Below are positions 1 to 64,000 of a stretch of 64,000 nucleotides of DNA, one piece after another. Position 1 is the first letter of the stretch, and every line of letters starts with the position of its first letter. This stretch comes from Phycisphaeraceae bacterium D3-23. Its GTDB lineage: Bacteria > Planctomycetota > Phycisphaerae > Phycisphaerales > Phycisphaeraceae. Under the pieces are notes generated by a model that was given only the letters and a program-made list of their open reading frames with translations, did no database searches and had not been told where the DNA came from. Location: contig CP114179.1 in the NCBI GenBank assembly GCA_039555135.1, forward strand, positions 1,798,001 through 1,862,000. The letters are read 5' to 3'. Position numbers and translations under genes: made by a program.

Positions 1-1
1 G

Positions 2-1198
2 TTCCTCGTCGCCGCGCGCGTCGAGGGCCAGTGCAACATCGCCGCCGGCGCGACCATCGGCAGCAACCACAACAGCCGGGCCAACGACGGCGAGCTGGTC
101 GCCAAGCGCGGGTTCTGGCCCGGGCTGTGCACGACACTCAAGCACTCGTCCCGCTTCGCCTCGTTCACGCTGCTGGGTCAAGGCGACTACACCTACGAGC
201 TCGACATCCCGCTGCCCTTCACGCTGGTCAGCGACGACCCGCGTGCCAACACCCTCGCGCTCGTGCCGGGCTACTGGTGGACGCACAACATGTACGCCCT
301 CAAGCGCAACGAGCACAAGTTCACCAAGCGCGATAAACGCCAGCGAAAAACGCAGCACGTCGAGTTCGATGCGCTCGCGCCGGACACGGCCGAGGAGATC
401 ATCGCCGGGCTCGACCTGCTCGCGCGCTGGACGGTCGACGCCGCCCGCCGCGCGGACGGCCGGGACGACCCGATCACCGAGGCGGCGCTGCTCGCGACCG
501 GCCACGCGATGCTTCAGGCCGAGCCCGAGCGGACAGCCAAGCTCCGCGTCACCGCGCCGGGCGTCGAGAACAGCAAGCGCGAGGCGGTCGTCCGCAACCC
601 CCGCCGCGGCTACCACGCCTACCGCGACATGCTCCACCACTACGCGATGACGAATCTCATCGCCTACCTGCAGGACCACCCGCAGGCGACCTTCGACTCC
701 ATGCAGCACGACCTCGGCCTCGCGCACAGCGGCAACGGCAACGCGCCGCCGAGACAAACCGCCTGGGTCAACGTCGGCGGCCAGCTCATGCAGCGGCCCG
801 ACCTCGACCAGCTCCGCTACAACATCCGCACCGGCGCGATCACCACCTGGAGCCAGGTCCACGACGACTACGACCGCCTCTGGCAGGCCTACCCCCGACA
901 CAAACACCGACACGCGCTGGCGACCCTGTGCTACCTGCTGGGCGAGGACGAACTCACCGCCGACCAGTGGGCCGAGCAACTCGCCAAAGAGGCCCAGACG
1001 CTGACGCACATCCGCGACGCCGTCACCGCGACGCGGGCCAAGGACTTCGACAACCCGTTCCGCGACACGACCTTCGACGACGGCGACGAACGCGCCGCCG
1101 TGTTGGGCAAGGTCGACGACAACCCGTTCATCCAGCAGGTGCGTGCCGACACCGAGCAGGCCCTGGCCGCGATCGACGAGGTCCGCGGGCGGGGTTAG
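2..1198 (+). CDS. C-terminal part of a DUF4954 family protein (5' end cut by window)
   Basis: The reading frame is open from base 2 to the TAG at 1196-1198, giving 398 residues of C-terminal sequence with no start inside the window. The first residues carry a hexapeptide-like stretch (NIAAGATIGSNHNSRANDGE) typical of a left-handed beta-helix turn. This string and the following WPGLCTTLKHSSRFASFTLL region are what I recall from the DUF4954 family of Bacteroidetes and Planctomycetes, whose members are about 650-730 residues; roughly the last 60 percent is therefore here. The beta-helix resembles those of nucleotidyltransferases and acyltransferases, but the function of the family is unknown. 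The rest is helical and hydrophilic, with no signal peptide or membrane segment visible. A palindromic repeat starts immediately after the stop. The family assignment rests on memory of the motif. Confidence 0.7.
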   Translation, partial: FLVAARVEGQCNIAAGATIGSNHNSRANDGELVAKRGFWPGLCTTLKHSSRFASFTLLGQGDYTYELDIPLPFTLVSDDPRANTLALVPGYWWTHNMYALKRNEHKFTKRDKRQRKTQHVEFDALAPDTAEEIIAGLDLLARWTVDAARRADGRDDPITEAALLATGHAMLQAEPERTAKLRVTAPGVENSKREAVVRNPRRGYHAYRDMLHHYAMTNLIAYLQDHPQATFDSMQHDLGLAHSGNGNAPPRQTAWVNVGGQLMQRPDLDQLRYNIRTGAITTWSQVHDDYDRLWQAYPRHKHRHALATLCYLLGEDELTADQWAEQLAKEAQTLTHIRDAVTATRAKDFDNPFRDTTFDDGDERAAVLGKVDDNPFIQQVRADTEQALAAIDEVRGRG

Positions 1199-1199
1199 A

Positions 1200-1305
1200 C
1201 CGTAGGGTGGGTGGAGCGAGTCCGCGAGCGATACCCACCGCGCGCTACCGACACACTTGAGATTCGATGGTGGGTTGCGCTCGCGAACTCCCTCCACCCA
1301 CCCGA
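1200..1305. repeat. R1 palindromic repeat, full copy
   Basis: The left arm (about 1201-1241, starting GTAGGGTGGGTGGAGCGAGT) and the right arm (about 1269-1305, ending CTCCACCCACCC) are imperfect reverse complements separated by about 27 bases. It starts two bases after a stop codon and ends four bases before the stop of the convergent gene, so it fills the whole space between them. Other copies of this family lie near 4436, 19055, 21053 and 43699. It could act as a bidirectional transcription end, but it has no T-tract. Confidence 0.85.
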
Positions 1306-1309
1306 CGCA

Positions 1310-1921
1310 TCACCGCAACACCACCACCCGCTCGACCGTGTACACCCGCCCCGTCACAACATCTGTCAACGCGACGTGGACCGTCAGCCCGCCGGTGATC
1401 TGCGTATCCGCTGGCACCTGCGCTTCGAGTGTGTAGTGCGTCCCCGTGATGCCATCGCGGTACGCGGCGTGGAACTGGTCGGCGTCGTATTCTTTATCCA
1501 CCAGCGCCACCGGGTCGCCCTGGGCCGGGGTATGGATCAGCCGCAGACGGGCCGTCCCCGCCACCGTGATGATGCGCCCGTCCTGGTCCACCGGCCGCAG
1601 ATACACGCGAAGCTCCGCGACCCCAGACCCGTCCCCGGCCACGGCACCTGTGGGCAGCAGCCCCGTCAGCCGATCCAACTCGATCCCCGCGAGCCGGGGC
1701 CCATCGACCCCCTCGACCGGGCCCCCGCCCTCCGCCGCGCGCATTGCCGCGAGCTCGCGCTCGCGCATCGCGAGCTGTTCGCCCAGCTGATCGACCGCGC
1801 GTTCGAGGTCCATGTTCGACCGCCGAAGCTCGTCGTTCTGCGTCGAAAGTTTGTTCGACGACGCCCCGCAGCCGGGCAGCGCGAGCGACAACAACACACA
1901 TGCGAGCAGGGCTAGTCTCAT
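1310..1921 (-). CDS. Hypothetical lipoprotein with N-terminal coiled coil
   Basis: This is a 203-residue secreted lipoprotein. It begins MRLALLACVLLSLALPGC, a lipoprotein signal peptide with lipobox LALPGC and acceptor Cys18. Residues about 25-70 form a heptad-rich coiled coil (NDELRRSNMDLERAVDQLGE), followed by a soluble beta-rich domain of about 120 residues that I do not recognise. The frame is open further upstream to 2008, but that extension would be translated from palindromic repeat sequence, so the ATG at 1921 is chosen. A TACACT hexamer lies exactly six bases upstream, suggesting a leaderless transcript. It is convergent with the DUF4954 gene, and clpP lies upstream on the same strand beyond the R2 repeat. 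Function is unknown; an envelope-structural role is possible. Confidence 0.75.
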   Translation of the reverse strand: MRLALLACVLLSLALPGCGASSNKLSTQNDELRRSNMDLERAVDQLGEQLAMRERELAAMRAAEGGGPVEGVDGPRLAGIELDRLTGLLPTGAVAGDGSGVAELRVYLRPVDQDGRIITVAGTARLRLIHTPAQGDPVALVDKEYDADQFHAAYRDGITGTHYTLEAQVPADTQITGGLTVHVALTDVVTGRVYTVERVVVLR

Positions 1922-1927
1922 ACGGGA

Positions 1928-1933
1928 AGTGTA
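1928..1933 (-). promoter_or_regulatory. Predicted -10 box for leaderless transcript
   Basis: TACACT on the minus strand, separated from the ATG at 1921 by exactly six bases (TCCCGT). The same hexamer and nearly the same spacer (TCCCGG) precede the SIS-isomerase gene at 20999. No Shine-Dalgarno sequence fits between it and the start. Confidence 0.5.
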
Positions 1934-1961
1934 CGGCAAGCTGACGCCAGCGTGTCGCAGC

Positions 1962-2058
1962 GGGTGCCACACAACTGCCCGAAGGGCTGCTGTGTGCCGC
2001 GCCGCCAACCCACCTGTCTGTCACACACAGCAGGCCTGCGGCCAGTTGTGTGGCACCC
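1962..2058. repeat. R2 palindromic repeat, copy 1
   Basis: A 97-base element with ends GGGTGCCACACAACTG and CAGTTGTGTGGCACCC, which are exact reverse complements, plus inner arms (GGGCTGCTGTGTG and CACACACAGCAGGCC). A second copy lies at 5964-6067. It separates the clpP end from the lipoprotein promoter. No protein-coding capacity is seen. Confidence 0.85.
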
Positions 2059-2091
2059 ATCGATGGAAATGAGTTCCCAGCGAGGTCCGTG

Positions 2092-2724
2092 TTAGTCCTC
2101 GTCCCCGCCCTTGCCCGAGCCGGCGACGCCGTCGGGCAGCTGCTTCAGGACGCGGTCGGCGCAGCCGTACTCCACGGCCTCCTCGGCGTCGAGCCAGTAG
2201 TCACGCTCGCAGTCGTTCTTGATCTTCTCGGCGTCCTGGCCCGTGTGGTGCTGGATGATCTTGTAAAGCCGGTCGCGCGTCTTGAGCATCTCCTTGGCCT
2301 CGATCGCGAGGTCGGTGGCCTGGCCCTGACGCACACCGCCCAGCAGCGGCTGGTGCAGCAGCACCTTGGAGTTGGGCAGGACGTAGCGCTTGCCCTTGGC
2401 CCCGCCCATCAGCAGGATCGAGCCCATCGACGCGGCCATGCCGATGCAGTAGGTCGCGACCTGGGGCCGGATGAACTGCATCGTGTCATAAATCGCCAGC
2501 CCCGCGCTGACGCTGCCGCCGGGCGAGTTGACGTAGACGTGGATGTCCTGCTCCGAGTCTTCGTTGGAGAGGAACAGGAGCTGCGCGGTGGCGATCGAGG
2601 TCATGTCGTCGGTGACCGGGCCGTTCATAAAGATGATACGGTCCTTGAGCAGCCGGGAGTAGATGTCGTAGGCGCGTTCGCCGCGGCCGGACTTTTCGAT
2701 CACCATCGGGACGAGCTGGCTCAT
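2092..2724 (-). CDS. clpP: ATP-dependent Clp protease proteolytic subunit
   Basis: ClpP is the serine peptidase that forms the double-heptamer chamber fed by ClpX or ClpA in cytosolic protein quality control. The 210-residue product matches the usual length. The catalytic triad is visible as Ser99 (GMAASMG), His124 (LLHQP) and Asp175 (ERDYW). Family signatures [18 protein letters not shown] and the N-terminal hydrophobic-patch region are present. The ATG at 2724 gives [10 protein letters not shown], the normal ClpP start; the longer upstream frame has no ClpP similarity. There is no neighbouring clpX, so it appears to be a stand-alone gene. The sulfatase gene is divergent, leaving a 149-base intergenic region. 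Confidence 0.97.
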
Positions 2725-2873
2725 GTTTAGTTCTCTGGGGAGGCGGTTTCGGATCGCCCCGTGAATAAAACCGGGGGCGGGGGTAGGATTGTAGCGTCGC
2801 AACCGACGCCGGGGCACGCGGTGCTTATCGGCCATCAACGCGCCCACACCGCACCCTACCCTGGAGAGTCGGC

Positions 2874-4433
2874 ATGATCCCGCCCCGTCTGAACCGTGTT
2901 TGTCTCGCCTTGCTTTTCTGTTTCGCCGCCACCGCCGGCGCGTGCCAAAGCACATCACTATCGGGCCAAGCCGACCGCGACACGACCCCCGTCGCCGCGC
3001 AGGATGGCAACACCCAGCCCCCACCCACCAACGTCGTCTTCTTCCTCGTCGACGACTTGGGCTGGATGGACCTGGGCTACTCCGGCTCATCGTTCTATCA
3101 GACGCCCAACATCGATCGGCTCGCCGCGTCGGGCATAGTCTTCACCAACGCCTACGCCGCCTGCCCGGTCTGCAGCCCGACCCGCGCCTCGATCATGACC
3201 GGCAAGACACCCGCCCGCATCGACACCACCGACTACTTCGGCGCGCCCCAGGGCGACGCCATCCTGCGCATGATCGAGGAGGGCCAGGACAACCGCTGGA
3301 CCCGCTACCCCATCGTCCCCGCCAACTACGTCCCCCACCTCCCGCTCGAAGAGCACACCCTGGCCGAGGCCTTCAGCGACGCGGGCTACGCCACCTTCTT
3401 CGCCGGCAAGTGGCACCTGGGCGGCGAGGGGTTCATGCCCACCGACCAGGGCTTCGACATCAACATCGCCGGCCACCACCGCGGCGGGCCCTACGGCGGG
3501 GGGAAATACTTCCACCCCTTCACCGGCATGCCCAACCTCACCAGCGAGGAAGGCGACCACCTCCCCGCACGCCTCGCCGAGGAAACCGCCGACTTCATCA
3601 CCGACCACAAAGACGAACCCTTCTTCGCCTACCTCTCGTTCTACTCGGTCCACACCCCGCTGATAGGCCGGCCCGACCTGGTCGCGTACTACCGGGAACT
3701 CAAAACCCGCATGCGCATCGCCGGGCCACTCTTCGGCCCCGAGGGCGAACGCCAGGTCCGACTCGTCCAGGAACACGCGGTCTACGCCGCCATGGTCACC
3801 GCGATGGACGAGGCCGTGGGCCACGTGCTCGACACGCTCGAAGAACAAGGGCTCGCCGAAAACACCATCGTCATCTTCTTCGCCGACAACGGCGGGCTCT
3901 CGACGAGCGAAGGTTCACCCACAAGCAACCTCCCGCTGCGCGCGGGTAAGGGCTGGCTGTACGAGGGCGGGATCCGCGAGCCGTGTATTGTCCGGTGGCC
4001 GGGGCATACGGCGGCGGGTGATACGAGCGATTATCCGATCCTGTCGACCGACTTCTACCCCACACTGCTCTCCGTTTGCGGGCTGGAAGCGGTACCCGAT
4101 CAGCACGTGGACGGCATCGACCTGACGCCGACCATGAACCCATTCAGGTCGAGCAAGGGGCCCGCGCGCCCGCTGTTCTGGCACTACCCGCACTACGGCA
4201 ACCAGGGCGGTAGCCCCGGCTCGGCCGTGCGCCTGGGCGACTGGAAACTCATCCGCTGGTACGAGCCGGATAAGGGCACCGAACTCTACAACCTCGCCGA
4301 CGACCTCAGCGAACAGCGCAACCTCGCCGAGCAAAACCCCGAGAAACTCGCCGAATTGAACGCCCTGCTCGACGCCTACCTCGAAGACGCGGACGCGAAG
4401 CTCCCGGTGCCCAACCCCCGCGCGGCGGAATGA
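2874..4433 (+). CDS. Type I sulfatase (formylglycine-dependent), lipoprotein
   Basis: This enzyme belongs to the alkaline-phosphatase-like sulfatases, which hydrolyse sulfate esters, in this phylum usually of algal polysaccharides. The N-terminus ([25 protein letters not shown]) is a signal peptide with a probable lipobox at Cys24, placing it outside the inner membrane. Metal ligands are seen in [13 protein letters not shown] (Asp60, Asp61). The modification motif is C100-S-P-T-R, where Cys is converted to formylglycine, followed by the canonical [19 protein letters not shown] and the C-terminal DWKLIRWYE and [16 protein letters not shown] motifs complete the family pattern. Its 519 residues are normal. 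The start is supported by GGAGA seven bases before the ATG. No maturase gene or carbohydrate operon adjoins it, so the substrate cannot be inferred. Confidence 0.95.
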
Positions 4434-4435
4434 TG

Positions 4436-4474
4436 CGTAGGGTGGGTGGAGCGAGTCCGCGAGCGATACCCACC
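4436..4474. repeat. R1 repeat, left arm only
   Basis: A single arm starting GTAGGGTGGGTGGAGCGAGT and ending at CCCACC, beginning a few bases after the sulfatase stop. The matching right arm is missing; a different inverted repeat follows instead. Confidence 0.8.
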
Positions 4475-4484
4475 ACGGGAAACA

Positions 4485-4550
4485 GAGCACGAAGCGTGAG
4501 CGAGTGCCCGGCTGTCGAATGAGTACATCACTCGCTCACGCTTCGTGCTC
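4485..4550. repeat. Perfect 22-bp inverted repeat
   Basis: The arm at 4485-4506 (GAGCACGAAGCGTGAGCGAG plus two bases) is the exact reverse complement of 4529-4550, with a 22-base loop. It lies between the sulfatase and the cyanophycinase-like gene and could form a long hairpin in the transcript. No T-tract follows it. Confidence 0.85.
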
Positions 4551-4629
4551 CGACAGATCCCGGCCGCACCGCGACGCGATGCCGGTGCCTGAAAGAACCA
4601 AACGCATACCAAGCCCCAGGAGACCCCCG

Positions 4630-5859
4630 ATGCAACACCGCCTAAACGCCATCGCGGCATTGCTCCTGCTCCTCCCCCTCCTCGGCTGCACCGGCCGCGC
4701 AACCGTCGCCCTCCCCCCCCGCGCTCCCACCCTCCTCATCATCGGCGGCGGGTCGCTGGGCGAGACACCCATCCGGCCCGCGTTCCTTCAAGCCGTGCAC
4801 TCCGACTTCAATCAACCCGGCAACGTCCTCGTCCTCCCCACCGCGTCGGGCGCGCCCGAAGAGTCCGGGCTGGGCACCACCCTCGCGCTACGCGACATCA
4901 CCACCCGGCACGAGGTCGGCGTCCTCATGCTCACCGTCGACGACCCCGGACGCGCCGACGACGACGCGGCCGCGCAAAAAATCCGAATCGCCGACGGCAT
5001 CTGGTTCACCGGCGGCGACCAGTCCCGCATCACCCACGTCTTCCGCCCCCCCGGAACGCAAGGCCTCGCAGACGGCGCAGATACAACTGACACGCCGCAA
5101 GGCCCATCACTCGCCGACCAAGCGCTCCGCGCCATGTTCGACCGCGGCGGCACCATCGCCGGCACCTCCGCCGGCGCGGCGATGATGTCCAACCCCATGA
5201 TCGCCGGCGGGTCGTCCGACAACGCACTGCTCCACGGCCAAGGCGAAGAGGGCGTCCTGATCGCCCCGGGCATGGGGCTCTTTACCTTCGGCCTGATCGA
5301 CCAGCACTTCCTCCAACGCGGCCGACTCGGCAGACTCATCGCCGCACTCGAAGCGACCAACACCCGCTACGGCTTCGGCATCGAAGAAGGCAAAGCCGTC
5401 GTCGTCACGCTCGGGGACACGCCCGACCTCACCGCACTCGGACCCGACAGGGCGCTCATCGTCAACAACCCCAGTGGGCTGCGCAACGACAACGGCGACC
5501 GACACGGCATCCGACTCTCGCTCCTGGGCACCGGCGACCGCTGGGACCCGCTGGCCCAACACGCCGTCCCCCACCCATCCAAACAAGACCGCGCCCAGAT
5601 CACCATCCCCCTCGACGGCCCCGCCCACGACCCAACACGCAACGCCTGGGAGCCCGGCGCCATCCGCGACCTCATCCACGCCCTCGCGGTCGACCCCGAC
5701 ACCCCGCTGGCGCTGACCAGCGAACACTTTGTGCTGATCTTCAGCTGCGATCGACAAACCCGCTTCTTCGTCGAACCCGACAATCGCGGCGACCTCTTTG
5801 CAGACAACCTCCTGCTCGAAGTCCGCCGACGTATCTTCTTTGACGACACCTCAGACTAA
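4630..5859 (+). CDS. Cyanophycinase-like peptidase S51 family lipoprotein
   Basis: The 409-residue product begins MQHRLNAIAALLLLLPLLGC, a signal peptide with lipobox Cys20. The body has the peptidase S51 / class I glutamine-amidotransferase-like fold: LLIIGGGSLGE at 35-45, IWFTGGDQ at 124-131, and the nucleophile elbow GTSAGA with Ser180, followed by a conserved IDQHFLQRGRLGRL region that contributes the catalytic His. Cyanophycinases cleave cyanophycin to beta-Asp-Arg dipeptides, but many S51 members have other or unknown peptide substrates, and an exported lipoprotein form is unlikely to act on cytosolic granules. An acidic insertion (about residues 140-160) precedes the active site. AGGAGA upstream of the ATG at 4630 supports this start; the longer frame runs into repeat DNA. 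Confidence 0.85.
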   Translation: MQHRLNAIAALLLLLPLLGCTGRATVALPPRAPTLLIIGGGSLGETPIRPAFLQAVHSDFNQPGNVLVLPTASGAPEESGLGTTLALRDITTRHEVGVLMLTVDDPGRADDDAAAQKIRIADGIWFTGGDQSRITHVFRPPGTQGLADGADTTDTPQGPSLADQALRAMFDRGGTIAGTSAGAAMMSNPMIAGGSSDNALLHGQGEEGVLIAPGMGLFTFGLIDQHFLQRGRLGRLIAALEATNTRYGFGIEEGKAVVVTLGDTPDLTALGPDRALIVNNPSGLRNDNGDRHGIRLSLLGTGDRWDPLAQHAVPHPSKQDRAQITIPLDGPAHDPTRNAWEPGAIRDLIHALAVDPDTPLALTSEHFVLIFSCDRQTRFFVEPDNRGDLFADNLLLEVRRRIFFDDTSD

Positions 5860-5863
5860 CCGC

Positions 5864-5880
5864 GCCGCCCGTTGGGCGGC
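5864..5880 (+). terminator. GC hairpin after the cyanophycinase-like gene
   Basis: GCCGCCC-GTT-GGGCGGC forms a perfect seven-pair stem four bases after the stop codon. The following bases are CGGCTAAACATT, without a clear U-tract, so termination strength is uncertain. Confidence 0.5.
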
Positions 5881-5963
5881 GGCTAAACATTCGGTGTGTT
5901 GATGCTCGATGCGAAACGGTCGCCCCATACGCACCCCGACAAGCACGCGCGCGTCACCTCCGA

Positions 5964-6067
5964 GGGTGCCACACAACTGCCCGTAGGGCTGCTGTGTGCG
6001 GCAGTGAGATGTAGCTTGTCACCCCGGCACACAGCAGGCCTGCGGACAGGCCGGTTGTGTGGCACCC
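5964..6067. repeat. R2 palindromic repeat, copy 2
   Basis: It shares both terminal arms (GGGTGCCACACAACTGCCCG and its partner near 6048-6067) and the inner GCTGCTGTGTG / CACACAGCAGGCCTGCGG arms with the copy at 1962-2058. The loop between them differs. It lies between convergent genes (cyanophycinase-like and SGNH hydrolase). Confidence 0.85.
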
Positions 6068-6098
6068 GGAGTCGCGCGCGTGCTTGTTGGGTCGCGCA

Positions 6099-7091
6099 TC
6101 ACACCCGTCGGCGACGCGCGAGCAGACCCATCCCCGACAGCAGCGCCGCCGCCGAGGCCGGCTCGGGCACGACGCTCGGCCCGCCATAGCCTAGCGCGGT
6201 CTGGCCCCAGGCGCCCTGGATCAGCGCAAGGTCGAGGTCGTCGACCAGCCCGTCGGCGTTGACATCCCCCATCGACCGGTCGCCCGGCGTGACGGTCTGG
6301 CCCCAGTGCGCGAGCAGGATGTCGAGGTCGGCCGCGCCGACCTGGTGGTCGTAGTTCAGGTCCGCGTCGAGGTCGAACAGGTCGAACACCTGCTGCGCGA
6401 TGAACTCGTAGCCCGCCTCGTTGGGGTGGATCTTGTCGTCGCTGGGGTAGAAGGCCGCGTTGTCCTCGGGGAACAGCAGGTTGAGGTCGATAAAGGCATC
6501 GACCTCTAAAAAGTTAGCGACCGTGTTGCGCACCGCCGGCGCGATCTCGTTCTCGATGAGGTCTGCGCTCTGGGGCGCGGTATCGACCACGACCGTCGAG
6601 ACCGGGATCGGCGACATCACGACGATGTCGGGTGCCGACGCGAGGCTGGCGTAGCTGCTGATGAGCGCCTGGTAGTCGGCGAGGAAGATATCGAGCGACG
6701 TCATCTCGCCGTCAAGCAGCGGGTTGTTCCAGTTGATGCCGTCCTTCGAGTCGTTCGTGCCGAGCATGATGACGACGAGGTCGGGCTGGAACGCGAGCGA
6801 CTCGGTGTAGGCGGCCTGTTCGACAAAGGGCAGGTCCCCGTCGCTGCGCAGCGTCGCGCCGCTGTGGCCAAAGCCCGGGCCACGCGGCGCATCTTCGTAT
6901 CGGCCGATGTTGTACGCGCCTTCGCCGAACGACCCATCGAGCATCGCCTCGAGGTACTCGGGATAGGTATCGCCCAGCCACCACTGACCGCGCGTGATCG
7001 AGTCACCGACCAGCGCGACATTGATCTGCCCCAGCGCGGGCAGCGCGGCAGCAGCGATCGCCCCCGTCAGGACGGTCCGGGTGAGTTTCAT
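6099..7091 (-). CDS. Secreted SGNH/GDSL esterase with dockerin-like repeats and PEP-CTERM anchor
   Basis: The 330-residue product has a signal peptide (MKLTRTVLTGAIAAAALPALGQ) and the SGNH hydrolase blocks: GDS with nucleophile Ser31 (ALVGDSITRG), GTND in the middle, and DKIHPNEAGYE carrying the catalytic Asp and His. After about residue 240 come two calcium-binding dockerin-type repeats (DADLNYDHQVGAADLDILLA and GDVNADGLVDDLDLALIQGA). The C-terminus VPEPASAAALLSGMGLLARR is a PEP-CTERM sorting signal with its short hydrophobic segment and basic tail. The expected role is hydrolysis of esters, for example acetyl groups on polysaccharides, at the cell surface. A GTG two codons upstream is an alternative start; GAGGAAAG serves either. 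The substrate is not known. Confidence 0.88.
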   Translation of the reverse strand: MKLTRTVLTGAIAAAALPALGQINVALVGDSITRGQWWLGDTYPEYLEAMLDGSFGEGAYNIGRYEDAPRGPGFGHSGATLRSDGDLPFVEQAAYTESLAFQPDLVVIMLGTNDSKDGINWNNPLLDGEMTSLDIFLADYQALISSYASLASAPDIVVMSPIPVSTVVVDTAPQSADLIENEIAPAVRNTVANFLEVDAFIDLNLLFPEDNAAFYPSDDKIHPNEAGYEFIAQQVFDLFDLDADLNYDHQVGAADLDILLAHWGQTVTPGDRSMGDVNADGLVDDLDLALIQGAWGQTALGYGGPSVVPEPASAAALLSGMGLLARRRRV

Positions 7092-7239
7092 CAACACGTT
7101 TCTTTCCTCGCGTGGCGGGCGTTAGAGGGCCACACAATTTAGCACCGCAAAGGGCGAAAGTCCACAAAAACCAGCCCAAACCCGGCCAAATGGCGAGGTA
7201 CAGACGGCTTTAGATACCCAGTTTAACGCACCCTTGGTG

Positions 7240-8220
7240 TTACTCGGGCACGACGCTCTTCTCGGTCGCCGTCGGGAAGTCGTCGGGCACCTCCTGCGTC
7301 ACCGCGTCGGTCGCGAGCCACTCGCACGAACGCTTCAGCAGTGTGCGGAAGCCGACACAGCGGAAGGCGCTGTCGTCGTTCTGTCCGCGCCAGAGGTGGC
7401 CGGGCAGGAAGGTCATGACCAGCCCGTCGCCGTAGGGGATGGTCCAGATCATGGGCTCGTGGACGCCGGTGCCGCCGTTGGTCGCGTGGGCGGTGGCGAG
7501 GATGGTCATGTCCTGGGCCGGGCCGCGCTGGCCGTGGTAGAGCTCGTCAAACGAGTGCATCCACGTCTCGGGCAGCCCCTCAAAGATCGGGTGCTCCTCG
7601 CGGTGGGTGATGGGCCAGTCGTACTTCGGGCCGTGCCCCGCCCCGGGGCCTTCGCCGGCCTCGACGCGGACAAGTTCGCCGTCGTTGTCGTAGTACAGCC
7701 GGTCGCCGTGGTCCGCGTTGCGCCAGAGCAGCCCGGTCATCAGCTCGTATTCCGTCCAGCCGGTGAACGCGTTGTTCGCGGCGTGGAGCAGGAGCGCCTT
7801 GCCCCCACCCTCGACGTACTGCTCGAACGCCTCGCGCACCTCGGCCGGCCACATGTGGCCGTTGTAGTCCGACACCACCAGGTCGTAGTCGCTAAACGCC
7901 GGCCGCCAGTCCGCCCAGCCCGCGTCGTCGTTGCCGCCGGCCGGTGTGGTCGTCGTGTCCACCTCGAACAAGTCGCCCGCGCCTTCCAGGATCGCCACGA
8001 GCATCGGCGTCGTCCGCTGCCAGTCGTGGTTGTTCTGGCCCGTGATGATCAGCACCTTCGCCGGCTCGACCACCGCACGCTGCACCCGGGAGTTACGCTC
8101 ATCCACCGGGCGACGCGTCGGCCGCTCCGCATCCTGCACCGCAAACACCGGCACCAGCGACAACGCGACCACCCCCGCGATCAGCAACGAAAACAATCGA
8201 CGATCAATCTTACGCGGCAT
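7240..8220 (-). CDS. Secreted ThuA domain protein
   Basis: This 326-residue protein carries an N-terminal signal (RRLFSLLIAGVVALSLVPVFA) and a ThuA domain, a class I glutamine-amidotransferase-like fold. Visible family features are VLIITGQNNHDWQRTTPML at the start of the fold, YDLVVSDYNGHMWP, EQYVEGGGKALLLHAANNAF, and the C-terminal HEPMIWTIPYGDGLVMTFLPGHLWRG. In Planctomycetes ThuA proteins are often linked to sugar metabolism, but no reaction is established for this branch. GAGGAG eight bases before the ATG supports the start. It is followed on the same strand, after about 150 bases, by the SGNH esterase gene. Confidence 0.88.
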   Translation of the reverse strand: MPRKIDRRLFSLLIAGVVALSLVPVFAVQDAERPTRRPVDERNSRVQRAVVEPAKVLIITGQNNHDWQRTTPMLVAILEGAGDLFEVDTTTTPAGGNDDAGWADWRPAFSDYDLVVSDYNGHMWPAEVREAFEQYVEGGGKALLLHAANNAFTGWTEYELMTGLLWRNADHGDRLYYDNDGELVRVEAGEGPGAGHGPKYDWPITHREEHPIFEGLPETWMHSFDELYHGQRGPAQDMTILATAHATNGGTGVHEPMIWTIPYGDGLVMTFLPGHLWRGQNDDSAFRCVGFRTLLKRSCEWLATDAVTQEVPDDFPTATEKSVVPE

Positions 8221-8328
8221 CGGATACTCCTCTGTAAAGAGACAAACGGGCGAAGCACAATCTTACCACGCCCGGCCCGGCGTCAACCGGCAAGACGACC
8301 GCCCAAGGGCAACATTACCGCTTTTCTC

Positions 8329-8358
8329 TTGCGTAAACCCGTATCGGGCGGATAAAAA
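8329..8358 (+). promoter_or_regulatory. Possible promoter of the NRPS-like gene
   Basis: TTGCGT and TAAAAA are separated by 18 bases, about 100 bases before the ATG at 8457, in an otherwise gene-free 236-base region between divergent genes. The -10 match is moderate. Confidence 0.3.
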
Positions 8359-8456
8359 GGGAAGTGTCGAGGAGTGGGACACGATGAGCTGCGGCACGGA
8401 AAGTCGCCGCGAGCCATGACGGTGTGTGGGTGCCGGTTTGGGATAGGGGTTGTGCA

Positions 8457-11159
8457 ATGGCGATGCTGTTACAACCGATCGCGTTCAAGACGGAACGGGC
8501 CGAGTCATCGGTCCCGGCGGCTTTCGAATCCAACACCGCCGCAGACCCGACCCACCTGGCCGTCGTCTCGGGCAATGTCAAGCTCTCCTACGGGCAACTC
8601 AACGCCGCCGCCAACCGCGTCGCGCACGCGCTGCTGGCACAGGGCACGCTGCCCGGCGAGGTCGTCGCGGTCCTCGCCGACCAGGGCCCGCCGCTCATCA
8701 CCGCACAACTCGGCATCCTCAAAGCCGGCGCAGCATTCGTCCCGCTCGACCCGACCTACCCCCAAGAACGCAACGCCTACATGCTCGGCGACACCCGCGC
8801 CGCCGCCCTCATTACCCACACCCAACACCGCGCGCTCGCCCACACTCTGGCAGCCGACGACACCGCGGCCCTGGAGATGGAAGCGCTCAACCCCACACTC
8901 CCCGCAACCAACCCCGGGCTCACGATCCCAGCCGACGCGCTCGCCTACGTCCTCTACACCTCCGGCTCAACGGGCCGACCCAAAGGCGTTATGCAGCCCC
9001 ACCGCTCCGTGCTCCACAACGCCGAAAGGCACCGCGCCTACTTCAACCTCACCCCCGACGATCGCCAGTCACTCGTCTACCCCTGCAGCGTCTACGGCGG
9101 CACACGTGACATCTACAACGCACTGCTCTCGGGCGCATCGCTCCACCACTACCCGCTGCGCGACCTGGGCCACGCCGGGCTCGCCGACTGGCTGCGAGAA
9201 GAGCGCGTGACGATCTTCTGCTCGGTGGTCACCGTCTTCCGACACTTCGCTCGCGGGCTCGTCGGCGGAAACCCCCTGCCCGACATCCGGCTCGTCAAGC
9301 TCGGCGGCGAAGCGCCCTTCGCCACCGACATCGCCCTGTTCCGCCAACACTTCGACAAGCACTGCACCCTGTTCTGCGGGCTGGGCAGCACCGAAGCCGG
9401 CATGGCACGGCAATTCCCCGTGCAGCGCGACACACCCTTCGACGGCCCGGGCGTCCCGCTGGGCTACGAAGTCGACGGCGTCGAAGTCCTGCTGCTCGAT
9501 GAACATCGAAAGCCCGTCCCGGCCGGCGACGTCGGCGAAATCGCGCTACGCAGCCGATACATCACCACCGGCTACTTCGGCCGCGACGACCTCAACGCCG
9601 AAAAGTTCCTGCCCACCGACGACCCCGACACCCGCCTGTTCCTCACCGGCGACCTGGGTGTAATGCACGCCGACGGCCTGCTCATCCACAAAGGCCGAAA
9701 CGACCACCAAATCAAAATCCACGGCAACCGTGTCGAGCTCCTCGAAGTCGAAGCCGCCCTCTCACAGCACCCCGCCCTGCGCGAAGCCCTCGTTGTCGCA
9801 CGGCACAACGACGCGGGCGACCAGCAGCTCGTCGCCTATATCGTGACCCGCGATGGCGACCCGCCCGGCGCCTCCGCGCTACGCGACTTCCTTCGGCCGC
9901 GCCTGCCACGCTTCGCACTCCCCGGCATCTACGTCCCGATGGAAACACTCCCGCAGACGCCCAACGGCAAAGCCAACCGACGCGCGCTGCCCGACCCCTG
10001 CGGCCGATCACTCAGGCCCGGCAATACCTACCTCGAACCCCACACCGAGACCCAGCGCATCCTCTGCGCCCTATACGAACTCGTGCTCGGTGTCGCCCGG
10101 CCCGGTGTGTTGGACAGCTTTTTCGACCTGGGCGGCGATTCGCTCTCCGCGGTGGACCTCCTGCTACGACTCGAAAAACGCTTCGGCACCGCACCCACAC
10201 TCACCGCGTTCTACGCACAGCCCACCGTCCAAGCGATCGCCGACGGGCTGACCGGCGAAGGCAAACCCATCGACCACGACACCGCATCGATCGTCCGGCT
10301 CAACGGCGAAACCGATCGCCCCGCACTATTCGTCTTCGCCGGCAAGGGCGGGTCCGTCATGTGCATGCGCCCTCTCGCGGAGCTGCTCACCGACCGGCAC
10401 GTCGTCGGCGTGCAGTACCCGGGCGTCGCGGACGGCGGCGCAGCACACGACGACATCCCCGCACTCGCCACAGTCATGGCCCGACGCATCCGCAAAGCAC
10501 AGCCCGCCGGCCCATACCACCTCATGGGCTATTCCTTCGGCGGCCTCGCCGCATACGAAACCGCCAGACAGCTCGAAGCCCTCGGCGCATCGGTCGCCTC
10601 CCTCATCATGCTCGACACCGTCGCGCCCGATGCACGCCAACGCAAAACACTACTCAGACGCACAACAATCCACCTCGGCAAACTGAACGCCCCCGGCGGC
10701 ATGCGCTACGCTCTGCAAAAACTCACACGCAAACAACCGACACCACGCAACCCACCACACGCGGCCAACCCCGCAGACCTCACGGGCCGCGACCTCGCCA
10801 CCCCCCGACACGCCCCCGACAACGAGGCCGCCGCACGCTTCATGCGGGCCCTCTACCGGCACGCCCGCGCCTGCGAACGCGCCAGCCATCGCTACCGCCC
10901 GGGCCCCTACCTCGGCCCAATCACCCTCATCCGCTGCGACAAACCGCCCGCCTGGGCCGAGTTCTACGACACGCCCGACGACTACGGCTGGTCCAAACAC
11001 TGCCAACAACCCGTCCAAATCCACAGCACCCCGGGCCACCACCTCAAGCTCTTTGAACACCCGAACGTGGTCGACCTCGCCGACACCCTCCGCAACGCCC
11101 AGTCGCCCCCCGACCCCGCTCCCACCACGCTCGGGAAAACTGCTAACCGCCGTGCGTAG
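8457..11159 (+). CDS. NRPS-like adenylation-carrier-thioesterase protein
   Basis: The 900-residue enzyme has three domains in order. The adenylation domain (about 15-515) shows A3 YTSGSTGRPKG (167-177), A5 CGLGSTEAG (307-315), a hinge and A8 region, and A10 PNGK with Lys505. The carrier domain (about 530-600) has DLGGDSLSAVDLLLRLEKRF, with Ser562 as the phosphopantetheine site. The thioesterase (about 615-880) has GYSFGG with nucleophile Ser693. There is no condensation domain. The A4 region reads SVYGGTRDIYNALLSGASL, so the Asp that holds the alpha-amino group of amino acids in classic NRPS modules is not evident; an aryl, keto or other carboxylic acid is a plausible substrate. No phosphopantetheinyl transferase or tailoring gene adjoins it. 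The ATG at 8457 is chosen because homology starts at once after it. Confidence 0.85.
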   Translation: MAMLLQPIAFKTERAESSVPAAFESNTAADPTHLAVVSGNVKLSYGQLNAAANRVAHALLAQGTLPGEVVAVLADQGPPLITAQLGILKAGAAFVPLDPTYPQERNAYMLGDTRAAALITHTQHRALAHTLAADDTAALEMEALNPTLPATNPGLTIPADALAYVLYTSGSTGRPKGVMQPHRSVLHNAERHRAYFNLTPDDRQSLVYPCSVYGGTRDIYNALLSGASLHHYPLRDLGHAGLADWLREERVTIFCSVVTVFRHFARGLVGGNPLPDIRLVKLGGEAPFATDIALFRQHFDKHCTLFCGLGSTEAGMARQFPVQRDTPFDGPGVPLGYEVDGVEVLLLDEHRKPVPAGDVGEIALRSRYITTGYFGRDDLNAEKFLPTDDPDTRLFLTGDLGVMHADGLLIHKGRNDHQIKIHGNRVELLEVEAALSQHPALREALVVARHNDAGDQQLVAYIVTRDGDPPGASALRDFLRPRLPRFALPGIYVPMETLPQTPNGKANRRALPDPCGRSLRPGNTYLEPHTETQRILCALYELVLGVARPGVLDSFFDLGGDSLSAVDLLLRLEKRFGTAPTLTAFYAQPTVQAIADGLTGEGKPIDHDTASIVRLNGETDRPALFVFAGKGGSVMCMRPLAELLTDRHVVGVQYPGVADGGAAHDDIPALATVMARRIRKAQPAGPYHLMGYSFGGLAAYETARQLEALGASVASLIMLDTVAPDARQRKTLLRRTTIHLGKLNAPGGMRYALQKLTRKQPTPRNPPHAANPADLTGRDLATPRHAPDNEAAARFMRALYRHARACERASHRYRPGPYLGPITLIRCDKPPAWAEFYDTPDDYGWSKHCQQPVQIHSTPGHHLKLFEHPNVVDLADTLRNAQSPPDPAPTTLGKTANRRA

Positions 11160-11298
11160 CCGCTCATCGATCGGGCCCCGCCCCCGCCCCCTCTCCCGCA
11201 AAAGCCACTTCTCCGCGCGCGTGCCCAGCCCATCCGCGTAGTCGGCTCCGATGTGCGTGCGCAAGCAAGACCCCCGAGGGCCCGCGGCAGGTCTCTGA
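11160..11298. other. Gene-free interval
   Basis: The interval between the NRPS-like gene and the beta-helix gene. It is C-rich with no clear hairpin or gene. The downstream -10-like box lies at its right edge. Confidence 0.5.
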
Positions 11299-11304
11299 TA
11301 TTCT
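11299..11304 (+). promoter_or_regulatory. Predicted -10 box for leaderless transcript
   Basis: TATTCT lies exactly six bases (GGTTGG) before the ATG at 11311. It argues for the longer of two possible starts of the beta-helix gene. Confidence 0.5.
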
Positions 11305-11310
11305 GGTTGG

Positions 11311-13290
11311 ATGCCGACGAGCCCGCCCCCTACCCAACCGTCTCGCCCCGCAACTCCTGCCCTGACGCTTGTGATGCGACTGGCATGCCTCTGCGCATCG
11401 CTCTGCTGCACGCTGCCCGCACTGGCCCAGCGCACGATCCACGTCCCGCGCGACCTGCCGACGATCCAGCAGGCCGTCGACGAGGCCTCGACCGGCGACA
11501 CGGTGGTCGTCGCGGCGGGGACCTACAACGGGTCGATCCACTTCCACAACAAACACATCACCCTCATCAGCGAAGACGGCGCCGAAAACACAACACTGAC
11601 CCACGAGGGCCGCGTGGTCGAGATGGGGCCCCTGGGCGTACTCGCCGGGTTCACAATCACCTGCCCGCCGGGGGGCGCAGTGAAGACGAACGGAAACGGG
11701 TCGATCGTCGAGGACTGCATCTTCGAGGGCAACGGTGTCCGCAACAGCCGGGGCACCTCCTGCCTGGGCGGGATGGGCTCGCCCATCGTCCGCCGCAACA
11801 TCTTCCGGTACAACGGTGGCCCGCTCGCCTGGGGCAGCAACGTGCTGGGCTTCTCAAACTCGAGCTCGCCCCGCATCGAAAACAACCTGTTCCACGACAA
11901 CACCACAATGTGCATCGACCTGCAGCTGCCCCAAGACACCAACGCCGTCGCCATCAACAACACCATCGTCAACTGCGGCGGCGGGATCGCGGCCGGGGCC
12001 TACGTCGCCAACAACATCATTGTCGGCTGCACCGTCGCCTGCAAACGCCACAACAACATGCCCAAAGACTGGGTCTTCGAAAACAACCTCCTCTACGACA
12101 ACGATGAGGACTACGGCCTGGACCAGCGGTTCAACGAAGGCGTCGAGCGCAATACCTTCCGCGGCGAGCCACGCTTCGTCGATCCCGAGGCCCATGACTA
12201 CCGGCTGCAGCTCCTGTCGGCGGGCATCGACCTGGGGGCCGACCGACGTGCACCGGATGAGGACCTGTTGGGCGCGACCCGCCCCGCCCCGATCGCCGAG
12301 GGCGAGCCGCTCCTCTACGACATCGGGGCCTACGAGTACGTCCCCGAGGGCTACACGCCGCCCGAGTCGATCGCGGCCCCGCGCCCGGGCCAGCGTACGG
12401 GACACTTCGTCCTGATCCAGGCCCGCTGGGGGCGCGGCTCGGTCTGGGCCGACGTCAGCGAACCCGTACTCGACCACCTCGACGAACGCGGACTCGACAT
12501 CCACGCCGACACCCGACGCGTCGAGACCGACCCGGCCCCCGGCAAGCCCAAGACCCTCGTCCTCCACTACCGCATCGGCACCCGCGCGTACTTCCGCGTC
12601 TACGAACAGGGCGAACGCGGGCGGATCAACTTCTCAATCCCGCCCGCCGACGCCCCGCCCGGCCAAGACATCGTCATCCTCGAGGCGTCCTACGGCGCGA
12701 GCACTTTCGTCGCCGACCGCACCGACTGGCTCGCCGAGGTCGTCGCCGCCGGCCAGGCGTCGCTCACGGTCAGCCCCGAGACCGTCTTCATCGACCCCGC
12801 GCCGGGCCGGCAGAAAATCCTCACCGTCGCCTACCTCTACCAAGGCCGATACCTCACCGCCGCCGTCGGCGACGGGCAAACGCTCCATCTCAACCCAAGC
12901 GCCCCGGGCCGTGTCACAAATGCAGAGATCAATGACCCCGTGCCAAGCCCAGGCCCACGGCAAACAGGCATCGACGACGCCCACGCGACGGACCGCCACC
13001 AGAACCCACCCCCGTTCCAGAGCGTCACGGAAAACCTGCACACCGACCCCCAAGCCACAAACCCGTCGGGCCTCACCATCGAGCGGCAAAACCCCAACGC
13101 CCCGCCGACCCCCGCCACCGAGTCCAAACCCCTCGTCCCGGCCGCCACCGTCAACACCGCCCTATGGGTCGGCGTCGGCCTCGTCGTCCTCATCATCACC
13201 CTCGTCGCCGGCCTGCTGATCGTGATCCTGCTCATGGACCGTACGAGCAAGCGCGGCGAGGCCCGCGACGTCGGTGAAGTCATCGACTAA
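11311..13290 (+). CDS. Exported beta-helix protein with two DUF3395-like domains and a C-terminal membrane anchor
   Basis: The 659-residue product has a signal peptide (MRLACLCASLCCTLPALAQ at 22-40, after a 21-residue leader). A right-handed parallel beta-helix of the pectin-lyase/NosD type follows (about 41-345): TIHVPRDLPTIQQAVDEAST is the classic first coil. Residues about 367-540 hold two tandem copies of a 75-residue unit, each ending in D-P-A-P-G-(K/R)-x-K-x-L-x-(L/V)-x-Y; I recognise this as like the C-terminal domain of DNAJC11 (DUF3395). A low-complexity linker and one strong membrane helix (ALWVGVGLVVLIITLVAGLL) follow, with a charged tail. An alternative start is the ATG at 11374, directly at the signal peptide. 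A surface protein, possibly carbohydrate-binding, is likely; no enzymatic motif is seen. Confidence 0.75.
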   Translation: MPTSPPPTQPSRPATPALTLVMRLACLCASLCCTLPALAQRTIHVPRDLPTIQQAVDEASTGDTVVVAAGTYNGSIHFHNKHITLISEDGAENTTLTHEGRVVEMGPLGVLAGFTITCPPGGAVKTNGNGSIVEDCIFEGNGVRNSRGTSCLGGMGSPIVRRNIFRYNGGPLAWGSNVLGFSNSSSPRIENNLFHDNTTMCIDLQLPQDTNAVAINNTIVNCGGGIAAGAYVANNIIVGCTVACKRHNNMPKDWVFENNLLYDNDEDYGLDQRFNEGVERNTFRGEPRFVDPEAHDYRLQLLSAGIDLGADRRAPDEDLLGATRPAPIAEGEPLLYDIGAYEYVPEGYTPPESIAAPRPGQRTGHFVLIQARWGRGSVWADVSEPVLDHLDERGLDIHADTRRVETDPAPGKPKTLVLHYRIGTRAYFRVYEQGERGRINFSIPPADAPPGQDIVILEASYGASTFVADRTDWLAEVVAAGQASLTVSPETVFIDPAPGRQKILTVAYLYQGRYLTAAVGDGQTLHLNPSAPGRVTNAEINDPVPSPGPRQTGIDDAHATDRHQNPPPFQSVTENLHTDPQATNPSGLTIERQNPNAPPTPATESKPLVPAATVNTALWVGVGLVVLIITLVAGLLIVILLMDRTSKRGEARDVGEVID

Positions 13291-13499
13291 TCATCCGGTG
13301 CCCGCGTCGAGTCCGCGAGCCCCCGGTAAGGGACGCATACGACTTCGTGTTGTTGTGAGCCCCCAAGGTGACTGCGATACGTTCTGCGGGGTCGTACGCA
13401 GACTCACTCCACCCCGGGCACCAACCGCGCGCACGAGGCGATGTCGTTGAGAGTCCTGCCCGCTGAAGCGGGCAGGCCAAGTTGGTTTTCCGATGGGAC
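13291..13499. other. Intergenic region with degenerate repeat arms
   Basis: The space between two convergent genes. It holds degenerate R1-like arms (GTCGAGTCCGCGAGC near 13303 and GACTCACTCCACCCCGGGCA near 13402) and a strong hairpin near 13455. No gene is seen. Confidence 0.5.
13455..13476. terminator. Bidirectional hairpin between convergent genes
   Basis: CCTGCCCGCT and AGCGGGCAGG form a perfect ten-pair stem with a minimal loop. It lies 24 bases beyond the glmS stop and 165 beyond the beta-helix gene stop. TTGGTTTTC follows on the plus strand, which may serve as a weak U-tract. Confidence 0.5.
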
Positions 13500-15350
<1,851 letters not shown>

Positions 15351-15498
15351 AGAGAGTCACTCCTTCGGGGCTATTGTAGCCCGGCCCGATCCGTTTCCGC
15401 GACCCACCGACGCGACCCACGCGACCGCCGGCCGCGCGGCAAGCCGCGGTTGTCTACAATCATCGGCTCGATCGCACCCCCGTTTCGGCCCCACCCGC

Positions 15499-16323
15499 AT
15501 GAATAACACCCCCGCGACCCCCGCCCCACGCGACGCGACCCACGCCCCGGCCCCCCTCTGGCCCGCGATGTGGGCGGTCTGGTCACGCGAGATGGTCCGC
15601 TTCGCCCGGCAGCGCTCGCGCGTCATCGGCGCGCTCGTCACCCCCCTGCTCTTCTGGGTCTTGCTCGGTTTCGGCGCCGACCGCGCGTTCGATGCGGGTG
15701 GCTCGGGCAACGACGTCGGCTACCTCGCCTACTTCTTCCCCGGCGCGCTGGTGATGATCCTCCTGTTCACCGCGATCTTCTCGACCATCAGCGTTATCGA
15801 AGACCGGCGCGAAGGGTTCTTGCAGGGCGTCCTAGTCAGCCCCGCGCCGCGCGTCGCGGTCGTGCTAGGCAAGGTGATGGGCGGTGCGTCGATCGCGACG
15901 GCGCAGGGGCTGGTGTTCCTGCTGCTGTTCCCGCTGGTGTCGGACGACTGGCCGGGGCTGGGGATGTACCTCGCCGCGGCGGCGTTTATGCCGGTGGTCG
16001 CGATCGGGCTGACGGGGCTGGGGCTGGTGCTTGCTTGGCCGATGGATTCGACGGCGGGGTACCACGCGATGATGAACATCCTGCTCATGCCGATGTGGTT
16101 TCTGAGCGGCGCCGTCTTCCCGGTCGAGACCGCGCCGGGGTGGATGCGTATCGTGATGGCGGCGAACCCGTTGACGTACGGCCACCAAACGCTGGCGGGC
16201 CTGCTGCTCGGCGACGGCGCGGGCGAAACGCTCCTGCCGCTGTGGGCCTGCGCGGCGATCGCGGTGGGCTTCGCGCTGCTGATGATCGGCTGGGCGACCC
16301 GGCTGGCGAGCAAGCCGGCGTGA
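15499..16323 (+). CDS. ABC-2 type transporter permease
   Basis: The 274-residue protein has about six membrane helices and the pattern of DrrB/NodJ-like ABC-2 permeases: WSREMVRFARQRSRVIGALVTPLLFW at the N-terminus, VLVSPAPRVAVVLGKVMGG in the cytoplasmic loop, and PMWFLSGAVFPVETAPGWMR before the last helices. It would form the membrane channel of an exporter with a separate ATPase. No ATP-binding subunit gene is next to it: glmS is upstream and divergent, and a SCO protein gene is downstream. The ATG at 15499 is preceded by a TACAAT box at 15455-15460 and a 38-base leader; the longer upstream frame is non-homologous. Confidence 0.88.
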   Translation: MNNTPATPAPRDATHAPAPLWPAMWAVWSREMVRFARQRSRVIGALVTPLLFWVLLGFGADRAFDAGGSGNDVGYLAYFFPGALVMILLFTAIFSTISVIEDRREGFLQGVLVSPAPRVAVVLGKVMGGASIATAQGLVFLLLFPLVSDDWPGLGMYLAAAAFMPVVAIGLTGLGLVLAWPMDSTAGYHAMMNILLMPMWFLSGAVFPVETAPGWMRIVMAANPLTYGHQTLAGLLLGDGAGETLLPLWACAAIAVGFALLMIGWATRLASKPA

Positions 16324-16331
16324 GAAACAGA

Positions 16332-16440
16332 TAGGGGCCAAGGGGTCAGGGGCCGAGGGGCCAAGTAGTCGAAACGAACGCCCCCCTGCCTTCCCACTCG
16401 GCCCCTCGACCCCTTAGCCCCTCGACCCCTTCCCCCACCC
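16332..16440. repeat. R3 palindromic repeat (C-rich/G-rich arms), copy A
   Basis: The left arm is G-rich (AGGGGCCAAGGGGTCAGGGG...), the right arm is its C-rich complement (CCCCTCGACCCCTTAGCCCC...), and the loop is about 35 bases. It fills the space from just after the permease stop to one base before the SCO start codon. Related copies are at 21963 and 33391, and half copies at about 49278 and 57592. Confidence 0.85.
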
Positions 16441-16441
16441 C

Positions 16442-17110
16442 ATGACCAAGCACCTGCTCAACCTGCCGGTCGTCCTCGCGGCCGTGTTCTGCCTCGCGGC
16501 GTGCGTCGTGATCACCGCGGTCGCGTTCCAGCCCGGGCCGACCAAGCTCCTCGACGGCGAGCCGATCCCCGCGCCCGACTTCGCGGTCACCGACCACGCC
16601 GGCAACACCGTCACACGCGCGGACTTGCTGGGCGAGGTCTGGGTCTGCGACTTCTTCCTCACCCGCTGCACCGGCGTGTGCCCGCTGCTGGGCCAGAGCA
16701 TGTCTGACCTGGCGCAAGAGCTCCAAACTACCCGCGCGCTGCGCGATGTAAAACTCATCAGCTTCAGCGTCGACCCCGAGCACGATCGGCCCGACGTCCT
16801 CGCCGACTACCGCGCAAGCTGGAAGCCGACGTGGTCGCGCGGCAGCGACGCGCGGTGGGGCGCGATCGAGTCGCGCTGGCGTCACACCACCGCCGAGGAC
16901 CAGCAGGCCTTCTGGCAGACCGTCACCGGCGGGTTCAAGCTCACCGTCGGCCCCAGCGCCGACCCCGATGCCGAAGGCACCCCGATCTCGCACAGCAGCA
17001 AGCTCGTCCTCGTCGACCGGGCCGGCAACATCCGCGGCTACTACGACGGGCTCAACCCCGACGACATGGCAGCGCTGGTCGCCGACCTCAAGCGCGTGGT
17101 GGCGGAGTAG
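16442..17110 (+). CDS. SCO1/SenC family copper chaperone
   Basis: This is a 222-residue membrane-anchored thioredoxin-fold protein. Residues about 8-28 form the anchor. The copper-binding CxxxC is Cys76-T-G-V-Cys80 (FFLTRCTGVCPLLG), and the distal His ligand is in the TPISHSSKLVLVD segment. SCO proteins deliver copper to the CuA site of cytochrome c oxidase subunit II on the outer side of the membrane. It follows the ABC-2 permease on the same strand. A second SCO gene lies within the oxidase operon at 58119, about 41 kb away. The start codon abuts the R3 repeat and no ribosome binding site is visible. Confidence 0.92.
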   Translation: MTKHLLNLPVVLAAVFCLAACVVITAVAFQPGPTKLLDGEPIPAPDFAVTDHAGNTVTRADLLGEVWVCDFFLTRCTGVCPLLGQSMSDLAQELQTTRALRDVKLISFSVDPEHDRPDVLADYRASWKPTWSRGSDARWGAIESRWRHTTAEDQQAFWQTVTGGFKLTVGPSADPDAEGTPISHSSKLVLVDRAGNIRGYYDGLNPDDMAALVADLKRVVAE

Positions 17111-17114
17111 TTTT

Positions 17115-17268
17115 GGATTGGGGTCTGGGGTTTAGGGTCTAGGGTCTGGGCACCAGCGCGCGACATTCCGCAACGATGAAACGCATACGGCAACTCCACT
17201 ACTTTCACGATCCAAACTTCGTCCTTCAATGCACCAGCCCAGACCCTAAACCCTAGACCCCAGACTCT
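17115..17268. repeat. R4 palindromic repeat (GGTCTGGGG / CCCCAGACC arms)
   Basis: The left arm 17117-17146 (GGGGTCTGGGGTTTAGGGTC...) and right arm 17240-17268 (CCCAGACCCTAAACCCTAGA...) are reverse complements around a 90-base loop. The element runs from just after the SCO stop to the next ATG. Half copies with the same wording precede the starts of actC (52855) and the subunit II gene (59115). Confidence 0.8.
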
Positions 17269-18174
17269 ATGAACGCCCCCAACCCCAACCAGTTCGACAC
17301 GCCCAGCCCCGAGCGGCTGGCCAAGCACCTCGCGGACCACCCGCCGGTGATGGCGCGTTCGGTGCGCGGGTGGGTGCTCATGGTGATGGCGGCGGGGCTG
17401 ATGCTGGCGATGCTCGTGTCGGCGGTGCTGCCGATGCTTAGCGTCCTGCTGCTGCTCGCGCCGCTCGGGCTCCTGTGGTTCTTGGCCAACCGCGCGCAGC
17501 GGGCGCGTGAGCTGCACCAGCGCGTCGGCCGGGTCTGGGAACTCGCCATGCTGCGTGAGCACCGCGAAGCGCTACGCCGGGCATGGACCCTGCTCCCGCA
17601 GGTCCGCCAGCACGCCGACCTGCACCTGCGCTGCGTCGCCGTCATCGGCCACACCCTCGACGACCTCGCGCAGTACGACAGCGCCATCGTCGCATTCGAC
17701 TACCTCCTCGACCGCCTGCCCCCCACCCACCCGATGGCGCTGCAGACCGGCGTGCAGCGTGCCAACGCCGCGCTCTGCGACGACCAACTCGCCGACGCCG
17801 ACGACGCCCTACGCAAACTCCGCGGCAGCATCGAGCAGCTCCCGCCGGGACCGATCCCCGCCGGCTACCAGCTCGCCAAGCTCGTCCAGGACGTCCGCAC
17901 CGGACACTTCGCCGAGGCCGCCCAGCACGCCGACGACACCGCCAGCAAGCTCCAGCCCCTCGGCGTCCACGCGGGCTACGGCTACGGGCTCCTCGCCTAC
18001 TGCCAGCACCAGCTCGCCCTGCGCAACGACGACGTACCCGCCGCCGCGCAGCAACAGCATGCCGCTAAACAACACTGGCACAACGCCACCCTGCTGATCC
18101 CCCCCGCCGCACTCGCCCACCGCTACCGCGAGCTGGGCGCACTCATCCCCACCGGCCCGGCCGACACCGCGTGA
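17269..18174 (+). CDS. Hypothetical membrane protein with TPR-like C-terminus (first of a pair)
   Basis: The 301-residue protein has two adjacent membrane helices (about residues 36-75, WVLMVMAAGLMLAMLVSAVL and MLSVLLLLAPLGLLWFL) followed by a helical cytoplasmic part. Its pattern of paired helices (LREHREALRRAWTLLPQVRQ, LDDLAQYDSAIVAFDYLLDR) is TPR-like. I do not recognise a named family. The next gene overlaps its stop and has the same architecture and a similar length, so the two look like an ancient tandem duplication working together. Protein-protein scaffolding at the membrane is a reasonable guess, possibly tied to the SCO protein just upstream, but this is inference only. Confidence 0.75.
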   Translation: MNAPNPNQFDTPSPERLAKHLADHPPVMARSVRGWVLMVMAAGLMLAMLVSAVLPMLSVLLLLAPLGLLWFLANRAQRARELHQRVGRVWELAMLREHREALRRAWTLLPQVRQHADLHLRCVAVIGHTLDDLAQYDSAIVAFDYLLDRLPPTHPMALQTGVQRANAALCDDQLADADDALRKLRGSIEQLPPGPIPAGYQLAKLVQDVRTGHFAEAAQHADDTASKLQPLGVHAGYGYGLLAYCQHQLALRNDDVPAAAQQQHAAKQHWHNATLLIPPAALAHRYRELGALIPTGPADTA

Positions 18175-19058
18175 ACAAAACCCCCACCCAGCCCGAACCC
18201 ATCCTCCGACCGTTCGACCCGCACGCGTTTCGCCGCCAACTCACGCGCGCCGCGATCGTCCACCGGGTCGCCGTCGGCTTCACCTTCGCCGCGCTCGCCG
18301 CCGTCCTGCTGCTGCCCCTGCTCTTCCTCCCCGAAACGCAGCAGGCCCCCATCGCCCTGCTCGCCATGTTCCTCATCCCCGCGATCTGGCTACCCATCAC
18401 GCTCACCACCCAGCGCGTCGCGCGCACCCTCCCGCAAATCGGCGCGGCGATCACCACCGACCCCGAACGCGCCGAGCGCCTCATCGCCGACGCACTCAAA
18501 CGCAAGCCCGTCATGGCCTGGGGACGCCTGCTCACCTACCACCGCCTCGCCGCGCTTCGCCATCAGCAGCACAACTTTGATGAGACCGCCGACATCTGCC
18601 AGAACATCCTCAGCCAGCCACTCACCGGCCCCGCCGCGGCCGCGCGGCCGTCACTGCTGCTCATGCTCACCGAGGCACACCTCGCGCGGGGCAACCTTGT
18701 CGGGGCATACCACACACTCAGCGAACTCCACCGCACCCGCCTCGGGCTCGCCGGCGCGATGCAGCGGCTCGCGCTCCAGACCCGCTACGCCCTCAAGGCC
18801 GGGGCGTACGAACACGCCCTGGACCACGGCCGCGAAAAGATGCAGCTCGCCGAACTCATGCCCCCGCCCCAGTGCGGCGCGATGCACGCCATGCTCGCCG
18901 ACGCTGCGAAAAAAACCGGCCGCGACAAACTCGCAAGCTGGCTCTGGGAACGCGCAAAACTCATCAGCCCGCCCCACCTCCTCGACCAGCTCCAACAAGG
19001 CGCGTTCGACGTCGACGTCGTCGCGGCAGACGAAACAACACAAGATGTATCCGCGTAG
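18171..19058 (+). CDS. Hypothetical membrane protein with TPR-like C-terminus (second of a pair)
   Basis: The 295-residue protein starts with GTG overlapping the previous stop (GTGA), the usual sign of translational coupling. Two membrane helices lie at about 33-82 (VGFTFAALAAVLLLPLLFL and IALLAMFLIPAIWLPITL), then a helical domain with TPR-like pairs (ERAERLIADALKRKPVMAWG, DETADICQNILSQPL, LLLMLTEAHLARGNLVGAYH). It resembles its upstream partner in layout. Its TAG stop (19056-19058) is the TAG inside the first bases (GTAGGG) of an R1 repeat, so the repeat defines the C-terminus. Function is unknown. Confidence 0.75.
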   Translation: MNKTPTQPEPILRPFDPHAFRRQLTRAAIVHRVAVGFTFAALAAVLLLPLLFLPETQQAPIALLAMFLIPAIWLPITLTTQRVARTLPQIGAAITTDPERAERLIADALKRKPVMAWGRLLTYHRLAALRHQQHNFDETADICQNILSQPLTGPAAAARPSLLLMLTEAHLARGNLVGAYHTLSELHRTRLGLAGAMQRLALQTRYALKAGAYEHALDHGREKMQLAELMPPPQCGAMHAMLADAAKKTGRDKLASWLWERAKLISPPHLLDQLQQGAFDVDVVAADETTQDVSA

Positions 19059-19159
19059 GGTGGATGGAGCGAGTCGGCGAGCGATACCCACCGCGATGAA
19101 ACCAATCACTTGACAGCGCCCGGTGGGTTCCGCTCGCCGACTAACTCCACCCACCCCGC
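19055..19159. repeat. R1 palindromic repeat, full copy
   Basis: Left arm GTAGGGTGGATGGAGCGAGT, right arm ending CTCCACCCACCCCGC, with a 30-base loop. Its first bases supply the stop codon of the preceding gene. Confidence 0.85.
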
Positions 19160-19233
19160 GCCGCTACCCCGCCCCACGCCGAGGCCTGAGTCCGCGAAGG
19201 CCCGGATCAAACACCGGGTATCATGCCCCACCC

Positions 19234-20337
19234 ATGCCCTACCTCTTCGACACCGCCACACTCGCCTCACTCATGCCCGAACGCTGGTTCGCCGGCACGC
19301 ATCAAGCCGTCCTGATCCTGGTCGCTATCGTCGCCATGGCCCTGGTCATCAAGGGCGCCGACTGGCTCGTCGAAGGCGCGGCCGGCATCGCCGCCAAACT
19401 CGGCATGCCCAAGGTCATCATCGGCGCCACGATCGTCTCGCTCGGCACCACCGCGCCCGAAGCCGCCGTCTCCGTCCTCGCCGCCTTCGCAGGCAACGCA
19501 GGCCTCGCACTGGGCAACGGCGTCGGGTCCATCATCGCCGACACCGGGCTCATCTTCGGGCTGGGCTGCGTCCTCGTCGTCCTCCCCGCCGACAAGTTCG
19601 TCCTCACACGACAGGGCTGGGTCCAGTTCGGCAGCGCAACCATCCTCGCCGTCCTGTGCTGGGTCCTCTTCGCCATGTACGGCAGCGACGCCACCATCGG
19701 CTGGGTCTTCGGCGCGATGTTCCTCGCCATGCTCGCCTGGTACCTCGCCGTCTCCGTCAAGTGGGCACGCCAGCACGCGCACGGCTCGCCACACATCGTC
19801 ACCGAAGGCGAACACACCGACAGCGGCGATGTCGATGTCGATATGCACGAAGGCGCAGAAGACCACTCGCTCCTGATGCTCGCCGTCATGGGCGTCGTCG
19901 GCCTCGTCGTCGTCATCGCCGGCGGCGACGGGCTCGTCGGCGCGGTCAGCGAACTCGCCCGGCAATGGGGCGTGCCCGACGTCGTCATCGCCGGCACCAT
20001 CGTCGCCTTTGGCACGTCGCTCCCCGAGCTCGTCGTCGGCATCCAGTCCCTCCGCAAGGGACACTTCGAGCTGCTCGTGGGCAACGTCATCGGCGCGGAC
20101 ATCTTGAACGTCCTCTTCGTCGTCGGCGCTGCGGCCGTCGCCGCCCCGCTCGCCATCGCCGACCAGACCACGTCCTTCGTCTACATCGCGCTGCCCAGCA
20201 TGATGCTCATGCTCCTCTACTTCCGCCTGTGCATCTTCAAGGCCAGCAAGGACGGCCACTTCAGCAAATGGATGGGCTACCCCCTTCTCGCGGGCTACGT
20301 TGCGTTCTCCGTGCTGTCGTACCTGATGGCTTCATAA
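19234..20337 (+). CDS. Na+/Ca2+ exchanger (CaCA) family antiporter
   Basis: The 367-residue membrane protein has the two inverted alpha-repeats of cation/Ca2+ exchangers: GATIVSLGTTAPEAAVSVLA in the first half and AGTIVAFGTSLPELVVGIQS in the second. The Gly-Thr-x-x-Pro-Glu motifs carry the ion-binding glutamates. About ten membrane helices are separated by a cytoplasmic acidic/His loop (HIVTEGEHTDSGDVDVDMHE, about 180-210) that may sense cations. The expected role is sodium- or proton-driven calcium export across the inner membrane. The ATG at 19234 is chosen because the frame upstream is repeat-derived; TATCAT lies nine bases before it. Confidence 0.92.
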   Translation: MPYLFDTATLASLMPERWFAGTHQAVLILVAIVAMALVIKGADWLVEGAAGIAAKLGMPKVIIGATIVSLGTTAPEAAVSVLAAFAGNAGLALGNGVGSIIADTGLIFGLGCVLVVLPADKFVLTRQGWVQFGSATILAVLCWVLFAMYGSDATIGWVFGAMFLAMLAWYLAVSVKWARQHAHGSPHIVTEGEHTDSGDVDVDMHEGAEDHSLLMLAVMGVVGLVVVIAGGDGLVGAVSELARQWGVPDVVIAGTIVAFGTSLPELVVGIQSLRKGHFELLVGNVIGADILNVLFVVGAAAVAAPLAIADQTTSFVYIALPSMMLMLLYFRLCIFKASKDGHFSKWMGYPLLAGYVAFSVLSYLMAS

Positions 20338-20339
20338 AT

Positions 20340-20416
20340 GTGAACAGTGAATAGTTCACAGTGAACAGATAGGGACCAGATCCCACTGTTCACTATTCAC
20401 TGTGAACTGTTCACTC
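20340..20416. repeat. Palindrome of GTGAACAG/TTCACAG heptamers
   Basis: The left arm 20340-20368 and right arm 20388-20416 are near reverse complements built from TGAACAG, TGAATAG and TTCACAG units, with two middle units swapped between arms. It lies between convergent genes. On the minus strand the right arm encodes the last five residues (VNSSQ) and the stop codon of the SIS isomerase gene. Confidence 0.8.
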
Positions 20417-20999
20417 GCGCGAGCGCTGGCTCCAACGCCTCACAAATCGTGTGATACAGCACCAGATGCATCTCCTGCACCCGCGCGGTCACATCACTCG
20501 GAACGATTAACTCAATATCGCTTAGCCCCTTGCACCTGCCCCCGCCCTTGCCAAGAAACGCGATGGTGCGCACGCCCTGCGACTCCGCCTGCGCGATGGC
20601 CGCGACGATGTTCGCGGAGTTCCCGCTCGTTGAAAACACGCACAACACATCGCCCTGTTGGCTGTGTGCGCGGACTTGGCGGGCGAACATCTGGTCGATG
20701 CCATAGTCGTTCGCGATCGCGGTGACGATGTTGTGGTCGGCCGTGAGGTCGATCGCCGGGTAGGGCGGCCGGTCGTCGCAGTACCGGTTCGCGATCTCGC
20801 TGGTCAGGTGCGCCGCATCCCCCGCCGCGCTCCCCCCGTTGCCGCAAGCCAGCAGCTTGCGCCCAGACGTCAACGCCTCCCCGATCACCCGCGTCGCCTC
20901 GGCCAGCCCCGGCGCAAGCGCTTCGCACTGCGCGGACAGCGCAGCGACCTCGGCGAGATTTGCCTTCAGGAGCGCATCGGGATCGGTCAGACTCGGCAT
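20397..20999 (-). CDS. gmhA: SIS-domain phosphosugar isomerase, GmhA-like
   Basis: The roughly 200-residue product matches sedoheptulose-7-phosphate isomerase, which starts ADP-heptose synthesis. The signature LLACGNGGSAAGDAAHLTSEIANRY is the GmhA phosphate-binding loop, with VFSTSGNSANIVAAIAQAES in the second half. The related DiaA/GmhA-like isomerases share this fold, so the exact substrate is not certain; no other heptose genes are nearby. A TACACT box sits six bases before the ATG at 20999, so this start is preferred over the in-frame ATG at 21017. The C-terminus comes from a repeat (VNSSQ plus stop), outside the conserved fold. Confidence 0.82.
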   Translation of the reverse strand: MPSLTDPDALLKANLAEVAALSAQCEALAPGLAEATRVIGEALTSGRKLLACGNGGSAAGDAAHLTSEIANRYCDDRPPYPAIDLTADHNIVTAIANDYGIDQMFARQVRAHSQQGDVLCVFSTSGNSANIVAAIAQAESQGVRTIAFLGKGGGRCKGLSDIELIVPSDVTARVQEMHLVLYHTICEALEPALARVNSSQ

Positions 21000-21005
21000 C
21001 CGGGA

Positions 21006-21011
21006 AGTGTA
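21006..21011 (-). promoter_or_regulatory. Predicted -10 box for leaderless transcript
   Basis: TACACT six bases (TCCCGG) before the ATG at 20999. It is nearly identical to the signal before the lipoprotein gene at 1921. Confidence 0.5.
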
Positions 21012-21052
21012 ACGCATCCCCCAATAGCCGTACCGCTACGCGGTGCCGGTCC

Positions 21053-21162
21053 CGTAGGGTGAGAGGAGCGAGTCCGCGAGCGATACCCGCCATCGAGACA
21101 CAACCAACTTTGTAGCGCCCGGTGGGTTGCGCTCGCGGACTCGCTCCACCCACCCTACGCCG
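21053..21162. repeat. R1 palindromic repeat, full copy
   Basis: The left arm starts GTAGGGTGAGAGGAGCGAGT and the right arm ends CTCCACCCACCCTACG. The SDR gene on the minus strand takes its TAG stop (21155-21157) from this right arm. Confidence 0.85.
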
Positions 21163-21961
21163 AGCCCTTCAGCTTCCGGTAATGCCGACGCATCGCCCAC
21201 GCCGCGAATCGCGGGCAAAGCGTCCCCGCCGCCAACGCAACGCGCGTCATCCGGCTAGGCCAAACCTCCGGGCAAGGCCGCTTCAGCGACCGTAACACAC
21301 ACTTCGCCACATGCTCCGCCGACTGCTGCATCGCCGCCGGCGTGTTGCCGTGCCCCCCGCCCCCCGCGACCTCCACAAACGGTGTCCTGGTCCCGATCGG
21401 GTGCACGCTCGTCACGTGGATGTTGCTGTCGTGCAGCTCCGCCCGCATCGCGCCCGCGATCGAGTCCTGCGCGGCCTTCGTCGCCGAGTACACCCCCATC
21501 TTCGGCACGCCGATCTCGCTGGCCGCGCTGCTGCAGATCAGGATATGACGCAGCCCGCTGATCGTCTCGTTGAGTTTGGGCAAAGCCGCCTTTGCCGTGT
21601 ACACCGTGCCGAAGTAGTTCGTATCGAAGATCGCGCGGGCCTGGTCGTCGCGCGTCTCCAGCACCTCTTCAAACAGCCCGTACCCGGCGTTCGCAAACAC
21701 CGCATCCAGCCGGCCAAACGTCTTCCAGCACGCCTCGACCGCCGCCTGCATGTCCGCCGATCGGCTGACATTGGCGGTGAAAAACTGCGCCTTGCCGCCG
21801 AGCTGCGACACCTGCTTCGCTACGGCTTCGAGCTTGTCCGCCCGCCGCGCGACCAGCGACACGTGCATCCCCGCCCGCGCGCACATCAGCGCCGTCGCCG
21901 CGCCGATCCCGCTGCTCGCGCCGGTGATCAGGACCACTTTGTCGGTCAGGTCGCGGGCCAT
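21155..21961 (-). CDS. Short-chain dehydrogenase/reductase
   Basis: The 268-residue NAD(P)-dependent oxidoreductase has the classical SDR pattern: cofactor motif TGASSGIG (13-20), NAG (91-93, VFANAGYG), catalytic Ser in ILICSSAASE, and Tyr158-x-x-x-Lys162 (VYSATKAA). Arginines after the second strand (VARR) suggest NADP preference. The substrate is unknown. The start MARDLTDKVVLITG is the only one close to the fold; upstream lies the R3 repeat shared with divergent pyrE. The stop codon is embedded in an R1 repeat. Confidence 0.92.
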   Translation of the reverse strand: MARDLTDKVVLITGASSGIGAATALMCARAGMHVSLVARRADKLEAVAKQVSQLGGKAQFFTANVSRSADMQAAVEACWKTFGRLDAVFANAGYGLFEEVLETRDDQARAIFDTNYFGTVYTAKAALPKLNETISGLRHILICSSAASEIGVPKMGVYSATKAAQDSIAGAMRAELHDSNIHVTSVHPIGTRTPFVEVAGGGGHGNTPAAMQQSAEHVAKCVLRSLKRPCPEVWPSRMTRVALAAGTLCPRFAAWAMRRHYRKLKGSA

Positions 21962-21962
21962 G

Positions 21963-22098
21963 GGAAGGGACCAAAGGGTCAGGGGTCAAGGGGTCAAGGG
22001 GTCAAGAGGTCAAGAGGTCAAGTGATCGAAGTATATCGCCCGACTCCGCCTAAACACGCAACACTCGGCCCCTTGGCCCCTCGACCCCTTGGCCCCTA
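21963..22098. repeat. R3 palindromic repeat, copy B
   Basis: The G-rich left arm has extra tandem units (GGTCAAGGGGTCAAGAGGTC...) and the C-rich right arm reads CGGCCCCTTGGCCCCTCGAC. The junction CGCAACACTCGGCCCC is identical to the copy inside ruvB (about 33450-33466). The element fills the space between the divergent SDR and pyrE genes. Confidence 0.85.
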
Positions 22099-22102
22099 TA
22101 CT
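22097..22102 (+). promoter_or_regulatory. Possible -10 box before pyrE
   Basis: TATACT lies seven bases before the ATG at 22110, right at the end of the R3 repeat. The spacing is one base longer than in the other leaderless candidates. Confidence 0.4.
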
Positions 22103-22109
22103 CGCGCCC

Positions 22110-22643
22110 ATGACACGCGACCAACTCATCCAGCGCATCGCCGACGCCGCCCTCCTCCGCGGCGAATTCACCCTCCGCTCGGGACGCACCAGCAAGTACT
22201 ACCTCGACAAGTACCTGTTCACGACCCAGCCCGACATCCTCGAAGCGCTGGGCGCGATGTTTGCCCAGCGCATCGACAAGATTCCCGGTGTTGATCGTTT
22301 GGCCGGGACCGAACTGGGCGGGATCCCACTGGTCAGCGCCGCGGCCATCGCCACCGGCAAGCCCGCCATCCTCATCCGCAACCAGAAGAAGGGCTACGGC
22401 ACCGCCAAGCAGCTCGAAGGCGCGATCCACCCCGGCGAGACCGTCGTCCTCCTCGAAGACATCGCCACCACCGGCGGCCAGGTCCTCGAAGCCGGCACCA
22501 TGCTCCGCGACGAATTCAAAGTCAACGTCCCCGCCATCATCGCCACCATCGACCGCGAAGAGGGCGCAAGAGAAAACATCGAAGCGGCCGGGTTTGTGTT
22601 CGATGCGCTGTTTACGAAGAGCGACTTGGGGATAGATGAGTAG
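22110..22643 (+). CDS. pyrE: Orotate phosphoribosyltransferase
   Basis: PyrE joins orotate and PRPP to give OMP in pyrimidine synthesis. The 177-residue product has the type I PRTase motif VVLLEDIATTGGQVLEAGTM (PRPP-binding loop, about 112-131), the N-terminal FTLRSGRTSKYYLDK orotate/PRPP region, and the flexible-loop lysines RNQKKGYGTAK (90-100). The ATG at 22110 fits the family start. It stands alone; no other pyr genes are in the window. Confidence 0.93.
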   Translation: MTRDQLIQRIADAALLRGEFTLRSGRTSKYYLDKYLFTTQPDILEALGAMFAQRIDKIPGVDRLAGTELGGIPLVSAAAIATGKPAILIRNQKKGYGTAKQLEGAIHPGETVVLLEDIATTGGQVLEAGTMLRDEFKVNVPAIIATIDREEGARENIEAAGFVFDALFTKSDLGIDE

Positions 22644-22655
22644 GTGGTTGGTGGG

Positions 22656-22740
22656 TTGTTTTTTAAACGCCAAGTCGCCAAGGGGGGCCAAGAGCGCCAA
22701 GGAAGGCAGCGGCGAAAAGCAACCGAAGCTCTGTATTGAA
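22656..22740. repeat. Repeat of CGCCAAG units (left of low-GC lipoprotein)
   Basis: Units such as AACGCCAAGTCGCCAAGG and CAAGAGCGCCAAGGAAGGCA occur just after pyrE. The reverse complement of this stretch matches the CTTGGCG units at 23300-23372, so the two flank the lipoprotein gene in inverted orientation. Confidence 0.7.
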
Positions 22741-22746
22741 TGCGCC

Positions 22747-23262
22747 TCAATCTGTTTCGGTAGGATGGAACCGTTCAAAGACGACTTCTGATTCGATAGC
22801 TACTGATCCTGATCTTGGAGAGCCGAGCCAGACACCAACCAGACGAAGCCGGTCTGGCGAGTCGAGGATCAGACGGCCACTGCCCTGAAAATCGCTCGGT
22901 ACGTGGTTGCCGTTATCGATCGAGAACACGACTTCTGCCGTTGCGTCGTTGAAAGTATACGTGCCCCAGTAATCCTTATAGGTTTCGAACGGATGCCATG
23001 TGACGGAGAATCCGTCTTTATGAAGATGGAGTTCACCGATGTAAGCATCCTCTGGCGCGTCGGCATTCCTTACGTGGTGCCAGTAGCCGTGTTCGGGAGA
23101 CTCATGCTGATAGCCCGCATAAGGATCGGGAAAACTGTTTGTCCCCGTAGCTGATCCGGACGACGAGTTTGACGACCCACAGCCCACATTCAATACAACC
23201 AGATATGCCAGCAACACAAACTTCACTGCTGTGGACCGTTGCTCGACGCTGTAAGTCCGCAT
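22747..23262 (-). CDS. Hypothetical lipoprotein of low GC content
   Basis: The 171-residue product has a signal peptide with lipobox LNVGC (Cys28) and a Ser-rich linker (GSSNSSSGSATGTNS), then a compact beta-rich domain with many aromatic residues (ESPEHGYWHHVRN, DGFSVTWHPFETYKDYWGTY). It resembles small META- or lipocalin-type lipoproteins in style, but I recognise no family. Base composition and codon use are clearly less GC-rich than the neighbours, and the gene is bracketed by inverted CTTGGCG-type repeats, which suggests acquisition or a lineage-specific gene. AAGGGG eight bases before the ATG supports the start. Confidence 0.65.
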   Translation of the reverse strand: MRTYSVEQRSTAVKFVLLAYLVVLNVGCGSSNSSSGSATGTNSFPDPYAGYQHESPEHGYWHHVRNADAPEDAYIGELHLHKDGFSVTWHPFETYKDYWGTYTFNDATAEVVFSIDNGNHVPSDFQGSGRLILDSPDRLRLVGVWLGSPRSGSVAIESEVVFERFHPTETD

Positions 23263-23299
23263 GTTGTATGCCCCTTGTCTAAACCAACTCAGTTCTTCT

Positions 23300-23375
23300 C
23301 AGGCCACACCTTTGCCGTCCCTGCCACCTTGGCGTCTTGGCGTCTTGGCGTCTTGGCGTCTTGGCGTCTTGGTGT
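23300..23375. repeat. Five-fold TTGGCGTC tandem repeat (right of low-GC lipoprotein)
   Basis: CTTGGCGT occurs five times with a nine-base period (ACCTTGGCGTCTTGGCGTCT...). It is the inverted partner of the CGCCAAG units at 22656-22740. The rest of the gap to the glycosidase stop holds a hairpin-like TGACGGCCGCTGAAGCGGCC. Confidence 0.8.
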
Positions 23376-23444
23376 TGATCCTATACCTCTGAAAAACCCA
23401 AGGCCTGACGGCCGCTGAAGCGGCCTCCGCCGGGGGCACTTTGT

Positions 23445-25709
23445 TCACCCAATCAACCCGTCCTCCGCAACCTCTTGTTGGCCGTGGATGATGATCGGGT
23501 CGAGCTCGGCCTCGATGGTGACCCGGCCCTGGGCATCGACCACCGCGATCGGGACGCGGCCGGCCTTCCAGTCGGCCAGCGGTAAGAGCGGCCAGCGCGC
23601 GGGCAGCCGGCGGTCGGGATCGATCGTGATGTACGTCCCACCCGCACCGGGCGCGAGCTTGTCGATGATGAGCTGCGGGGTCGCGAGGAAGTAGCCCAGC
23701 GTCGTGACGCCGCGCGGGTAGTGCGCGAGGTTGTCGGTGATGTAGGCGTCGACAAAGCCCTTGGACTGGTGGTGGGTGTTGGCCATCACCTGCATATCCC
23801 AGTAGTGCGACGCGGAAGATGGGCCCTGGAGCTGAAGGTATCGCGCGAGCATGTCGCGCCAGAGGTTCTGGCTGATACGGAGGTGGTCGGTCTCGACGGT
23901 GGTGTTGCAGTTGCCGTAGCGGCGTTTGGTCTCGCGCTGGGCGGCGTAGATATCGACCTGGATCAGGTCGCGCGGCATCGCGGTCGGGACGCCCGCCATG
24001 TAGGGCAAGAGCTCGCCGTTGCTGTTGTAGATGCAGTAGATCTCGCGGACGTTCGCCGCGCCCTCCCCCTCGAGCGCGGGGTCGACGCACACGGCCAAGT
24101 GGTCCCCCACCCACGCGTCGCGTGACACACGGTTGGCCGCATCATCCGCCCGCTCATCGAACCGCTTGGCGTCCGGCGCGACGTCGGGGTCCTCGGCGTG
24201 CTTCAACAGGTCGGCCGCGGCGCGCAGGCCCACGATGCGTTTGATCGCGAGGTAGGTCTGCTTGGGCGACGCACGGAAGCCCGGGGTGTAGCGCGAGCTG
24301 TGGGTCGAGGTGTGGCCCACGGACGGGAAACCCGAATGGTCGCGGTCGGTCCAGTCGAGGTACTTGGCCAGCCCCGTGATCGTCGCGTGGTGTTCGCGGA
24401 CGAGGGCGGTGTCGCCCGTCCAGTGGCAGTAGGCCTGGAGCAGCGCGAGGAAGTCGGAGTTTTGCTCGGCGGGCGAGGGGTGTTTGTAGGTCGCGTGGCT
24501 TGCGTCGAGCCCGAGCCCGAGGTCGTGGACGATGATGCGTCCGCCGGACTCTTCGTGGCTGCCGCAGCGCTCGATCCACTGGCTCAGCTGCATCCTGAGC
24601 AGCTTGGGCCAAAGCGCGAGGTAGAACATCGCGCTGTTGCACTCGGCGTTGAGCGTGGACTGGTATAGCCGGGAGCCCTCGGTGACGGAAAACCAGGATG
24701 CGCGTGTGCCCGGCGGGGAGGTTTCCTCGGCGACGCCGGGGTCCTCGTGGCTCATCCACCACGTGTTGGCGAGGTAGGACTGCCAGGACTGGTTGAGCAG
24801 GTGGGCCTGGGGCAGGTTGAGTGGCGCCTGCTGGATGAGCTTTTCGGTGCGGCGCGAGTGCGCGAGGTGGTCGTCGCGGGTCTCGACGGCGTCTTCGACC
24901 AGCGCATCGAGGTCGGGCCAGTGGTCGACGTAGCGGAAGGTCGCTTCGAACGACCGCCCGCCCCCGCCGCCGGTATCGCCCCCGCCGCGCCCGACCTGCA
25001 TCACCGGGTCGGCCACGTGGGCGCACCACAAGAGCCGCCACTTCTCGCCCGCGTCCGGCATCGTCACCGGCATCGTGATCTCGATCCCGTCCCCCTGCGC
25101 CGTCGGCGTCGCGCCGGGCGTCAACGAAACAATCCGCTCTCGCACCGCGACCGTCGGCCCACCCTTCGGCGGCGGGTTCTTCTCCGGGAACGGGCTCCCG
25201 CGGTCCGGATTAAACGTCAGGTGGTTGCCGTAGGCGAGGTCGATCTGCCCGTCGCTCGCGGTCACCTCGGTGTCGGGCCGGCTCAGCCGGAGGAACAGCT
25301 TGACTTTCTCGGCCGCGCGTTCTTCCTGCTGCTTGCGCCACCGGGCATGCACCATGTGATGCACCCGGCACTCGAGATAAAACACCGGCATGGTGCACAG
25401 CTTCTCGTCCTGCGGGTAGAACGGGCTGTGCAGGTTCAGCTCAAAGCGCACACCGAGCACCTCGGAGTAGGCGCGGAAGGTGATGGAGTTGAACCGCTCG
25501 AACTGTTCGCAGCTCACGAGCTGTCGGCCGTGCTTGGTAAACGGCAGGACGCGCTCGGCGCCGTCGGGCTCGACCATGCCGACGCACAGGTCGAGCGGGC
25601 GGTCGAGGAACCGGCCCATCGCGCCGTGCATGACGCGCTGCTTGTAGGGCTCGAAGAGGAGCCCGAACCGGCTGCCAAGCCGGGCGAGTTGCCAGGTCAT
25701 GAGCTGCAT
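23445..25709 (-). CDS. GH52-like glycoside hydrolase (beta-xylosidase family)
   Basis: The 754-residue protein lacks a signal peptide, so it is probably cytosolic. Several blocks match what I recall of GH52 beta-xylosidases: SYLANTWWMSHEDPG followed by SVTEGSRLYQSTLNAECNSA, HDLGLGLDASHATYKHPSPA, EQNSDFLALLQAYCHWTGD, and near the C-terminus YWDMQVMAN...KGFVDAYITDNLAHYPRGVTTLGYFL. In GH52 the nucleophile Glu lies in the VxEG segment and the acid Asp in a later loop; the Glu is visible here. Length is slightly above the usual 700. The likely reaction is release of xylose from short xylans. A six-hairpin glycosidase of a related family is the alternative. The ATG at 25709 is preceded by TACCCT at six bases. 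Confidence 0.65.
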   Translation of the reverse strand: MQLMTWQLARLGSRFGLLFEPYKQRVMHGAMGRFLDRPLDLCVGMVEPDGAERVLPFTKHGRQLVSCEQFERFNSITFRAYSEVLGVRFELNLHSPFYPQDEKLCTMPVFYLECRVHHMVHARWRKQQEERAAEKVKLFLRLSRPDTEVTASDGQIDLAYGNHLTFNPDRGSPFPEKNPPPKGGPTVAVRERIVSLTPGATPTAQGDGIEITMPVTMPDAGEKWRLLWCAHVADPVMQVGRGGGDTGGGGGRSFEATFRYVDHWPDLDALVEDAVETRDDHLAHSRRTEKLIQQAPLNLPQAHLLNQSWQSYLANTWWMSHEDPGVAEETSPPGTRASWFSVTEGSRLYQSTLNAECNSAMFYLALWPKLLRMQLSQWIERCGSHEESGGRIIVHDLGLGLDASHATYKHPSPAEQNSDFLALLQAYCHWTGDTALVREHHATITGLAKYLDWTDRDHSGFPSVGHTSTHSSRYTPGFRASPKQTYLAIKRIVGLRAAADLLKHAEDPDVAPDAKRFDERADDAANRVSRDAWVGDHLAVCVDPALEGEGAANVREIYCIYNSNGELLPYMAGVPTAMPRDLIQVDIYAAQRETKRRYGNCNTTVETDHLRISQNLWRDMLARYLQLQGPSSASHYWDMQVMANTHHQSKGFVDAYITDNLAHYPRGVTTLGYFLATPQLIIDKLAPGAGGTYITIDPDRRLPARWPLLPLADWKAGRVPIAVVDAQGRVTIEAELDPIIIHGQQEVAEDGLIG

Positions 25710-25715
25710 GGGGGT

Positions 25716-25721
25716 AGGGTA
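25716..25721 (-). promoter_or_regulatory. Predicted -10 box for leaderless transcript
   Basis: TACCCT six bases (ACCCCC) before the ATG at 25709. No Shine-Dalgarno sequence is present. Confidence 0.4.
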
Positions 25722-25758
25722 GCGGAAGTTCGGCGATTGAACCACGGAACGCGCGTCT

Positions 25759-25784
25759 GGACTGGTTGCTTAAGCAACCAGTCC
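25759..25784. repeat. Perfect 26-bp palindrome
   Basis: GGACTGGTTGCTT followed by AAGCAACCAGTCC is a perfect loop-less palindrome, 15 bases beyond the cysteine desulfurase stop and 50 bases upstream of the glycosidase start. It could be a terminator stem or an operator for a dimeric regulator. Confidence 0.8.
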
Positions 25785-25798
25785 GGATCGCGAGAACA

Positions 25799-27052
25799 TC
25801 ACCCCGTCGGCAGCACCTTCATCAACCGCTCGACGACCGCCGGGACGACTTCGAGGGCGTGGTCGATGTCGGCATCCGTCGTGTAGCGCGAGAGGGAGAA
25901 GCGGACGGTGCCGTGGGCGGTGGGCTCGTCCAGGTGCATGGCGGTCAACACGCTGGAGGGTTCGAGCGAGCCGCTGCTGCACGCCGCGCCGGCGCTGGCG
26001 CAGACGCCGCGCTCGCTCAGCCCGAGCAGGACCGCCTCCGCCTCGACGCCCGGGAACGCGATGCTCGCGGTGTTCGAGAGGCGCGGCGCACCGGCGGAGT
26101 TCACCACGGCCGACGGGATGCGCTCACAGATCGCCTGCTCGAACCTGTCGCGGCGCGCTCGGATCGCGTCGCATTCGTCGGCGTCGTTAAGGTGGGCGAT
26201 GGCGAGCTCGGCGGCCTTGCCCAGCGCGAGGATACCGAGCGTGTTTTCCGTGCCGGGCCGGCGTTCTCGCTCCTGTGAGCCGCCGAGCTGGAGCGCGGCG
26301 AGCTTGACGAGCCGGCGGACGTAGAGCGCGCCGCTGCCCTTGGGGCCGTGCAGCTTGTGCGCGGAGTAGGTGAGCAGGTCGGCCTGGGACGCATGGACAT
26401 CGACCGGGACTTTGCCCACGGCCTGGGTCGCGTCGATATGGAAGTACACGCGCGGCCGACCAACCCCCGCCGCGCGGAGCGCTTCGCGCTTCATGGCGAT
26501 CACCCCGCCGATCTCGACGACGGGCTGCAGCACGCCGGTCTCGTTGTTCGCCCACTGCACGGAGACGACGACAGTTCTTGTAGAGCTATCTTCTGCGGTC
26601 AGCTCGTCGAGGAGCGCGGCGATCGAATCGGGCGAGACCCGGCCGTCGCAATCGACCTCGCACATGCGGATGACGGCCCCGTGCCGCTCCAGGTGTTTGG
26701 CCGGATCGCGCACGGCCGAGTGCTCGACGGGCAGCGTCACGACGGCCGGCGCGGTGGCCTCATCCGTTTCGCCGTTGAGTGCGCGGTGCCACAACTCGGG
26801 CTCGATGAGCCCGCGCAGCGCGAGGTTGTTGGCTTCGGTCCCGCCGGAGGTGAAGGTGATCTCGCGCGGCTCGGCCCCGATAAGCTTGGCGACCTGCTGT
26901 CGTGCGAGCTCGATCTTCTGACGGACCTCCTGGCCGGGCCGATGCACGCTCGACGGGTTGGCGTAGAGGTGCTCGGCCGCGTCGCGGATCGTTTCAATCA
27001 CCTCGGGCGCAAGCGGGGTCGTCGCGTTGTTGTCCAGATAGGTCGTGGGCAT
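25799..27052 (-). CDS. Cysteine desulfurase (NifS/IscS family)
   Basis: This PLP enzyme removes sulfur from cysteine for Fe-S cluster and thiocofactor assembly. The 417-residue product starts MPTTYLDNNATTPLAPEV, the classic NifS opening. ANPSSVHRPGQ, FTSGGTEANNLAL (66-78), PVEHSAV with His111, and SAHKLHGPKG with PLP Lys233 follow. The active-site loop is CASAGAACSSGSLEPS with catalytic Cys358. An insertion relative to IscS occurs around 90-105. No iscU or sufE neighbour is present, so the pathway is not fixed by context. The ATG at 27052 has TACAAT six bases upstream; an in-frame extension to 27076 is not needed. Confidence 0.95.
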   Translation of the reverse strand: MPTTYLDNNATTPLAPEVIETIRDAAEHLYANPSSVHRPGQEVRQKIELARQQVAKLIGAEPREITFTSGGTEANNLALRGLIEPELWHRALNGETDEATAPAVVTLPVEHSAVRDPAKHLERHGAVIRMCEVDCDGRVSPDSIAALLDELTAEDSSTRTVVVSVQWANNETGVLQPVVEIGGVIAMKREALRAAGVGRPRVYFHIDATQAVGKVPVDVHASQADLLTYSAHKLHGPKGSGALYVRRLVKLAALQLGGSQERERRPGTENTLGILALGKAAELAIAHLNDADECDAIRARRDRFEQAICERIPSAVVNSAGAPRLSNTASIAFPGVEAEAVLLGLSERGVCASAGAACSSGSLEPSSVLTAMHLDEPTAHGTVRFSLSRYTTDADIDHALEVVPAVVERLMKVLPTG

Positions 27053-27058
27053 CGGGGC

Positions 27059-27064
27059 ATTGTA
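27059..27064 (-). promoter_or_regulatory. Predicted -10 box for leaderless transcript
   Basis: TACAAT six bases (GCCCCG) before the ATG at 27052. Confidence 0.5.
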
Positions 27065-27074
27065 GGCGGGTCTC

Positions 27075-27155
27075 AACGAGCCGCGACCGTGAGGGAGCGG
27101 GGTAAAGCAGAAGCGGCGTGGAGTCGGCCCCGCTCCCTTACGGTCGCGGCTCGTT
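27075..27155. repeat. 28-bp inverted repeat
   Basis: Arms 27075-27102 (AACGAGCCGCGACCGTGAGG...) and 27128-27155 are reverse complements with one mismatch and a 25-base loop. It occupies the space between the P-loop protein stop and the cysteine desulfurase promoter. Confidence 0.85.
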
Positions 27156-27169
27156 AGCTAGGGGCTTGC

Positions 27170-27718
27170 TCATGCCAGATCACGCATGAACTGCTCTACC
27201 TGCCGCGGGGTCGTCAGGCGGATGCGTTTGAGATGCGCGTAGTCGGGGTCGGCGAACAACGCTTCGTACCGTCGGCGGTACATGGCGTGCGCGTTCCACG
27301 CGTAGGGTAGGATCGATTCCTTGCTCGCGAACGAGTGCCGCCAGCCCTCGCGGTTGCCGGAGAAGAGTTCTTCCTTCGTCCACGCCCGGCGGACGGTCCG
27401 CGCGAGCAGCCGACGCATCACGAGGTGTTTGGGCAGGTCGAGCCAGATGACTGTGTCGAGCAAGGGGAGGACGTAGTGCGAGCGCGAGCCGAGGTTGCCG
27501 TCGCTGACCCAGGCGTCGGCCGCCATCGCTTCGGTCAGGCGGCGCTGGACTTCGTCGTCGTCGCGCATCACCCAGCCGGGCTTCCAGAGCGCTTCATCGA
27601 CCGAGAGGTAGGGCACGCCGCGGCGCTGCGCGATCGCCCTGGCGAGCGTGGTTTTGCCCGAGCCGCAGTTGCCGACGACGGTGATGCGGTTGCCGGGCTG
27701 GGGGAATCCCTCGTACAT
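27170..27718 (-). CDS. P-loop nucleotide kinase-like protein
   Basis: The 182-residue product has Walker A GNCGSGKTT (16-24) close to the N-terminus, then VPYLSVDEALWKPGW, a substrate-binding acidic region, and VIWLDLPKHLVMRRLLARTVRR, a lid-like arginine-rich segment. This is the pattern of the adenylate-kinase-like group often annotated as topology modulation or FlaR-like proteins; the substrate is unknown. C-terminal RIRLTTPRQVEQFM is also typical of that group. It probably acts in the cytosol. TACAAT lies nine bases before the ATG. The gene is divergent from lysA. Confidence 0.85.
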   Translation of the reverse strand: MYEGFPQPGNRITVVGNCGSGKTTLARAIAQRRGVPYLSVDEALWKPGWVMRDDDEVQRRLTEAMAADAWVSDGNLGSRSHYVLPLLDTVIWLDLPKHLVMRRLLARTVRRAWTKEELFSGNREGWRHSFASKESILPYAWNAHAMYRRRYEALFADPDYAHLKRIRLTTPRQVEQFMRDLA

Positions 27719-27762
27719 GGTGTCCGGATTGTATGGTTGTGTATCCGACAGAACTCACTGCT

Positions 27763-27820
27763 CGTTGAAGCCCAGCCATTGCATGGCTGGGTGACCCACA
27801 GATACAATCTGTGGGCTTCG
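27763..27820. repeat. Tandem hairpins upstream of lysA
   Basis: CCCAGCCA-TTGCA-TGGCTGGG and CCCACAGAT-ACA-ATCTGTGGG stand side by side, enclosed by GAAGCCCA and TGGGCTTC. The ending GTGGGCTTCGGG recurs near 35731 and 41008. It lies about 60 bases before the lysA start and could shape its leader or end the divergent transcript. Confidence 0.75.
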
Positions 27821-27877
27821 GGTTGGCTATGATGTGCGGTTTCAGATTCCACCTGTTTATTGAAACGAACCGCACCC

Positions 27878-29167
27878 ATGGACCACTTCACCTACCGCGA
27901 CGGTCGGCTCTTCTGCGAGGATGTGTCGATCGCGACAATCGCCGCCTCGGCAGGGACGCCGGCGTACATCTACTCCAAGGCGACGTTCGTGTCGCACTAC
28001 CGCGCGCTGCGCGATGCGTTTGCGCCGCTGGACCCGGTGCTGTGCTACTCGATCAAGTCGTGCAGCAACCTGTCGATCGTGAAGCTCCTGGTCGACGAGG
28101 GCTGCGGGATGGACGTCGTCTCGGGCGGCGAGATCTTCCGCGCGATGGAAGCCGGGGCCGACCCCCGGAAGATTGTCTACGCGGGGGTTGGCAAGACGGA
28201 TGCGGAGATCGAACTGGCGATCCAGACGGGGATCGGCTGGTTCAATATTGAGTCCGAGCAGGAGTTCGAGAACATCGCGCGGATCGCCGAGCGCATGGGC
28301 AAGACCGCGCACGGCGCGCTGCGCATCAACCCGGACGTCGCCGACGCGCGGACCCACGCGAAGACAACGACGGGGAAGAAGGAGACCAAGTTCGGCGTCG
28401 ACATCGAGCGAGGCCGACGCTTCTTCAAGACCTACGGCAAGAACCCCCACCTCAAGCTCGACGCGCTGCACCTGCACATCGGCAGCCCGATCTACTCGCC
28501 CGAGCCCTACGTCAAGGCGATCGGCAAGGCCCTTGAGCTGGTCGATGAGCTCGCGCAGGAAGGCATCACCATCACCGCGCTCGACATCGGCGGGGGCTAC
28601 GCGGCCGACTACGAGACCGGCGCGTCGCCCGCCTACCAGACCTACGCCGACGCGATCGTGCCGCTGCTGCAACCGTTCAAGGATGGGGGGGGCACGGTCA
28701 TCCTCGAGCCGGGCCGAACCATCGCCGCCAACGCGGGCATCCTCGTCACGCGGGTGCAGTACCTCAAGCAGGGCGGCACGAAGCAGTTCGTCATCTGCGA
28801 CACGGGCATGCACCACCTGATCCGCCCGACGCTGTACGAGGCGTGGCAGTTCATCTGGCCCTGCGACGTGACCCCCGGCTTTGTGCCCGAACAACGCGTG
28901 AAGGACATGGCGATGGACGGGCTCGAATTGTGCGAGGTCGTCGGGCCGATCTGCGAGACGGGCGACTACCTGGCCAAGGACCGCCCGCTCCCGCCCGTCG
29001 AGCGCGGCGACCTGCTCGCGATCTTCAGCGCCGGGGCCTACGGCATGGTCATGGCCAGCCACTACAACTCGATGCCCAACCCGCCCGAAGTGCTGGTCGA
29101 TGGCGGCACATTCGACGTGATCCGCCGGCGCGAGACGTACGAGGACCTGGTCGCGGCGGAGAGATAA
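27878..29167 (+). CDS. lysA: Diaminopimelate decarboxylase
   Basis: LysA, a PLP fold-III enzyme, converts meso-diaminopimelate to lysine. The 429-residue product has PLP Lys60 in LCYSIKSCSN, HLHIGSPI (His loop), ALDIGGGYAADY (glycine loop for PLP phosphate), EPGRTIAANAG, and the dimer-partner active-site CETGDYLAKDRPLP. AYGMVMASHYNSMPNPPEVLV is the usual C-terminal motif. All catalytic segments are intact. The ATG at 27878 fits family starts; a TTG six codons upstream is less likely. No other lysine genes are adjacent. Confidence 0.95.
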   Translation: MDHFTYRDGRLFCEDVSIATIAASAGTPAYIYSKATFVSHYRALRDAFAPLDPVLCYSIKSCSNLSIVKLLVDEGCGMDVVSGGEIFRAMEAGADPRKIVYAGVGKTDAEIELAIQTGIGWFNIESEQEFENIARIAERMGKTAHGALRINPDVADARTHAKTTTGKKETKFGVDIERGRRFFKTYGKNPHLKLDALHLHIGSPIYSPEPYVKAIGKALELVDELAQEGITITALDIGGGYAADYETGASPAYQTYADAIVPLLQPFKDGGGTVILEPGRTIAANAGILVTRVQYLKQGGTKQFVICDTGMHHLIRPTLYEAWQFIWPCDVTPGFVPEQRVKDMAMDGLELCEVVGPICETGDYLAKDRPLPPVERGDLLAIFSAGAYGMVMASHYNSMPNPPEVLVDGGTFDVIRRRETYEDLVAAER

Positions 29168-29273
29168 TCGGCCGCCACAGGGGAAACTTCCCGTGTAATT
29201 CTCGGGCCCCAAGCGCCTCTATCCTTTAAGCCGACAACGTCCCTGTTGCCCGGTTCCCATTTGGAGTCCGCCG

Positions 29274-32200
29274 ATGACCCGTTTCCCAGCCCGCTATGGG
29301 ACTGCGCCCGTTGCCCTTGCCGCTGCTTTGTTGTCTTCGGGCGGCGCCTTGGCCGAGGGGCTCCCGCTCCAGAACCCGGGGCTCGACACCCGCGGCGCAC
29401 GCGCGCACAGCCAACCGCTTACGGGCAGCCAGCTCCCGCAGTGGCGCGTCACCACGGAGGACGCCGACAACATCATCGCCTGGTTCGGCGTGGGGGATGC
29501 CGGCGGCTGGGGCATCGGGCTTACGGATGGCGGCGTGATCGAACAGACCCTCACCGTCCCCGCGCTGCCCGAGGGGCGCGACCCGGCCAACTGGTACGGG
29601 CTGGTCGCACTGGACACCCGCGGCGCAGGCGAGGGCCGCGGACGGGCAGGCGTCAGCATCGAACTCATCGACCCCGCCACGGGCAACCCGATCGGCCGGG
29701 CCGGCGGGCTCACCACCCAGCAGGCGCCGGCCGACCCGCGCGCGGGGTGGACCAGCTCGGCCGACAGCTTCAACCCCGGGCCCAACGAGGCGACCGAAAC
29801 CGCCCGCGCGATCGACGGCGACCCCGCGTCCTACTGGCACACGCAGTGGGAAGGCGCGCAGCCCGCGCACCCCCACCACTACACCCTCGACCTGGGCGAA
29901 CGCAAGCACATCACCGCCGTCACCTACCTGCCACGCCAGGACCGCGCGACGACCGGCACGATCGCCGAGTATGTCGTACACACCAGCGAAGACGGCGAAC
30001 GCTGGGTCAACGTCGCCGCGGGCACCTTCGAGTATGCGGGCGACTTCAAGCAGGAGCAAACCATCCCGCTGCGCTTCGCGACGGGCGCGCGTTACGTCCG
30101 GCTCGAAGCCAAAAGCGAGATCAACGGTGAGCCGTACACCAGCGCCGCCGAGGTCGGCGTCCAGACCACCGACGCCGAGCAGACGCGCGACACCCCCGTC
30201 GAGCGCGAGTGGCTCTACCTCTCGCCCGCCCGGCTCGCGGACCTCGCGGGCAAGGAACTCGTCGTGCGCGTCAGCGGGCTGACCGATCGGCCGGCCGTGG
30301 TCGACGCCGTGCGGATGTACCGGTTCCACACGACGCCGACGCGGCGCTTGCAGAACAAGCCCAACGGCCAATCCGGGCCCGACTACCTCGACGCCGGGGC
30401 GTATGGTTTTGGCGCGCTGATCGAACACCAGCACGCCGCGATGACCGTAATCCACGTGCGCGACACCGGCCCCGCGCACGACGGCGGGCTGCGCCAAGGT
30501 GACTGCATCGTCGCGATCAATCGTGTGCCGCTGAGCATCAACAACGCGAACCCGGGCTGGCAGTGGTTCCACGAGGGCCACGAGGCGACGCTGGGCCGGG
30601 CGGTCGAGGCGTCGTTTGATGAGGAGGTCGTGCGGGCGCGGCGCGGCGTTGTGGAGCTGCAGGTCCTGCGCGCCGGTCGGCCGATGAACCTCCGGCTGCG
30701 CTTGACGCAGGACAGCGCGTTCGCCGAGTCGTTCCCCTTCGACGACCCCAAGGCCGACGCGATGGCGGACGACCTCATCGCATTCATTGCGCGCACGCAG
30801 CGCGACGACGGGAGCTGGGCCCGCGACCAGATCCGCACGACCTTTAGCGCTCTCGCCTTGCTCGGGTCGCGCGACCCGCAATACGCCGAGCAGATCAAAC
30901 GCGCGATGGACTGGACCCTCGAACAACACAGCGACCCGTGGGCCTACGGCAACCTGGGCTACTGGAAGTCGTCCTACGGCGCGATCTTCGCGGCCGAGTA
31001 CTACCTCGCCACCGGCGATGAGCGCGTGCTGCCCTGGCTCCAGCGCGTCATCGACTGGTCCGCCGCGGGCGACCACAACTCCGCGTGGGACCGACCGACG
31101 CTGGGCCACGGGCCCGGCGGACTGCCCTACGGCAACAAGTCCCTCGTCGCCCCCACCGTCCACCTCATGGTCGCCGAGTCGCTCGCGCTGCGCTGCGGGC
31201 TTGAAGCGAACCTCACCCCCGTCGTCATGCGCACCGTCGAGCACGCCTGGTCCGACCCCGCCGACGGTGGGCACGGCGCGCTGGGCTACAACGCCTCCTA
31301 CAAAGACCTCGGTGAGTTCTGGTCACGCACCGGCATGCTCGCGCTCGCCCTCGCACTCCGCGACGAACGCCCCGACATGGTCGGCCCGCTCACGGGCATC
31401 ATGCGCGAACGCTTCCCGTGGATCCGAAACTCCCACGCCTACGGCGAACCGGGCGGCGCACTCGGCCTCATCGCGCTCAGCGTCGCCGACCCCGACGCCT
31501 TCGCCCACGTCATGCGTGAGCTGCGATGGACCTTCGCCGGCGCGTGGGAGCCGGGCCACGGGCTCCGCTTCACCATGCCGCACATGGGCGCGCCCTACAT
31601 GGGCGAAGAAGACCTCGTCAACGGCGCCTACGGCGCGCTGCTCAGCGTCCGACACCACGGCCTCCACATCACCGGCGCGACCGACACCGGCTGGCTCAGC
31701 GTCGCGGGCATCCCCACCAAACTCACGCCCGTCACCATCGAACGCGACGCCGCCGGGCAGGTCGTGCTGTTCACTAAACTGCCCGGCCCAACGATCCGCT
31801 ACACGCTCGACGGCAGCGAGCCCACCGCCGATTCGCTCCCCTACACCGAGCCGTTCGTGCTGGCCGACGGTGGATTGGTCAAGGCCCGCGCCTTCGACGA
31901 GGTCGGCACGCCCGGCGATACCGTGAGCGCCGCGTTTGGGCTGGACCGCAGCGGCTGGCAAGTCATCGCCGCGACCGGCGCGCCCGAGCCGGAGCGCGCG
32001 ATCGAGAAGGCCCAGCGCGCGATCGACGGCCGGGTGTCCGTCGTCTGGCAGACCAACGCCGGCAAAGACCCCAATGCCTTCCCGCACCACGTCGTCATCG
32101 ACCTGGGTGAGCGCGTCCCTGTCAGCGCGGTGTCGCTCGTGCTGCGCGGCGAGGACATGGCACCGGCGGACCTGAAGATCAGTGTCAGCGACACGTCGCG

Positions 32201-32576
32201 CCGCTTCGATGAGCCCGCCGGTGAAGCGACATTCGACGGCTTTGAGCGCGAGCGCACCGTGCAGCTCGACCAGCCCGCCTGGGGCCGGTACGTCCGCCTC
32301 GACATGACCACCGCGCTCGCCGCACGCCCGATGCTGCTCATCGCGGAACTCGACATCCTCGCCGTCACGCCGACGATCGAGCGCCAAGACGACGGCACTT
32401 GCGCGCTCGCAGCGCCCACAGGATTCGCCATCCGCTACACGACCGACGGCACCATCCCCACCGCCACGTCACCGGTGTATGACGCGCCGGTCACACTCGA
32501 AGCCGGACAACCCTTGAAGGCCCGCTGCTTCGCCGACGGCTACGAGGGCCCGGTCGCCGTTTTGGACCGGGAGTGA
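29274..32576 (+). CDS. Secreted DUF6288-type multidomain protein with PDZ, discoidin-like and chitobiase C-terminal-like domains
   Basis: This 1100-residue exported protein begins with a signal peptide (VALAAALLSSGGALAEG). In order: an N-terminal beta domain; an F5/8 type C discoidin-like domain (about 160-297, with ARAIDGDPASYWHTQWEG and RYVRLEAKSEINGEPYTSAA); a PDZ-like domain (about 375-470, VRDTGPAHDGGLRQGDCIVAINRVPL); an alpha/alpha-toroid region (about 495-800) resembling DUF6288, with DDGSWARDQIRTTFSALALL and LGYWKSSYGAIFAAEYYLAT; a chitobiase C-terminal-like repeat (IRYTLDGSEPTADS); a second discoidin-like domain; and a second chitobiase-like repeat (IRYTTDGTIPTATS). This suggests surface carbohydrate binding with a prenyltransferase/terpene-cyclase-like barrel; the activity is unknown. 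TTGGAG supports the start. Confidence 0.8.
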   Translation: MTRFPARYGTAPVALAAALLSSGGALAEGLPLQNPGLDTRGARAHSQPLTGSQLPQWRVTTEDADNIIAWFGVGDAGGWGIGLTDGGVIEQTLTVPALPEGRDPANWYGLVALDTRGAGEGRGRAGVSIELIDPATGNPIGRAGGLTTQQAPADPRAGWTSSADSFNPGPNEATETARAIDGDPASYWHTQWEGAQPAHPHHYTLDLGERKHITAVTYLPRQDRATTGTIAEYVVHTSEDGERWVNVAAGTFEYAGDFKQEQTIPLRFATGARYVRLEAKSEINGEPYTSAAEVGVQTTDAEQTRDTPVEREWLYLSPARLADLAGKELVVRVSGLTDRPAVVDAVRMYRFHTTPTRRLQNKPNGQSGPDYLDAGAYGFGALIEHQHAAMTVIHVRDTGPAHDGGLRQGDCIVAINRVPLSINNANPGWQWFHEGHEATLGRAVEASFDEEVVRARRGVVELQVLRAGRPMNLRLRLTQDSAFAESFPFDDPKADAMADDLIAFIARTQRDDGSWARDQIRTTFSALALLGSRDPQYAEQIKRAMDWTLEQHSDPWAYGNLGYWKSSYGAIFAAEYYLATGDERVLPWLQRVIDWSAAGDHNSAWDRPTLGHGPGGLPYGNKSLVAPTVHLMVAESLALRCGLEANLTPVVMRTVEHAWSDPADGGHGALGYNASYKDLGEFWSRTGMLALALALRDERPDMVGPLTGIMRERFPWIRNSHAYGEPGGALGLIALSVADPDAFAHVMRELRWTFAGAWEPGHGLRFTMPHMGAPYMGEEDLVNGAYGALLSVRHHGLHITGATDTGWLSVAGIPTKLTPVTIERDAAGQVVLFTKLPGPTIRYTLDGSEPTADSLPYTEPFVLADGGLVKARAFDEVGTPGDTVSAAFGLDRSGWQVIAATGAPEPERAIEKAQRAIDGRVSVVWQTNAGKDPNAFPHHVVIDLGERVPVSAVSLVLRGEDMAPADLKISVSDTSRRFDEPAGEATFDGFERERTVQLDQPAWGRYVRLDMTTALAARPMLLIAELDILAVTPTIERQDDGTCALAAPTGFAIRYTTDGTIPTATSPVYDAPVTLEAGQPLKARCFADGYEGPVAVLDRE

Positions 32577-32767
32577 AGCCGCAAACGGATGGTGGCCGGG
32601 GTGGAGCGAGTCCGCAAGCGACCCCTCGGAACGCTACAAACTGTCGGCCATACCCGCGTCGCATTCCGGGGGCGGCGGACCGACCCCGACCACCAGACGC
32701 TGTGCCGAAAGCGGCTATGCGTTTCGCACAATCACCCCATCGCCAAATCGCCAGATGACCCTCGTGG
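32577..32767. other. Gene-free interval with a degenerate R1-like arm
   Basis: A degenerate R1 left arm (GGGGTGGAGCGAGTCCGCAA) begins about 18 bases after the stop. Further on there is no recognisable gene or hairpin until the ruvB -10 box. Confidence 0.5.
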
Positions 32768-32773
32768 TAGCAT
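32768..32773 (+). promoter_or_regulatory. Predicted -10 box for leaderless transcript
   Basis: TAGCAT six bases (CCCCGC) before the ruvB ATG at 32780. No Shine-Dalgarno sequence is present. Confidence 0.45.
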
Positions 32774-32779
32774 CCCCGC

Positions 32780-33907
32780 ATGGCCACCGAGCGCATCATC
32801 TCCGCCGACGCCGCCTCCCCGCGCGAGGAGCAGTTCAACCTCGCGCTGCGCCCGCAGTCGCTCGCCGAGTACGTCGGCCAGCCGGCACTCACCAACAAAC
32901 TCTCGATCACCCTTCAGGCCGTGCGCCAGCGCGGCGAGCCGATGGAACACGTCCTGCTCCACGGCCCGCCAGGGCTGGGCAAAACCACCCTCGCCCACAT
33001 CATCGCCAACGAGATGGGCACCCACCTCACCGTCACCGCCGGGCCCGCACTCACCAAGCCCGGCGACCTCGTCGGGCTCCTCACCAAGCTCCAGCCCCGC
33101 GACGTCCTGTTCATCGACGAGATCCACCGCCTGCCGATCGCGCTCGAAGAGTACCTCTACTCCGCGATGGAGGACTTCAAGATCGACGTGCAGATCGACA
33201 GCGGCATGCACGCCAAAACCATCACGCTCCCCGTCCAGCCGTTCAGTCTGATCGGCGCAACCACTCGCGCAGGCCTGCTCTCCGGCCCGATGCGCAGCCG
33301 GTTCGGGCTCAACCACAACCTCGAGTTCTACAGCGAAGCGGACCTGCTGAGTATCCTGCTGCGTAGCGCCGGATTGCTTGGGATGGACAGTGGGAGGGGC
33401 CCAGGGGCTAAGGGGCCCAGGGGACAAGTGGGGGAACCGGGGATGGGAAAGACGCAACACTCGGCCCCTGGGCCCCTTAGCCCCTTGGCCCCTACTCTAT
33501 CCACCATCGCCGCCCGCTCCCGCGGCACCCCGCGCATCGCCAACCGCCTGCTCCGCCGGGTCCGCGACTACGCGCAGGTCAAGCACGACAACCAACTCTC
33601 ACCTGTGATCGTCGACGAAGCGCTCCAACTCGAAGGCGTCGATGCGCTGGGCCTGGACGAGCTCGACCGCAAGTACCTCCGCTGCATCGCGGAAATCTAC
33701 GAGGGCGGGCCCGTCGGACTCGAAGCCGTCGCCGCCACGCTCGGCGACGACTCGGGCACCTTAGAGCAGGCCGTCGAGCCGTACCTGCTGCAGCTCGGCT
33801 TCCTCGCACGCACCCGCAAGGGCCGACAACTCACCCGCACCGGCGCGGAACACCTCGGGGTTAAGCTGCGTACGAATGAGGAGGGCGACGCGGCGGGATT
33901 GTTCTAG
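32780..33907 (+). CDS. ruvB: Holliday junction branch migration helicase RuvB with an in-frame repeat insertion
   Basis: RuvB is the hexameric AAA+ motor that drives branch migration with RuvA. Visible motifs are Walker A GPPGLGKTT (62-70), Walker B FIDEIH (111-116), sensor I GATTRAG (159-165), the arginine-finger region MRSRFG (171-176), sensor II RGTPRIANRLLRRVRDYA, and the C-terminal winged-helix region GPVGLEAVAATLGDD...EPYLLQLGFLARTRKG. The 375-residue length exceeds the usual 335-350. Between AGLLG and IAARSRGTPR, where other RuvBs have about 11 residues, there are about 41 (204-241: SGRGPGAKGPRGQVGEPGMG and so on) encoded by an R3 palindromic repeat. The frame is kept and all motifs remain, so the gene is probably functional. 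ruvA and ruvC are not in the window. Confidence 0.93.
   Translation: MATERIISADAASPREEQFNLALRPQSLAEYVGQPALTNKLSITLQAVRQRGEPMEHVLLHGPPGLGKTTLAHIIANEMGTHLTVTAGPALTKPGDLVGLLTKLQPRDVLFIDEIHRLPIALEEYLYSAMEDFKIDVQIDSGMHAKTITLPVQPFSLIGATTRAGLLSGPMRSRFGLNHNLEFYSEADLLSILLRSAGLLGMDSGRGPGAKGPRGQVGEPGMGKTQHSAPGPLSPLAPTLSTIAARSRGTPRIANRLLRRVRDYAQVKHDNQLSPVIVDEALQLEGVDALGLDELDRKYLRCIAEIYEGGPVGLEAVAATLGDDSGTLEQAVEPYLLQLGFLARTRKGRQLTRTGAEHLGVKLRTNEEGDAAGLF
33391..33497. repeat. R3 palindromic repeat, copy C, inside ruvB
   Basis: The left arm (GAGGGGCCCAGGGGCTAAGG...) and right arm (CCCCTGGGCCCCTTAGCCCC...) are about 30 bases each with few mismatches. The junction CGCAACACTCGGCCCC is identical to the intergenic copy at 21963-22098. 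It lies wholly within the ruvB reading frame. Confidence 0.9.
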
Positions 33908-33911
33908 CAAC

Positions 33912-34003
33912 CGTGGGGCAGACATTCCTGTCTGCCTTCCGGCGCAGCCGGGATCAGGGCGATTCGGCCTGCGGCCGATGGCAGACAAGAATGTCTGCCC
34001 CAC
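33912..34003. repeat. Palindrome with GTGGGGCAGACATTC arms
   Basis: GTGGGGCAGACATTC at the left and GAATGTCTGCCCCAC at the right are exact reverse complements, with inner arms (CAGCCGGGATCAGG region and GGCCTGCGGCCGATGG). It starts four bases after the ruvB stop. In forward frame it would read MGQTFLSA, so an upstream start for the next gene should be ignored. Confidence 0.85.
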
Positions 34004-34026
34004 GATTCATCCCTCTGGAGGCCGAC

Positions 34027-34755
34027 ATGTGGCGACAATTCACACTCGGGCTGCTGGCGCTCTGCATCCTCCCCGCGTGCCACCACGCCACACCCACCGA
34101 CACAACGCCCGCCGAGCGTGCCACCCCCTTCATCGCCGGCGACTGGTCGCAGCCGGTCAACGGGATCCGCATGGGGGTGCGGCCGATCGTCTACGCCTCG
34201 GTCGACGGCGGCGTTTGGCTGCTGGTCCTGGTCGAGAACACGACGGCGGACGAGGTCGGTTGGCCGGGGATCATCGCGGAGGATGATATGCAGTTTTTCG
34301 GGCAGTCGGCCGGGGGGTCGTCGTCGAGCGGCGCGAACCTGCGCGTTGTTGCCGAGCCGTTGGACGGTCAGCCGACGCCAGAACATGCGCTGCTGCAGTT
34401 GTCCGGCATGATGCGGCAGATGGACACGCTCGCGCCCGGCGAGGTTCGGCTGCACGCGATCCGGCTTCATGCTGATGAGCTACAACAGCAGCAGATGATG
34501 CAGCAGGTCCCGAATCAGGTGGAGGGCGCGTCGGTGTTCTGGCCGGGGCTCAAAGACGAAGCGTCGGCCGGGGCGTGGCGGCTGCATCTGACGTATCGGC
34601 CCGAGGGGTTCCCGCCGCCGCCGGGCGGGGAGGGGGTCGAGCGCCCCTGGGAGTACATCGGATGGGAGGGCCGGCAGATCGACCTGCCGCCGGTGATCGT
34701 CGAGGTGTGGTCGGACGGCGTATCGCAGAGCCGGCAGGAGCTGCGCGAGCGGTAG
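34027..34755 (+). CDS. Hypothetical lipoprotein
   Basis: The 242-residue product starts MWRQFTLGLLALCILPAC, a lipoprotein signal with lipobox ILPAC (Cys18). The mature part has a beta-rich region (RMGVRPIVYASVDGGVWLLV, LVENTTADEVGWPGI) and a Gln/Met-rich stretch (QQQQMMQQVPNQVEG), and ends with an immunoglobulin-like WRLHLTYRPEGFPPPPGG segment. I do not recognise a family. GGAGG seven bases before the ATG at 34027 fixes the start; the frame upstream is the palindromic repeat. Confidence 0.7.
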   Translation: MWRQFTLGLLALCILPACHHATPTDTTPAERATPFIAGDWSQPVNGIRMGVRPIVYASVDGGVWLLVLVENTTADEVGWPGIIAEDDMQFFGQSAGGSSSSGANLRVVAEPLDGQPTPEHALLQLSGMMRQMDTLAPGEVRLHAIRLHADELQQQQMMQQVPNQVEGASVFWPGLKDEASAGAWRLHLTYRPEGFPPPPGGEGVERPWEYIGWEGRQIDLPPVIVEVWSDGVSQSRQELRER

Positions 34756-34920
34756 ATGGGGGAGTCGGGTTGTCGCGGTGGCAGCGTTGCGAAACCGCCG
34801 GGCCACGCCCGGGGGCCTGCAGAGCGCGGGACACGCCGACGCCCGGCAGCCCCCGCGTGTGACGCGGCGGTTACATCCGGTGCCCCTGTCGCGCGGCAGC
34901 CCCGGGGTGGCCCGGCGGTT

Positions 34921-35697
34921 TCAAGCCCGCTTGCCCAGCGGGACCAGGCCGACGACCAGCACGACGGCGACCAAGACCCCCGCAAAATAGGGGTTGACCT
35001 GCTTGAGCGCCGCGGGCTGGGCGATCGCCAGCGTCAGCCAGCCGGCCAACAGCGCGTAGCGGATCGTGACCAGGTGCGCGAGCCGGGGCGACGCGATGCG
35101 CTGGCCTTGCCGATCGGCGGGCGGGGCGAGGAGCGCCTCGGCGATCGCGAAGGCGGCCAGCGCGAGGACCAGCGCCATCTGGATGCCGATGAGTTTGAGC
35201 CGGTGCTCATGCCGAGCGACGCTGGCCTGGAGTTCGAGCACGGTGACATCGCGGGCGTGCTGGAGCAGGCGCTGCTCGCGTTCGCGGGTCTCGCGGGCGA
35301 CGCGTCGCTCCAGGATTTTTTGTTCGGACTGTTCGCGTTCTTCGACCAGCGCCGCCGGCGTCATGTTCAAACTGCGCAACGTCTCAATCCGCGCCTCCAT
35401 CGCGTCGTAGGCCAGCGTCTCGTACTGCTCAAGCTCGGCCGCGACCTCGGGCGACAGCACCCAGGCCCCGGGGTCCTGCCGCGCCGCGAGCAGCTGGGCC
35501 CGCGCCGCGTCGAGCTCGGCCGTCGGGCCGGGCGCATCGAACAGCAGCTCGTATTGATGCGGCAGCGCCCGCCCCATCACGGCCGGTCCCAGCAGGACGC
35601 CGAGCACGATGCCCGCGGCGAGGAGGTAGATGTGCCGAGCATCGGGCCAGGGCCAGAGCGTGACGGTGTCGGGTTGAGCGATGGGTTCGTCGGGCAT
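34921..35697 (-). CDS. Hypothetical membrane protein with central coiled coil
   Basis: The 258-residue product has one membrane helix near the N-terminus (IYLLAAGIVLGVLLGPAVMG, about 23-42), a long charged coiled coil (about 80-165: AELEQYETLAYDAMEARIET, REQSEQKILERRVARETRER), and three further helices at the C-terminus (GIQMALVLALAAFAIAEALL, YALLAGWLTLAIAQPAAL, YFAGVLVAVVLVVGLVPLG). No family is recognised. A TATCAT box stands six bases before the ATG at 35697. Confidence 0.7.
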   Translation of the reverse strand: MPDEPIAQPDTVTLWPWPDARHIYLLAAGIVLGVLLGPAVMGRALPHQYELLFDAPGPTAELDAARAQLLAARQDPGAWVLSPEVAAELEQYETLAYDAMEARIETLRSLNMTPAALVEEREQSEQKILERRVARETREREQRLLQHARDVTVLELQASVARHEHRLKLIGIQMALVLALAAFAIAEALLAPPADRQGQRIASPRLAHLVTIRYALLAGWLTLAIAQPAALKQVNPYFAGVLVAVVLVVGLVPLGKRA

Positions 35698-35703
35698 GCG
35701 GGG

Positions 35704-35709
35704 ATGATA
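35704..35709 (-). promoter_or_regulatory. Predicted -10 box for leaderless transcript
   Basis: TATCAT six bases (CCCCGC) before the ATG at 35697. The spacer is identical to that before ruvB. Confidence 0.5.
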
Positions 35710-35713
35710 GGAC

Positions 35714-35740
35714 AAGCCCACGCTCGGTGAGCGTGGGCTT
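35714..35740. terminator. Perfect 12-pair hairpin
   Basis: AAGCCCACGCTC-GGT-GAGCGTGGGCTT forms a perfect stem with a three-base loop, 43 bases beyond the stop of the upstream minus-strand gene. It also covers the place of a -35 element for the next gene. It belongs to the GTGGGCTTCGGG hairpin group. Confidence 0.6.
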
Positions 35741-35782
35741 CGGGGTGTTGCGCTAGTCGTATGCGTTGGCGGGCCGTCGGTG

Positions 35783-36148
35783 CTACACCCGCAGGGCATC
35801 GCGGGCCGCGTTTTCACCGACCGCGTGTTTGCGCACCGCGCGGAGTACATCGAGCATCAGGTCGACCGCGTCGTCGAGCGATGCATCGAGCGCCGCGCAG
35901 TCCGCGCCGTCGCCGCCCACGTTGGCGTAGGTCTGTTCGAGCAGCAGCCGGCGGATCGTCGGGGCGAGGGTCTCGACGGGCTGGTCGTGCGTGCGCATCA
36001 CCAGCTCGAGCACCTGCGGCAGCAGCCAGGCGACCGGGCTGTGCTGGAGATAGACCGCCCCCGCCCCGCCGGGCGCGGCGGCGCTGGCGCGTCGGCAGAC
36101 CGCGTCGTCGAGCATCTCCCGGGCTTGAATCAGTACTGCAGGTGACAT
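35783..36148 (-). CDS. Small hypothetical protein
   Basis: The 121-residue, probably cytosolic, mostly helical protein (SPAVLIQAREMLDDAVCRRA, LAPTIRRLLLEQTYANVGGD, ALDASLDDAVDLMLDVLRAV) is not recognised. The ATG at 36148 is chosen because GGGAGG lies seven bases upstream; the 30-codon extension of the open frame is not coding-like. It sits upstream of the coiled-coil membrane protein gene on the same strand, separated by the hairpin at 35714. Confidence 0.6.
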   Translation of the reverse strand: MSPAVLIQAREMLDDAVCRRASAAAPGGAGAVYLQHSPVAWLLPQVLELVMRTHDQPVETLAPTIRRLLLEQTYANVGGDGADCAALDASLDDAVDLMLDVLRAVRKHAVGENAARDALRV

Positions 36149-36447
36149 CCGTGACCTCCCGCTTCTCGCCTCGCAGGGGTAGGGTTCTTTATCCAGATTA
36201 ACATTTGAGGCCGTCTTGACCAAGTAAATTCCCCTCATCGGGCAAAAATCCGCATCTTATCGGCCTACGATACGGCCACCCGGACGGGCCGCCCGCCCCG
36301 CACGGGCCCCATCGCCTTGGCGGGCAGGCCGCCGATCGCCCGTTGTTCAGCCCCAACGCCCGGGGCTGCCGATAACATGACGACCTGTCGGCGGCCCCCC
36401 CGATCACCCCGTTGCAGGCAGCCCGCACCACTTCCCAGAGACGCACG
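36149..36447. other. Divergent intergenic region
   Basis: A 299-base space between divergent genes. It has a short AT-rich part (36185-36250) suitable for promoters of the minus-strand gene and a C-rich part with imperfect hairpins (GCCCCAACGCCCGGGGC at about 36350). No gene is seen. Confidence 0.5.
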
Positions 36448-37668
36448 ATGCCTACCCGCCGACGATACCGACCCACCGCCGCGTCCCGCCGGGCCGTGCT
36501 GGCGGGCGCGCTGCTCGCCCCGCTCGGGCTCGTCGGGTGCGAGACCTGGCCCACCCCTTCGCAGAACCACCGCGTCGCGCTCGAAGATTTTGTCGGCGAC
36601 CAGCCAAGGCCCGGCGTTGCACCGACCGCCAACACCCCCGCCGCCGAACCGACCACGACCGACACCGCCGAGCAGGCTTCGCCGGGCGACCCGGCCGAAC
36701 GCCGGGCGCTCTCCGTCGACGCGATGGTCGGCCACGTCAACGGCGAAGCGATCTACGCCCACGCCATCCTCGAACCCATCGATGCGCGGCTCGCCGCGTT
36801 TGGCCGACAGTACGACGGTGACGAATTCCTCCAGCGCGCTGCGGCCGTCGTCGCGGGCCGTTTGAAAGAAGTCCTGATCGACAAGCTCATCCTCGCCGAG
36901 GCCGGCAGCGGGCTCAGCGACCGCGAACGCCAGGGCGTCGAAGGCATGGTCCAGCAGCGCCGCGAAGAGATGCTGCGGTACTACGGCCAGGGCTCGCTCA
37001 CCCGCGCCAGGCGCGCGTTCCTCGCCGACGAAGGCATCGAATTCGACGAGGCCCTCGCGCAGTTCCGCGAAGAGATCGTCGTCCGCCGATATCTTCAGCA
37101 GGAGCTGCTCCCGCAGATCAACGTGCAGCAGCGCGACGTCGAACGGCTGTACACCGACCTGTGTGAGAACGGCACGTACGATTCGAAGGACCAACGCGTC
37201 ATCCGCCTGATCATGACACGCGACGCGGTGAATGCGCAGACCATCGAAGCACGGCTCAGCGACGGCGACGCCTTCGCCGACGTCGCGCGTGACGATTCGC
37301 TCAACCAGTACAGCGCCGCGACCGGCGGGCAGTTCAACAACGGCGAGCCGATCGAGGGCGACCAGGTCATGGGCGACGAGGCCGTCAACGCCGCGATCCT
37401 CGCGCTGGAACAGGGACACTACGCGGGGCCGATCGTGTCGGGCGACCGGCACTTCTTTGTGCAGCTCGAATCATTTGAGGCGGGCTTGAAGGTCGAGCTG
37501 CGCGACGTGCAGGCGGAGCTCGAACAGCGGCTTCGGCTGGAGCAGTGGGACGCGCTGTTCCGCGGCTTCCGCCAGGAGCTGTGGGACGCGGGCGGCTACA
37601 CCGATCCGGTGCAGATGACCGAGAACCTGCTGGACATCGCGATCGCCCGCTACGACAGCGCGGGGTGA
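36448..37668 (+). CDS. Exported PpiC/SurA-like peptidyl-prolyl isomerase lipoprotein
   Basis: The 406-residue product has an Arg-rich N-terminus and lipobox (AVLAGALLAPLGLVGC). A SurA-like helical chaperone part includes VNGEAIYAHAILEPIDARLA and VVAGRLKEVLIDKLILAEAG. A parvulin domain follows (about 260-355: VIRLIMTRDAVNAQTIEARL, SDGDAFADVARDDSLNQYSA, GQFNNGE). Such proteins help fold or assemble envelope proteins outside the inner membrane. The parvulin core is somewhat divergent. The YraN gene follows after 19 bases in the same direction, a probable operon. The ATG at 36448 precedes the signal directly. Confidence 0.85.
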   Translation: MPTRRRYRPTAASRRAVLAGALLAPLGLVGCETWPTPSQNHRVALEDFVGDQPRPGVAPTANTPAAEPTTTDTAEQASPGDPAERRALSVDAMVGHVNGEAIYAHAILEPIDARLAAFGRQYDGDEFLQRAAAVVAGRLKEVLIDKLILAEAGSGLSDRERQGVEGMVQQRREEMLRYYGQGSLTRARRAFLADEGIEFDEALAQFREEIVVRRYLQQELLPQINVQQRDVERLYTDLCENGTYDSKDQRVIRLIMTRDAVNAQTIEARLSDGDAFADVARDDSLNQYSAATGGQFNNGEPIEGDQVMGDEAVNAAILALEQGHYAGPIVSGDRHFFVQLESFEAGLKVELRDVQAELEQRLRLEQWDALFRGFRQELWDAGGYTDPVQMTENLLDIAIARYDSAG

Positions 37669-37687
37669 CCGCCATACGGGGCTCGGG

Positions 37688-38098
37688 ATGAAATCACTGC
37701 TGCATTGGCTCGCGGGTCGGCTTCGGACCGAGGCCGGGCCGGGCCCGCGCGGGGAGCGCGCGGCCGAGCGCTACCTGCGCAAACGTAAGTATAAAACCCT
37801 TGCGCGCAACCTCCGCAGTAAGCTCGGCGAGATCGACCTACTCATGCTCAGTCCCGACCGCAGGTGCGTCGTGCTTGTCGAGGTCAAGTCCGCCGAGAAC
37901 CGCACGACTGCGATCCTCCCCGAGCACCGCGTGGGCCCGAAGAAGCAGCGCAAGCTCACCGCGCTGGCGTACAAACTCAAACAACAACACAAGCTCGACG
38001 GGCTGGGCATCCGCTTCGACGTCGTCGGCGTCGACCTGCGCGACGGCGAGAGGCCCGAGGTCCGGCACTACGAAGGCGCGTTCGAGGCGGCGTGGTGA
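37688..38098 (+). CDS. YraN/UPF0102 family endonuclease-like protein
   Basis: The 136-residue protein has the UPF0102 pattern: GERAAERYLRKRKYKTLARN, then GEIDLLMLS, VVLVEVKSAENR and KKQRKLTALAYKLKQQ. The Glu-x-Asp...Val-Glu-Val-Lys arrangement is that of a PD-(D/E)xK nuclease-like fold. Cellular role is unclear; homologues are often near signal peptidase or ribonuclease HII genes, which are absent here. A palindromic repeat follows the stop. Confidence 0.9.
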   Translation: MKSLLHWLAGRLRTEAGPGPRGERAAERYLRKRKYKTLARNLRSKLGEIDLLMLSPDRRCVVLVEVKSAENRTTAILPEHRVGPKKQRKLTALAYKLKQQHKLDGLGIRFDVVGVDLRDGERPEVRHYEGAFEAAW

Positions 38099-38100
38099 GT

Positions 38101-38264
38101 CGGCTCACGCAAAGGCGCGAAGCAATGCAGAGGGAGTGGCCACAGATTTCACAGATCGGCACGGATCAGAAATGAATGGGTTGCCTTTTCCAAATCTGCG
38201 TCATCTGCGAAATCTACGGCCAAACTGTCTTGCTTGCTTCGCGCCGTTGCGTCTTTGCGTGAGA
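38101..38264. repeat. Long palindrome between convergent genes (TCACGCAAAG arms)
   Basis: The left arm (CTCACGCAAAGGCGCGAAGC) and right arm (GCTTCGCGCCGTTGCGTCTT to TGCGTGAG) are outer complements. Inner parts CACAGATTTCACAGATCGGC and GTCATCTGCGAAATCTACGG pair imperfectly. It covers the entire space between the YraN and aldo/keto reductase stops. Confidence 0.8.
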
Positions 38265-39215
38265 TCAGTTCCCCGACACGGTATCCACCCCACCGAAGAT
38301 CGCTTCGAGCTGGCCGCGCTTCGCTTGTGACAGCGGGGGCTTGTTGATCGACGCGATGTTGTCGCGCAGATGGTCGGGGTTGCCCGTGCCGAACAGGATC
38401 GCGTGACAGCCCGGCTCGTGCGCGCAGAAGCGGTACGCCGCGTCCATCACGGTCGGCGTCTCGTCGTCAACGAGAAAACCCAGCGGGTCGTTGGCATCGA
38501 CCGCGTCCGCATCGACCTTGCCCGCTTCGATCAGCTCGGCCACGGTGGTGCGCAGGTGCTCGGGGTTCGACATCGCGTTGCGCACCGCGAACATCACCTC
38601 GACGCCGATGTTGCGCTTGACCGTCTTGGGGAGGACGTGCCGGCGGGCGCACGGGTTGAGCACGTTGAAACCGACCATCATGACGTCGAAGTCGTCGCAG
38701 CGTTCCATCAACGCCGGCAGCGTCTGATGGCTCGGGTCGCGCTGGAAGACCTCGCTGACCGCGAGAAACCTGATCTTCCCCGCGGCCTTGGCGCGGTGCA
38801 GGACGGGCATGATGCTGTCGAGCAGGTGGTCGATCTGGTCGTGGAGCAGGCCGTGGACGTGGTAGAGGTCGATCGTTTCGACGCCGAGGTTTTGGAGCGA
38901 GGTGTTCAGCCGGTTTTCAAACTCGGCCGCATCGATCGGCGGGTCGCCCTTTTCCGCGGGCCAGAGCCCGGCCTTGGTCGAGAGGATGAGTTTGTCGCGG
39001 TCGAGGTCCTTCAGCGCGAGCGCCACGGCCGGCTCGGTCTGGTAGGTCCGCGCGGTGTCGATGAGGTTGACGCCCTGCTCGACGGCCAGCCGGACGATCG
39101 ACGCGGCGTGTTGCATGTCTTTGCCGTAGGCCGTGCCCAGGCGCGAGTGCCCGCCGCAGCCGAGCCCGGCAATGGAGACGTCGAGGCCCGTTCGGCCGAG
39201 GGTTAGGTAACGCAT
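38265..39215 (-). CDS. Aldo/keto reductase
   Basis: The 316-residue protein has the AKR TIM-barrel pattern: RYLTLGRTGLDVSIAGLGCG, VNLIDTARTYQTEPAVALAL (catalytic Asp and Tyr), DKLILSTKAGL (Lys), and TIDLYHVHGL (His). The C-terminal NADP-binding LFGTGNPDHLRDNIASI is also family-typical. Substrate is unknown. AAAGGAA about ten bases upstream supports the ATG. It is followed convergently by the YraN gene across a palindrome. Confidence 0.92.
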   Translation of the reverse strand: MRYLTLGRTGLDVSIAGLGCGGHSRLGTAYGKDMQHAASIVRLAVEQGVNLIDTARTYQTEPAVALALKDLDRDKLILSTKAGLWPAEKGDPPIDAAEFENRLNTSLQNLGVETIDLYHVHGLLHDQIDHLLDSIMPVLHRAKAAGKIRFLAVSEVFQRDPSHQTLPALMERCDDFDVMMVGFNVLNPCARRHVLPKTVKRNIGVEVMFAVRNAMSNPEHLRTTVAELIEAGKVDADAVDANDPLGFLVDDETPTVMDAAYRFCAHEPGCHAILFGTGNPDHLRDNIASINKPPLSQAKRGQLEAIFGGVDTVSGN

Positions 39216-39234
39216 CGTTTGCGGTTCCTTTTTC

Positions 39235-39316
39235 AGACAGGATGACAGGATAAGCAGGATGAACAGGATCGAATTTGGGGCGCTCCGATTCTGGTCATCC
39301 TGTCATCCTGTCCAAA
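39235..39316. repeat. ACAGGATGA palindrome
   Basis: The left arm 39235-39270 has repeated ACAGGAT/CAGGATGA units (CAGACAGGATGACAGGATAA) and the right arm 39296-39316 is GGTCATCCTGTCATCCTGTC or close. The right arm encodes, on the minus strand, the last residues and the stop of aroDE. Confidence 0.8.
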
Positions 39317-40905
39317 ACAACCTGCCTGAACATGTCGATCGGTGCATCGTGTCCGGTCCAGAGTTCAAACTGCGTCGCGGCCTGGCGGACGAACATCTCG
39401 AGGCCGGGGATGGTCTTGCAGCCCAGCGCCTTCGCGTCGCGGAGGAGCCTGGTTTCGTGGGGGTTGTAGATCGTGTCGAAGACGAGGGGGGGTTGTTCGA
39501 GGTCCGATGTGCGGTGTGTGAGATCGATCGGGGACACATCGACGTGCGGGTGCATGCCGACGGGGGTGCAGTTGATGAGGATGTCGTGAACCGACCCGCC
39601 CAGCTCATCAAGCGGGTGGGCTTCCTGATCAAATGACTCGGCAAGGGCTTGTGCCTTGTCTAGGGATCGGTTGTAGATGTGGACGTTGCAGTGGTATGCC
39701 GAGAATGCGGCGACTGCAGCGCGAGCGGCTCCACCGGCACCAATGATCCCCACGCTATCGCCATCCAATTCTTGACGGCTCATCGACCTTGCATCGCACA
39801 CCGCGTCGAGCAGCGCGGCGTAGTCGGTGTTGCCGGCGTAGAGCGTGCCATCATCGCGTTTGTGCAGGGTGTTGGCCGCGCCGATGCGGGCGGCGAGGGG
39901 TTCAACCTCGCCACCGAATTCTTCGACAAATCGCAGCAGGTTCTGCTTGTGCGGGATCGTGACCGATGCGCCGCGGAAGTCTAAGCGCGGGTCGTTGAGC
40001 CAGGCATCGGCCGTCGCCTTGAAGTGTTCGTACTCGGGCGGGATGCGCAGCGGGAGGTACACGCCGTCGTAGCCGGCCGCGTCGAACCCGGCGTTGTGGA
40101 TCGCGGGCGACATCGAGTGGGCGACGGGGTCGCCGATGACGCCGTAGACCTTCGTCGCTTGGCCGATGTGGTCCCAGCGGTAGCGCTGTTTGAGCTGCCT
40201 GATCGTCGGCTGGCCCGGCGCGGTCTCTTCGTCTTCGCCCAGCGACGCGAACGTCAGCAGTGCGCCGAACTTTTTCGCCAGCACACGCGAGGGCAGCCCG
40301 AACTCCCCCATGCACAACGCAATCGTCGGCTTGTGCTTTGCAGCAAGCAGCTCAAACGCCTCCAGATTGTCGCGCAGCGAGCGCGCATACCACGCGACCT
40401 TCACCACCCGGCAGCCCTCCTGCTCGGCCATGTCCGCGACGCGGCGCAGCAGGTCGCTGGGCCTTTGCTCGAAGTCGTGCGACGAGAGGATCAGCCCCGC
40501 TCCGCGCTCGCGCGGCTGTTCCTGGCCGGGGTGGTCGGCGACGAGGTGGATCTTTTGCCGAAGGTTCGCCGAGCGCTGATAAGCCGCGAGCTCGACATCG
40601 AAGTAGGCCGGCCCGTGCCCGGCGCAGGCGGTGCCCAGGTGCTCGATCAGCGAGATGCGGTCCGCGTCATCGCCGTCGAACAGCCCCCCTTCCCACGCGG
40701 GCCGACATGTCACGATGCACGGCAGCGGGCTCGCGCGGATGAGCTCCACCAGCCCTTCGGCCGAGGCGTCGGTGTTCTCGTGCCGGTCCAGCCAGGGGTC
40801 GATGCGCAGCTCGACGAGGTCCGCGCCTTCGTGAGCAGCGCGCGCGACATCGGCGCGGGCGGTGTCGGTGTCGTAGACAAAGATCGGGACGCAGAGCTGG
40901 GTCAT
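39295..40905 (-). CDS. aroDE: Bifunctional 3-dehydroquinate dehydratase / shikimate dehydrogenase
   Basis: The 536-residue fusion catalyses two consecutive steps of aromatic amino acid synthesis, dehydroquinate to dehydroshikimate to shikimate. The N-terminal half (about 1-225) is a type I dehydratase with GADLVELRIDPWL, CRPAWEGG, the catalytic His in LILSSHDF and Schiff-base Lys in VVKVAWYA. The C-terminal half (about 250-520) is an AroE with HSMSPAIHNAGFDAAG, TIPHKQN (catalytic Lys), NTDYAALLDAV (Asp), and GAGGAARAAV for NADP. The two domains are joined without a stop. Such fusions are known in plants and some bacteria, including planctomycetes. The ATG at 40905 is chosen; TATCGT lies nine bases upstream. 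The C-terminus (LDRMTG and stop) is encoded by a repeat. Confidence 0.93.
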   Translation of the reverse strand: MTQLCVPIFVYDTDTARADVARAAHEGADLVELRIDPWLDRHENTDASAEGLVELIRASPLPCIVTCRPAWEGGLFDGDDADRISLIEHLGTACAGHGPAYFDVELAAYQRSANLRQKIHLVADHPGQEQPRERGAGLILSSHDFEQRPSDLLRRVADMAEQEGCRVVKVAWYARSLRDNLEAFELLAAKHKPTIALCMGEFGLPSRVLAKKFGALLTFASLGEDEETAPGQPTIRQLKQRYRWDHIGQATKVYGVIGDPVAHSMSPAIHNAGFDAAGYDGVYLPLRIPPEYEHFKATADAWLNDPRLDFRGASVTIPHKQNLLRFVEEFGGEVEPLAARIGAANTLHKRDDGTLYAGNTDYAALLDAVCDARSMSRQELDGDSVGIIGAGGAARAAVAAFSAYHCNVHIYNRSLDKAQALAESFDQEAHPLDELGGSVHDILINCTPVGMHPHVDVSPIDLTHRTSDLEQPPLVFDTIYNPHETRLLRDAKALGCKTIPGLEMFVRQAATQFELWTGHDAPIDMFRQVVLDRMTG

Positions 40906-41058
40906 CGCGCGGCCACGATAGCGGGGGTTGCGCGATGGGGCGACTTGGGGGCGCGTGTGTACCCGCGAGCGCAACTCGTGCAGCCGCACCCACCGATAGA
41001 ATCTGTGGGCTTCGGGCGGGCGGCTACACGCCTTGGAGGATTCGAATAGCGCTGGCGT
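40906..41058. other. Intergenic region with an imperfect CCCAC hairpin
   Basis: It holds CCCACCGATAGAATCTGTGG, an imperfect hairpin ending in the GTGGGCTTCGGG string seen at two other sites. No gene is seen. Confidence 0.4.
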
Positions 41059-41241
41059 TCACGCCGCCTGCTCGACGACCTGCCGTTGCTGGGAGTATCG
41101 GCGGACCCGGCTGGCGCGGTGGGCGTAGCGCGCCGATGCGGTGACCTTGCCCCGCAGCGCGAGGTCGAGTTGTCGGCTGCGCAGCCGGGCCAGGAGGTTG
41201 AGGACGCGTGTGCGGTCGGTGTGGGAGGTGGTGTGTTGCAT
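41059..41241 (-). CDS. Small basic hypothetical protein
   Basis: A 60-residue frame (MQHTTSHTDRTRVLNLLARL and SRQLDLALRGKVTASARYAH) with third-codon positions almost all G or C, as in neighbouring genes, and a strongly basic helical composition. I do not recognise it. No ribosome binding site is visible and the ATG is the second of two (another at 41259). It lies between aroDE and the sigma factor gene. It may be a small nucleic-acid-binding protein, or not a gene at all. Confidence 0.4.
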   Translation of the reverse strand: MQHTTSHTDRTRVLNLLARLRSRQLDLALRGKVTASARYAHRASRVRRYSQQRQVVEQAA

Positions 41242-41471
41242 CTTGAAAAAGCCCCGCATGGAAGTCGGCCGGGCGGACGTCGCCGGGCCCTATCGGATCA
41301 ACGCGGACGGGCCGAAGGTTTATGCCCGCCGTGGTAAGACGACTGTAGGTGCTGGAGGTTTCGTGGTGATGCGAATTTTGTGATATGTCGGCGCAGCGCC
41401 GGGAAACACGTAGCTGTTTCGAGTTAGGGGGCTTGCGGAAACCGTGCGAACCGCCCCCGGGCTCGGCGTCG
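41242..41471. other. Upstream region of the sigma factor gene
   Basis: The interval between the small minus-strand frame and the sigma factor promoter. No clear -35 element pairs with the -10 box at 41472. No repeat is seen. Confidence 0.4.
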
Positions 41472-41477
41472 TACAAT
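41472..41477 (+). promoter_or_regulatory. Predicted -10 box for leaderless transcript
   Basis: TACAAT six bases (GGGCGT) before the ATG at 41484. This is the clearest -10 match in the set. Confidence 0.55.
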
Positions 41478-41483
41478 GGGCGT

Positions 41484-42122
41484 ATGCCGGACGACCCCGC
41501 CCTGGATGGGCTGAGCGACCTGACGGATGAGCGGCTCGTCGTGGCCTACCGCGAGGGGCGGGTGTCGGCGTTGCAGGTGCTGGTCAAGCGTTACGAGCAG
41601 GAGCTGTTCCACTTCCTGATCCGCTTCTCGGGCAACCGCGCCTCGGCCGAGGACTTGTTCCAAGAGGCGTTCCTCCAAGTCCACCTCTCTGCCGGTACGT
41701 TCGACGCGAGCAAAAGGTTCAAGCCCTGGCTGTTCACGATCGCAGCAAACAAAGCGCGCGACCTGTTGCGTAAGCAGAAACGCCAGCGTGCGGTGCCGCT
41801 CTCGGCGTTGATCGATGCGACGTCGGAGTCGGGCTCGAGTTTTATCGACCTGCTTGAGGCCGAGATCCCCCTGCCCGATGAGCGGGCCGACGACGCGGAG
41901 ATCGGCGAGCTGATCCGCGCGGTGGTGGACGAGATGCCCGACCACCTGAAGGAGGTCTTGCTGCTGGCCTACTTCAACCACTTTGCGTACAAGGAGATCG
42001 CCGACATGCTGGGCATCCCGCTGGGCACGGTGAAGAGCCGGCTACACGCCGCGGTCGGCACGTTCGCCCAGCTCTGGAAGTCTCGCTACGGCGTCGCGTA
42101 TGACCCGGCGCAGCAGCACTGA
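41484..42122 (+). CDS. ECF-type RNA polymerase sigma factor
   Basis: The 212-residue product has sigma region 2 (LVVAYREGRVSALQVLVKRY, ASAEDLFQEAFLQVHLSAGT, FKPWLFTIAANKARDLLRKQ) and region 4 (DHLKEVLLLAYFNHFAYKEI, ADMLGIPLGTVKSRLHAAVG). No region 1 or 3 is present, so it is an extracytoplasmic-function or low-molecular-weight type. It should redirect RNA polymerase to a small regulon, perhaps in response to envelope stress. The next gene on the strand encodes a membrane protein with a long cytosolic N-terminus, the likely anti-sigma factor. The upstream frame extension is rejected because of the -10 box. Confidence 0.93.
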   Translation: MPDDPALDGLSDLTDERLVVAYREGRVSALQVLVKRYEQELFHFLIRFSGNRASAEDLFQEAFLQVHLSAGTFDASKRFKPWLFTIAANKARDLLRKQKRQRAVPLSALIDATSESGSSFIDLLEAEIPLPDERADDAEIGELIRAVVDEMPDHLKEVLLLAYFNHFAYKEIADMLGIPLGTVKSRLHAAVGTFAQLWKSRYGVAYDPAQQH

Positions 42123-42290
42123 CGCACCCGCCCACGCGCCGGGCTTTGCCCGATTTTTGTGCGTTTTCTAAGTGAATTTCAAACCCGCCCCGGACCTATG
42201 TCGTAGTAATGACGAACCCATGCCGACGCTGAGGCGTAACAACCGCCCCAGGCCGTGCAACCGTCGGCCCAGACCTTTTTTTAGACCGCG

Positions 42291-43472
42291 ATGAACCACG
42301 ACACACCCCAACTCGACCCCACACGGCTGAGCCCCGACGACGCCCGCGCCCTCGACGCGGCGCTGGGTGAGTTGTCGCTCTCGGCGGATGCCGACCGGGC
42401 CCAGCGCCTGAGCGCGGTGCTGTCGCTGCTGGACCACTGGCCCATCGAAGACCCCTCGCCCGAGCTCACGCAGGCGCTGCTGGGTCGTCTTGAAACCATC
42501 CGCCGCGCCGGCACGACGTCGGCCGCGCTGTGCGAATCCGACGGCGCGGCGCTCGACGCCCTGCTGGCCGCCCGCGCGGCGGGCTGCGACGCGGGCGCTG
42601 ACGCCTGTCCGATACCCCCGGGCGGCCGGGAACGCGCCGCCGCGGCGACCAGCGTCTTGGGCCTGCTCGACCGCTGGCAGGCCGACGACGTCCCCGCCGG
42701 GCTCGCCGAACGCGCACTGCAACATGTCCACGAAGCCCGCCAGCGCGAGTCGGTCGCCCGGCTCCCGCAAGACCGGCCCGCCTCATCGCATGGCTGGTCG
42801 ATCGGGCTCCGCCAGGTCGGCTCGGCCGCGGCGCTGATCCTCATCAGCATGTCGCTGCTCGTGCCCGTCCTGAGCAAGGCCCGCACCGACGCCGAGGTTG
42901 CATCGTGCAAGGCCAACCTCGGCGGTGCCGGCAACGGGCTCTACCAGTACGCCAACGACCATCTGGGCGGGCTGCCGCAGAACCCCGCCAACCCGCCGAA
43001 CTTCAGCCCGCTGATGGAATTCGCCGAGGACGCCGACGGCCAGTCCCTGCCCTCCAGCGCGGTGCACATGCTCGTACTCCCCCGCGACGGCTACCTCCGC
43101 GAAGAGCAGCTCACCTGCACCGCGGCAGACGCGTCGCTGCCCGCCGGCGGCCGCTACAGCGCCCAGGCGATCGAGGGCTCGCGTGCCCTCCGCCTCAGCT
43201 CGCTCGAAGGCCCGGTCATGGCCGACACCAACCCGCTCTACCGCCGCGAAGGCAACCTTGTCATCCGCAAGGCCGGCTGGGAAAGCGCCGCCAGCGCCAA
43301 CCACAACGGCATCGGCCAAAACGTCCTGCTCTCCGACGGCTCGGTCATGTGGACCCTCCGGCCCGTCGTCCAGCACCACGACACCGACGACAACATCTGG
43401 CTACGCGACATCACCCCGCCTCGCCCCGAGCAGGACACCGCCCAGACGCTCGACGCGTTCCTCACGCCCTGA
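42291..43472 (+). CDS. Membrane protein with pseudopilin-like C-terminus, probable anti-sigma partner
   Basis: The 393-residue product starts with a cytosolic helical part (about 1-165), containing two similar segments (LSAVLSLLDHWPIEDPSPEL and TSVLGLLDRWQADDVPAGLA). A single membrane helix follows (about 172-195: QVGSAAALILISMSLLVPVL), then SKARTDAEVASCKANLGGAG, like the segment after the helix of type II secretion pseudopilins. The outer part ends SANHNGIGQNVLLSDGSVMW, the pattern of DUF1559-type proteins common in Planctomycetes. It follows the sigma factor by 168 bases on the same strand. Regulation of the sigma factor by the cytosolic part is inferred from position and topology only. Confidence 0.7.
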   Translation: MNHDTPQLDPTRLSPDDARALDAALGELSLSADADRAQRLSAVLSLLDHWPIEDPSPELTQALLGRLETIRRAGTTSAALCESDGAALDALLAARAAGCDAGADACPIPPGGRERAAAATSVLGLLDRWQADDVPAGLAERALQHVHEARQRESVARLPQDRPASSHGWSIGLRQVGSAAALILISMSLLVPVLSKARTDAEVASCKANLGGAGNGLYQYANDHLGGLPQNPANPPNFSPLMEFAEDADGQSLPSSAVHMLVLPRDGYLREEQLTCTAADASLPAGGRYSAQAIEGSRALRLSSLEGPVMADTNPLYRREGNLVIRKAGWESAASANHNGIGQNVLLSDGSVMWTLRPVVQHHDTDDNIWLRDITPPRPEQDTAQTLDAFLTP

Positions 43473-43698
43473 GCCACTAAGACAACTCAGACCACGAGCA
43501 TTTGCCTAACCACGAATGCTCCGAACCGTCGCGCCTCCCCACGCGGCGGTTCCTTTTTGGGCGGCGCACGGGCGGGCGCGACCTCCGCTCCATCGAACAA
43601 CCGGCGGTCTACGGACGCCGGTCAGGGCGGATGTTGACGTCAGTTCCAACGCACAGCACAACCCACCTTCGCGGTGCAGTTAGATGTGGTTGGTCAGA
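43473..43698. other. Intergenic region between convergent genes
   Basis: It contains imperfect repeats such as ACGGACGCCGGTCAGG near 43612, but no gene. An R1 arm and a terminator follow. Confidence 0.4.
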
Positions 43699-43743
43699 CC
43701 CGGTGGGTATCGCTCGCGGACTCGCTGCACCCACCCTACGCGC
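43699..43743. repeat. R1 repeat, single arm
   Basis: CGGTGGGTATCGCTCGCGGA to CACCCACCCTACGC is one arm of the R1 family; a matching opposite arm is not seen within 100 bases. Confidence 0.75.
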
Positions 43744-43752
43744 AACGCGCAG

Positions 43753-43779
43753 AAAAAACCGGCGTCCGTAGGACGCCGG
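43753..43779 (-). terminator. Intrinsic terminator of the P-type ATPase gene
   Basis: On the minus strand CCGGCGTCC-TAC-GGACGCCGG is a perfect nine-pair stem followed by TTTTTT. It starts about 35 bases after the stop codon at 43815. It is the only hairpin in the window with a full U-tract. Confidence 0.85.
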
Positions 43780-43814
43780 CTGTTCTTGGGCTGCGTTGTT
43801 GCGGCGCTTGCTGC

Positions 43815-45908
43815 CTATGCCGTCGCCGGCGTGGTGCCGGGCGCGGGGCCGACGTGTTCGATGCGGCGGGCGCGGCGTTCGGTCTCGACGGCTTCTTCGG
43901 GCTCGTGGATCTCTTCGCCCTCGCGCACGAGGCGTGCGGAGTTGAAGATGACGACGATCGAGCTGATGCCGTGGCCCACCGCCGCGATCCACGGCTGCAT
44001 ATAGCCAGCCAAGAGCAGCGCGACCATCAGCAGGATGTAGATGAGTGTGCCGATGAGGTTTTGGCGGATGACGGTGACGGTCTTGGCCGAGAGCCCGACG
44101 AGGAAGGGGATGCGGTTGAGGTTGTTGTTCATCAGCGCGATGGAAGCGGAGTTGATCGCGACGTCGGACCCGGCCGCGCCCATCGCGATGGAGACGTCGC
44201 CCGCGGCGAGCGCGGGGCCGTCGTTCACGCCGTCACCCACGACCGCGACGGTGTGGCCCTCTCGCTTGAGCGTCTCGACGAGTTCGAGCTTGTCGCCCGG
44301 CAGCGCCTCGGCGGTGAAGTCCGTGATGCCCAGCGCCTCGGCGACACGACGCGCAGGGCTCCAGCGGTCGCCCGTGATCATCACGCGGCGCTTGACGCCC
44401 AGCTCATCGAGCTCGGCCAGCGCGCCAGGCGCACCTTTACGCGGCTGGTCGGCAAGCCCCAGCCAGCCCGCGGCCAATCCGTTGTGCGCGACGAAGAGCA
44501 GACTCAACCCCTCGGTCTCGGACGTGTCGAGGTTGGACATATCGACGTCATGGTCCTGCAAAAACGCCTCGCGGCCGACGAGCACGGTCGAGCCGTCGGC
44601 GAGTTGGGCCTTGACGCCCCGGCCCGAGACTTCTTCAAAACCCGTGGTCGTGGTCGGGTCGAGCTTCGCGCGCTCGGCGACACTCACGACCGCGCGGGCG
44701 ACCGGGTGGCGCGAGTTCGCCTCGGCCGAGTAGCACCACTGCAACAGGTCCGCGCCCTCGACGCCCTCGGCGGGCTTCATGCGCGTGACGCTCAGGTCGC
44801 CCGTCGTCAGCGTGCCGGTCTTGTCGAACACGATCGCGGTGCAGCGGCGGACGACTTCGAGGTCGGAGACCGACTTGACCAGCACGCCCAGCCGCGCGGC
44901 CGCGGACAGCGCCGCGACGATCGCGGTCGGCCCACACAGGATCAACGCACACGGGCACGCGATCAGCAACAGCGAGATCGAGTCCTCGAGGTTGCGTTTG
45001 AACACGAATAGGATGAACGCGAGGATGATGACGATCGGCGTGTAGTAGCTGGCGTACTTCGAGAGCTCGCGGACCACGGCCGGCTTGCTCGCGGCGGCCT
45101 GCAGGATCAGCGACTGCACCTTGCCCAGCGTCGAGTCCTCGCCTGCGCGGGTGATCTCGATCTCGAGTCGGCCCGTCTCGTTGATCGTGCCGGCGAACGC
45201 CTCGTCGCCCGGCGCTTTCTCGACGGGGACGGATTCGCCGGTGATGTTGGCCTGGTCGACCGTCGAGTTGCCGTTCTTCACCACGCCGTCGCCGGGGATG
45301 TTGTCGCCGGGCAGGACGAGCACGACGTCCCCGGGCTTGAGGTCTTTGGCGGCGACTTCCTGCTCGCCTTCGGCGGTGAGCACAACCGCACGGGTCGGGG
45401 TGATACGGATGAGCGACTCGATGGTCTTGAGCGCGCCCGCCGCGGTGCGGTGCTCGATGAGCGAGGCGATGAGCATAAAGAACGCGACGACCGCGCACTC
45501 GAAGTAGATCCCTGCGGCGAAGGCCGCGATGATCGCGAGCGCGACGAGCTCTTCCATATGCGACCCGCCGGCGACGTGTTCGTGGTCGTCGTGGTGGTGA
45601 TGGCCGTGGCCGCAGTCTTCGGCAGGGCCGTGGTCGTGCGAGCACTTACCCGTGATGAGTGCCTTGCCCGCGCCATAGACGATCGGGCCGCCCAGCAGGA
45701 TCGACGCGAACATGGCGAGCAGGTCGCTGTGGTCGTAGGTGTCAAAGGTGAAACGCGCGATCACGGCCGCGATCAGCAGCGTGACGCCGATGAGCACCGC
45801 GACGATCTGGAGGTCGACCCTGCGCTGCTCGTCGGAGCCGGCGCTGTGGTCGTGATCGTGGTGGTCATGGTCGTGACCGGCATGGGCGTGGGTATCGACT
45901 GCGGACAT
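43815..45908 (-). CDS. Heavy-metal translocating P-type ATPase (P1B)
   Basis: The 697-residue ATPase pumps metal ions across the inner membrane. Visible motifs are ITGESVPVEK (actuator), LLIACPCALIL with the CPC ion motif, phosphorylated Asp in VFDKTGTLTTG, NSRHPVARAV (the P1B His-Pro), ITGDRWSPAR and GDGVNDGPALAAGD. The N-terminus is rich in His and Asp (HAHAGHDHDHHDHDHSAG) and a second His stretch (CGHGHHHHDDHEH) lies between the first helices; there is no CxxC heavy-metal domain. CPC plus His-rich ends is compatible with Zn/Cd/Co or Cu export. A TATACT box with an extended TG (46056-46064) and about 145 bases of leader precede it. Confidence 0.93.
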   Translation of the reverse strand: MSAVDTHAHAGHDHDHHDHDHSAGSDEQRRVDLQIVAVLIGVTLLIAAVIARFTFDTYDHSDLLAMFASILLGGPIVYGAGKALITGKCSHDHGPAEDCGHGHHHHDDHEHVAGGSHMEELVALAIIAAFAAGIYFECAVVAFFMLIASLIEHRTAAGALKTIESLIRITPTRAVVLTAEGEQEVAAKDLKPGDVVLVLPGDNIPGDGVVKNGNSTVDQANITGESVPVEKAPGDEAFAGTINETGRLEIEITRAGEDSTLGKVQSLILQAAASKPAVVRELSKYASYYTPIVIILAFILFVFKRNLEDSISLLLIACPCALILCGPTAIVAALSAAARLGVLVKSVSDLEVVRRCTAIVFDKTGTLTTGDLSVTRMKPAEGVEGADLLQWCYSAEANSRHPVARAVVSVAERAKLDPTTTTGFEEVSGRGVKAQLADGSTVLVGREAFLQDHDVDMSNLDTSETEGLSLLFVAHNGLAAGWLGLADQPRKGAPGALAELDELGVKRRVMITGDRWSPARRVAEALGITDFTAEALPGDKLELVETLKREGHTVAVVGDGVNDGPALAAGDVSIAMGAAGSDVAINSASIALMNNNLNRIPFLVGLSAKTVTVIRQNLIGTLIYILLMVALLLAGYMQPWIAAVGHGISSIVVIFNSARLVREGEEIHEPEEAVETERRARRIEHVGPAPGTTPATA

Positions 45909-46055
45909 GAGCAACTACTCCCTAACGAGCCACCCCGGACGGCTCTCCATCTGAAAGACCTGACAAAAATGCGAGACAGACCCGCACGCCGCGCCCGCCG
46001 ACCCACCGCCGGTCGGCCGACTCCCTGCCGGAGCCGGCCCGGGCGCGAACCACAA

Positions 46056-46064
46056 AGTATAGCA
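46056..46064 (-). promoter_or_regulatory. Extended -10 promoter of the P-type ATPase gene
   Basis: TGC-TATACT on the minus strand is a TGn-extended -10 box, giving a leader of about 140 bases before the ATG at 45908. GGGAG about ten bases before that ATG acts as the ribosome binding site. Confidence 0.45.
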
Positions 46065-46102
46065 CGCCAAGGCCCATGCACCCCCGGTTTTCGGCTTCGG
46101 GC

Positions 46103-47302
46103 TTATCGGCCTCCGCCCGCATCACCTGCTGTCTCGATCCCCGCCAGCCGTTCGATGAGGTATTGCTTGAGCTTCGGGCCGTCGCGGTCCAGGTCGATCC
46201 AGGGCGCGTCGAGCCCCGCCGCCTGGAAGATCTCGTCCGAGTACGACACAAGCGGGTCGATCTCGATCCGGGCCGTCGGGATCATCGGGGCCATCGCGGG
46301 CGCTCGGCTCGCCAGCCCAGCGAGCGAAGGCACCACCCAGACGCGGGGCGAGAGGTTGTCGGGCAGCGGCGAGATATCGCCCGACTCGCCGAGCACGGCC
46401 GGGTAGTCGAGGTGGATCAGCATCGGCTCGAAGCGCTCGCCGACCATCCCGAGGTGGACCTGCCGAGCGGTCGGGCCATCGACCGCCCACCATACGCCGC
46501 GGCAGGCGACCACCGCCCGCCGCGAGCCGGACTGATCGAGCGGCCCCAGCCCAGCGACCGTGTCCGCCAGTGCCTCCGTCATCGCTTCCTCATAGCCCGC
46601 GCCGACCGACTGCACCTGCAGGATCGCCCGCCCCGCCGCAACCGCACCCACCCGGTGCGACGGCTGGTCGTCGTACATAAACGCCGACTGCTGCTCGGGG
46701 ATGCCCGGCACGCCGTGGAAACCGAACGTCGTCAACACCTCGTGCCACGTCGAAATCACATACCCCATCCGCACCGCTAACACCACGGCAAAACGCTCGG
46801 CCATCCGCTCGCGCCCGGGCTCATCCAGCGCATGCCAGCCCGCGGGATAATCAAGGTGCAGGATAAAGATCGTCGGCTCCGCCCCCGCCAAAAGCACGCG
46901 CGGCCGGGACGCCAACATCGCCGACAAGATCCGCTGGTAAGAAAACCATGTCAGGTCCGCGGCGTTGCGCGTATGCGCCAGGTCGATGAAGCCGACCTGC
47001 CGGGTGTAGATGATCCCGGCCGAGGTCTCGCCGAGACGGACTGAGCGAAACGCGGAGGTGCGGTACTGATGTGCGCCCAACCGCTCGGGGTCGGCGTAGT
47101 TGACGGGGATCGGGCCGAAGGGATGGGGCAGCGAGCCGATGCGCATCATCGGGACGTCCTTGCTGCGTTCGACGGGCAGGGCCGGGTCCAGCCGGGAGAT
47201 CTCGCAGTAGGCCCGCTCGCCGGTGACGGGGTAGCAGCCGTGGGTCACGCCCAGAACGCCGACGACTGCGAGGATGGAGATCGCGAGGCGGAGCTTGCGC
47301 AT
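46103..47302 (-). CDS. DUF4056-like exported lipoprotein
   Basis: The 399-residue product starts MRKLRLAISILAVVGVLGVT and has lipobox VTHGC (Cys23). Central motifs IIYTRQVGFIDLAHTRNAAD and RMGYVISTWHEVLTTFGFHG fit my memory of DUF4056, whose role is unknown. The conserved His, Asp and Glu of these two stretches could be a metal or catalytic site. It reads in the same direction as the P-type ATPase gene but has its own start signal: TATCTT six bases before the ATG at 47302. Confidence 0.65.
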   Translation of the reverse strand: MRKLRLAISILAVVGVLGVTHGCYPVTGERAYCEISRLDPALPVERSKDVPMMRIGSLPHPFGPIPVNYADPERLGAHQYRTSAFRSVRLGETSAGIIYTRQVGFIDLAHTRNAADLTWFSYQRILSAMLASRPRVLLAGAEPTIFILHLDYPAGWHALDEPGRERMAERFAVVLAVRMGYVISTWHEVLTTFGFHGVPGIPEQQSAFMYDDQPSHRVGAVAAGRAILQVQSVGAGYEEAMTEALADTVAGLGPLDQSGSRRAVVACRGVWWAVDGPTARQVHLGMVGERFEPMLIHLDYPAVLGESGDISPLPDNLSPRVWVVPSLAGLASRAPAMAPMIPTARIEIDPLVSYSDEIFQAAGLDAPWIDLDRDGPKLKQYLIERLAGIETAGDAGGGR

Positions 47303-47308
47303 GGGCCC

Positions 47309-47314
47309 AAGATA
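47309..47314 (-). promoter_or_regulatory. Predicted -10 box for leaderless transcript
   Basis: TATCTT six bases (GGGCCC) before the ATG at 47302. Confidence 0.4.
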
Positions 47315-47341
47315 ACCTTTTGCCTACAAACAGGCGGGCCC

Positions 47342-47436
47342 GTGCCACGGTCGATCCGCTGCTTTGAGCGGTCGGCCGTGCTTCTCGATTTAGGACACGC
47401 GGCCGACCGCTCCGAGCCGCGGATCGACCGTGGCAC
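47342..47436. repeat. Palindrome with GTGCCACGGTCGATCCGC arms
   Basis: The outer 18-base arms (47342-47359 and 47419-47436) are exact reverse complements, and inner arms (GAGCGGTCGGCCG and CGGCCGACCGCTC) also pair. It lies between two divergent genes, next to both promoters. Confidence 0.85.
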
Positions 47437-47488
47437 CGACCGTGGGTATGATGCCCAGCACCCGTCAAAGGCCCCAGGGAGCCCCTCG

Positions 47489-48001
47489 ATGCCCGAAACC
47501 CCCGATTCCCAAAAATCAACGCAAGAGCATGCAAAAACTATGCTTATGGCCGCGTGGCGGTCGTGGCTTCTGTGTGTGGCGGCACCGGGCATCTGGCTGG
47601 TCTATGTGGTTGTGAAACTGCCCCCAAAGGCTGAAAACCTGATTGCTGGCCCAGAATCGTCGATTTTTGGGCCCGGGAATGGCATGGCCTTCCTCGCGGT
47701 CGCTTGGCTGGCATTGGCGGGGCCGGCGGCCTTCGTGTTGCGTAGCTACTGCTTCCGGGCAACATGGGACGGCCGGTCGGTCGATCCCGACAGCTACCTA
47801 AAAGGGATGGGCACAATCTGGGCAGTGCTCGTCGTCGGGGCCGTGCTCGCATTGTTCGGCTGCGTCTTGGCGGGCCAATGGCTGCCGGGCCTGGCCGTCG
47901 CGGGGGTCGCGGTCGCCGGCGTCCTGGTCACCCGCCCCAACAAGCAAGCGCTTGGGCTGGGTCAGCCGGCAGTTCCCCCCACCTCACCCACCCAGGCCTG
48001 A
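47489..48001 (+). CDS. Small hypothetical membrane protein
   Basis: The 170-residue product has four predicted membrane helices (WRSWLLCVAAPGIWLVYVVV, MAFLAVAWLALAGPAAFVL, GTIWAVLVVGAVLALFGCVL, GLAVAGVAVAGVLVTRP) and short termini. I do not recognise it. TATGAT at 47447-47452 may be its -10 box. It lies upstream of the respiratory operon on the same strand, 450 bases before actA, but a promoter lies between, so it is probably a separate unit. Confidence 0.65.
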   Translation: MPETPDSQKSTQEHAKTMLMAAWRSWLLCVAAPGIWLVYVVVKLPPKAENLIAGPESSIFGPGNGMAFLAVAWLALAGPAAFVLRSYCFRATWDGRSVDPDSYLKGMGTIWAVLVVGAVLALFGCVLAGQWLPGLAVAGVAVAGVLVTRPNKQALGLGQPAVPPTSPTQA

Positions 48002-48264
48002 CCCGGCTCCCGCTCTCCCAATCAGTCACGCGCTGGCCCGCCTCGTCCTGCACGGGCGCGTTGTGTATCGAAGCGATGGAATCCGTACTGATCCGGGCCG
48101 GGTTGTGCGACAGCTTGTGCCGAAGTTCATCGCGATCGGCCGATGCAAGACGGCACCCCGCCCGATAAGTGTGTGCCGACGGTGGGCGGAATCGTGCGTC
48201 GCCCGCCGCGCGCTTTGGTGTTGAAACTAAGACGCAACACCCTGAAAAAACGCGGCCCGCCGCT
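48002..48264. other. Gene-free region before the respiratory operon
   Basis: No repeats of the R1-R4 families and no coding signal are seen here. Confidence 0.4.
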
Positions 48265-48293
48265 TTGTCAACGCACGCCGAACGGGTTATCGT
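48265..48293 (+). promoter_or_regulatory. Predicted promoter of the act-cox operon
   Basis: TTGTCA (48265-48270) and TATCGT (48288-48293) with exactly 17 bases between is the best sigma-70-like match in the window. The transcript would start near 48300, leaving about 155 bases of leader before the actA GTG. Confidence 0.55.
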
Positions 48294-48454
48294 GTAGGGC
48301 TCAACGCAGTCGGCCAAAGTCGATGAATTGGGGTGCGCAGGCCAAGGTCCGGGCCTGCAACACCGACGCATACGGACCTACAACGTGCGTGCGGTCTTGC
48401 CACCGCCGCGACTCCGAAGCACCGCCGCGCATCGCGCGGAACAAGGCGGGTAAC

Positions 48455-49258
48455 GTGTCGTATCAAGCCACCGACAAGTTCGTGTTCCCCAAATGGGCGA
48501 ACTATCTCCTCCCACTCATCGTGTTGAGCGCGCTGGGCGGTGCCACCGTCGTCCCGCCCCTCGTGCTCTTCGGCATGTCAGCCCAAACCCAGAACGTCGG
48601 CTACCAGCCCGACCAACCCGTGCCCTACAGCCACGCGCTGCACGTCGGCCAGCTCGGCATCGACTGCCGCTACTGCCACACCACCGTCGACAACGCCGCC
48701 TTCGCCTCGATCCCACCCACCCAGACCTGCATCAACTGCCACGCGCCCAAGACACGCATGGCCGACGGCATCGATACCAACCTCTCAGGCATCCACCAGA
48801 ACTCCGAAGCGCTCCGCCCCCTATGGGAGAGCTGGGAGACCGGCGAAGCCATCCCCTGGGTCAAGGTCCACGACCTGCCGGATTACTCCTACTTCAACCA
48901 CTCGGCGCACGTGAACCGCGGCGTCGGCTGCATCTCCTGCCACGGCCGGGTCGACAAGATGGGCGGCGCGGGCACCGAAGACGCGATCGCCGGCGTGTAC
49001 CAGGTCCAGAACCTCTCGATGGCGTGGTGCCTCGAATGCCACCGCGCGCCGGAGAACCACCTGCGCCCGGTCGCGGAGATCACCAACTTTGACTGGACCC
49101 CGGTCATGCACCCCAGGGCGATCGCCGCCGGCTACACCGACGCCGACAACGCGGCACACGTGCGCGAAGCGCAGCAGATCGTCGGCCAATACCTCAAAGA
49201 AGAATACGAGATCAACAGCGCGGCCTATATGCAGTCGTGCTCGACCTGCCACCGCTAG
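48455..49258 (+). CDS. actA: Alternative Complex III pentaheme cytochrome c subunit ActA
   Basis: ActA takes electrons inside Alternative Complex III (ACIII), the quinol oxidase that replaces the bc1 complex. The 267-residue product has one N-terminal membrane helix (YLLPLIVLSALGGATVVPPL) and exactly five CxxCH heme c sites: CRYCH, CINCH, CISCH, CLECH and CSTCH, the last at the very C-terminus. This matches the pentaheme pattern of the family. The start is GTG at 48455 with AAGGCGG upstream; the frame upstream of this is not similar. actB follows after 78 bases that include a half R3 repeat. Confidence 0.95.
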   Translation: MSYQATDKFVFPKWANYLLPLIVLSALGGATVVPPLVLFGMSAQTQNVGYQPDQPVPYSHALHVGQLGIDCRYCHTTVDNAAFASIPPTQTCINCHAPKTRMADGIDTNLSGIHQNSEALRPLWESWETGEAIPWVKVHDLPDYSYFNHSAHVNRGVGCISCHGRVDKMGGAGTEDAIAGVYQVQNLSMAWCLECHRAPENHLRPVAEITNFDWTPVMHPRAIAAGYTDADNAAHVREAQQIVGQYLKEEYEINSAAYMQSCSTCHR

Positions 49259-49277
49259 CCGGTCGGCACACGACCCG

Positions 49278-49319
49278 CAGCACCCGGCCCCTGACCCCTC
49301 GGCCCCTTGGCCCCTTCCC
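49278..49319. repeat. R3 half repeat before actB
   Basis: C-rich right-arm units (CGGCCCCTGACCCCTCGGCC...) without a G-rich partner, between actA and actB. Confidence 0.7.
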
Positions 49320-49336
49320 CTAAAGAGCCAACACAC

Positions 49337-52300
49337 GTGTCCACCCTCGAACACAACATCACCGGGCAGGCCTACTGGCGGTCACTCGAAGAGTACGCCA
49401 ACACCCCCGAGTTCCAGGATCGGCTGCAAGACGAGTTCGCCGACTACGCGCCCGACGAGATCCAGTCGATGTCGCGCCGCACCTTCCTCAAGCTCGCCGG
49501 CGCCTCCATGGCGCTCGCCGGGCTGACGATGACCGGCTGCCGACGCTGGCCCAAGGAAGAGCTCGCGCCTTTCGCCTCGCGCCCCGAGGACATGATCCCC
49601 GGCGTGCCCAACTACTTCGCGTCCATGACTCAACGCGCCGGCGTCGCGCATCCCGTGCTCGTCGCCTCGTTCGACGGCCGACCCATTAAAGTCGAGTCGC
49701 ACCCCAACGCCGGCTACAGCACCGATGTCTTCGACCAGGCCCTCACCCTCCAGCAGTACGACCCCGACCGCGCACGCGACGTCACCTTCGGCAAAGCCGA
49801 CGCCGCGACGCGCGGCTCGTGGACCGCGTTTGAGTCCTTCATCAAGGGCAAAGTGGCGGAGCTGAAAGCGGCAGGCGACGGCAGTGGCTTTGCTGTGCTG
49901 AGTGAGGCGTCGTCGAGCCCGACGTTCCTGCGCTTGAAGGCCGAGCTGCAATCGCAGATGCCCAACATGACGTGGGCGACATGGGAGCCATTGAACCAGG
50001 ACAACGCGATTGCCGGCGCGAAACTCGCGCTGGGCCGGGCGGTGCGTCAGCAGTACGACGTGAGCGCTGCGCACGTCATCGCGTGTTTCGACTGCGACTT
50101 CCTGTGCGACCACCCGTCGGCGACGAAGAACGCCAAGGGCTGGGCGGCCGGCCGAAAGAGCGCGGACGCCGCGCACGCGCACGGCCACGGCGACGATCAC
50201 GCGCAAGCGTGGATGAACCGCCTCTACGCCGCCGAGCCGGGCATGACGATCACGGGCAGTGCTGCCGACGAGCGTTTGCCGATCAAGCCCTCGCGGGTTG
50301 CCTATGTCCTGACGGCCGTTGCCGTGGGCGTCGGTGTGAATAACGCGGGTAACGCGCCCACGCTGACCGAGCACGAGCAGGTGTTTGTCACCAAACTCGT
50401 CGAAGACCTGAGCGCCCACAAGGGCACGGGCATCGTCGTCGCAGGCGCCAGCCAGCCCGCCGAGGTCCACGCGCTCACGCACGCGATCAACGCGCATCTC
50501 GAAAACGTTGGCAGCACGATCACCTACACCGACGAGCCGATCGCCGAGAAGCTCACGAACCTCGAATCGCTTTACGACCTCGCGGGCAAGACGGGCGCGG
50601 GCGACATCGACACACTGGTCATCCTCGGCGGCAATCCGAAGTTCGATGGCCCCGGCGGGCTCGACTTTGGCGGCGACGACACCTTGGGCCGAGTGCCCAA
50701 CCTCGTCTACCTCGGCCTCTACCGCGAGAACGAGACGGCCACGCTCTGCGACTGGGTCCTGCCAGCCGCGACCGGCTTCGAGAGCTGGGGCGACGGCCGA
50801 TGGTACGACGGCACGCTCGCGATCCAGCAGCCGCTGATCCTCCCACTGTTCAACGGCCGCAGCGCGGAGGAACTGCTCGCGTCGCTCGTCGGCGAGGCAG
50901 CGCTCACCCAGCCCAGCAGCTACAAGCTCGTCCGCAAGACGTTCAAGGACGCTGGCCTATTGAGCGGCGCCGACTTCGCGTCCGTCCTCGACGATCCCGG
51001 CTACGCCGCGGACCAGCGCGGGTTTGAAAAAGACTGGCGCCGCGCGGTGCACCTGGGTTACGTCCCCGGCAGCGCGTTCACGCCCACTATCATCACGACT
51101 ACGATCGACACCGGCCCGATCATGCCGACGCTGCAGGACAGCGCGGACCTCGAGATCGTCTTCCACCGCGGGTCGGTCTACGACGGCCGATTCGCCAACA
51201 GCGCCTGGCTCCAGGAAGTCCCCGACCCGCACACGAAGGTGACGTGGGACAACCCGGTGAGTGTCAGCGTGCCCGACGCGGAGTCGAAGGGGCTCAAGTA
51301 CGGCGACATCGTAGAGGTGCAGTCCAGCGGCTCGGTCGAGATGCCGGTCTACATCCAGCCCGGCCAGGCCGAGGGCGTGTTGGTCGTACAACTCGGCAAC
51401 GGCCGCGAGGTCTGCGGGCACGTCGGGAAAGGCGTGGGTTTCAACACCTACCCGTTCCGACACAAGAACTCGATCGAACGCGGCTACGGCCCGGCGACGC
51501 TCGGTGATACCGTCGGCCACCACCGCCTGGCGATGACGAGCGTGCACCACCTAGTCAACAGCATGGGCGGGTTCCCGACGTTTGTCGACGACACCGCCGA
51601 GTGGGCGCTCAAGAAACGTGCCGGCGAGCTGGGCGCAAGCGGCACGGCCGGGAACATCATCAAGGAAGGCACGTTCGCGCAGTACCAGACGACGACGGGG
51701 CTTGGCCACATCATGGGCCACCCCCACGGGGACTACCGGCTGCAGCTGTACAACGTGCCGCTGCAGGAACAATGGACCCAGCAGGCCGAGGCGCTGGCCG
51801 AGGAACACAAGCACGAGGTCGAGGACCACGGCTGGCAGCCGCGCACCGCGTTCAACGCGCCCCACGCCTGGGGCATGACGATCGACCTGAACTCGTGCAT
51901 CGGGTGCAACGCCTGCGTCATCGCGTGCCAGGCCGAGAACAACATCCCGACCGTGGGCAAGGACCAGGTCTGGCGGTCGCGCGAGATGCACTGGCTCCGC
52001 AACGACACGTACTACAAGGGCGACCCCGAAGACCCCAACAACGTGCAGGTCGTGCACCAGCCGATCACCTGTGTGCACTGCGAGAACGCGCCGTGCGAGC
52101 AGGTCTGCCCCGTCGCCGCGACGGTGCATGACGCCGAGGGTCTGAACACGATGGTGTACAACCGCTGCATCGGCACGCGGTACTGCTCCAACAACTGCCC
52201 GTACAAAGTCCGCCGGTTCAACTACTTCGACTTCCACAGCAAGAGCGTCCGGCAAGATGTCGCCAACCCCTGGCTGAACATGCCCGACACGCAGCAGGAC

Positions 52301-52747
52301 AGCGCGGTCGACAAGATCAAGTCGATGGTGTTCAACCCGGACGTCACCGTGCGGATGCGCGGCGTCATGGAAAAATGCACCTACTGCACGCAGCGCATCC
52401 AACGCGCGAAGATCGCACGCAAGAACGCCTTCGTCCAGAACAAGGAAGGCGCCTACGGCCACGAGGACGCGACGACCAAGACCGTCCCCGACGGCACGAT
52501 CGTCACCGCCTGCCAGGACGCCTGCCCCACCGGCTGCATCACGTTTGGCGACCTCAACGACCCGCACTCCAAGGTCAGCCAGATCCAGACCCATAACAAA
52601 CGCGCCTACTCGGTGCTCGCAGAACTCAACTCCCGCCCACGCACCCAGCACCTGGCGAAGCTGCGCAACCCGCACCCGTCCAGCGTCGCGGCGCTCGGGC
52701 ATGGCGGGGACGGCGACGAAGAACACCACGAAGATGATGGCCACTAA
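49337..52747 (+). CDS. actB: ACIII molybdopterin-like/iron-sulfur subunit ActB
   Basis: ActB is the large peripheral subunit, a fusion of a molybdopterin-oxidoreductase-like domain (which lacks the cofactor in studied complexes) and a ferredoxin domain. The 1136-residue product has a twin-arginine signal ([22 protein letters not shown] at 47-48) with Cys68 as possible lipid site. The C-terminal part (about 855-1070) carries the cluster cysteines: [44 protein letters not shown] and CQDACPTGC, consistent with four Fe-S clusters. The start is GTG at 49337 (VSTLEHNI...); an in-frame start ten codons upstream lies in a repeat. The C-terminus is His/Asp-rich. Confidence 0.95.
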
Positions 52748-52756
52748 AAAACCCGG

Positions 52757-52772
52757 CGTCGCGCAAGCGACG
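52757..52772 (+). terminator. GNRA-loop hairpin between actB and actC
   Basis: CGTCGC-GCAA-GCGACG is a six-pair stem with a GCAA tetraloop, ten bases after the actB stop. A closely similar hairpin follows the small gene at 58037. Being inside the operon, they may stabilise mRNA ends rather than stop transcription. Confidence 0.4.
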
Positions 52773-52811
52773 CGGCGATTGCTCACGCTTGAATCACGGT
52801 CTCGGGATTTG

Positions 52812-52846
52812 CTCCCACAGACCCGAAACCCCAGACCCCAGCCCCG
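52812..52846. repeat. R4 half repeat before actC
   Basis: ACCCGAAACCCCAGACCCCA matches the right arm of the element at 17115-17268 and ends directly before the actC start. Confidence 0.65.
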
Positions 52847-52854
52847 ACCTACCC

Positions 52855-54339
52855 ATGGCAGCGATCCACCCCGGAACACAGATCCCGTCCGTCGAGACGG
52901 ATAACACGCTGGACGACCCGTCCCGCCGAGCGCCGCTGGTGACCGGCGGGCTCGACTTCGGCGGCGTGACCGACACCGTCGCCAAGTCCGCGATCAGCAA
53001 GCCCACGATCATGTGGTGGGTGCTCTTCCTCATCACCGGCTCCATGGCGCTCATGTTCTTCGCCATGATCGGCTACCTCGTCGTCACCGGCGTCGGCATC
53101 TGGGGCAACAACCAGCCCGTCGCCTGGGGCTTCCCCATCGTCAACTTCGTGTTCTGGGTCGGCATCGGCCACGCGGGCACACTCATCTCCGCGATCCTCT
53201 TCCTCTTCCGCCAGAACTGGCGCACCTCCATCAACCGATTCGCCGAGGCGATGACCATCTTCGCCGTCGTCTGTGCCGGCATTTTCCCGGGCATCCACGT
53301 CGGCCGGCCCTGGCTGGCGTACTGGCTGTTCCCGGTGCCCAACCAGATGGCGCTCTGGCCCCAGTTCCGATCGCCCCTCTTGTGGGACGTCTTCGCCGTC
53401 GGCACCTACGCCTCGGTCTCGCTGTTGTTCTGGTACACCGGCATGGTCCCCGACATCGCGACGCTGCGTGATAAAGCACAAAGCCGTATCGGGCAGATCT
53501 TCTACGGCTTCCTGTCGCTGGGCTGGACCGGCAGCGCCCGCCACTGGCACCGATTCGAGCGCGCCTACATCCTGCTCGCCGCGCTGTGTACCCCGCTGGT
53601 CCTCTCGGTCCACTCGGTCGTCTCGTTCGACTTCGCCGTCGCGCAGATGCCCGGCTGGCACACGACCGTCTTCCCGCCCTACTTCGTCGCCGGGGCGATC
53701 TACGGCGGGTTCGCCATGGTCCTCACCCTCGCGATCCCCTGCCGCGTCTGGCTCGGGCTCGAACACATCATCACGATGCGGCACATCATCAACTGTGCCA
53801 AGGTCATGCTCGGCACAGGCATGATCGTCTGCTACGCGTACTCGCTCGAGTTCTTCACCGCCTGGTACTCGGGCCACCACTTCGAGCAGTTCGTCTTCCG
53901 CGGCCGACCGCTGGGCAACCACTACATCGGGTTCTGGTCGATGTTCTTCTGCAACTGCATCGGCCCGCAGGTCCTGTGGATCAAAAAGGTTCGCGAGAAC
54001 GTCTGGGGCATCATGTTCGCCGCGATGTGCGTCAACGCCGGCATGTGGTTCGAGCGATACGTCATCGTGACGACTTCGCTCAGCCGTGACTTCCTGCCCG
54101 GCTCGTGGGCGCAGTTCGTGCCGACATGGGTCGACCTCTTCATGTTCTTCTGCAGCTTCGGCTTGTTCGGCTCGCTGTTCCTGCTGTTCCTCAAGCTGTT
54201 GCCCGTGATCGCGATCGCCGAGGTCAAGACCGTCATGCCCGAAGCCCACGCACACGGGCACGGCGACCACGACGCCGCACACGACAACCATCACGCTGAC
54301 CACGCCGACGACCACCCGGCCCAACCGGAGGGCGCGTAA
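52855..54339 (+). CDS. actC: ACIII NrfD-like membrane subunit ActC
   Basis: ActC is the quinol-binding integral membrane subunit. The 494-residue product has about ten helices, starting [20 protein letters not shown], with the NrfD-family features [30 protein letters not shown], and [20 protein letters not shown]. The C-terminus is His-rich ([20 protein letters not shown]). It parallels ActF in fold. The ATG at 52855 directly follows a half R4 repeat and has no Shine-Dalgarno sequence; actD starts two bases after its stop. Confidence 0.94.
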
Positions 54340-54341
54340 CT

Positions 54342-54971
54342 ATGACCGTCATCGACACCCCCGCCACCGAACTCGCTGACACGACCGACGCGGCCGCGCC
54401 CGGCAAGGTGTTCGGGCTCATCGGCGAGTTCGACAACGTCGCCGACATCATCGGCGCGGCCAACACCGCGCGCGAAGCCGGCTACAAGAAGATGGACGTC
54501 CACAGCCCGTTCCCCATCCACGGGATCGACGACGCCATCGGCATCAAGCAGACCGTCCTCCCCTGGATCGTCCTGTTCATGGGGCTCAGCGGGATGACCA
54601 CCGGGCTCATCCTGACGACGTACACGATGGCGGACTGGCTGCCCCAGCCCGGCATCGCGCCGGAGAACTTCGAGGGCTACCGCTACCTGATCTCGGGCAA
54701 GCCGCTGGTCTCGCTCGCGGCGTTTATCCCCGTGATCTTCGAGCTGACGATTATGTTCAGCGCGTACACCGCGGTGTTCGCGATGTTCCTTTTGAACAAG
54801 CTGCCTTTGATGAGCAACCCGCTGCTCAAGAGCGAACGATTCCGCCGAGCGACGGACGACCGGTTCTTCCTCGCGATCGACGCGCGGGACGGCAGCTTTG
54901 ATGTGCATAAGACGGCCCAGCTGGTCCGCGGGATGCCCGGCTGCCGGGCGGTGGAACTGATCGACGAGTAA
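54342..54971 (+). CDS. actD: ACIII membrane subunit ActD (DUF3341)
   Basis: The 209-residue product has two membrane helices (VLPWIVLFMGLSGMTTGLIL and LVSLAAFIPVIFELTIMFSA) preceded by the DUF3341 region FGLIGEFDNVADIIGAANTA and YKKMDVHSPFPIHGIDDAIG. The C-terminal soluble part has RRATDDRFFLAIDARD. ActD is a structural subunit of ACIII next to ActC. It is tightly coupled to actC (two bases apart). Confidence 0.94.
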   Translation: MTVIDTPATELADTTDAAAPGKVFGLIGEFDNVADIIGAANTAREAGYKKMDVHSPFPIHGIDDAIGIKQTVLPWIVLFMGLSGMTTGLILTTYTMADWLPQPGIAPENFEGYRYLISGKPLVSLAAFIPVIFELTIMFSAYTAVFAMFLLNKLPLMSNPLLKSERFRRATDDRFFLAIDARDGSFDVHKTAQLVRGMPGCRAVELIDE

Positions 54972-55017
54972 GCGAGCGATCTGCTGTTAGCGGTTCGCCT
55001 GAAACTAGAGATTTACG

Positions 55018-55827
55018 ATGAAGCTCTCTGATATTGACCTGGACCTGCGATTCTTCCCCGCGCCGCCGATGTGGCTGGTGGCGGTGGTGGTGATCGGCGG
55101 ATTCTTGCCGATGACCGTGGCGTCGGCGGTCTGGTACAAGCGGAACAAGATGACCGAGGAGCCCCGGTACCACATCTTCCAGGATATGGATGCGTCGATC
55201 GCGGTGAAGGCACAGGAGGCGAGCGAGGTCTTCGCCGATGGGCGGGGCGCTCGGCCGTACGCGCCGGGCACGGTGGCGTGGGGCCGACACGCGACGCAGG
55301 CCGACCCCGGCATGCTGCGCGACGACGACCTGGCCTACCGCGGGTACACGATCGACGCCGAGACGGGCGAGGTCGTGCAGGTCAACACGGACGCGGGCCC
55401 GGCCCCGCAGTACCTCGCGGGCTTCCCCGAGATCGTCCGGGTCAACACCCGCTTCCTCGAACGCGGGCAGCAGCAGTACAACACCTTCTGCATGCCCTGC
55501 CACGGCCGCGACGGCCTGGGCGAGGGCGCGGTCAGCGAACGGGCGACCCATCTGGTCGAACAGAAAGAAAACCCGTCCGGCACCGTGTGGACCGCGCCGG
55601 CCAACCTCACCGACCACAAGTTCACACAAGACCTCTACCCCAACGGCCAGATGTTCAACACCATCACGCACGGCGCGAACAACATGGCGGCGTACGGCCC
55701 GCAGATCGACGTCGCCGACCGCTGGGCGATCGTCGCCTACGTCCGCGCGATCCAGGCGTCCGACCGGGTCGAAGGCCCCCCGGGCGTCGCGCATGACCAC
55801 GACGGCGACGGCGTCCCCGACCATTGA
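55018..55827 (+). CDS. actE: ACIII monoheme cytochrome c subunit ActE
   Basis: The 269-residue product has an N-terminal membrane helix (MWLVAVVVIGGFLPMTVASA) and one CxxCH site (NTFCMPCHGRDGLG) with the axial Met candidate in a later MFNTITHGANNMAAYG segment. ActE is the mono-heme subunit that hands electrons out of ACIII. The C-terminus DHDGDGVPDH looks like a calcium-binding loop. The gene lies 46 bases after actD and before actF. Confidence 0.93.
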   Translation: MKLSDIDLDLRFFPAPPMWLVAVVVIGGFLPMTVASAVWYKRNKMTEEPRYHIFQDMDASIAVKAQEASEVFADGRGARPYAPGTVAWGRHATQADPGMLRDDDLAYRGYTIDAETGEVVQVNTDAGPAPQYLAGFPEIVRVNTRFLERGQQQYNTFCMPCHGRDGLGEGAVSERATHLVEQKENPSGTVWTAPANLTDHKFTQDLYPNGQMFNTITHGANNMAAYGPQIDVADRWAIVAYVRAIQASDRVEGPPGVAHDHDGDGVPDH

Positions 55828-55964
55828 TTGAAACACCCCGACGCCGCGGGCTAACGCCCACCGCGTCGTTTGATGAAAGCCCCCGCCGATGCGGGGCAAA
55901 GAAGCAAGACCCCGACCGGCCGCCGTGTGCGAGCCGGCCTACCATGCGATTGAGGTGACCCGCC
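55828..55964. other. Hairpin-rich spacer before actF
   Basis: It contains CCCCGCCGATGCGGGG and other GC-rich inverted pieces (GACGCCGCGGGCTAACGCCC). It ends in GAGGTGA, a strong ribosome binding site six bases before the TTG start of actF. Confidence 0.6.
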
Positions 55965-57575
55965 TTGGCTCACGGACCTACCCACATCGATGAAGCCGAC
56001 AAGACGCCGATGGGCGCGAAGGCCTGGCCCGCGTGGCGGACCTGCATCATCCTCGCGATCGTCGGGCTCGTGCTGCTCGCGACGGCCATGATCCCCGCGG
56101 ACGTCACGCTCGTCGGCGGCGGGATGACCCGCCTCGCCTTCGCCTACCTGCTGGGCTACTGCTTCTTCTTGGCCATCAGCGTCGGGTCGCTCGCGATCGT
56201 CGTGCTCACGCACCTGTTCCGTGCCGGCTGGGTCGTCGCCGTCCGCCGCGTGCCCGAGACCTTCGCGGCCAACTTCCTCTGGCTGGGCATCCTCGCGCTG
56301 CCGATCATCCTGGTCGGGTTCTTCGACGGCAACGGCAACCTCTACCCCTGGGCGGTCGACCAAGACGTCCTCGAACAACGCATCGAGACCGCGAACCACA
56401 CACTGCACCCGCACCATGATGACCACGACGAAGACCACGCCGACACAGGCGTCTCGGTCATCCCCGTCGCCGACGCCGCCGACCCCCACACGCCCGGCCC
56501 CGTGGCCGACGGCGTCCACGCCCTCACCGGCAACCCGCTGGGCAGCGAATACTCCGCCGACCGCGAACGTGCGCTCAAAGAGCAGCAGGCGCACTACACC
56601 ACCCTCCTCGCCTACATGCTCGACTACAAACGCTTCAACGGTGAAGTCGCGGTCCACGGCGATGCGCACGAACTCGTCCCGCCGGGCAAGGGGATGAAGG
56701 TCCCGGTCCTCGGCGTGTCGTGGTACAGCAAGGGCTTTTTCGCCTTCCGCGTCGTCGTCTACATGCTCGCATTCACCGGGATGGGGCTGTTTTTCTGGCG
56801 TCAGTCGGTCGCGCAGGACGCCTCGGGCGACCCGGGCCATACGACCAAACGCGAGTGGTGGGCCCCGGCGATGACGATCCTCTTCGCCTTCGCGACAACC
56901 TACTGCGCGTTCGACATCTTGATGTCGCTCGACCCGGCGTGGTACTCGACGATGTTCGGCGTGATCTTCTTCGCCAACTCGCTGCTCGCGGGCATCTGCG
57001 TCACGATCCTCGTCTGCCTTGCGCTGCAGAAGAAGGGCATGCTCAAGAGCGTCAACGTCAACCACTACCACGACCTTGGCAAGCTGCTCTTCGCGTTCAC
57101 GTTCTTCTGGGGCTACGTCAGCTTCAGCCAGTTCATGCTGATCTGGTACGCCTCGCTGCCCGAGACGACCTACTGGTTCGAGATCCGCGGCGCGACAACC
57201 GTCCTGAGCGCCCCGCAGTTCGGCTCGGGCTGGTCGAAGATCATCCTCCTACTATTGTTTGGCCACCTGATCGTGCCGTTTGGCTTCCTGCTCAGCCGGC
57301 ACGTCAAGCGCAACCTCAAGCTGCTGACCGCCGCCGCGGTGTGGATGCTGCTGATGATCTACCTCGATTTGTTCTGGTACATCATGCCCGCCTACGACAG
57401 CTCAGTCGTGACGTTCGGCCTGCCGGAGATCGGCGCGGTGCTCGCCATCGGCGGCGTCGTGTTCGCCCAGTTCTTCGGCCGATTCCGACAGCACGCACCC
57501 GTCGCGCACAACGACCCCCGGCTACACGAATCCCTCGCGCTCGATACCAGCGCCTGGGCACCGATCCACCATTGA
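55965..57575 (+). CDS. actF: ACIII integral membrane subunit ActF
   Basis: The 536-residue product has about ten membrane helices and the ActF pattern, including GNGNLYPWAVDQDVLEQRIE, AMTILFAFATTYCAFDILMS, DPAWYSTMFGVIFFANSLLA and MLIWYASLPETTYWFEIRG. It resembles ActC and completes the membrane half of the complex. A long loop (about 140-230) rich in His and Asp (HPHHDDHDEDHADTG) is inserted between helices. The start is TTG at 55965 (MAHGPTHIDEAD), justified by GAGGTGA six bases upstream; no ATG fits the homologous N-terminus. Confidence 0.93.
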   Translation: MAHGPTHIDEADKTPMGAKAWPAWRTCIILAIVGLVLLATAMIPADVTLVGGGMTRLAFAYLLGYCFFLAISVGSLAIVVLTHLFRAGWVVAVRRVPETFAANFLWLGILALPIILVGFFDGNGNLYPWAVDQDVLEQRIETANHTLHPHHDDHDEDHADTGVSVIPVADAADPHTPGPVADGVHALTGNPLGSEYSADRERALKEQQAHYTTLLAYMLDYKRFNGEVAVHGDAHELVPPGKGMKVPVLGVSWYSKGFFAFRVVVYMLAFTGMGLFFWRQSVAQDASGDPGHTTKREWWAPAMTILFAFATTYCAFDILMSLDPAWYSTMFGVIFFANSLLAGICVTILVCLALQKKGMLKSVNVNHYHDLGKLLFAFTFFWGYVSFSQFMLIWYASLPETTYWFEIRGATTVLSAPQFGSGWSKIILLLLFGHLIVPFGFLLSRHVKRNLKLLTAAAVWMLLMIYLDLFWYIMPAYDSSVVTFGLPEIGAVLAIGGVVFAQFFGRFRQHAPVAHNDPRLHESLALDTSAWAPIHH

Positions 57576-57591
57576 AGCTCGGTTGACTCTG

Positions 57592-57630
57592 ACACCCGGC
57601 CCCTTGGCCCCTGACCCCTTGGCCCCCTCA
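57592..57630. repeat. R3 half repeat before the small membrane protein gene
   Basis: CCGGCCCCTTGGCCCCTGAC and more C-rich units run up to three bases before the ATG at 57633. No G-rich partner arm is present. Confidence 0.7.
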
Positions 57631-57632
57631 TC

Positions 57633-58037
57633 ATGGCAAGCAGCAGCAAGAACATCTCGATGCCCCTCGTGTTCGCGATCTCCATCGGCAGCGTGTTCGC
57701 CATGGTCGCGTGTACGCTCTTCGCGATGGCGTGGTACTCGTACGAGAACAAGAAGATCGTCACCGCGAACGTCAACGCCGCGCCGATGCACAGCGCGGAG
57801 TTCGAGGCCAAGTACGGCGAGGGCGACGACGCCGAGCAGAACAAGAACCTGCACCAGGTCGGCCAACGCACGTTCCAAGGCGAAAACGAGCCCTTCCCGT
57901 CCCGCCACCACTACATGACCATCGAGGACGCGATGGACCAGATCGTCCGCGAGAACGGCGGGCACATCGAGCACAGCCACGCCCCCGGTGAAGATGAAGA
58001 AGACGGCCACGACGACCATGAAGGGCACGACCACTAA
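57633..58037 (+). CDS. Small membrane protein of the ACIII operon
   Basis: The 134-residue product has one membrane helix (MPLVFAISIGSVFAMVACTL) and a hydrophilic outer part ending in a His/Asp/Glu tail (HIEHSHAPGEDEEDGHDDHE). By position, between ActF and SCO, it may correspond to a small ACIII subunit such as ActG, but sequence similarity cannot be judged here. The acidic His tail could bind metal, for example copper destined for the oxidase. That is inference. Confidence 0.7.
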   Translation: MASSSKNISMPLVFAISIGSVFAMVACTLFAMAWYSYENKKIVTANVNAAPMHSAEFEAKYGEGDDAEQNKNLHQVGQRTFQGENEPFPSRHHYMTIEDAMDQIVRENGGHIEHSHAPGEDEEDGHDDHEGHDH

Positions 58038-58051
58038 ACCGGGACGCCCCG

Positions 58052-58068
58052 GCGTCGCGACGCGACGC
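58052..58068 (+). terminator. Hairpin between the small membrane protein gene and SCO
   Basis: GCGTCGC-GAC-GCGACGC, a seven-pair stem 14 bases after the stop, similar in sequence to the one at 52757. It is followed by CTATTTCT. Confidence 0.4.
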
Positions 58069-58118
58069 GGCTATTTCTGACGCTGGAACAACGGCCCCAA
58101 TCACACTCGACCCATCAT

Positions 58119-59048
58119 ATGAACCCCTCGCAACGCCAACTCGAAACACGCCGACCGCGACTGCTCGCGGCGTGCGCGGTGCTCGGCGCGCTGACGGTGG
58201 GTGGATTGACTGGCCCCGCATCCGCTTCGAACTACAACGGCAACACCGAGAGCACCCAGGCCAACCCCTGGGGCGAAGAGCTCGACAACGAGGTCGGCGT
58301 CGTCGAACGGCTCAACTGTGACCTGCCCATGGACCTCGCGTTCACGGACGAAGACGGCAACGCCGTGACGCTGGGCGAGTACTTCGAAGACGGCCGACCG
58401 GTGATCCTGAACATCGGCTACTACCGCTGCCCCACCGTCTGCGGCCTGGTGCTCAAGAAGCTCGCGGACACCGTGGGCGACACCGGGCTGGACATGGGCG
58501 ACGACTTTGTCGTCCTGAACATCACGATCGACCCCAACGAAACGACCGAGCACGCCCAGCAGGCGCGCGACGATGCGTTCGGGTTCCTGCGTGCCAAGGA
58601 TGTCGAGCCCAACCCCGACGGTTGGCGCTTCCTCACGGCCGACGCCGAGTCGATCAAGCAGGTCACCGACGCGACCGGGTACCAGTACTTCTACATCAAG
58701 CCGCAGAACGAGTATGGCCACCCGGCGGTGCTTGTCCTGGCGACCGGCGACGGCGTCATCGCGCGCTACATGCACGGCACGGCCTACGACGCACGCACCC
58801 TCCGCCTCTCGCTGGTCGAGACTTCCGAGGGCAAGACCGGCTCGCTGCTGGACCGCGCGTTCCTGACCTGCTTCCAGTACGACCCCGATGCGAACAACTA
58901 CACCGCCACCGCCAAGTTCATCATGATGATCGCTGGGGGCGTCACGATCCTGTTCGTCGGCGGCGGGATGGGCGTGCTGTTCGCCTACGAGAAGAAACGA
59001 CGGTCCCTGCTTGAATCGGATAGCCCGACGGAAACGAACCCAAGGTGA
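58119..59048 (+). CDS. SCO family copper chaperone with C-terminal membrane helix
   Basis: The 309-residue product has an N-terminal signal (LLAACAVLGALTVGGLTGPA), the SCO thioredoxin fold with CxxxC as Cys104-P-T-V-Cys108 (GYYRCPTVCGLVL), and an extra C-terminal membrane helix (IMMIAGGVTILFVGGGMGVL). The distal His ligand typical of SCO is less clear than in the protein at 16442; the segment YMHGTAYDARTLRL carries a His in about the right place. It is expected to metallate CuA of subunit II, encoded next. It differs from the other SCO in having the second anchor. Confidence 0.9.
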   Translation: MNPSQRQLETRRPRLLAACAVLGALTVGGLTGPASASNYNGNTESTQANPWGEELDNEVGVVERLNCDLPMDLAFTDEDGNAVTLGEYFEDGRPVILNIGYYRCPTVCGLVLKKLADTVGDTGLDMGDDFVVLNITIDPNETTEHAQQARDDAFGFLRAKDVEPNPDGWRFLTADAESIKQVTDATGYQYFYIKPQNEYGHPAVLVLATGDGVIARYMHGTAYDARTLRLSLVETSEGKTGSLLDRAFLTCFQYDPDANNYTATAKFIMMIAGGVTILFVGGGMGVLFAYEKKRRSLLESDSPTETNPR

Positions 59049-59084
59049 TGGGACTCCCCGGTGCACTGAAGTGCCCAGGCCGAG

Positions 59085-59112
59085 ACCCGAGACCCCAAAC
59101 CCTAGACCCACG
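59085..59112. repeat. R4 half repeat before the subunit II gene
   Basis: GAGACCCCAAACCCTAGACC, the right-arm wording of the 17115 element, directly before the ATG at 59115. Confidence 0.65.
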
Positions 59113-59114
59113 CA

Positions 59115-60320
59115 ATGAACACCCTGCTCCCCAACCTGCTGGCGACCACGACGCGGACCGTCAAGCCCGAGACCCTGCTGTTCCCCGAGAACGCCGCGAC
59201 CGACACCAGCGTCGACTCGCTGTTCTACTTCATCTTCTGGGTCTCGGCGTTCTTCCTTGTGCTCAACGCCGGGCTCATGATCTACTTCGCCATGCGCTAC
59301 CGACAGCGGAGCAAGGAAGGCGCGGCGCACGGCCACACGCACAACACCGCGATGGAGGTCACCTGGTCGGTGATCCCCGCGTTCATCCTCGCGATCATCT
59401 TTATCTGGGGCTTCCGCGGCTTCCTCCGCATGGCCAACCCGCCCAACATCGACCCCCAGCACGAGATCGCCGTCACCGGCAGCCAGTGGAAGTGGGACTT
59501 CACCTACCCCAACGGCGAACAGGTCATGGGCTCGGGCACCGACATGGCCGCGCTCCATGTCCCCGCCGGCGTGCCCGTCCGCCTGTCGATGCGGTCGACC
59601 GACGTCCTGCACTCGGTCTTCATCCCCGCCTTCCGCGTCAAGCAGGACGTCGTGCCCGGCCGGGTGACGCAGCTCTGGTTCGAGCCCATCTACGACCCCG
59701 ACGGCGACACCGTCGAGCTCTCGGTACCGAACCCCGAGAACGAAAACGAAGTCATCAAGCTGTACCCCAACGTCTACGACTTCTACTGCACCGAGTACTG
59801 CGGTACCGACCACTCACGGATGGTGACCAAGGTCTACGTCTACCCGCCCGACCAGTATGCCCAGTGGTACGAAGCGATGACCATCATCGGCCCGGGCAAA
59901 AACATGATCGAGCTGGGCAGCGAGCTCTACGCCCAGCAGTGCACGAGCTGCCACACCGTCGATGGCGGGGCCGGCACCGGGCCGACCTGGCTCAACTTCT
60001 ACGGCAGCACGAGCAGCACGAACGCGGGCGACAAACTCGTCAACGACGACTACATCATCGAGTCCATCCGAAACCCCGGCCTGGTGATTGCCAACAAGCC
60101 CGACGGCTCGTCGTTCGGCAACAACATGTCGGCGTCCTTCGGCGGGCTCACCGACCGGCAGGTCCGCGCCCTGATCGAGTACATGAAATCCATCAGCGAG
60201 CACGGCAACGCCGACGAGACGCTGGTCTACGGCGACTTCAACCCCAACGGCACGCTCAAGGCCGAGGAAGACGCGGACGCTGGTGACGGCGACCCCGAAG
60301 GCGGGGCCGACGCGGAGTAG
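59115..60320 (+). CDS. ctaC: caa3 oxidase subunit II with fused cytochrome c
   Basis: The 401-residue product has two membrane helices (about 37-60 and 87-105), then the cupredoxin domain with SQWKWDFTYP, LHSVFIPAFR (His ligand), and CuA motif CTEYCGTDHSRM. A fused cytochrome c follows, with heme site CTSCH (YAQQCTSCHTVDGG, about 275-285) and a Met-containing axial segment (NNMSASFGGLTD). This layout defines a caa3-type oxidase that accepts electrons directly, here probably from ACIII. The acidic C-terminus (EEDADAGDGDPEGGADAE) is unstructured. Confidence 0.96.
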   Translation: MNTLLPNLLATTTRTVKPETLLFPENAATDTSVDSLFYFIFWVSAFFLVLNAGLMIYFAMRYRQRSKEGAAHGHTHNTAMEVTWSVIPAFILAIIFIWGFRGFLRMANPPNIDPQHEIAVTGSQWKWDFTYPNGEQVMGSGTDMAALHVPAGVPVRLSMRSTDVLHSVFIPAFRVKQDVVPGRVTQLWFEPIYDPDGDTVELSVPNPENENEVIKLYPNVYDFYCTEYCGTDHSRMVTKVYVYPPDQYAQWYEAMTIIGPGKNMIELGSELYAQQCTSCHTVDGGAGTGPTWLNFYGSTSSTNAGDKLVNDDYIIESIRNPGLVIANKPDGSSFGNNMSASFGGLTDRQVRALIEYMKSISEHGNADETLVYGDFNPNGTLKAEEDADAGDGDPEGGADAE

Positions 60321-60446
60321 GCCCGCAACAGTAGGCGGCGCCGCATGACGAGCGCGGCGCGGATGAGAACGAAGACGCGGCGCGAGTACCCGCCGCAGCG
60401 ATTGGAAAGAAACCAACCTTGCCGGTCTAGGCCGGAGACACGAACC

Positions 60447-62243
<1,797 letters not shown>

Positions 62244-62341
62244 CGCGGGGGACTTGAGCAGGCGGTGAACCGCCTTGTGCCGACTGCGTGTATGTTTTGA
62301 TGCCTTGTCACCTAGGCCCTAGGCCCTAAGCCCTAACGACT

Positions 62342-63631
62342 ATGTCTGACCACGAACACGATCACGACCATCCCGACTATCTGGCGCACCACTTCGATAC
62401 GCCCGACCAGCAGTTCGAGGCCGGCAAGCTCGGCATGTGGCTGTTCCTCGTCACCGAGGTGCTGATGTTCGGCGGGCTGTTCTGCGCCTACGCGCTGTAC
62501 CGCGCCAACCACCCCGACATCTTCGTCTACGCCCACGGCTTCCTGGACTGGAAACTGGGCGCGACCAACACCGCCATCCTGCTGGCCAGCTCGTTCACGA
62601 TGGCCCTGGCCGTCCGCGCTTCGCAGCTCGGGCAGAAGGGCGCGCTCGTCCTGCTGCTGGTCCTCACGCTCGGCGGCGGGGTCGGGTTCCTGGTCATCAA
62701 GTACGTCGAGTACACCAGCAAGTTTGGCCACCAGCTCTGGCCCGGGCAGCACAACCTGTACTACCCGCAAGAACTCACGAAGCTCCAACAGGTCGATGGG
62801 GAAAAACAACTCGTCCGCGACGCCGAGGGCAACCCGCTGCTTATCACCCGAAGCATGCAGCTCGACGAGATCGCGTTTGTCGAGTTCGAGGTCCTCGCGC
62901 TGGGCCACGGCTACGCGCCCGAGCGCCCGCAGACCACCTTCGACCAGTACCGCGCCGCGGGCGTGTTTGAGCGCCTGCACGGCCACCACTTCGAGGACGC
63001 GATGGAGCTGTTCGCCGGCCTCGGGGTCGATGTCAGCGCCGTCGTCGATGCACACCACGACGGGCATGGCCACGACGAACACGACGACGGCCACGCGACC
63101 GACGAGGCGCACGCCGAGGGCGGCGAAGGCCACGAAGAAACCCACGGCGAAGAACACGCGGCGCACCCTGTCGAGGAAGACCCGGCCTTCGACTACAACG
63201 CCGAGATGATGCTCGTCCCCGTGGCGGGCGAGACTGCCGCCGCGTCGAAGGTCACGCCCCCGCCGTACGCCGGGACACAGCTATCGCACGACTTTGCGCA
63301 CGATGCGGATCCGACCCACAAAGCGAGCACGCTCGAAGCACTCGGCGCCCCCGACCTCTCGCACAGCGGGCACTACCTGCCCTACGCGATGCAGCCCGAG
63401 GCGGTCCAACGCCGCGTCCACCTGTTCTTCCAGATCTACTACTGCGCGACGGGGCTTCACGCCTTGCACGTCCTGATCGGCATGGGCTGCATCACCTGGG
63501 TATTGGGCAAGTCCTTGGCCGGGTCGTTCTCGGCCGAGTACAACGTCCCCGTCGATATCGTCGGTCTGTACTGGCATATCGTCGACCTGATCTGGATCTT
63601 CCTGTTCCCGCTGCTGTACCTGATCCACTGA
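62342..63631 (+). CDS. ctaE: Cytochrome c oxidase subunit III with a large hydrophilic insertion
   Basis: The 429-residue product has subunit III helices at both ends: GKLGMWLFLVTEVLMFGGLF, NTAILLASSFTMALAVRASQ and ALVLLLVLTLGGGVGFLVIK, then VHLFFQIYYCATGLHALHVL, GLYWHIVDLIWIFLFPLLYL. Between them (about 125-355) is a soluble insertion of roughly 220 residues, with a very His/Asp/Glu-rich part (DAHHDGHGHDEHDDGHATDE). The N-terminus is His-rich too (HEHDHDHPDYLAHH). Usual subunit III is about 200-290 residues. The gene follows ctaD after 98 bases containing an R4-like half repeat (CCTAGGCCCTAAGCCCTAAC). Confidence 0.93.
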   Translation: MSDHEHDHDHPDYLAHHFDTPDQQFEAGKLGMWLFLVTEVLMFGGLFCAYALYRANHPDIFVYAHGFLDWKLGATNTAILLASSFTMALAVRASQLGQKGALVLLLVLTLGGGVGFLVIKYVEYTSKFGHQLWPGQHNLYYPQELTKLQQVDGEKQLVRDAEGNPLLITRSMQLDEIAFVEFEVLALGHGYAPERPQTTFDQYRAAGVFERLHGHHFEDAMELFAGLGVDVSAVVDAHHDGHGHDEHDDGHATDEAHAEGGEGHEETHGEEHAAHPVEEDPAFDYNAEMMLVPVAGETAAASKVTPPPYAGTQLSHDFAHDADPTHKASTLEALGAPDLSHSGHYLPYAMQPEAVQRRVHLFFQIYYCATGLHALHVLIGMGCITWVLGKSLAGSFSAEYNVPVDIVGLYWHIVDLIWIFLFPLLYLIH

Positions 63632-63759
63632 GTGATTTTTGATTTACGATTTCAGATTTTGATGTTGACCCCAAGCCCGCGGCTTTGACGCGAGCGGTAA
63701 CGCCGCAGAAAACGAAAGTCAGAATGCCCCGCCCGGGCTACGACGCCACGAGAAACGCT
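63632..63759. other. Spacer between subunit III and IV genes
   Basis: A short AT-rich direct-repeat stretch (GATTTTTGATTTACGATTTC) and then GC-rich DNA. No gene. Confidence 0.4.
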
Positions 63760-64000
63760 ATGTCCGACACGCCCCTGAACCACGACGAACACGCAGACGC
63801 CCACGCGGGTGACGGCCATGGCCACGACGGCGAACACCACGTCGTCGGGTGGAAGATCCTCACCGTCGTCTTCCTCGCGCTGATGGTGCTCACGGTCCTG
63901 ACCGTCGCGGCGATCAACGTCGACCTCGGGCCCTTGAACATAGTCGTCGCCCTGGGCATCGCGCTGGTCAAGGCGCTCCTCGTCGTCTTCATCTTTATGC
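63760..64000 (+). CDS. Cytochrome c oxidase subunit IV (3' end cut by window)
   Basis: The first 80 residues are present. A His/Asp-rich start (MSDTPLNHDEHADAHAGDGH) precedes two membrane helices (WKILTVVFLALMVLTVLTVA and IVVALGIALVKALLVVFIFM), the pattern of the prokaryotic subunit IV family, where VKALLVVxxFM is typical. It should be the last small subunit of the caa3 oxidase. The stop lies beyond the window. Confidence 0.85.
   Translation, partial: MSDTPLNHDEHADAHAGDGHGHDGEHHVVGWKILTVVFLALMVLTVLTVAAINVDLGPLNIVVALGIALVKALLVVFIFM

Follow-up and report, generated by a model that had tools for sequence, protein, structure and literature searches.

A dispersed palindromic element in frame in ruvB and other core genes of Phycisphaeraceae bacterium D3-23

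Rickettsia palindromic elements (RPEs) and the WPEs of Wolbachia are palindromes of ~105-146 bp that lie between genes or in frame inside conserved genes; orthologues carry inserts at the same sites, and hot spots for inserts of differing origin are one possibility that has been raised (PMC2229807, PMC3767692). GTAG/CGTC REPs, 20-40 bp in length, are found within genes of several species, with Opitutus terrae and R. conorii as the foremost cases and Thauera and Xanthomonas among the other hosts; many of the genes concerned serve DNA synthesis or repair, and some encode tRNA synthetases or tRNA pseudouridine synthases (PMC3733652). MITEs such as Correia/NEMIS and ERIC are short inverted repeats that are at times fused in frame to genes (PMC2229807), and palindromic DNA also lies within coding sequence in PARCELs (PMC2996958) and in Nematomorpha mitochondria (PMC6649704). 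An earlier note on the DNA described here had taken Rickettsia as the known case of repeats that invade genes in this way; the analogy holds, but the intragenic REPs of several species mean that Rickettsia does not stand alone (PMC3733652). The same note knew of no description for this lineage, and the literature matches listed, searched as titles and abstract beginnings and drawn mostly from non-subscription literature, likewise include no such in-gene insert from Phycisphaerae.

The window we analyzed is the whole stretch of 64,000 nucleotides (G000:C1:1798001-1862000) from a genome assembled as a single contig of 4,619,879 bases, whose closest relatives, among those named, fall in the Phycisphaerae and elsewhere in the Planctomycetota. 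The relevant features, in window coordinates and all on the plus strand, are:

32780-33907, +, ruvB coding sequence, 375 aa, frame open through the element
33391-33497, +, palindromic element (R3) in frame in ruvB, encoding approximately residues 205-239
33395-33430, +, left arm of the element, four G-run units with an 8-nt period, then the AAGTG junction
33431-33457, +, asymmetric spacer of the ruvB copy, its 3' end GCAA before CACTCGG common to other copies
33458-33493, +, right arm of the element, CACT then four C-run units
33453-33468, +, junction string CGCAACACTCGGCCCC, with an exact second copy at 22057-22072
21963-22101, +, intergenic copy between divergent genes, covariance-model match, pyrE-like gene on the right
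16329-16434, +, intergenic copy between tandem genes, covariance-model match
49279-49315, +, half-copy, right arm only, from the inverted-repeat listing and BLAST
57592-57628, +, intergenic half-copy, right arm only, from the inverted-repeat listing and BLAST

Like RPEs, the element is palindromic, falls in the range of ~100-150 bp, and occurs both between genes and in frame within conserved genes. It differs from them in its host, a member of the Planctomycetota rather than the Rickettsiales, in its high G+C, in its arms built of an 8-nt unit, and in having its own spacer. It works like an RPE, an analogy that does not make it a member of the RPE family. PARCELs and the Nematomorpha palindromes differ in forming tandem protein repeats or conserved gene parts, whereas the inserts here are dispersed.

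The ruvB copy is a real inverted repeat with arms of 36 nt, 92% complementary and 27 nt apart, enclosed in a single open frame. RuvB_N, AAA_lid_4, and RuvB_C are all matched by the product, in keeping with the earlier note's view that the RuvB motifs remain in frame. We compared the protein across a 50-row alignment, with one row each for the window and the genome's own copy plus 48 other loci, of which five repeat a genome that already had a row. Between the flanking helices the loop measures 37 residues, against 7 in 25 of the 50 rows; this gain of 30 equals that of the previously proposed replacement of 11 residues by 41. The 7-residue rows include the same-genus genomes G003 and G004, a third member of the genus (G001) has an 18-residue loop of other sequence, and loops in the remaining rows range from 6 to 31 residues, so the site tolerates length change. 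Among the 48 other rows the element was present only at the two loci of same-genus G002 (L032 and L061, JAUHZU010000004.1), in diverged sequence; close relatives thus do not uniformly carry these residues without a palindrome.

Between G000 and G002 the insert retains 77% nucleotide identity with one 3-nt length change and has a dN/dS of 1.08 (36 codons); outside the insert, ruvB gives 0.11 (338 codons). The reading frame of the insert is retained while its peptide drifts, under relaxed protein constraint. AlphaFold2, run on a 27-row alignment, models RuvB with a mean pLDDT of 85.2 and at least 90 for 259/375 residues, and places residues 207-229, with pLDDT below 50, as a loop between confident helices at 186-199 and 237-245. 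The model supports, rather than proves, a flexible or disordered surface loop, in agreement with the earlier suggestion.

Across copies, the element is a palindrome of ~106 nt in which arrays of an 8-nt unit (AGGGGCCA type) form the arms on either side of a short asymmetric spacer. The unit is mostly AGGGGYYR, with AGTGGCCA as a sister subtype, and the arms meet at AAGTG and CACT. Part of the spacer is common among copies, with CCAAGTG on the left and, in many of them, GCGCAACACTCGG or something near it on the right; sharing of an asymmetric spacer ties the copies by descent, not by composition. In the window, the 16-nt string CGCAACACTCGGCCCC occurs at 22057 and 33453, with none expected from 100 shuffles. 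A junction shared between ruvB and an intergenic copy at 21963-22098 had been claimed, and both the string and that copy were recovered. The unit length, 8, leaves a remainder of 2 on division by 3, so a regular arm yields one and the same 8-residue cycle (for example GAKGPRGQ or HSAPRPLD) whichever of its three frames is read, which would make insertion in any frame comparatively harmless.

The ruvB copy is one member of a chromosome-wide set. A BLAST search of the genome with the element returned 52 matches, and a covariance model built from 16 copies returned 78 on both strands, merged to 43 places at E<=0.1; the ruvB copy, which belongs to the training set, scored 105.8 bits (33392-33497). 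We examined 42 places, consisting of 40 model places and two BLAST half-copies (3158420 and 1855540), after dropping weak model matches (1318099, 939188, and 881022; E 0.037-0.067) and short matches from BLAST only (154309, 629417, 353633, 2142674, 1728637, 2762885, 1385730, and 1847276). Judged by frame continuity, codon scores, and family matches, 22 of these lie within genes, 21 of them in frame, and 20 are intergenic. A strict script rule made 12 of the in-frame calls, and nine came from reading the open frame together with family or codon evidence; the weakest placements are 783272 (no family), 3395188, and 4396071. The genome-wide search and in-gene count that the earlier note had proposed confirm that the phenomenon is real and more general than ruvB alone, which is not a special host but one among 22 in-gene copies.

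The 20 host genes are ruvB, priA (two sites), mutS, rarA, an SNF2-type helicase, valS, leuS, tgt, queG, a miaA-like gene, acs, nadA, purL, gltB, atpG, Hsp70, three GNAT-like genes (four copies), and one gene without a family match. Two of the GNAT-like names derive from matches below the Pfam cut-off, and the valS, rarA, and purL products have strong matches that nevertheless fall below the curated cut-off of every own-function NCBIfam model (the valS query was partial). The genes called miaA, mfd, carB, pyrG, pyrE, rsmD, groES/groEL, sucC, and ruvA are ones we take to be such from their sequences. As assembled, the miaA-like copy is the only frame-broken one among the 22; the break reads as a pair of single-base shifts, of which one falls at a C7 run, and could be an assembly error or real decay. 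Of the intergenic copies, one immediately precedes a ruvA-like gene (G000:C1:2629468-2629564) and another separates groES- from groEL-like genes (2934729-2934834); their hairpins may affect expression. A weaker model match (window 17115-17274, 36.9 bits) is a G-rich inverted stretch with a different unit (GGGTCT type).

Of the 22 in-gene copies, 20 have the better model score in the gene sense, including 14/14 with a 5-bit gap between strands or a match on one strand alone. The strand scores of the two exceptions, gltB and Hsp70, are less than 5 bits apart, which is also true of six copies that agree. Spacers set the orientation of the 16 training copies; where no clear one could be made out, as in tgt and nadA, the copy was kept on the plus strand of the record. 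An independent count of CARCACT, present in 14/22 in-gene copies, placed it on the coding strand in 12 and on the opposite strand in 2. Replication-strand bias was ruled out as the cause, since priA (-) and mutS (+) lie 3 kb apart and each copy follows its own gene, not the replichore. The peptide of the used frame is more hydrophilic than those of opposite-strand open frames in 20/21 copies (Wilcoxon p 2e-6). Genic copies average 3.8/6 open frames compared with 1.85/6 for intergenic ones, a difference that arises partly by definition, as genic copies need one. On the simplest reading, selection on the protein would have removed the opposite orientation.

Alignment to solved structures runs 204|241 here against 205|211 for RuvB, 361|396 against 299|298 for Acs, 617|657 against 530|531 for LeuS, and 341|369 against 326|327 for Tgt; in all four it resumes past the insert with at most a few residues between. 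The extra residues, which most relatives and the solved homologues checked do not have, are an insertion rather than ancestral sequence. G002 carries the element at nine places. Both genomes have filled ruvB and queG sites, whereas the valS site and the second priA site are filled in G000 and empty in G002. In G002, the first of the priA sites and the domain-II site of mutS keep only in-frame left-arm remnants, and the mfd site and the mutS site before the ATPase domain have the element where G000 has other inserts. In the other relatives searched, valS matches begin after the insert. Such same-genus differences in filled sites suggest that the element moves or moved, and the differences could in part be losses. 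In the genome's own mutS (L174), the site of G002's palindrome holds, at about aa 708-732, a different insert of 20-odd residues (VNSEQSTVNREE type), perhaps another repeat family.

Beyond the genus, the element can be followed within the order. The covariance model at E<=1e-6 found the element in 6/61 genomes, G000 included, and the exact arm pattern occurred in 9/151 genomes of the order (again with G000) against 1/151 for a backward control; G048, G063, G077, and G082 were counted by pattern, not as palindromes. In the phylum, the pattern was present in 3/199 genomes and its backward control in 4/199, so there is no excess, and wide spread at that level is unsupported. Unit versions vary among genomes, with AAGTGGCC found in G030, both at two places in a carB-like gene and at the queG site that is also filled in G000, AAGGCACC in G010, and AAGGGACC in a pyrG-like gene of G027.

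Given these results, we consider it very probable that the element is a selfish dispersed palindrome, mobile now or formerly, that is tolerated as a translated surface loop. It would have entered ruvB at the loop of the lid domain, in a common ancestor of this bacterium and its closest relative, and would be transcribed and translated within RuvB without being removed; translation of the insert is presumed from the open frame. The insert would add ~30 residues as a flexible, Gly/Pro-rich loop outside the AAA+ fold, presumably neutral for RuvB function, and mobility would account for the dispersal. Selection would act as a filter, such that surviving in-gene insertions are those that keep the frame, lie in tolerant loops, and run in the orientation that yields a hydrophilic peptide. 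Gene-invading palindromes would thereby extend to the Planctomycetota, with many core targets (ruvB, priA, mutS, valS, leuS, purL, and others), and would offer a natural test of selfish DNA turning into protein, while the 8-nt unit suggests why no frame is closed to repeats of this type. That repair and tRNA genes recur as hosts, a pattern also remarked upon for unrelated REPs (PMC3733652), raises the question of target bias, loop tolerance, or a benefit to the element.

The foremost alternative is that the element is a functional module under selection, for instance a hairpin or G-quadruplex through which repair and tRNA genes have their translation or mRNA lifetime tuned. Several host genes do encode nucleic-acid enzymes, and the ruvB element folds as RNA into a very stable hairpin (-79.5 kcal/mol, z -5.3; 0/200 shuffles equal). 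The GGGG/CCCC runs are also conserved in the 16 copies, with linker bases that vary independently between the two arms. Base-pair covariation in the arms of these copies (0.084 observed, 0.087 shuffled) shows no excess and does not support a conserved RNA structure; since variable arm positions do not covary, selection on the hairpin as such is not visible. An Rfam scan of the ruvB region gave miRNA models only, all below gathering scores. Moreover, presence differs between same-genus genomes, sites decay, the element was not found in most relatives, and the ruvB insert is under relaxed protein constraint. A role at single sites is still compatible with these data, but a general function is unlikely.

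Less likely still is that the segment is skipped, by translational bypass or removal at the RNA level, to leave a mature RuvB that does not contain it. A stable message hairpin could support bypass, but skipping needs neither an open frame nor a length divisible by three, and yet 21/22 in-gene copies are in frame and stop-free, and both G002 remnants keep the frame too. We regard as highly improbable an origin in place, by template switching or local duplication without dispersal, to which the short-unit arrays of the arms and an unrelated palindrome at the same ruvB loop in another genus lend some appeal; the 16-nt junction and asymmetric spacer common to copies across the chromosome argue against it, as do homologous sites that are empty in a close relative. 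An assembly or binning artefact, suggested by the suspected errors near C runs at the miaA-like copy, is scarcely credible given that the separate G002 assembly (JAUHZU010000004.1) has a diverged in-frame ruvB insert.

If the element is a dispersed selfish palindrome, a mobilizing enzyme might be sought among the RAYT-like genes, of which the genome has five, three above the family cut-off. By eye, each sits between its own palindromic or repeated ends, a likeness to REPtrons and TIRtrons; the difference is that the arms of our element flank 0/5 of them (strict three-unit pattern). RAYT linkage was rejected on this count, although action in trans would be compatible with it, and our search of the genome found no mobilizing enzyme for the element. 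One RAYT-like gene lies inside valS, 1.3 kb from the valS element copy. The element also resembles GTAG/CGTC REPs as a dispersed palindrome inside genes with repair- and tRNA-type hosts, and differs from them in its length and in having no regular end tag: GTAG lies within a few bases of an end in 3/32 trimmed copies and CGTC in 2/32 (10/42 copies could not be trimmed). With MITEs it shares inverted repeats, but no clear target-site duplication was seen at the copies, whose flank similarity of 3.1, against 2.9 for shuffled pairs (23/500 shuffles as high), is at most a weak signal. Other repeats in the window resemble those beside RAYT genes. A palindrome immediately 3' of the ruvB stop (window 33909-34007; 47-nt arms 83% complementary, GGGGCAGACATTCCTGTCTGCC type) is similar to repeats beside the gene at G000:C1:1312956, and a dispersed repeat of CGTAGGGTGGGTGGAGCGAGTCC type (window 1201-1310, 4435-4487, 19052-19163, 21053-21162, and 43699-43742) is similar to one beside the gene at G000:C1:3886852.

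The ruvB and mfd loops also hold unrelated repeats. In G013, from another genus of the same family, a perfect 29-nt inverted repeat of unrelated sequence lies in frame at the same ruvB loop and belongs to a dispersed family of that genome, with 26 matches on both strands. At the eight G013 loci read, the frame is open through the repeat in ruvB, mfd, and what we take to be glycosyltransferase-like and oxidoreductase-like genes; the other four are ambiguous or near frame ends. The mfd copy of G013 occupies the site where G002 has the 8-nt-unit element, and there the mfd-like gene of G000 (L317, G000:C1:742647-745556) contains yet another, third insert, GADGMSDGGSRIADRQQNPSAIAHPTSP; the DNA of this insert shows, by eye, inverted-repeat-like ends (ATGTCGGATGGCGGAT and ATCCGCCATCGCCCATCCGACAT). 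The queG loop is filled in two genera. Tentatively, and with our judgment just short of an even balance, certain core-enzyme loops in the order may be places where unrelated selfish DNA lands repeatedly and is subsequently translated, and a transposase may even ride unspliced in an essential enzyme; the third mfd insert raised our estimate slightly. The transposase case comes from valS (G000:C1:1601718-1597783, minus strand, 1311 aa; L177, L247, L253), which contains a whole REP-associated tyrosine transposase in frame at about aa 462-640, above the NCBIfam cut-off and with palindromic ends. In addition to this and the element, valS has a third repeat-like insert at about aa 826-862, and the transposase and third-insert sites are both closed up in G002. 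In another family of the order, valS (L254, G040:C33:16336-18288, minus strand) carries a REP-type transposase in frame at the same site, bounded by different terminal repeats.
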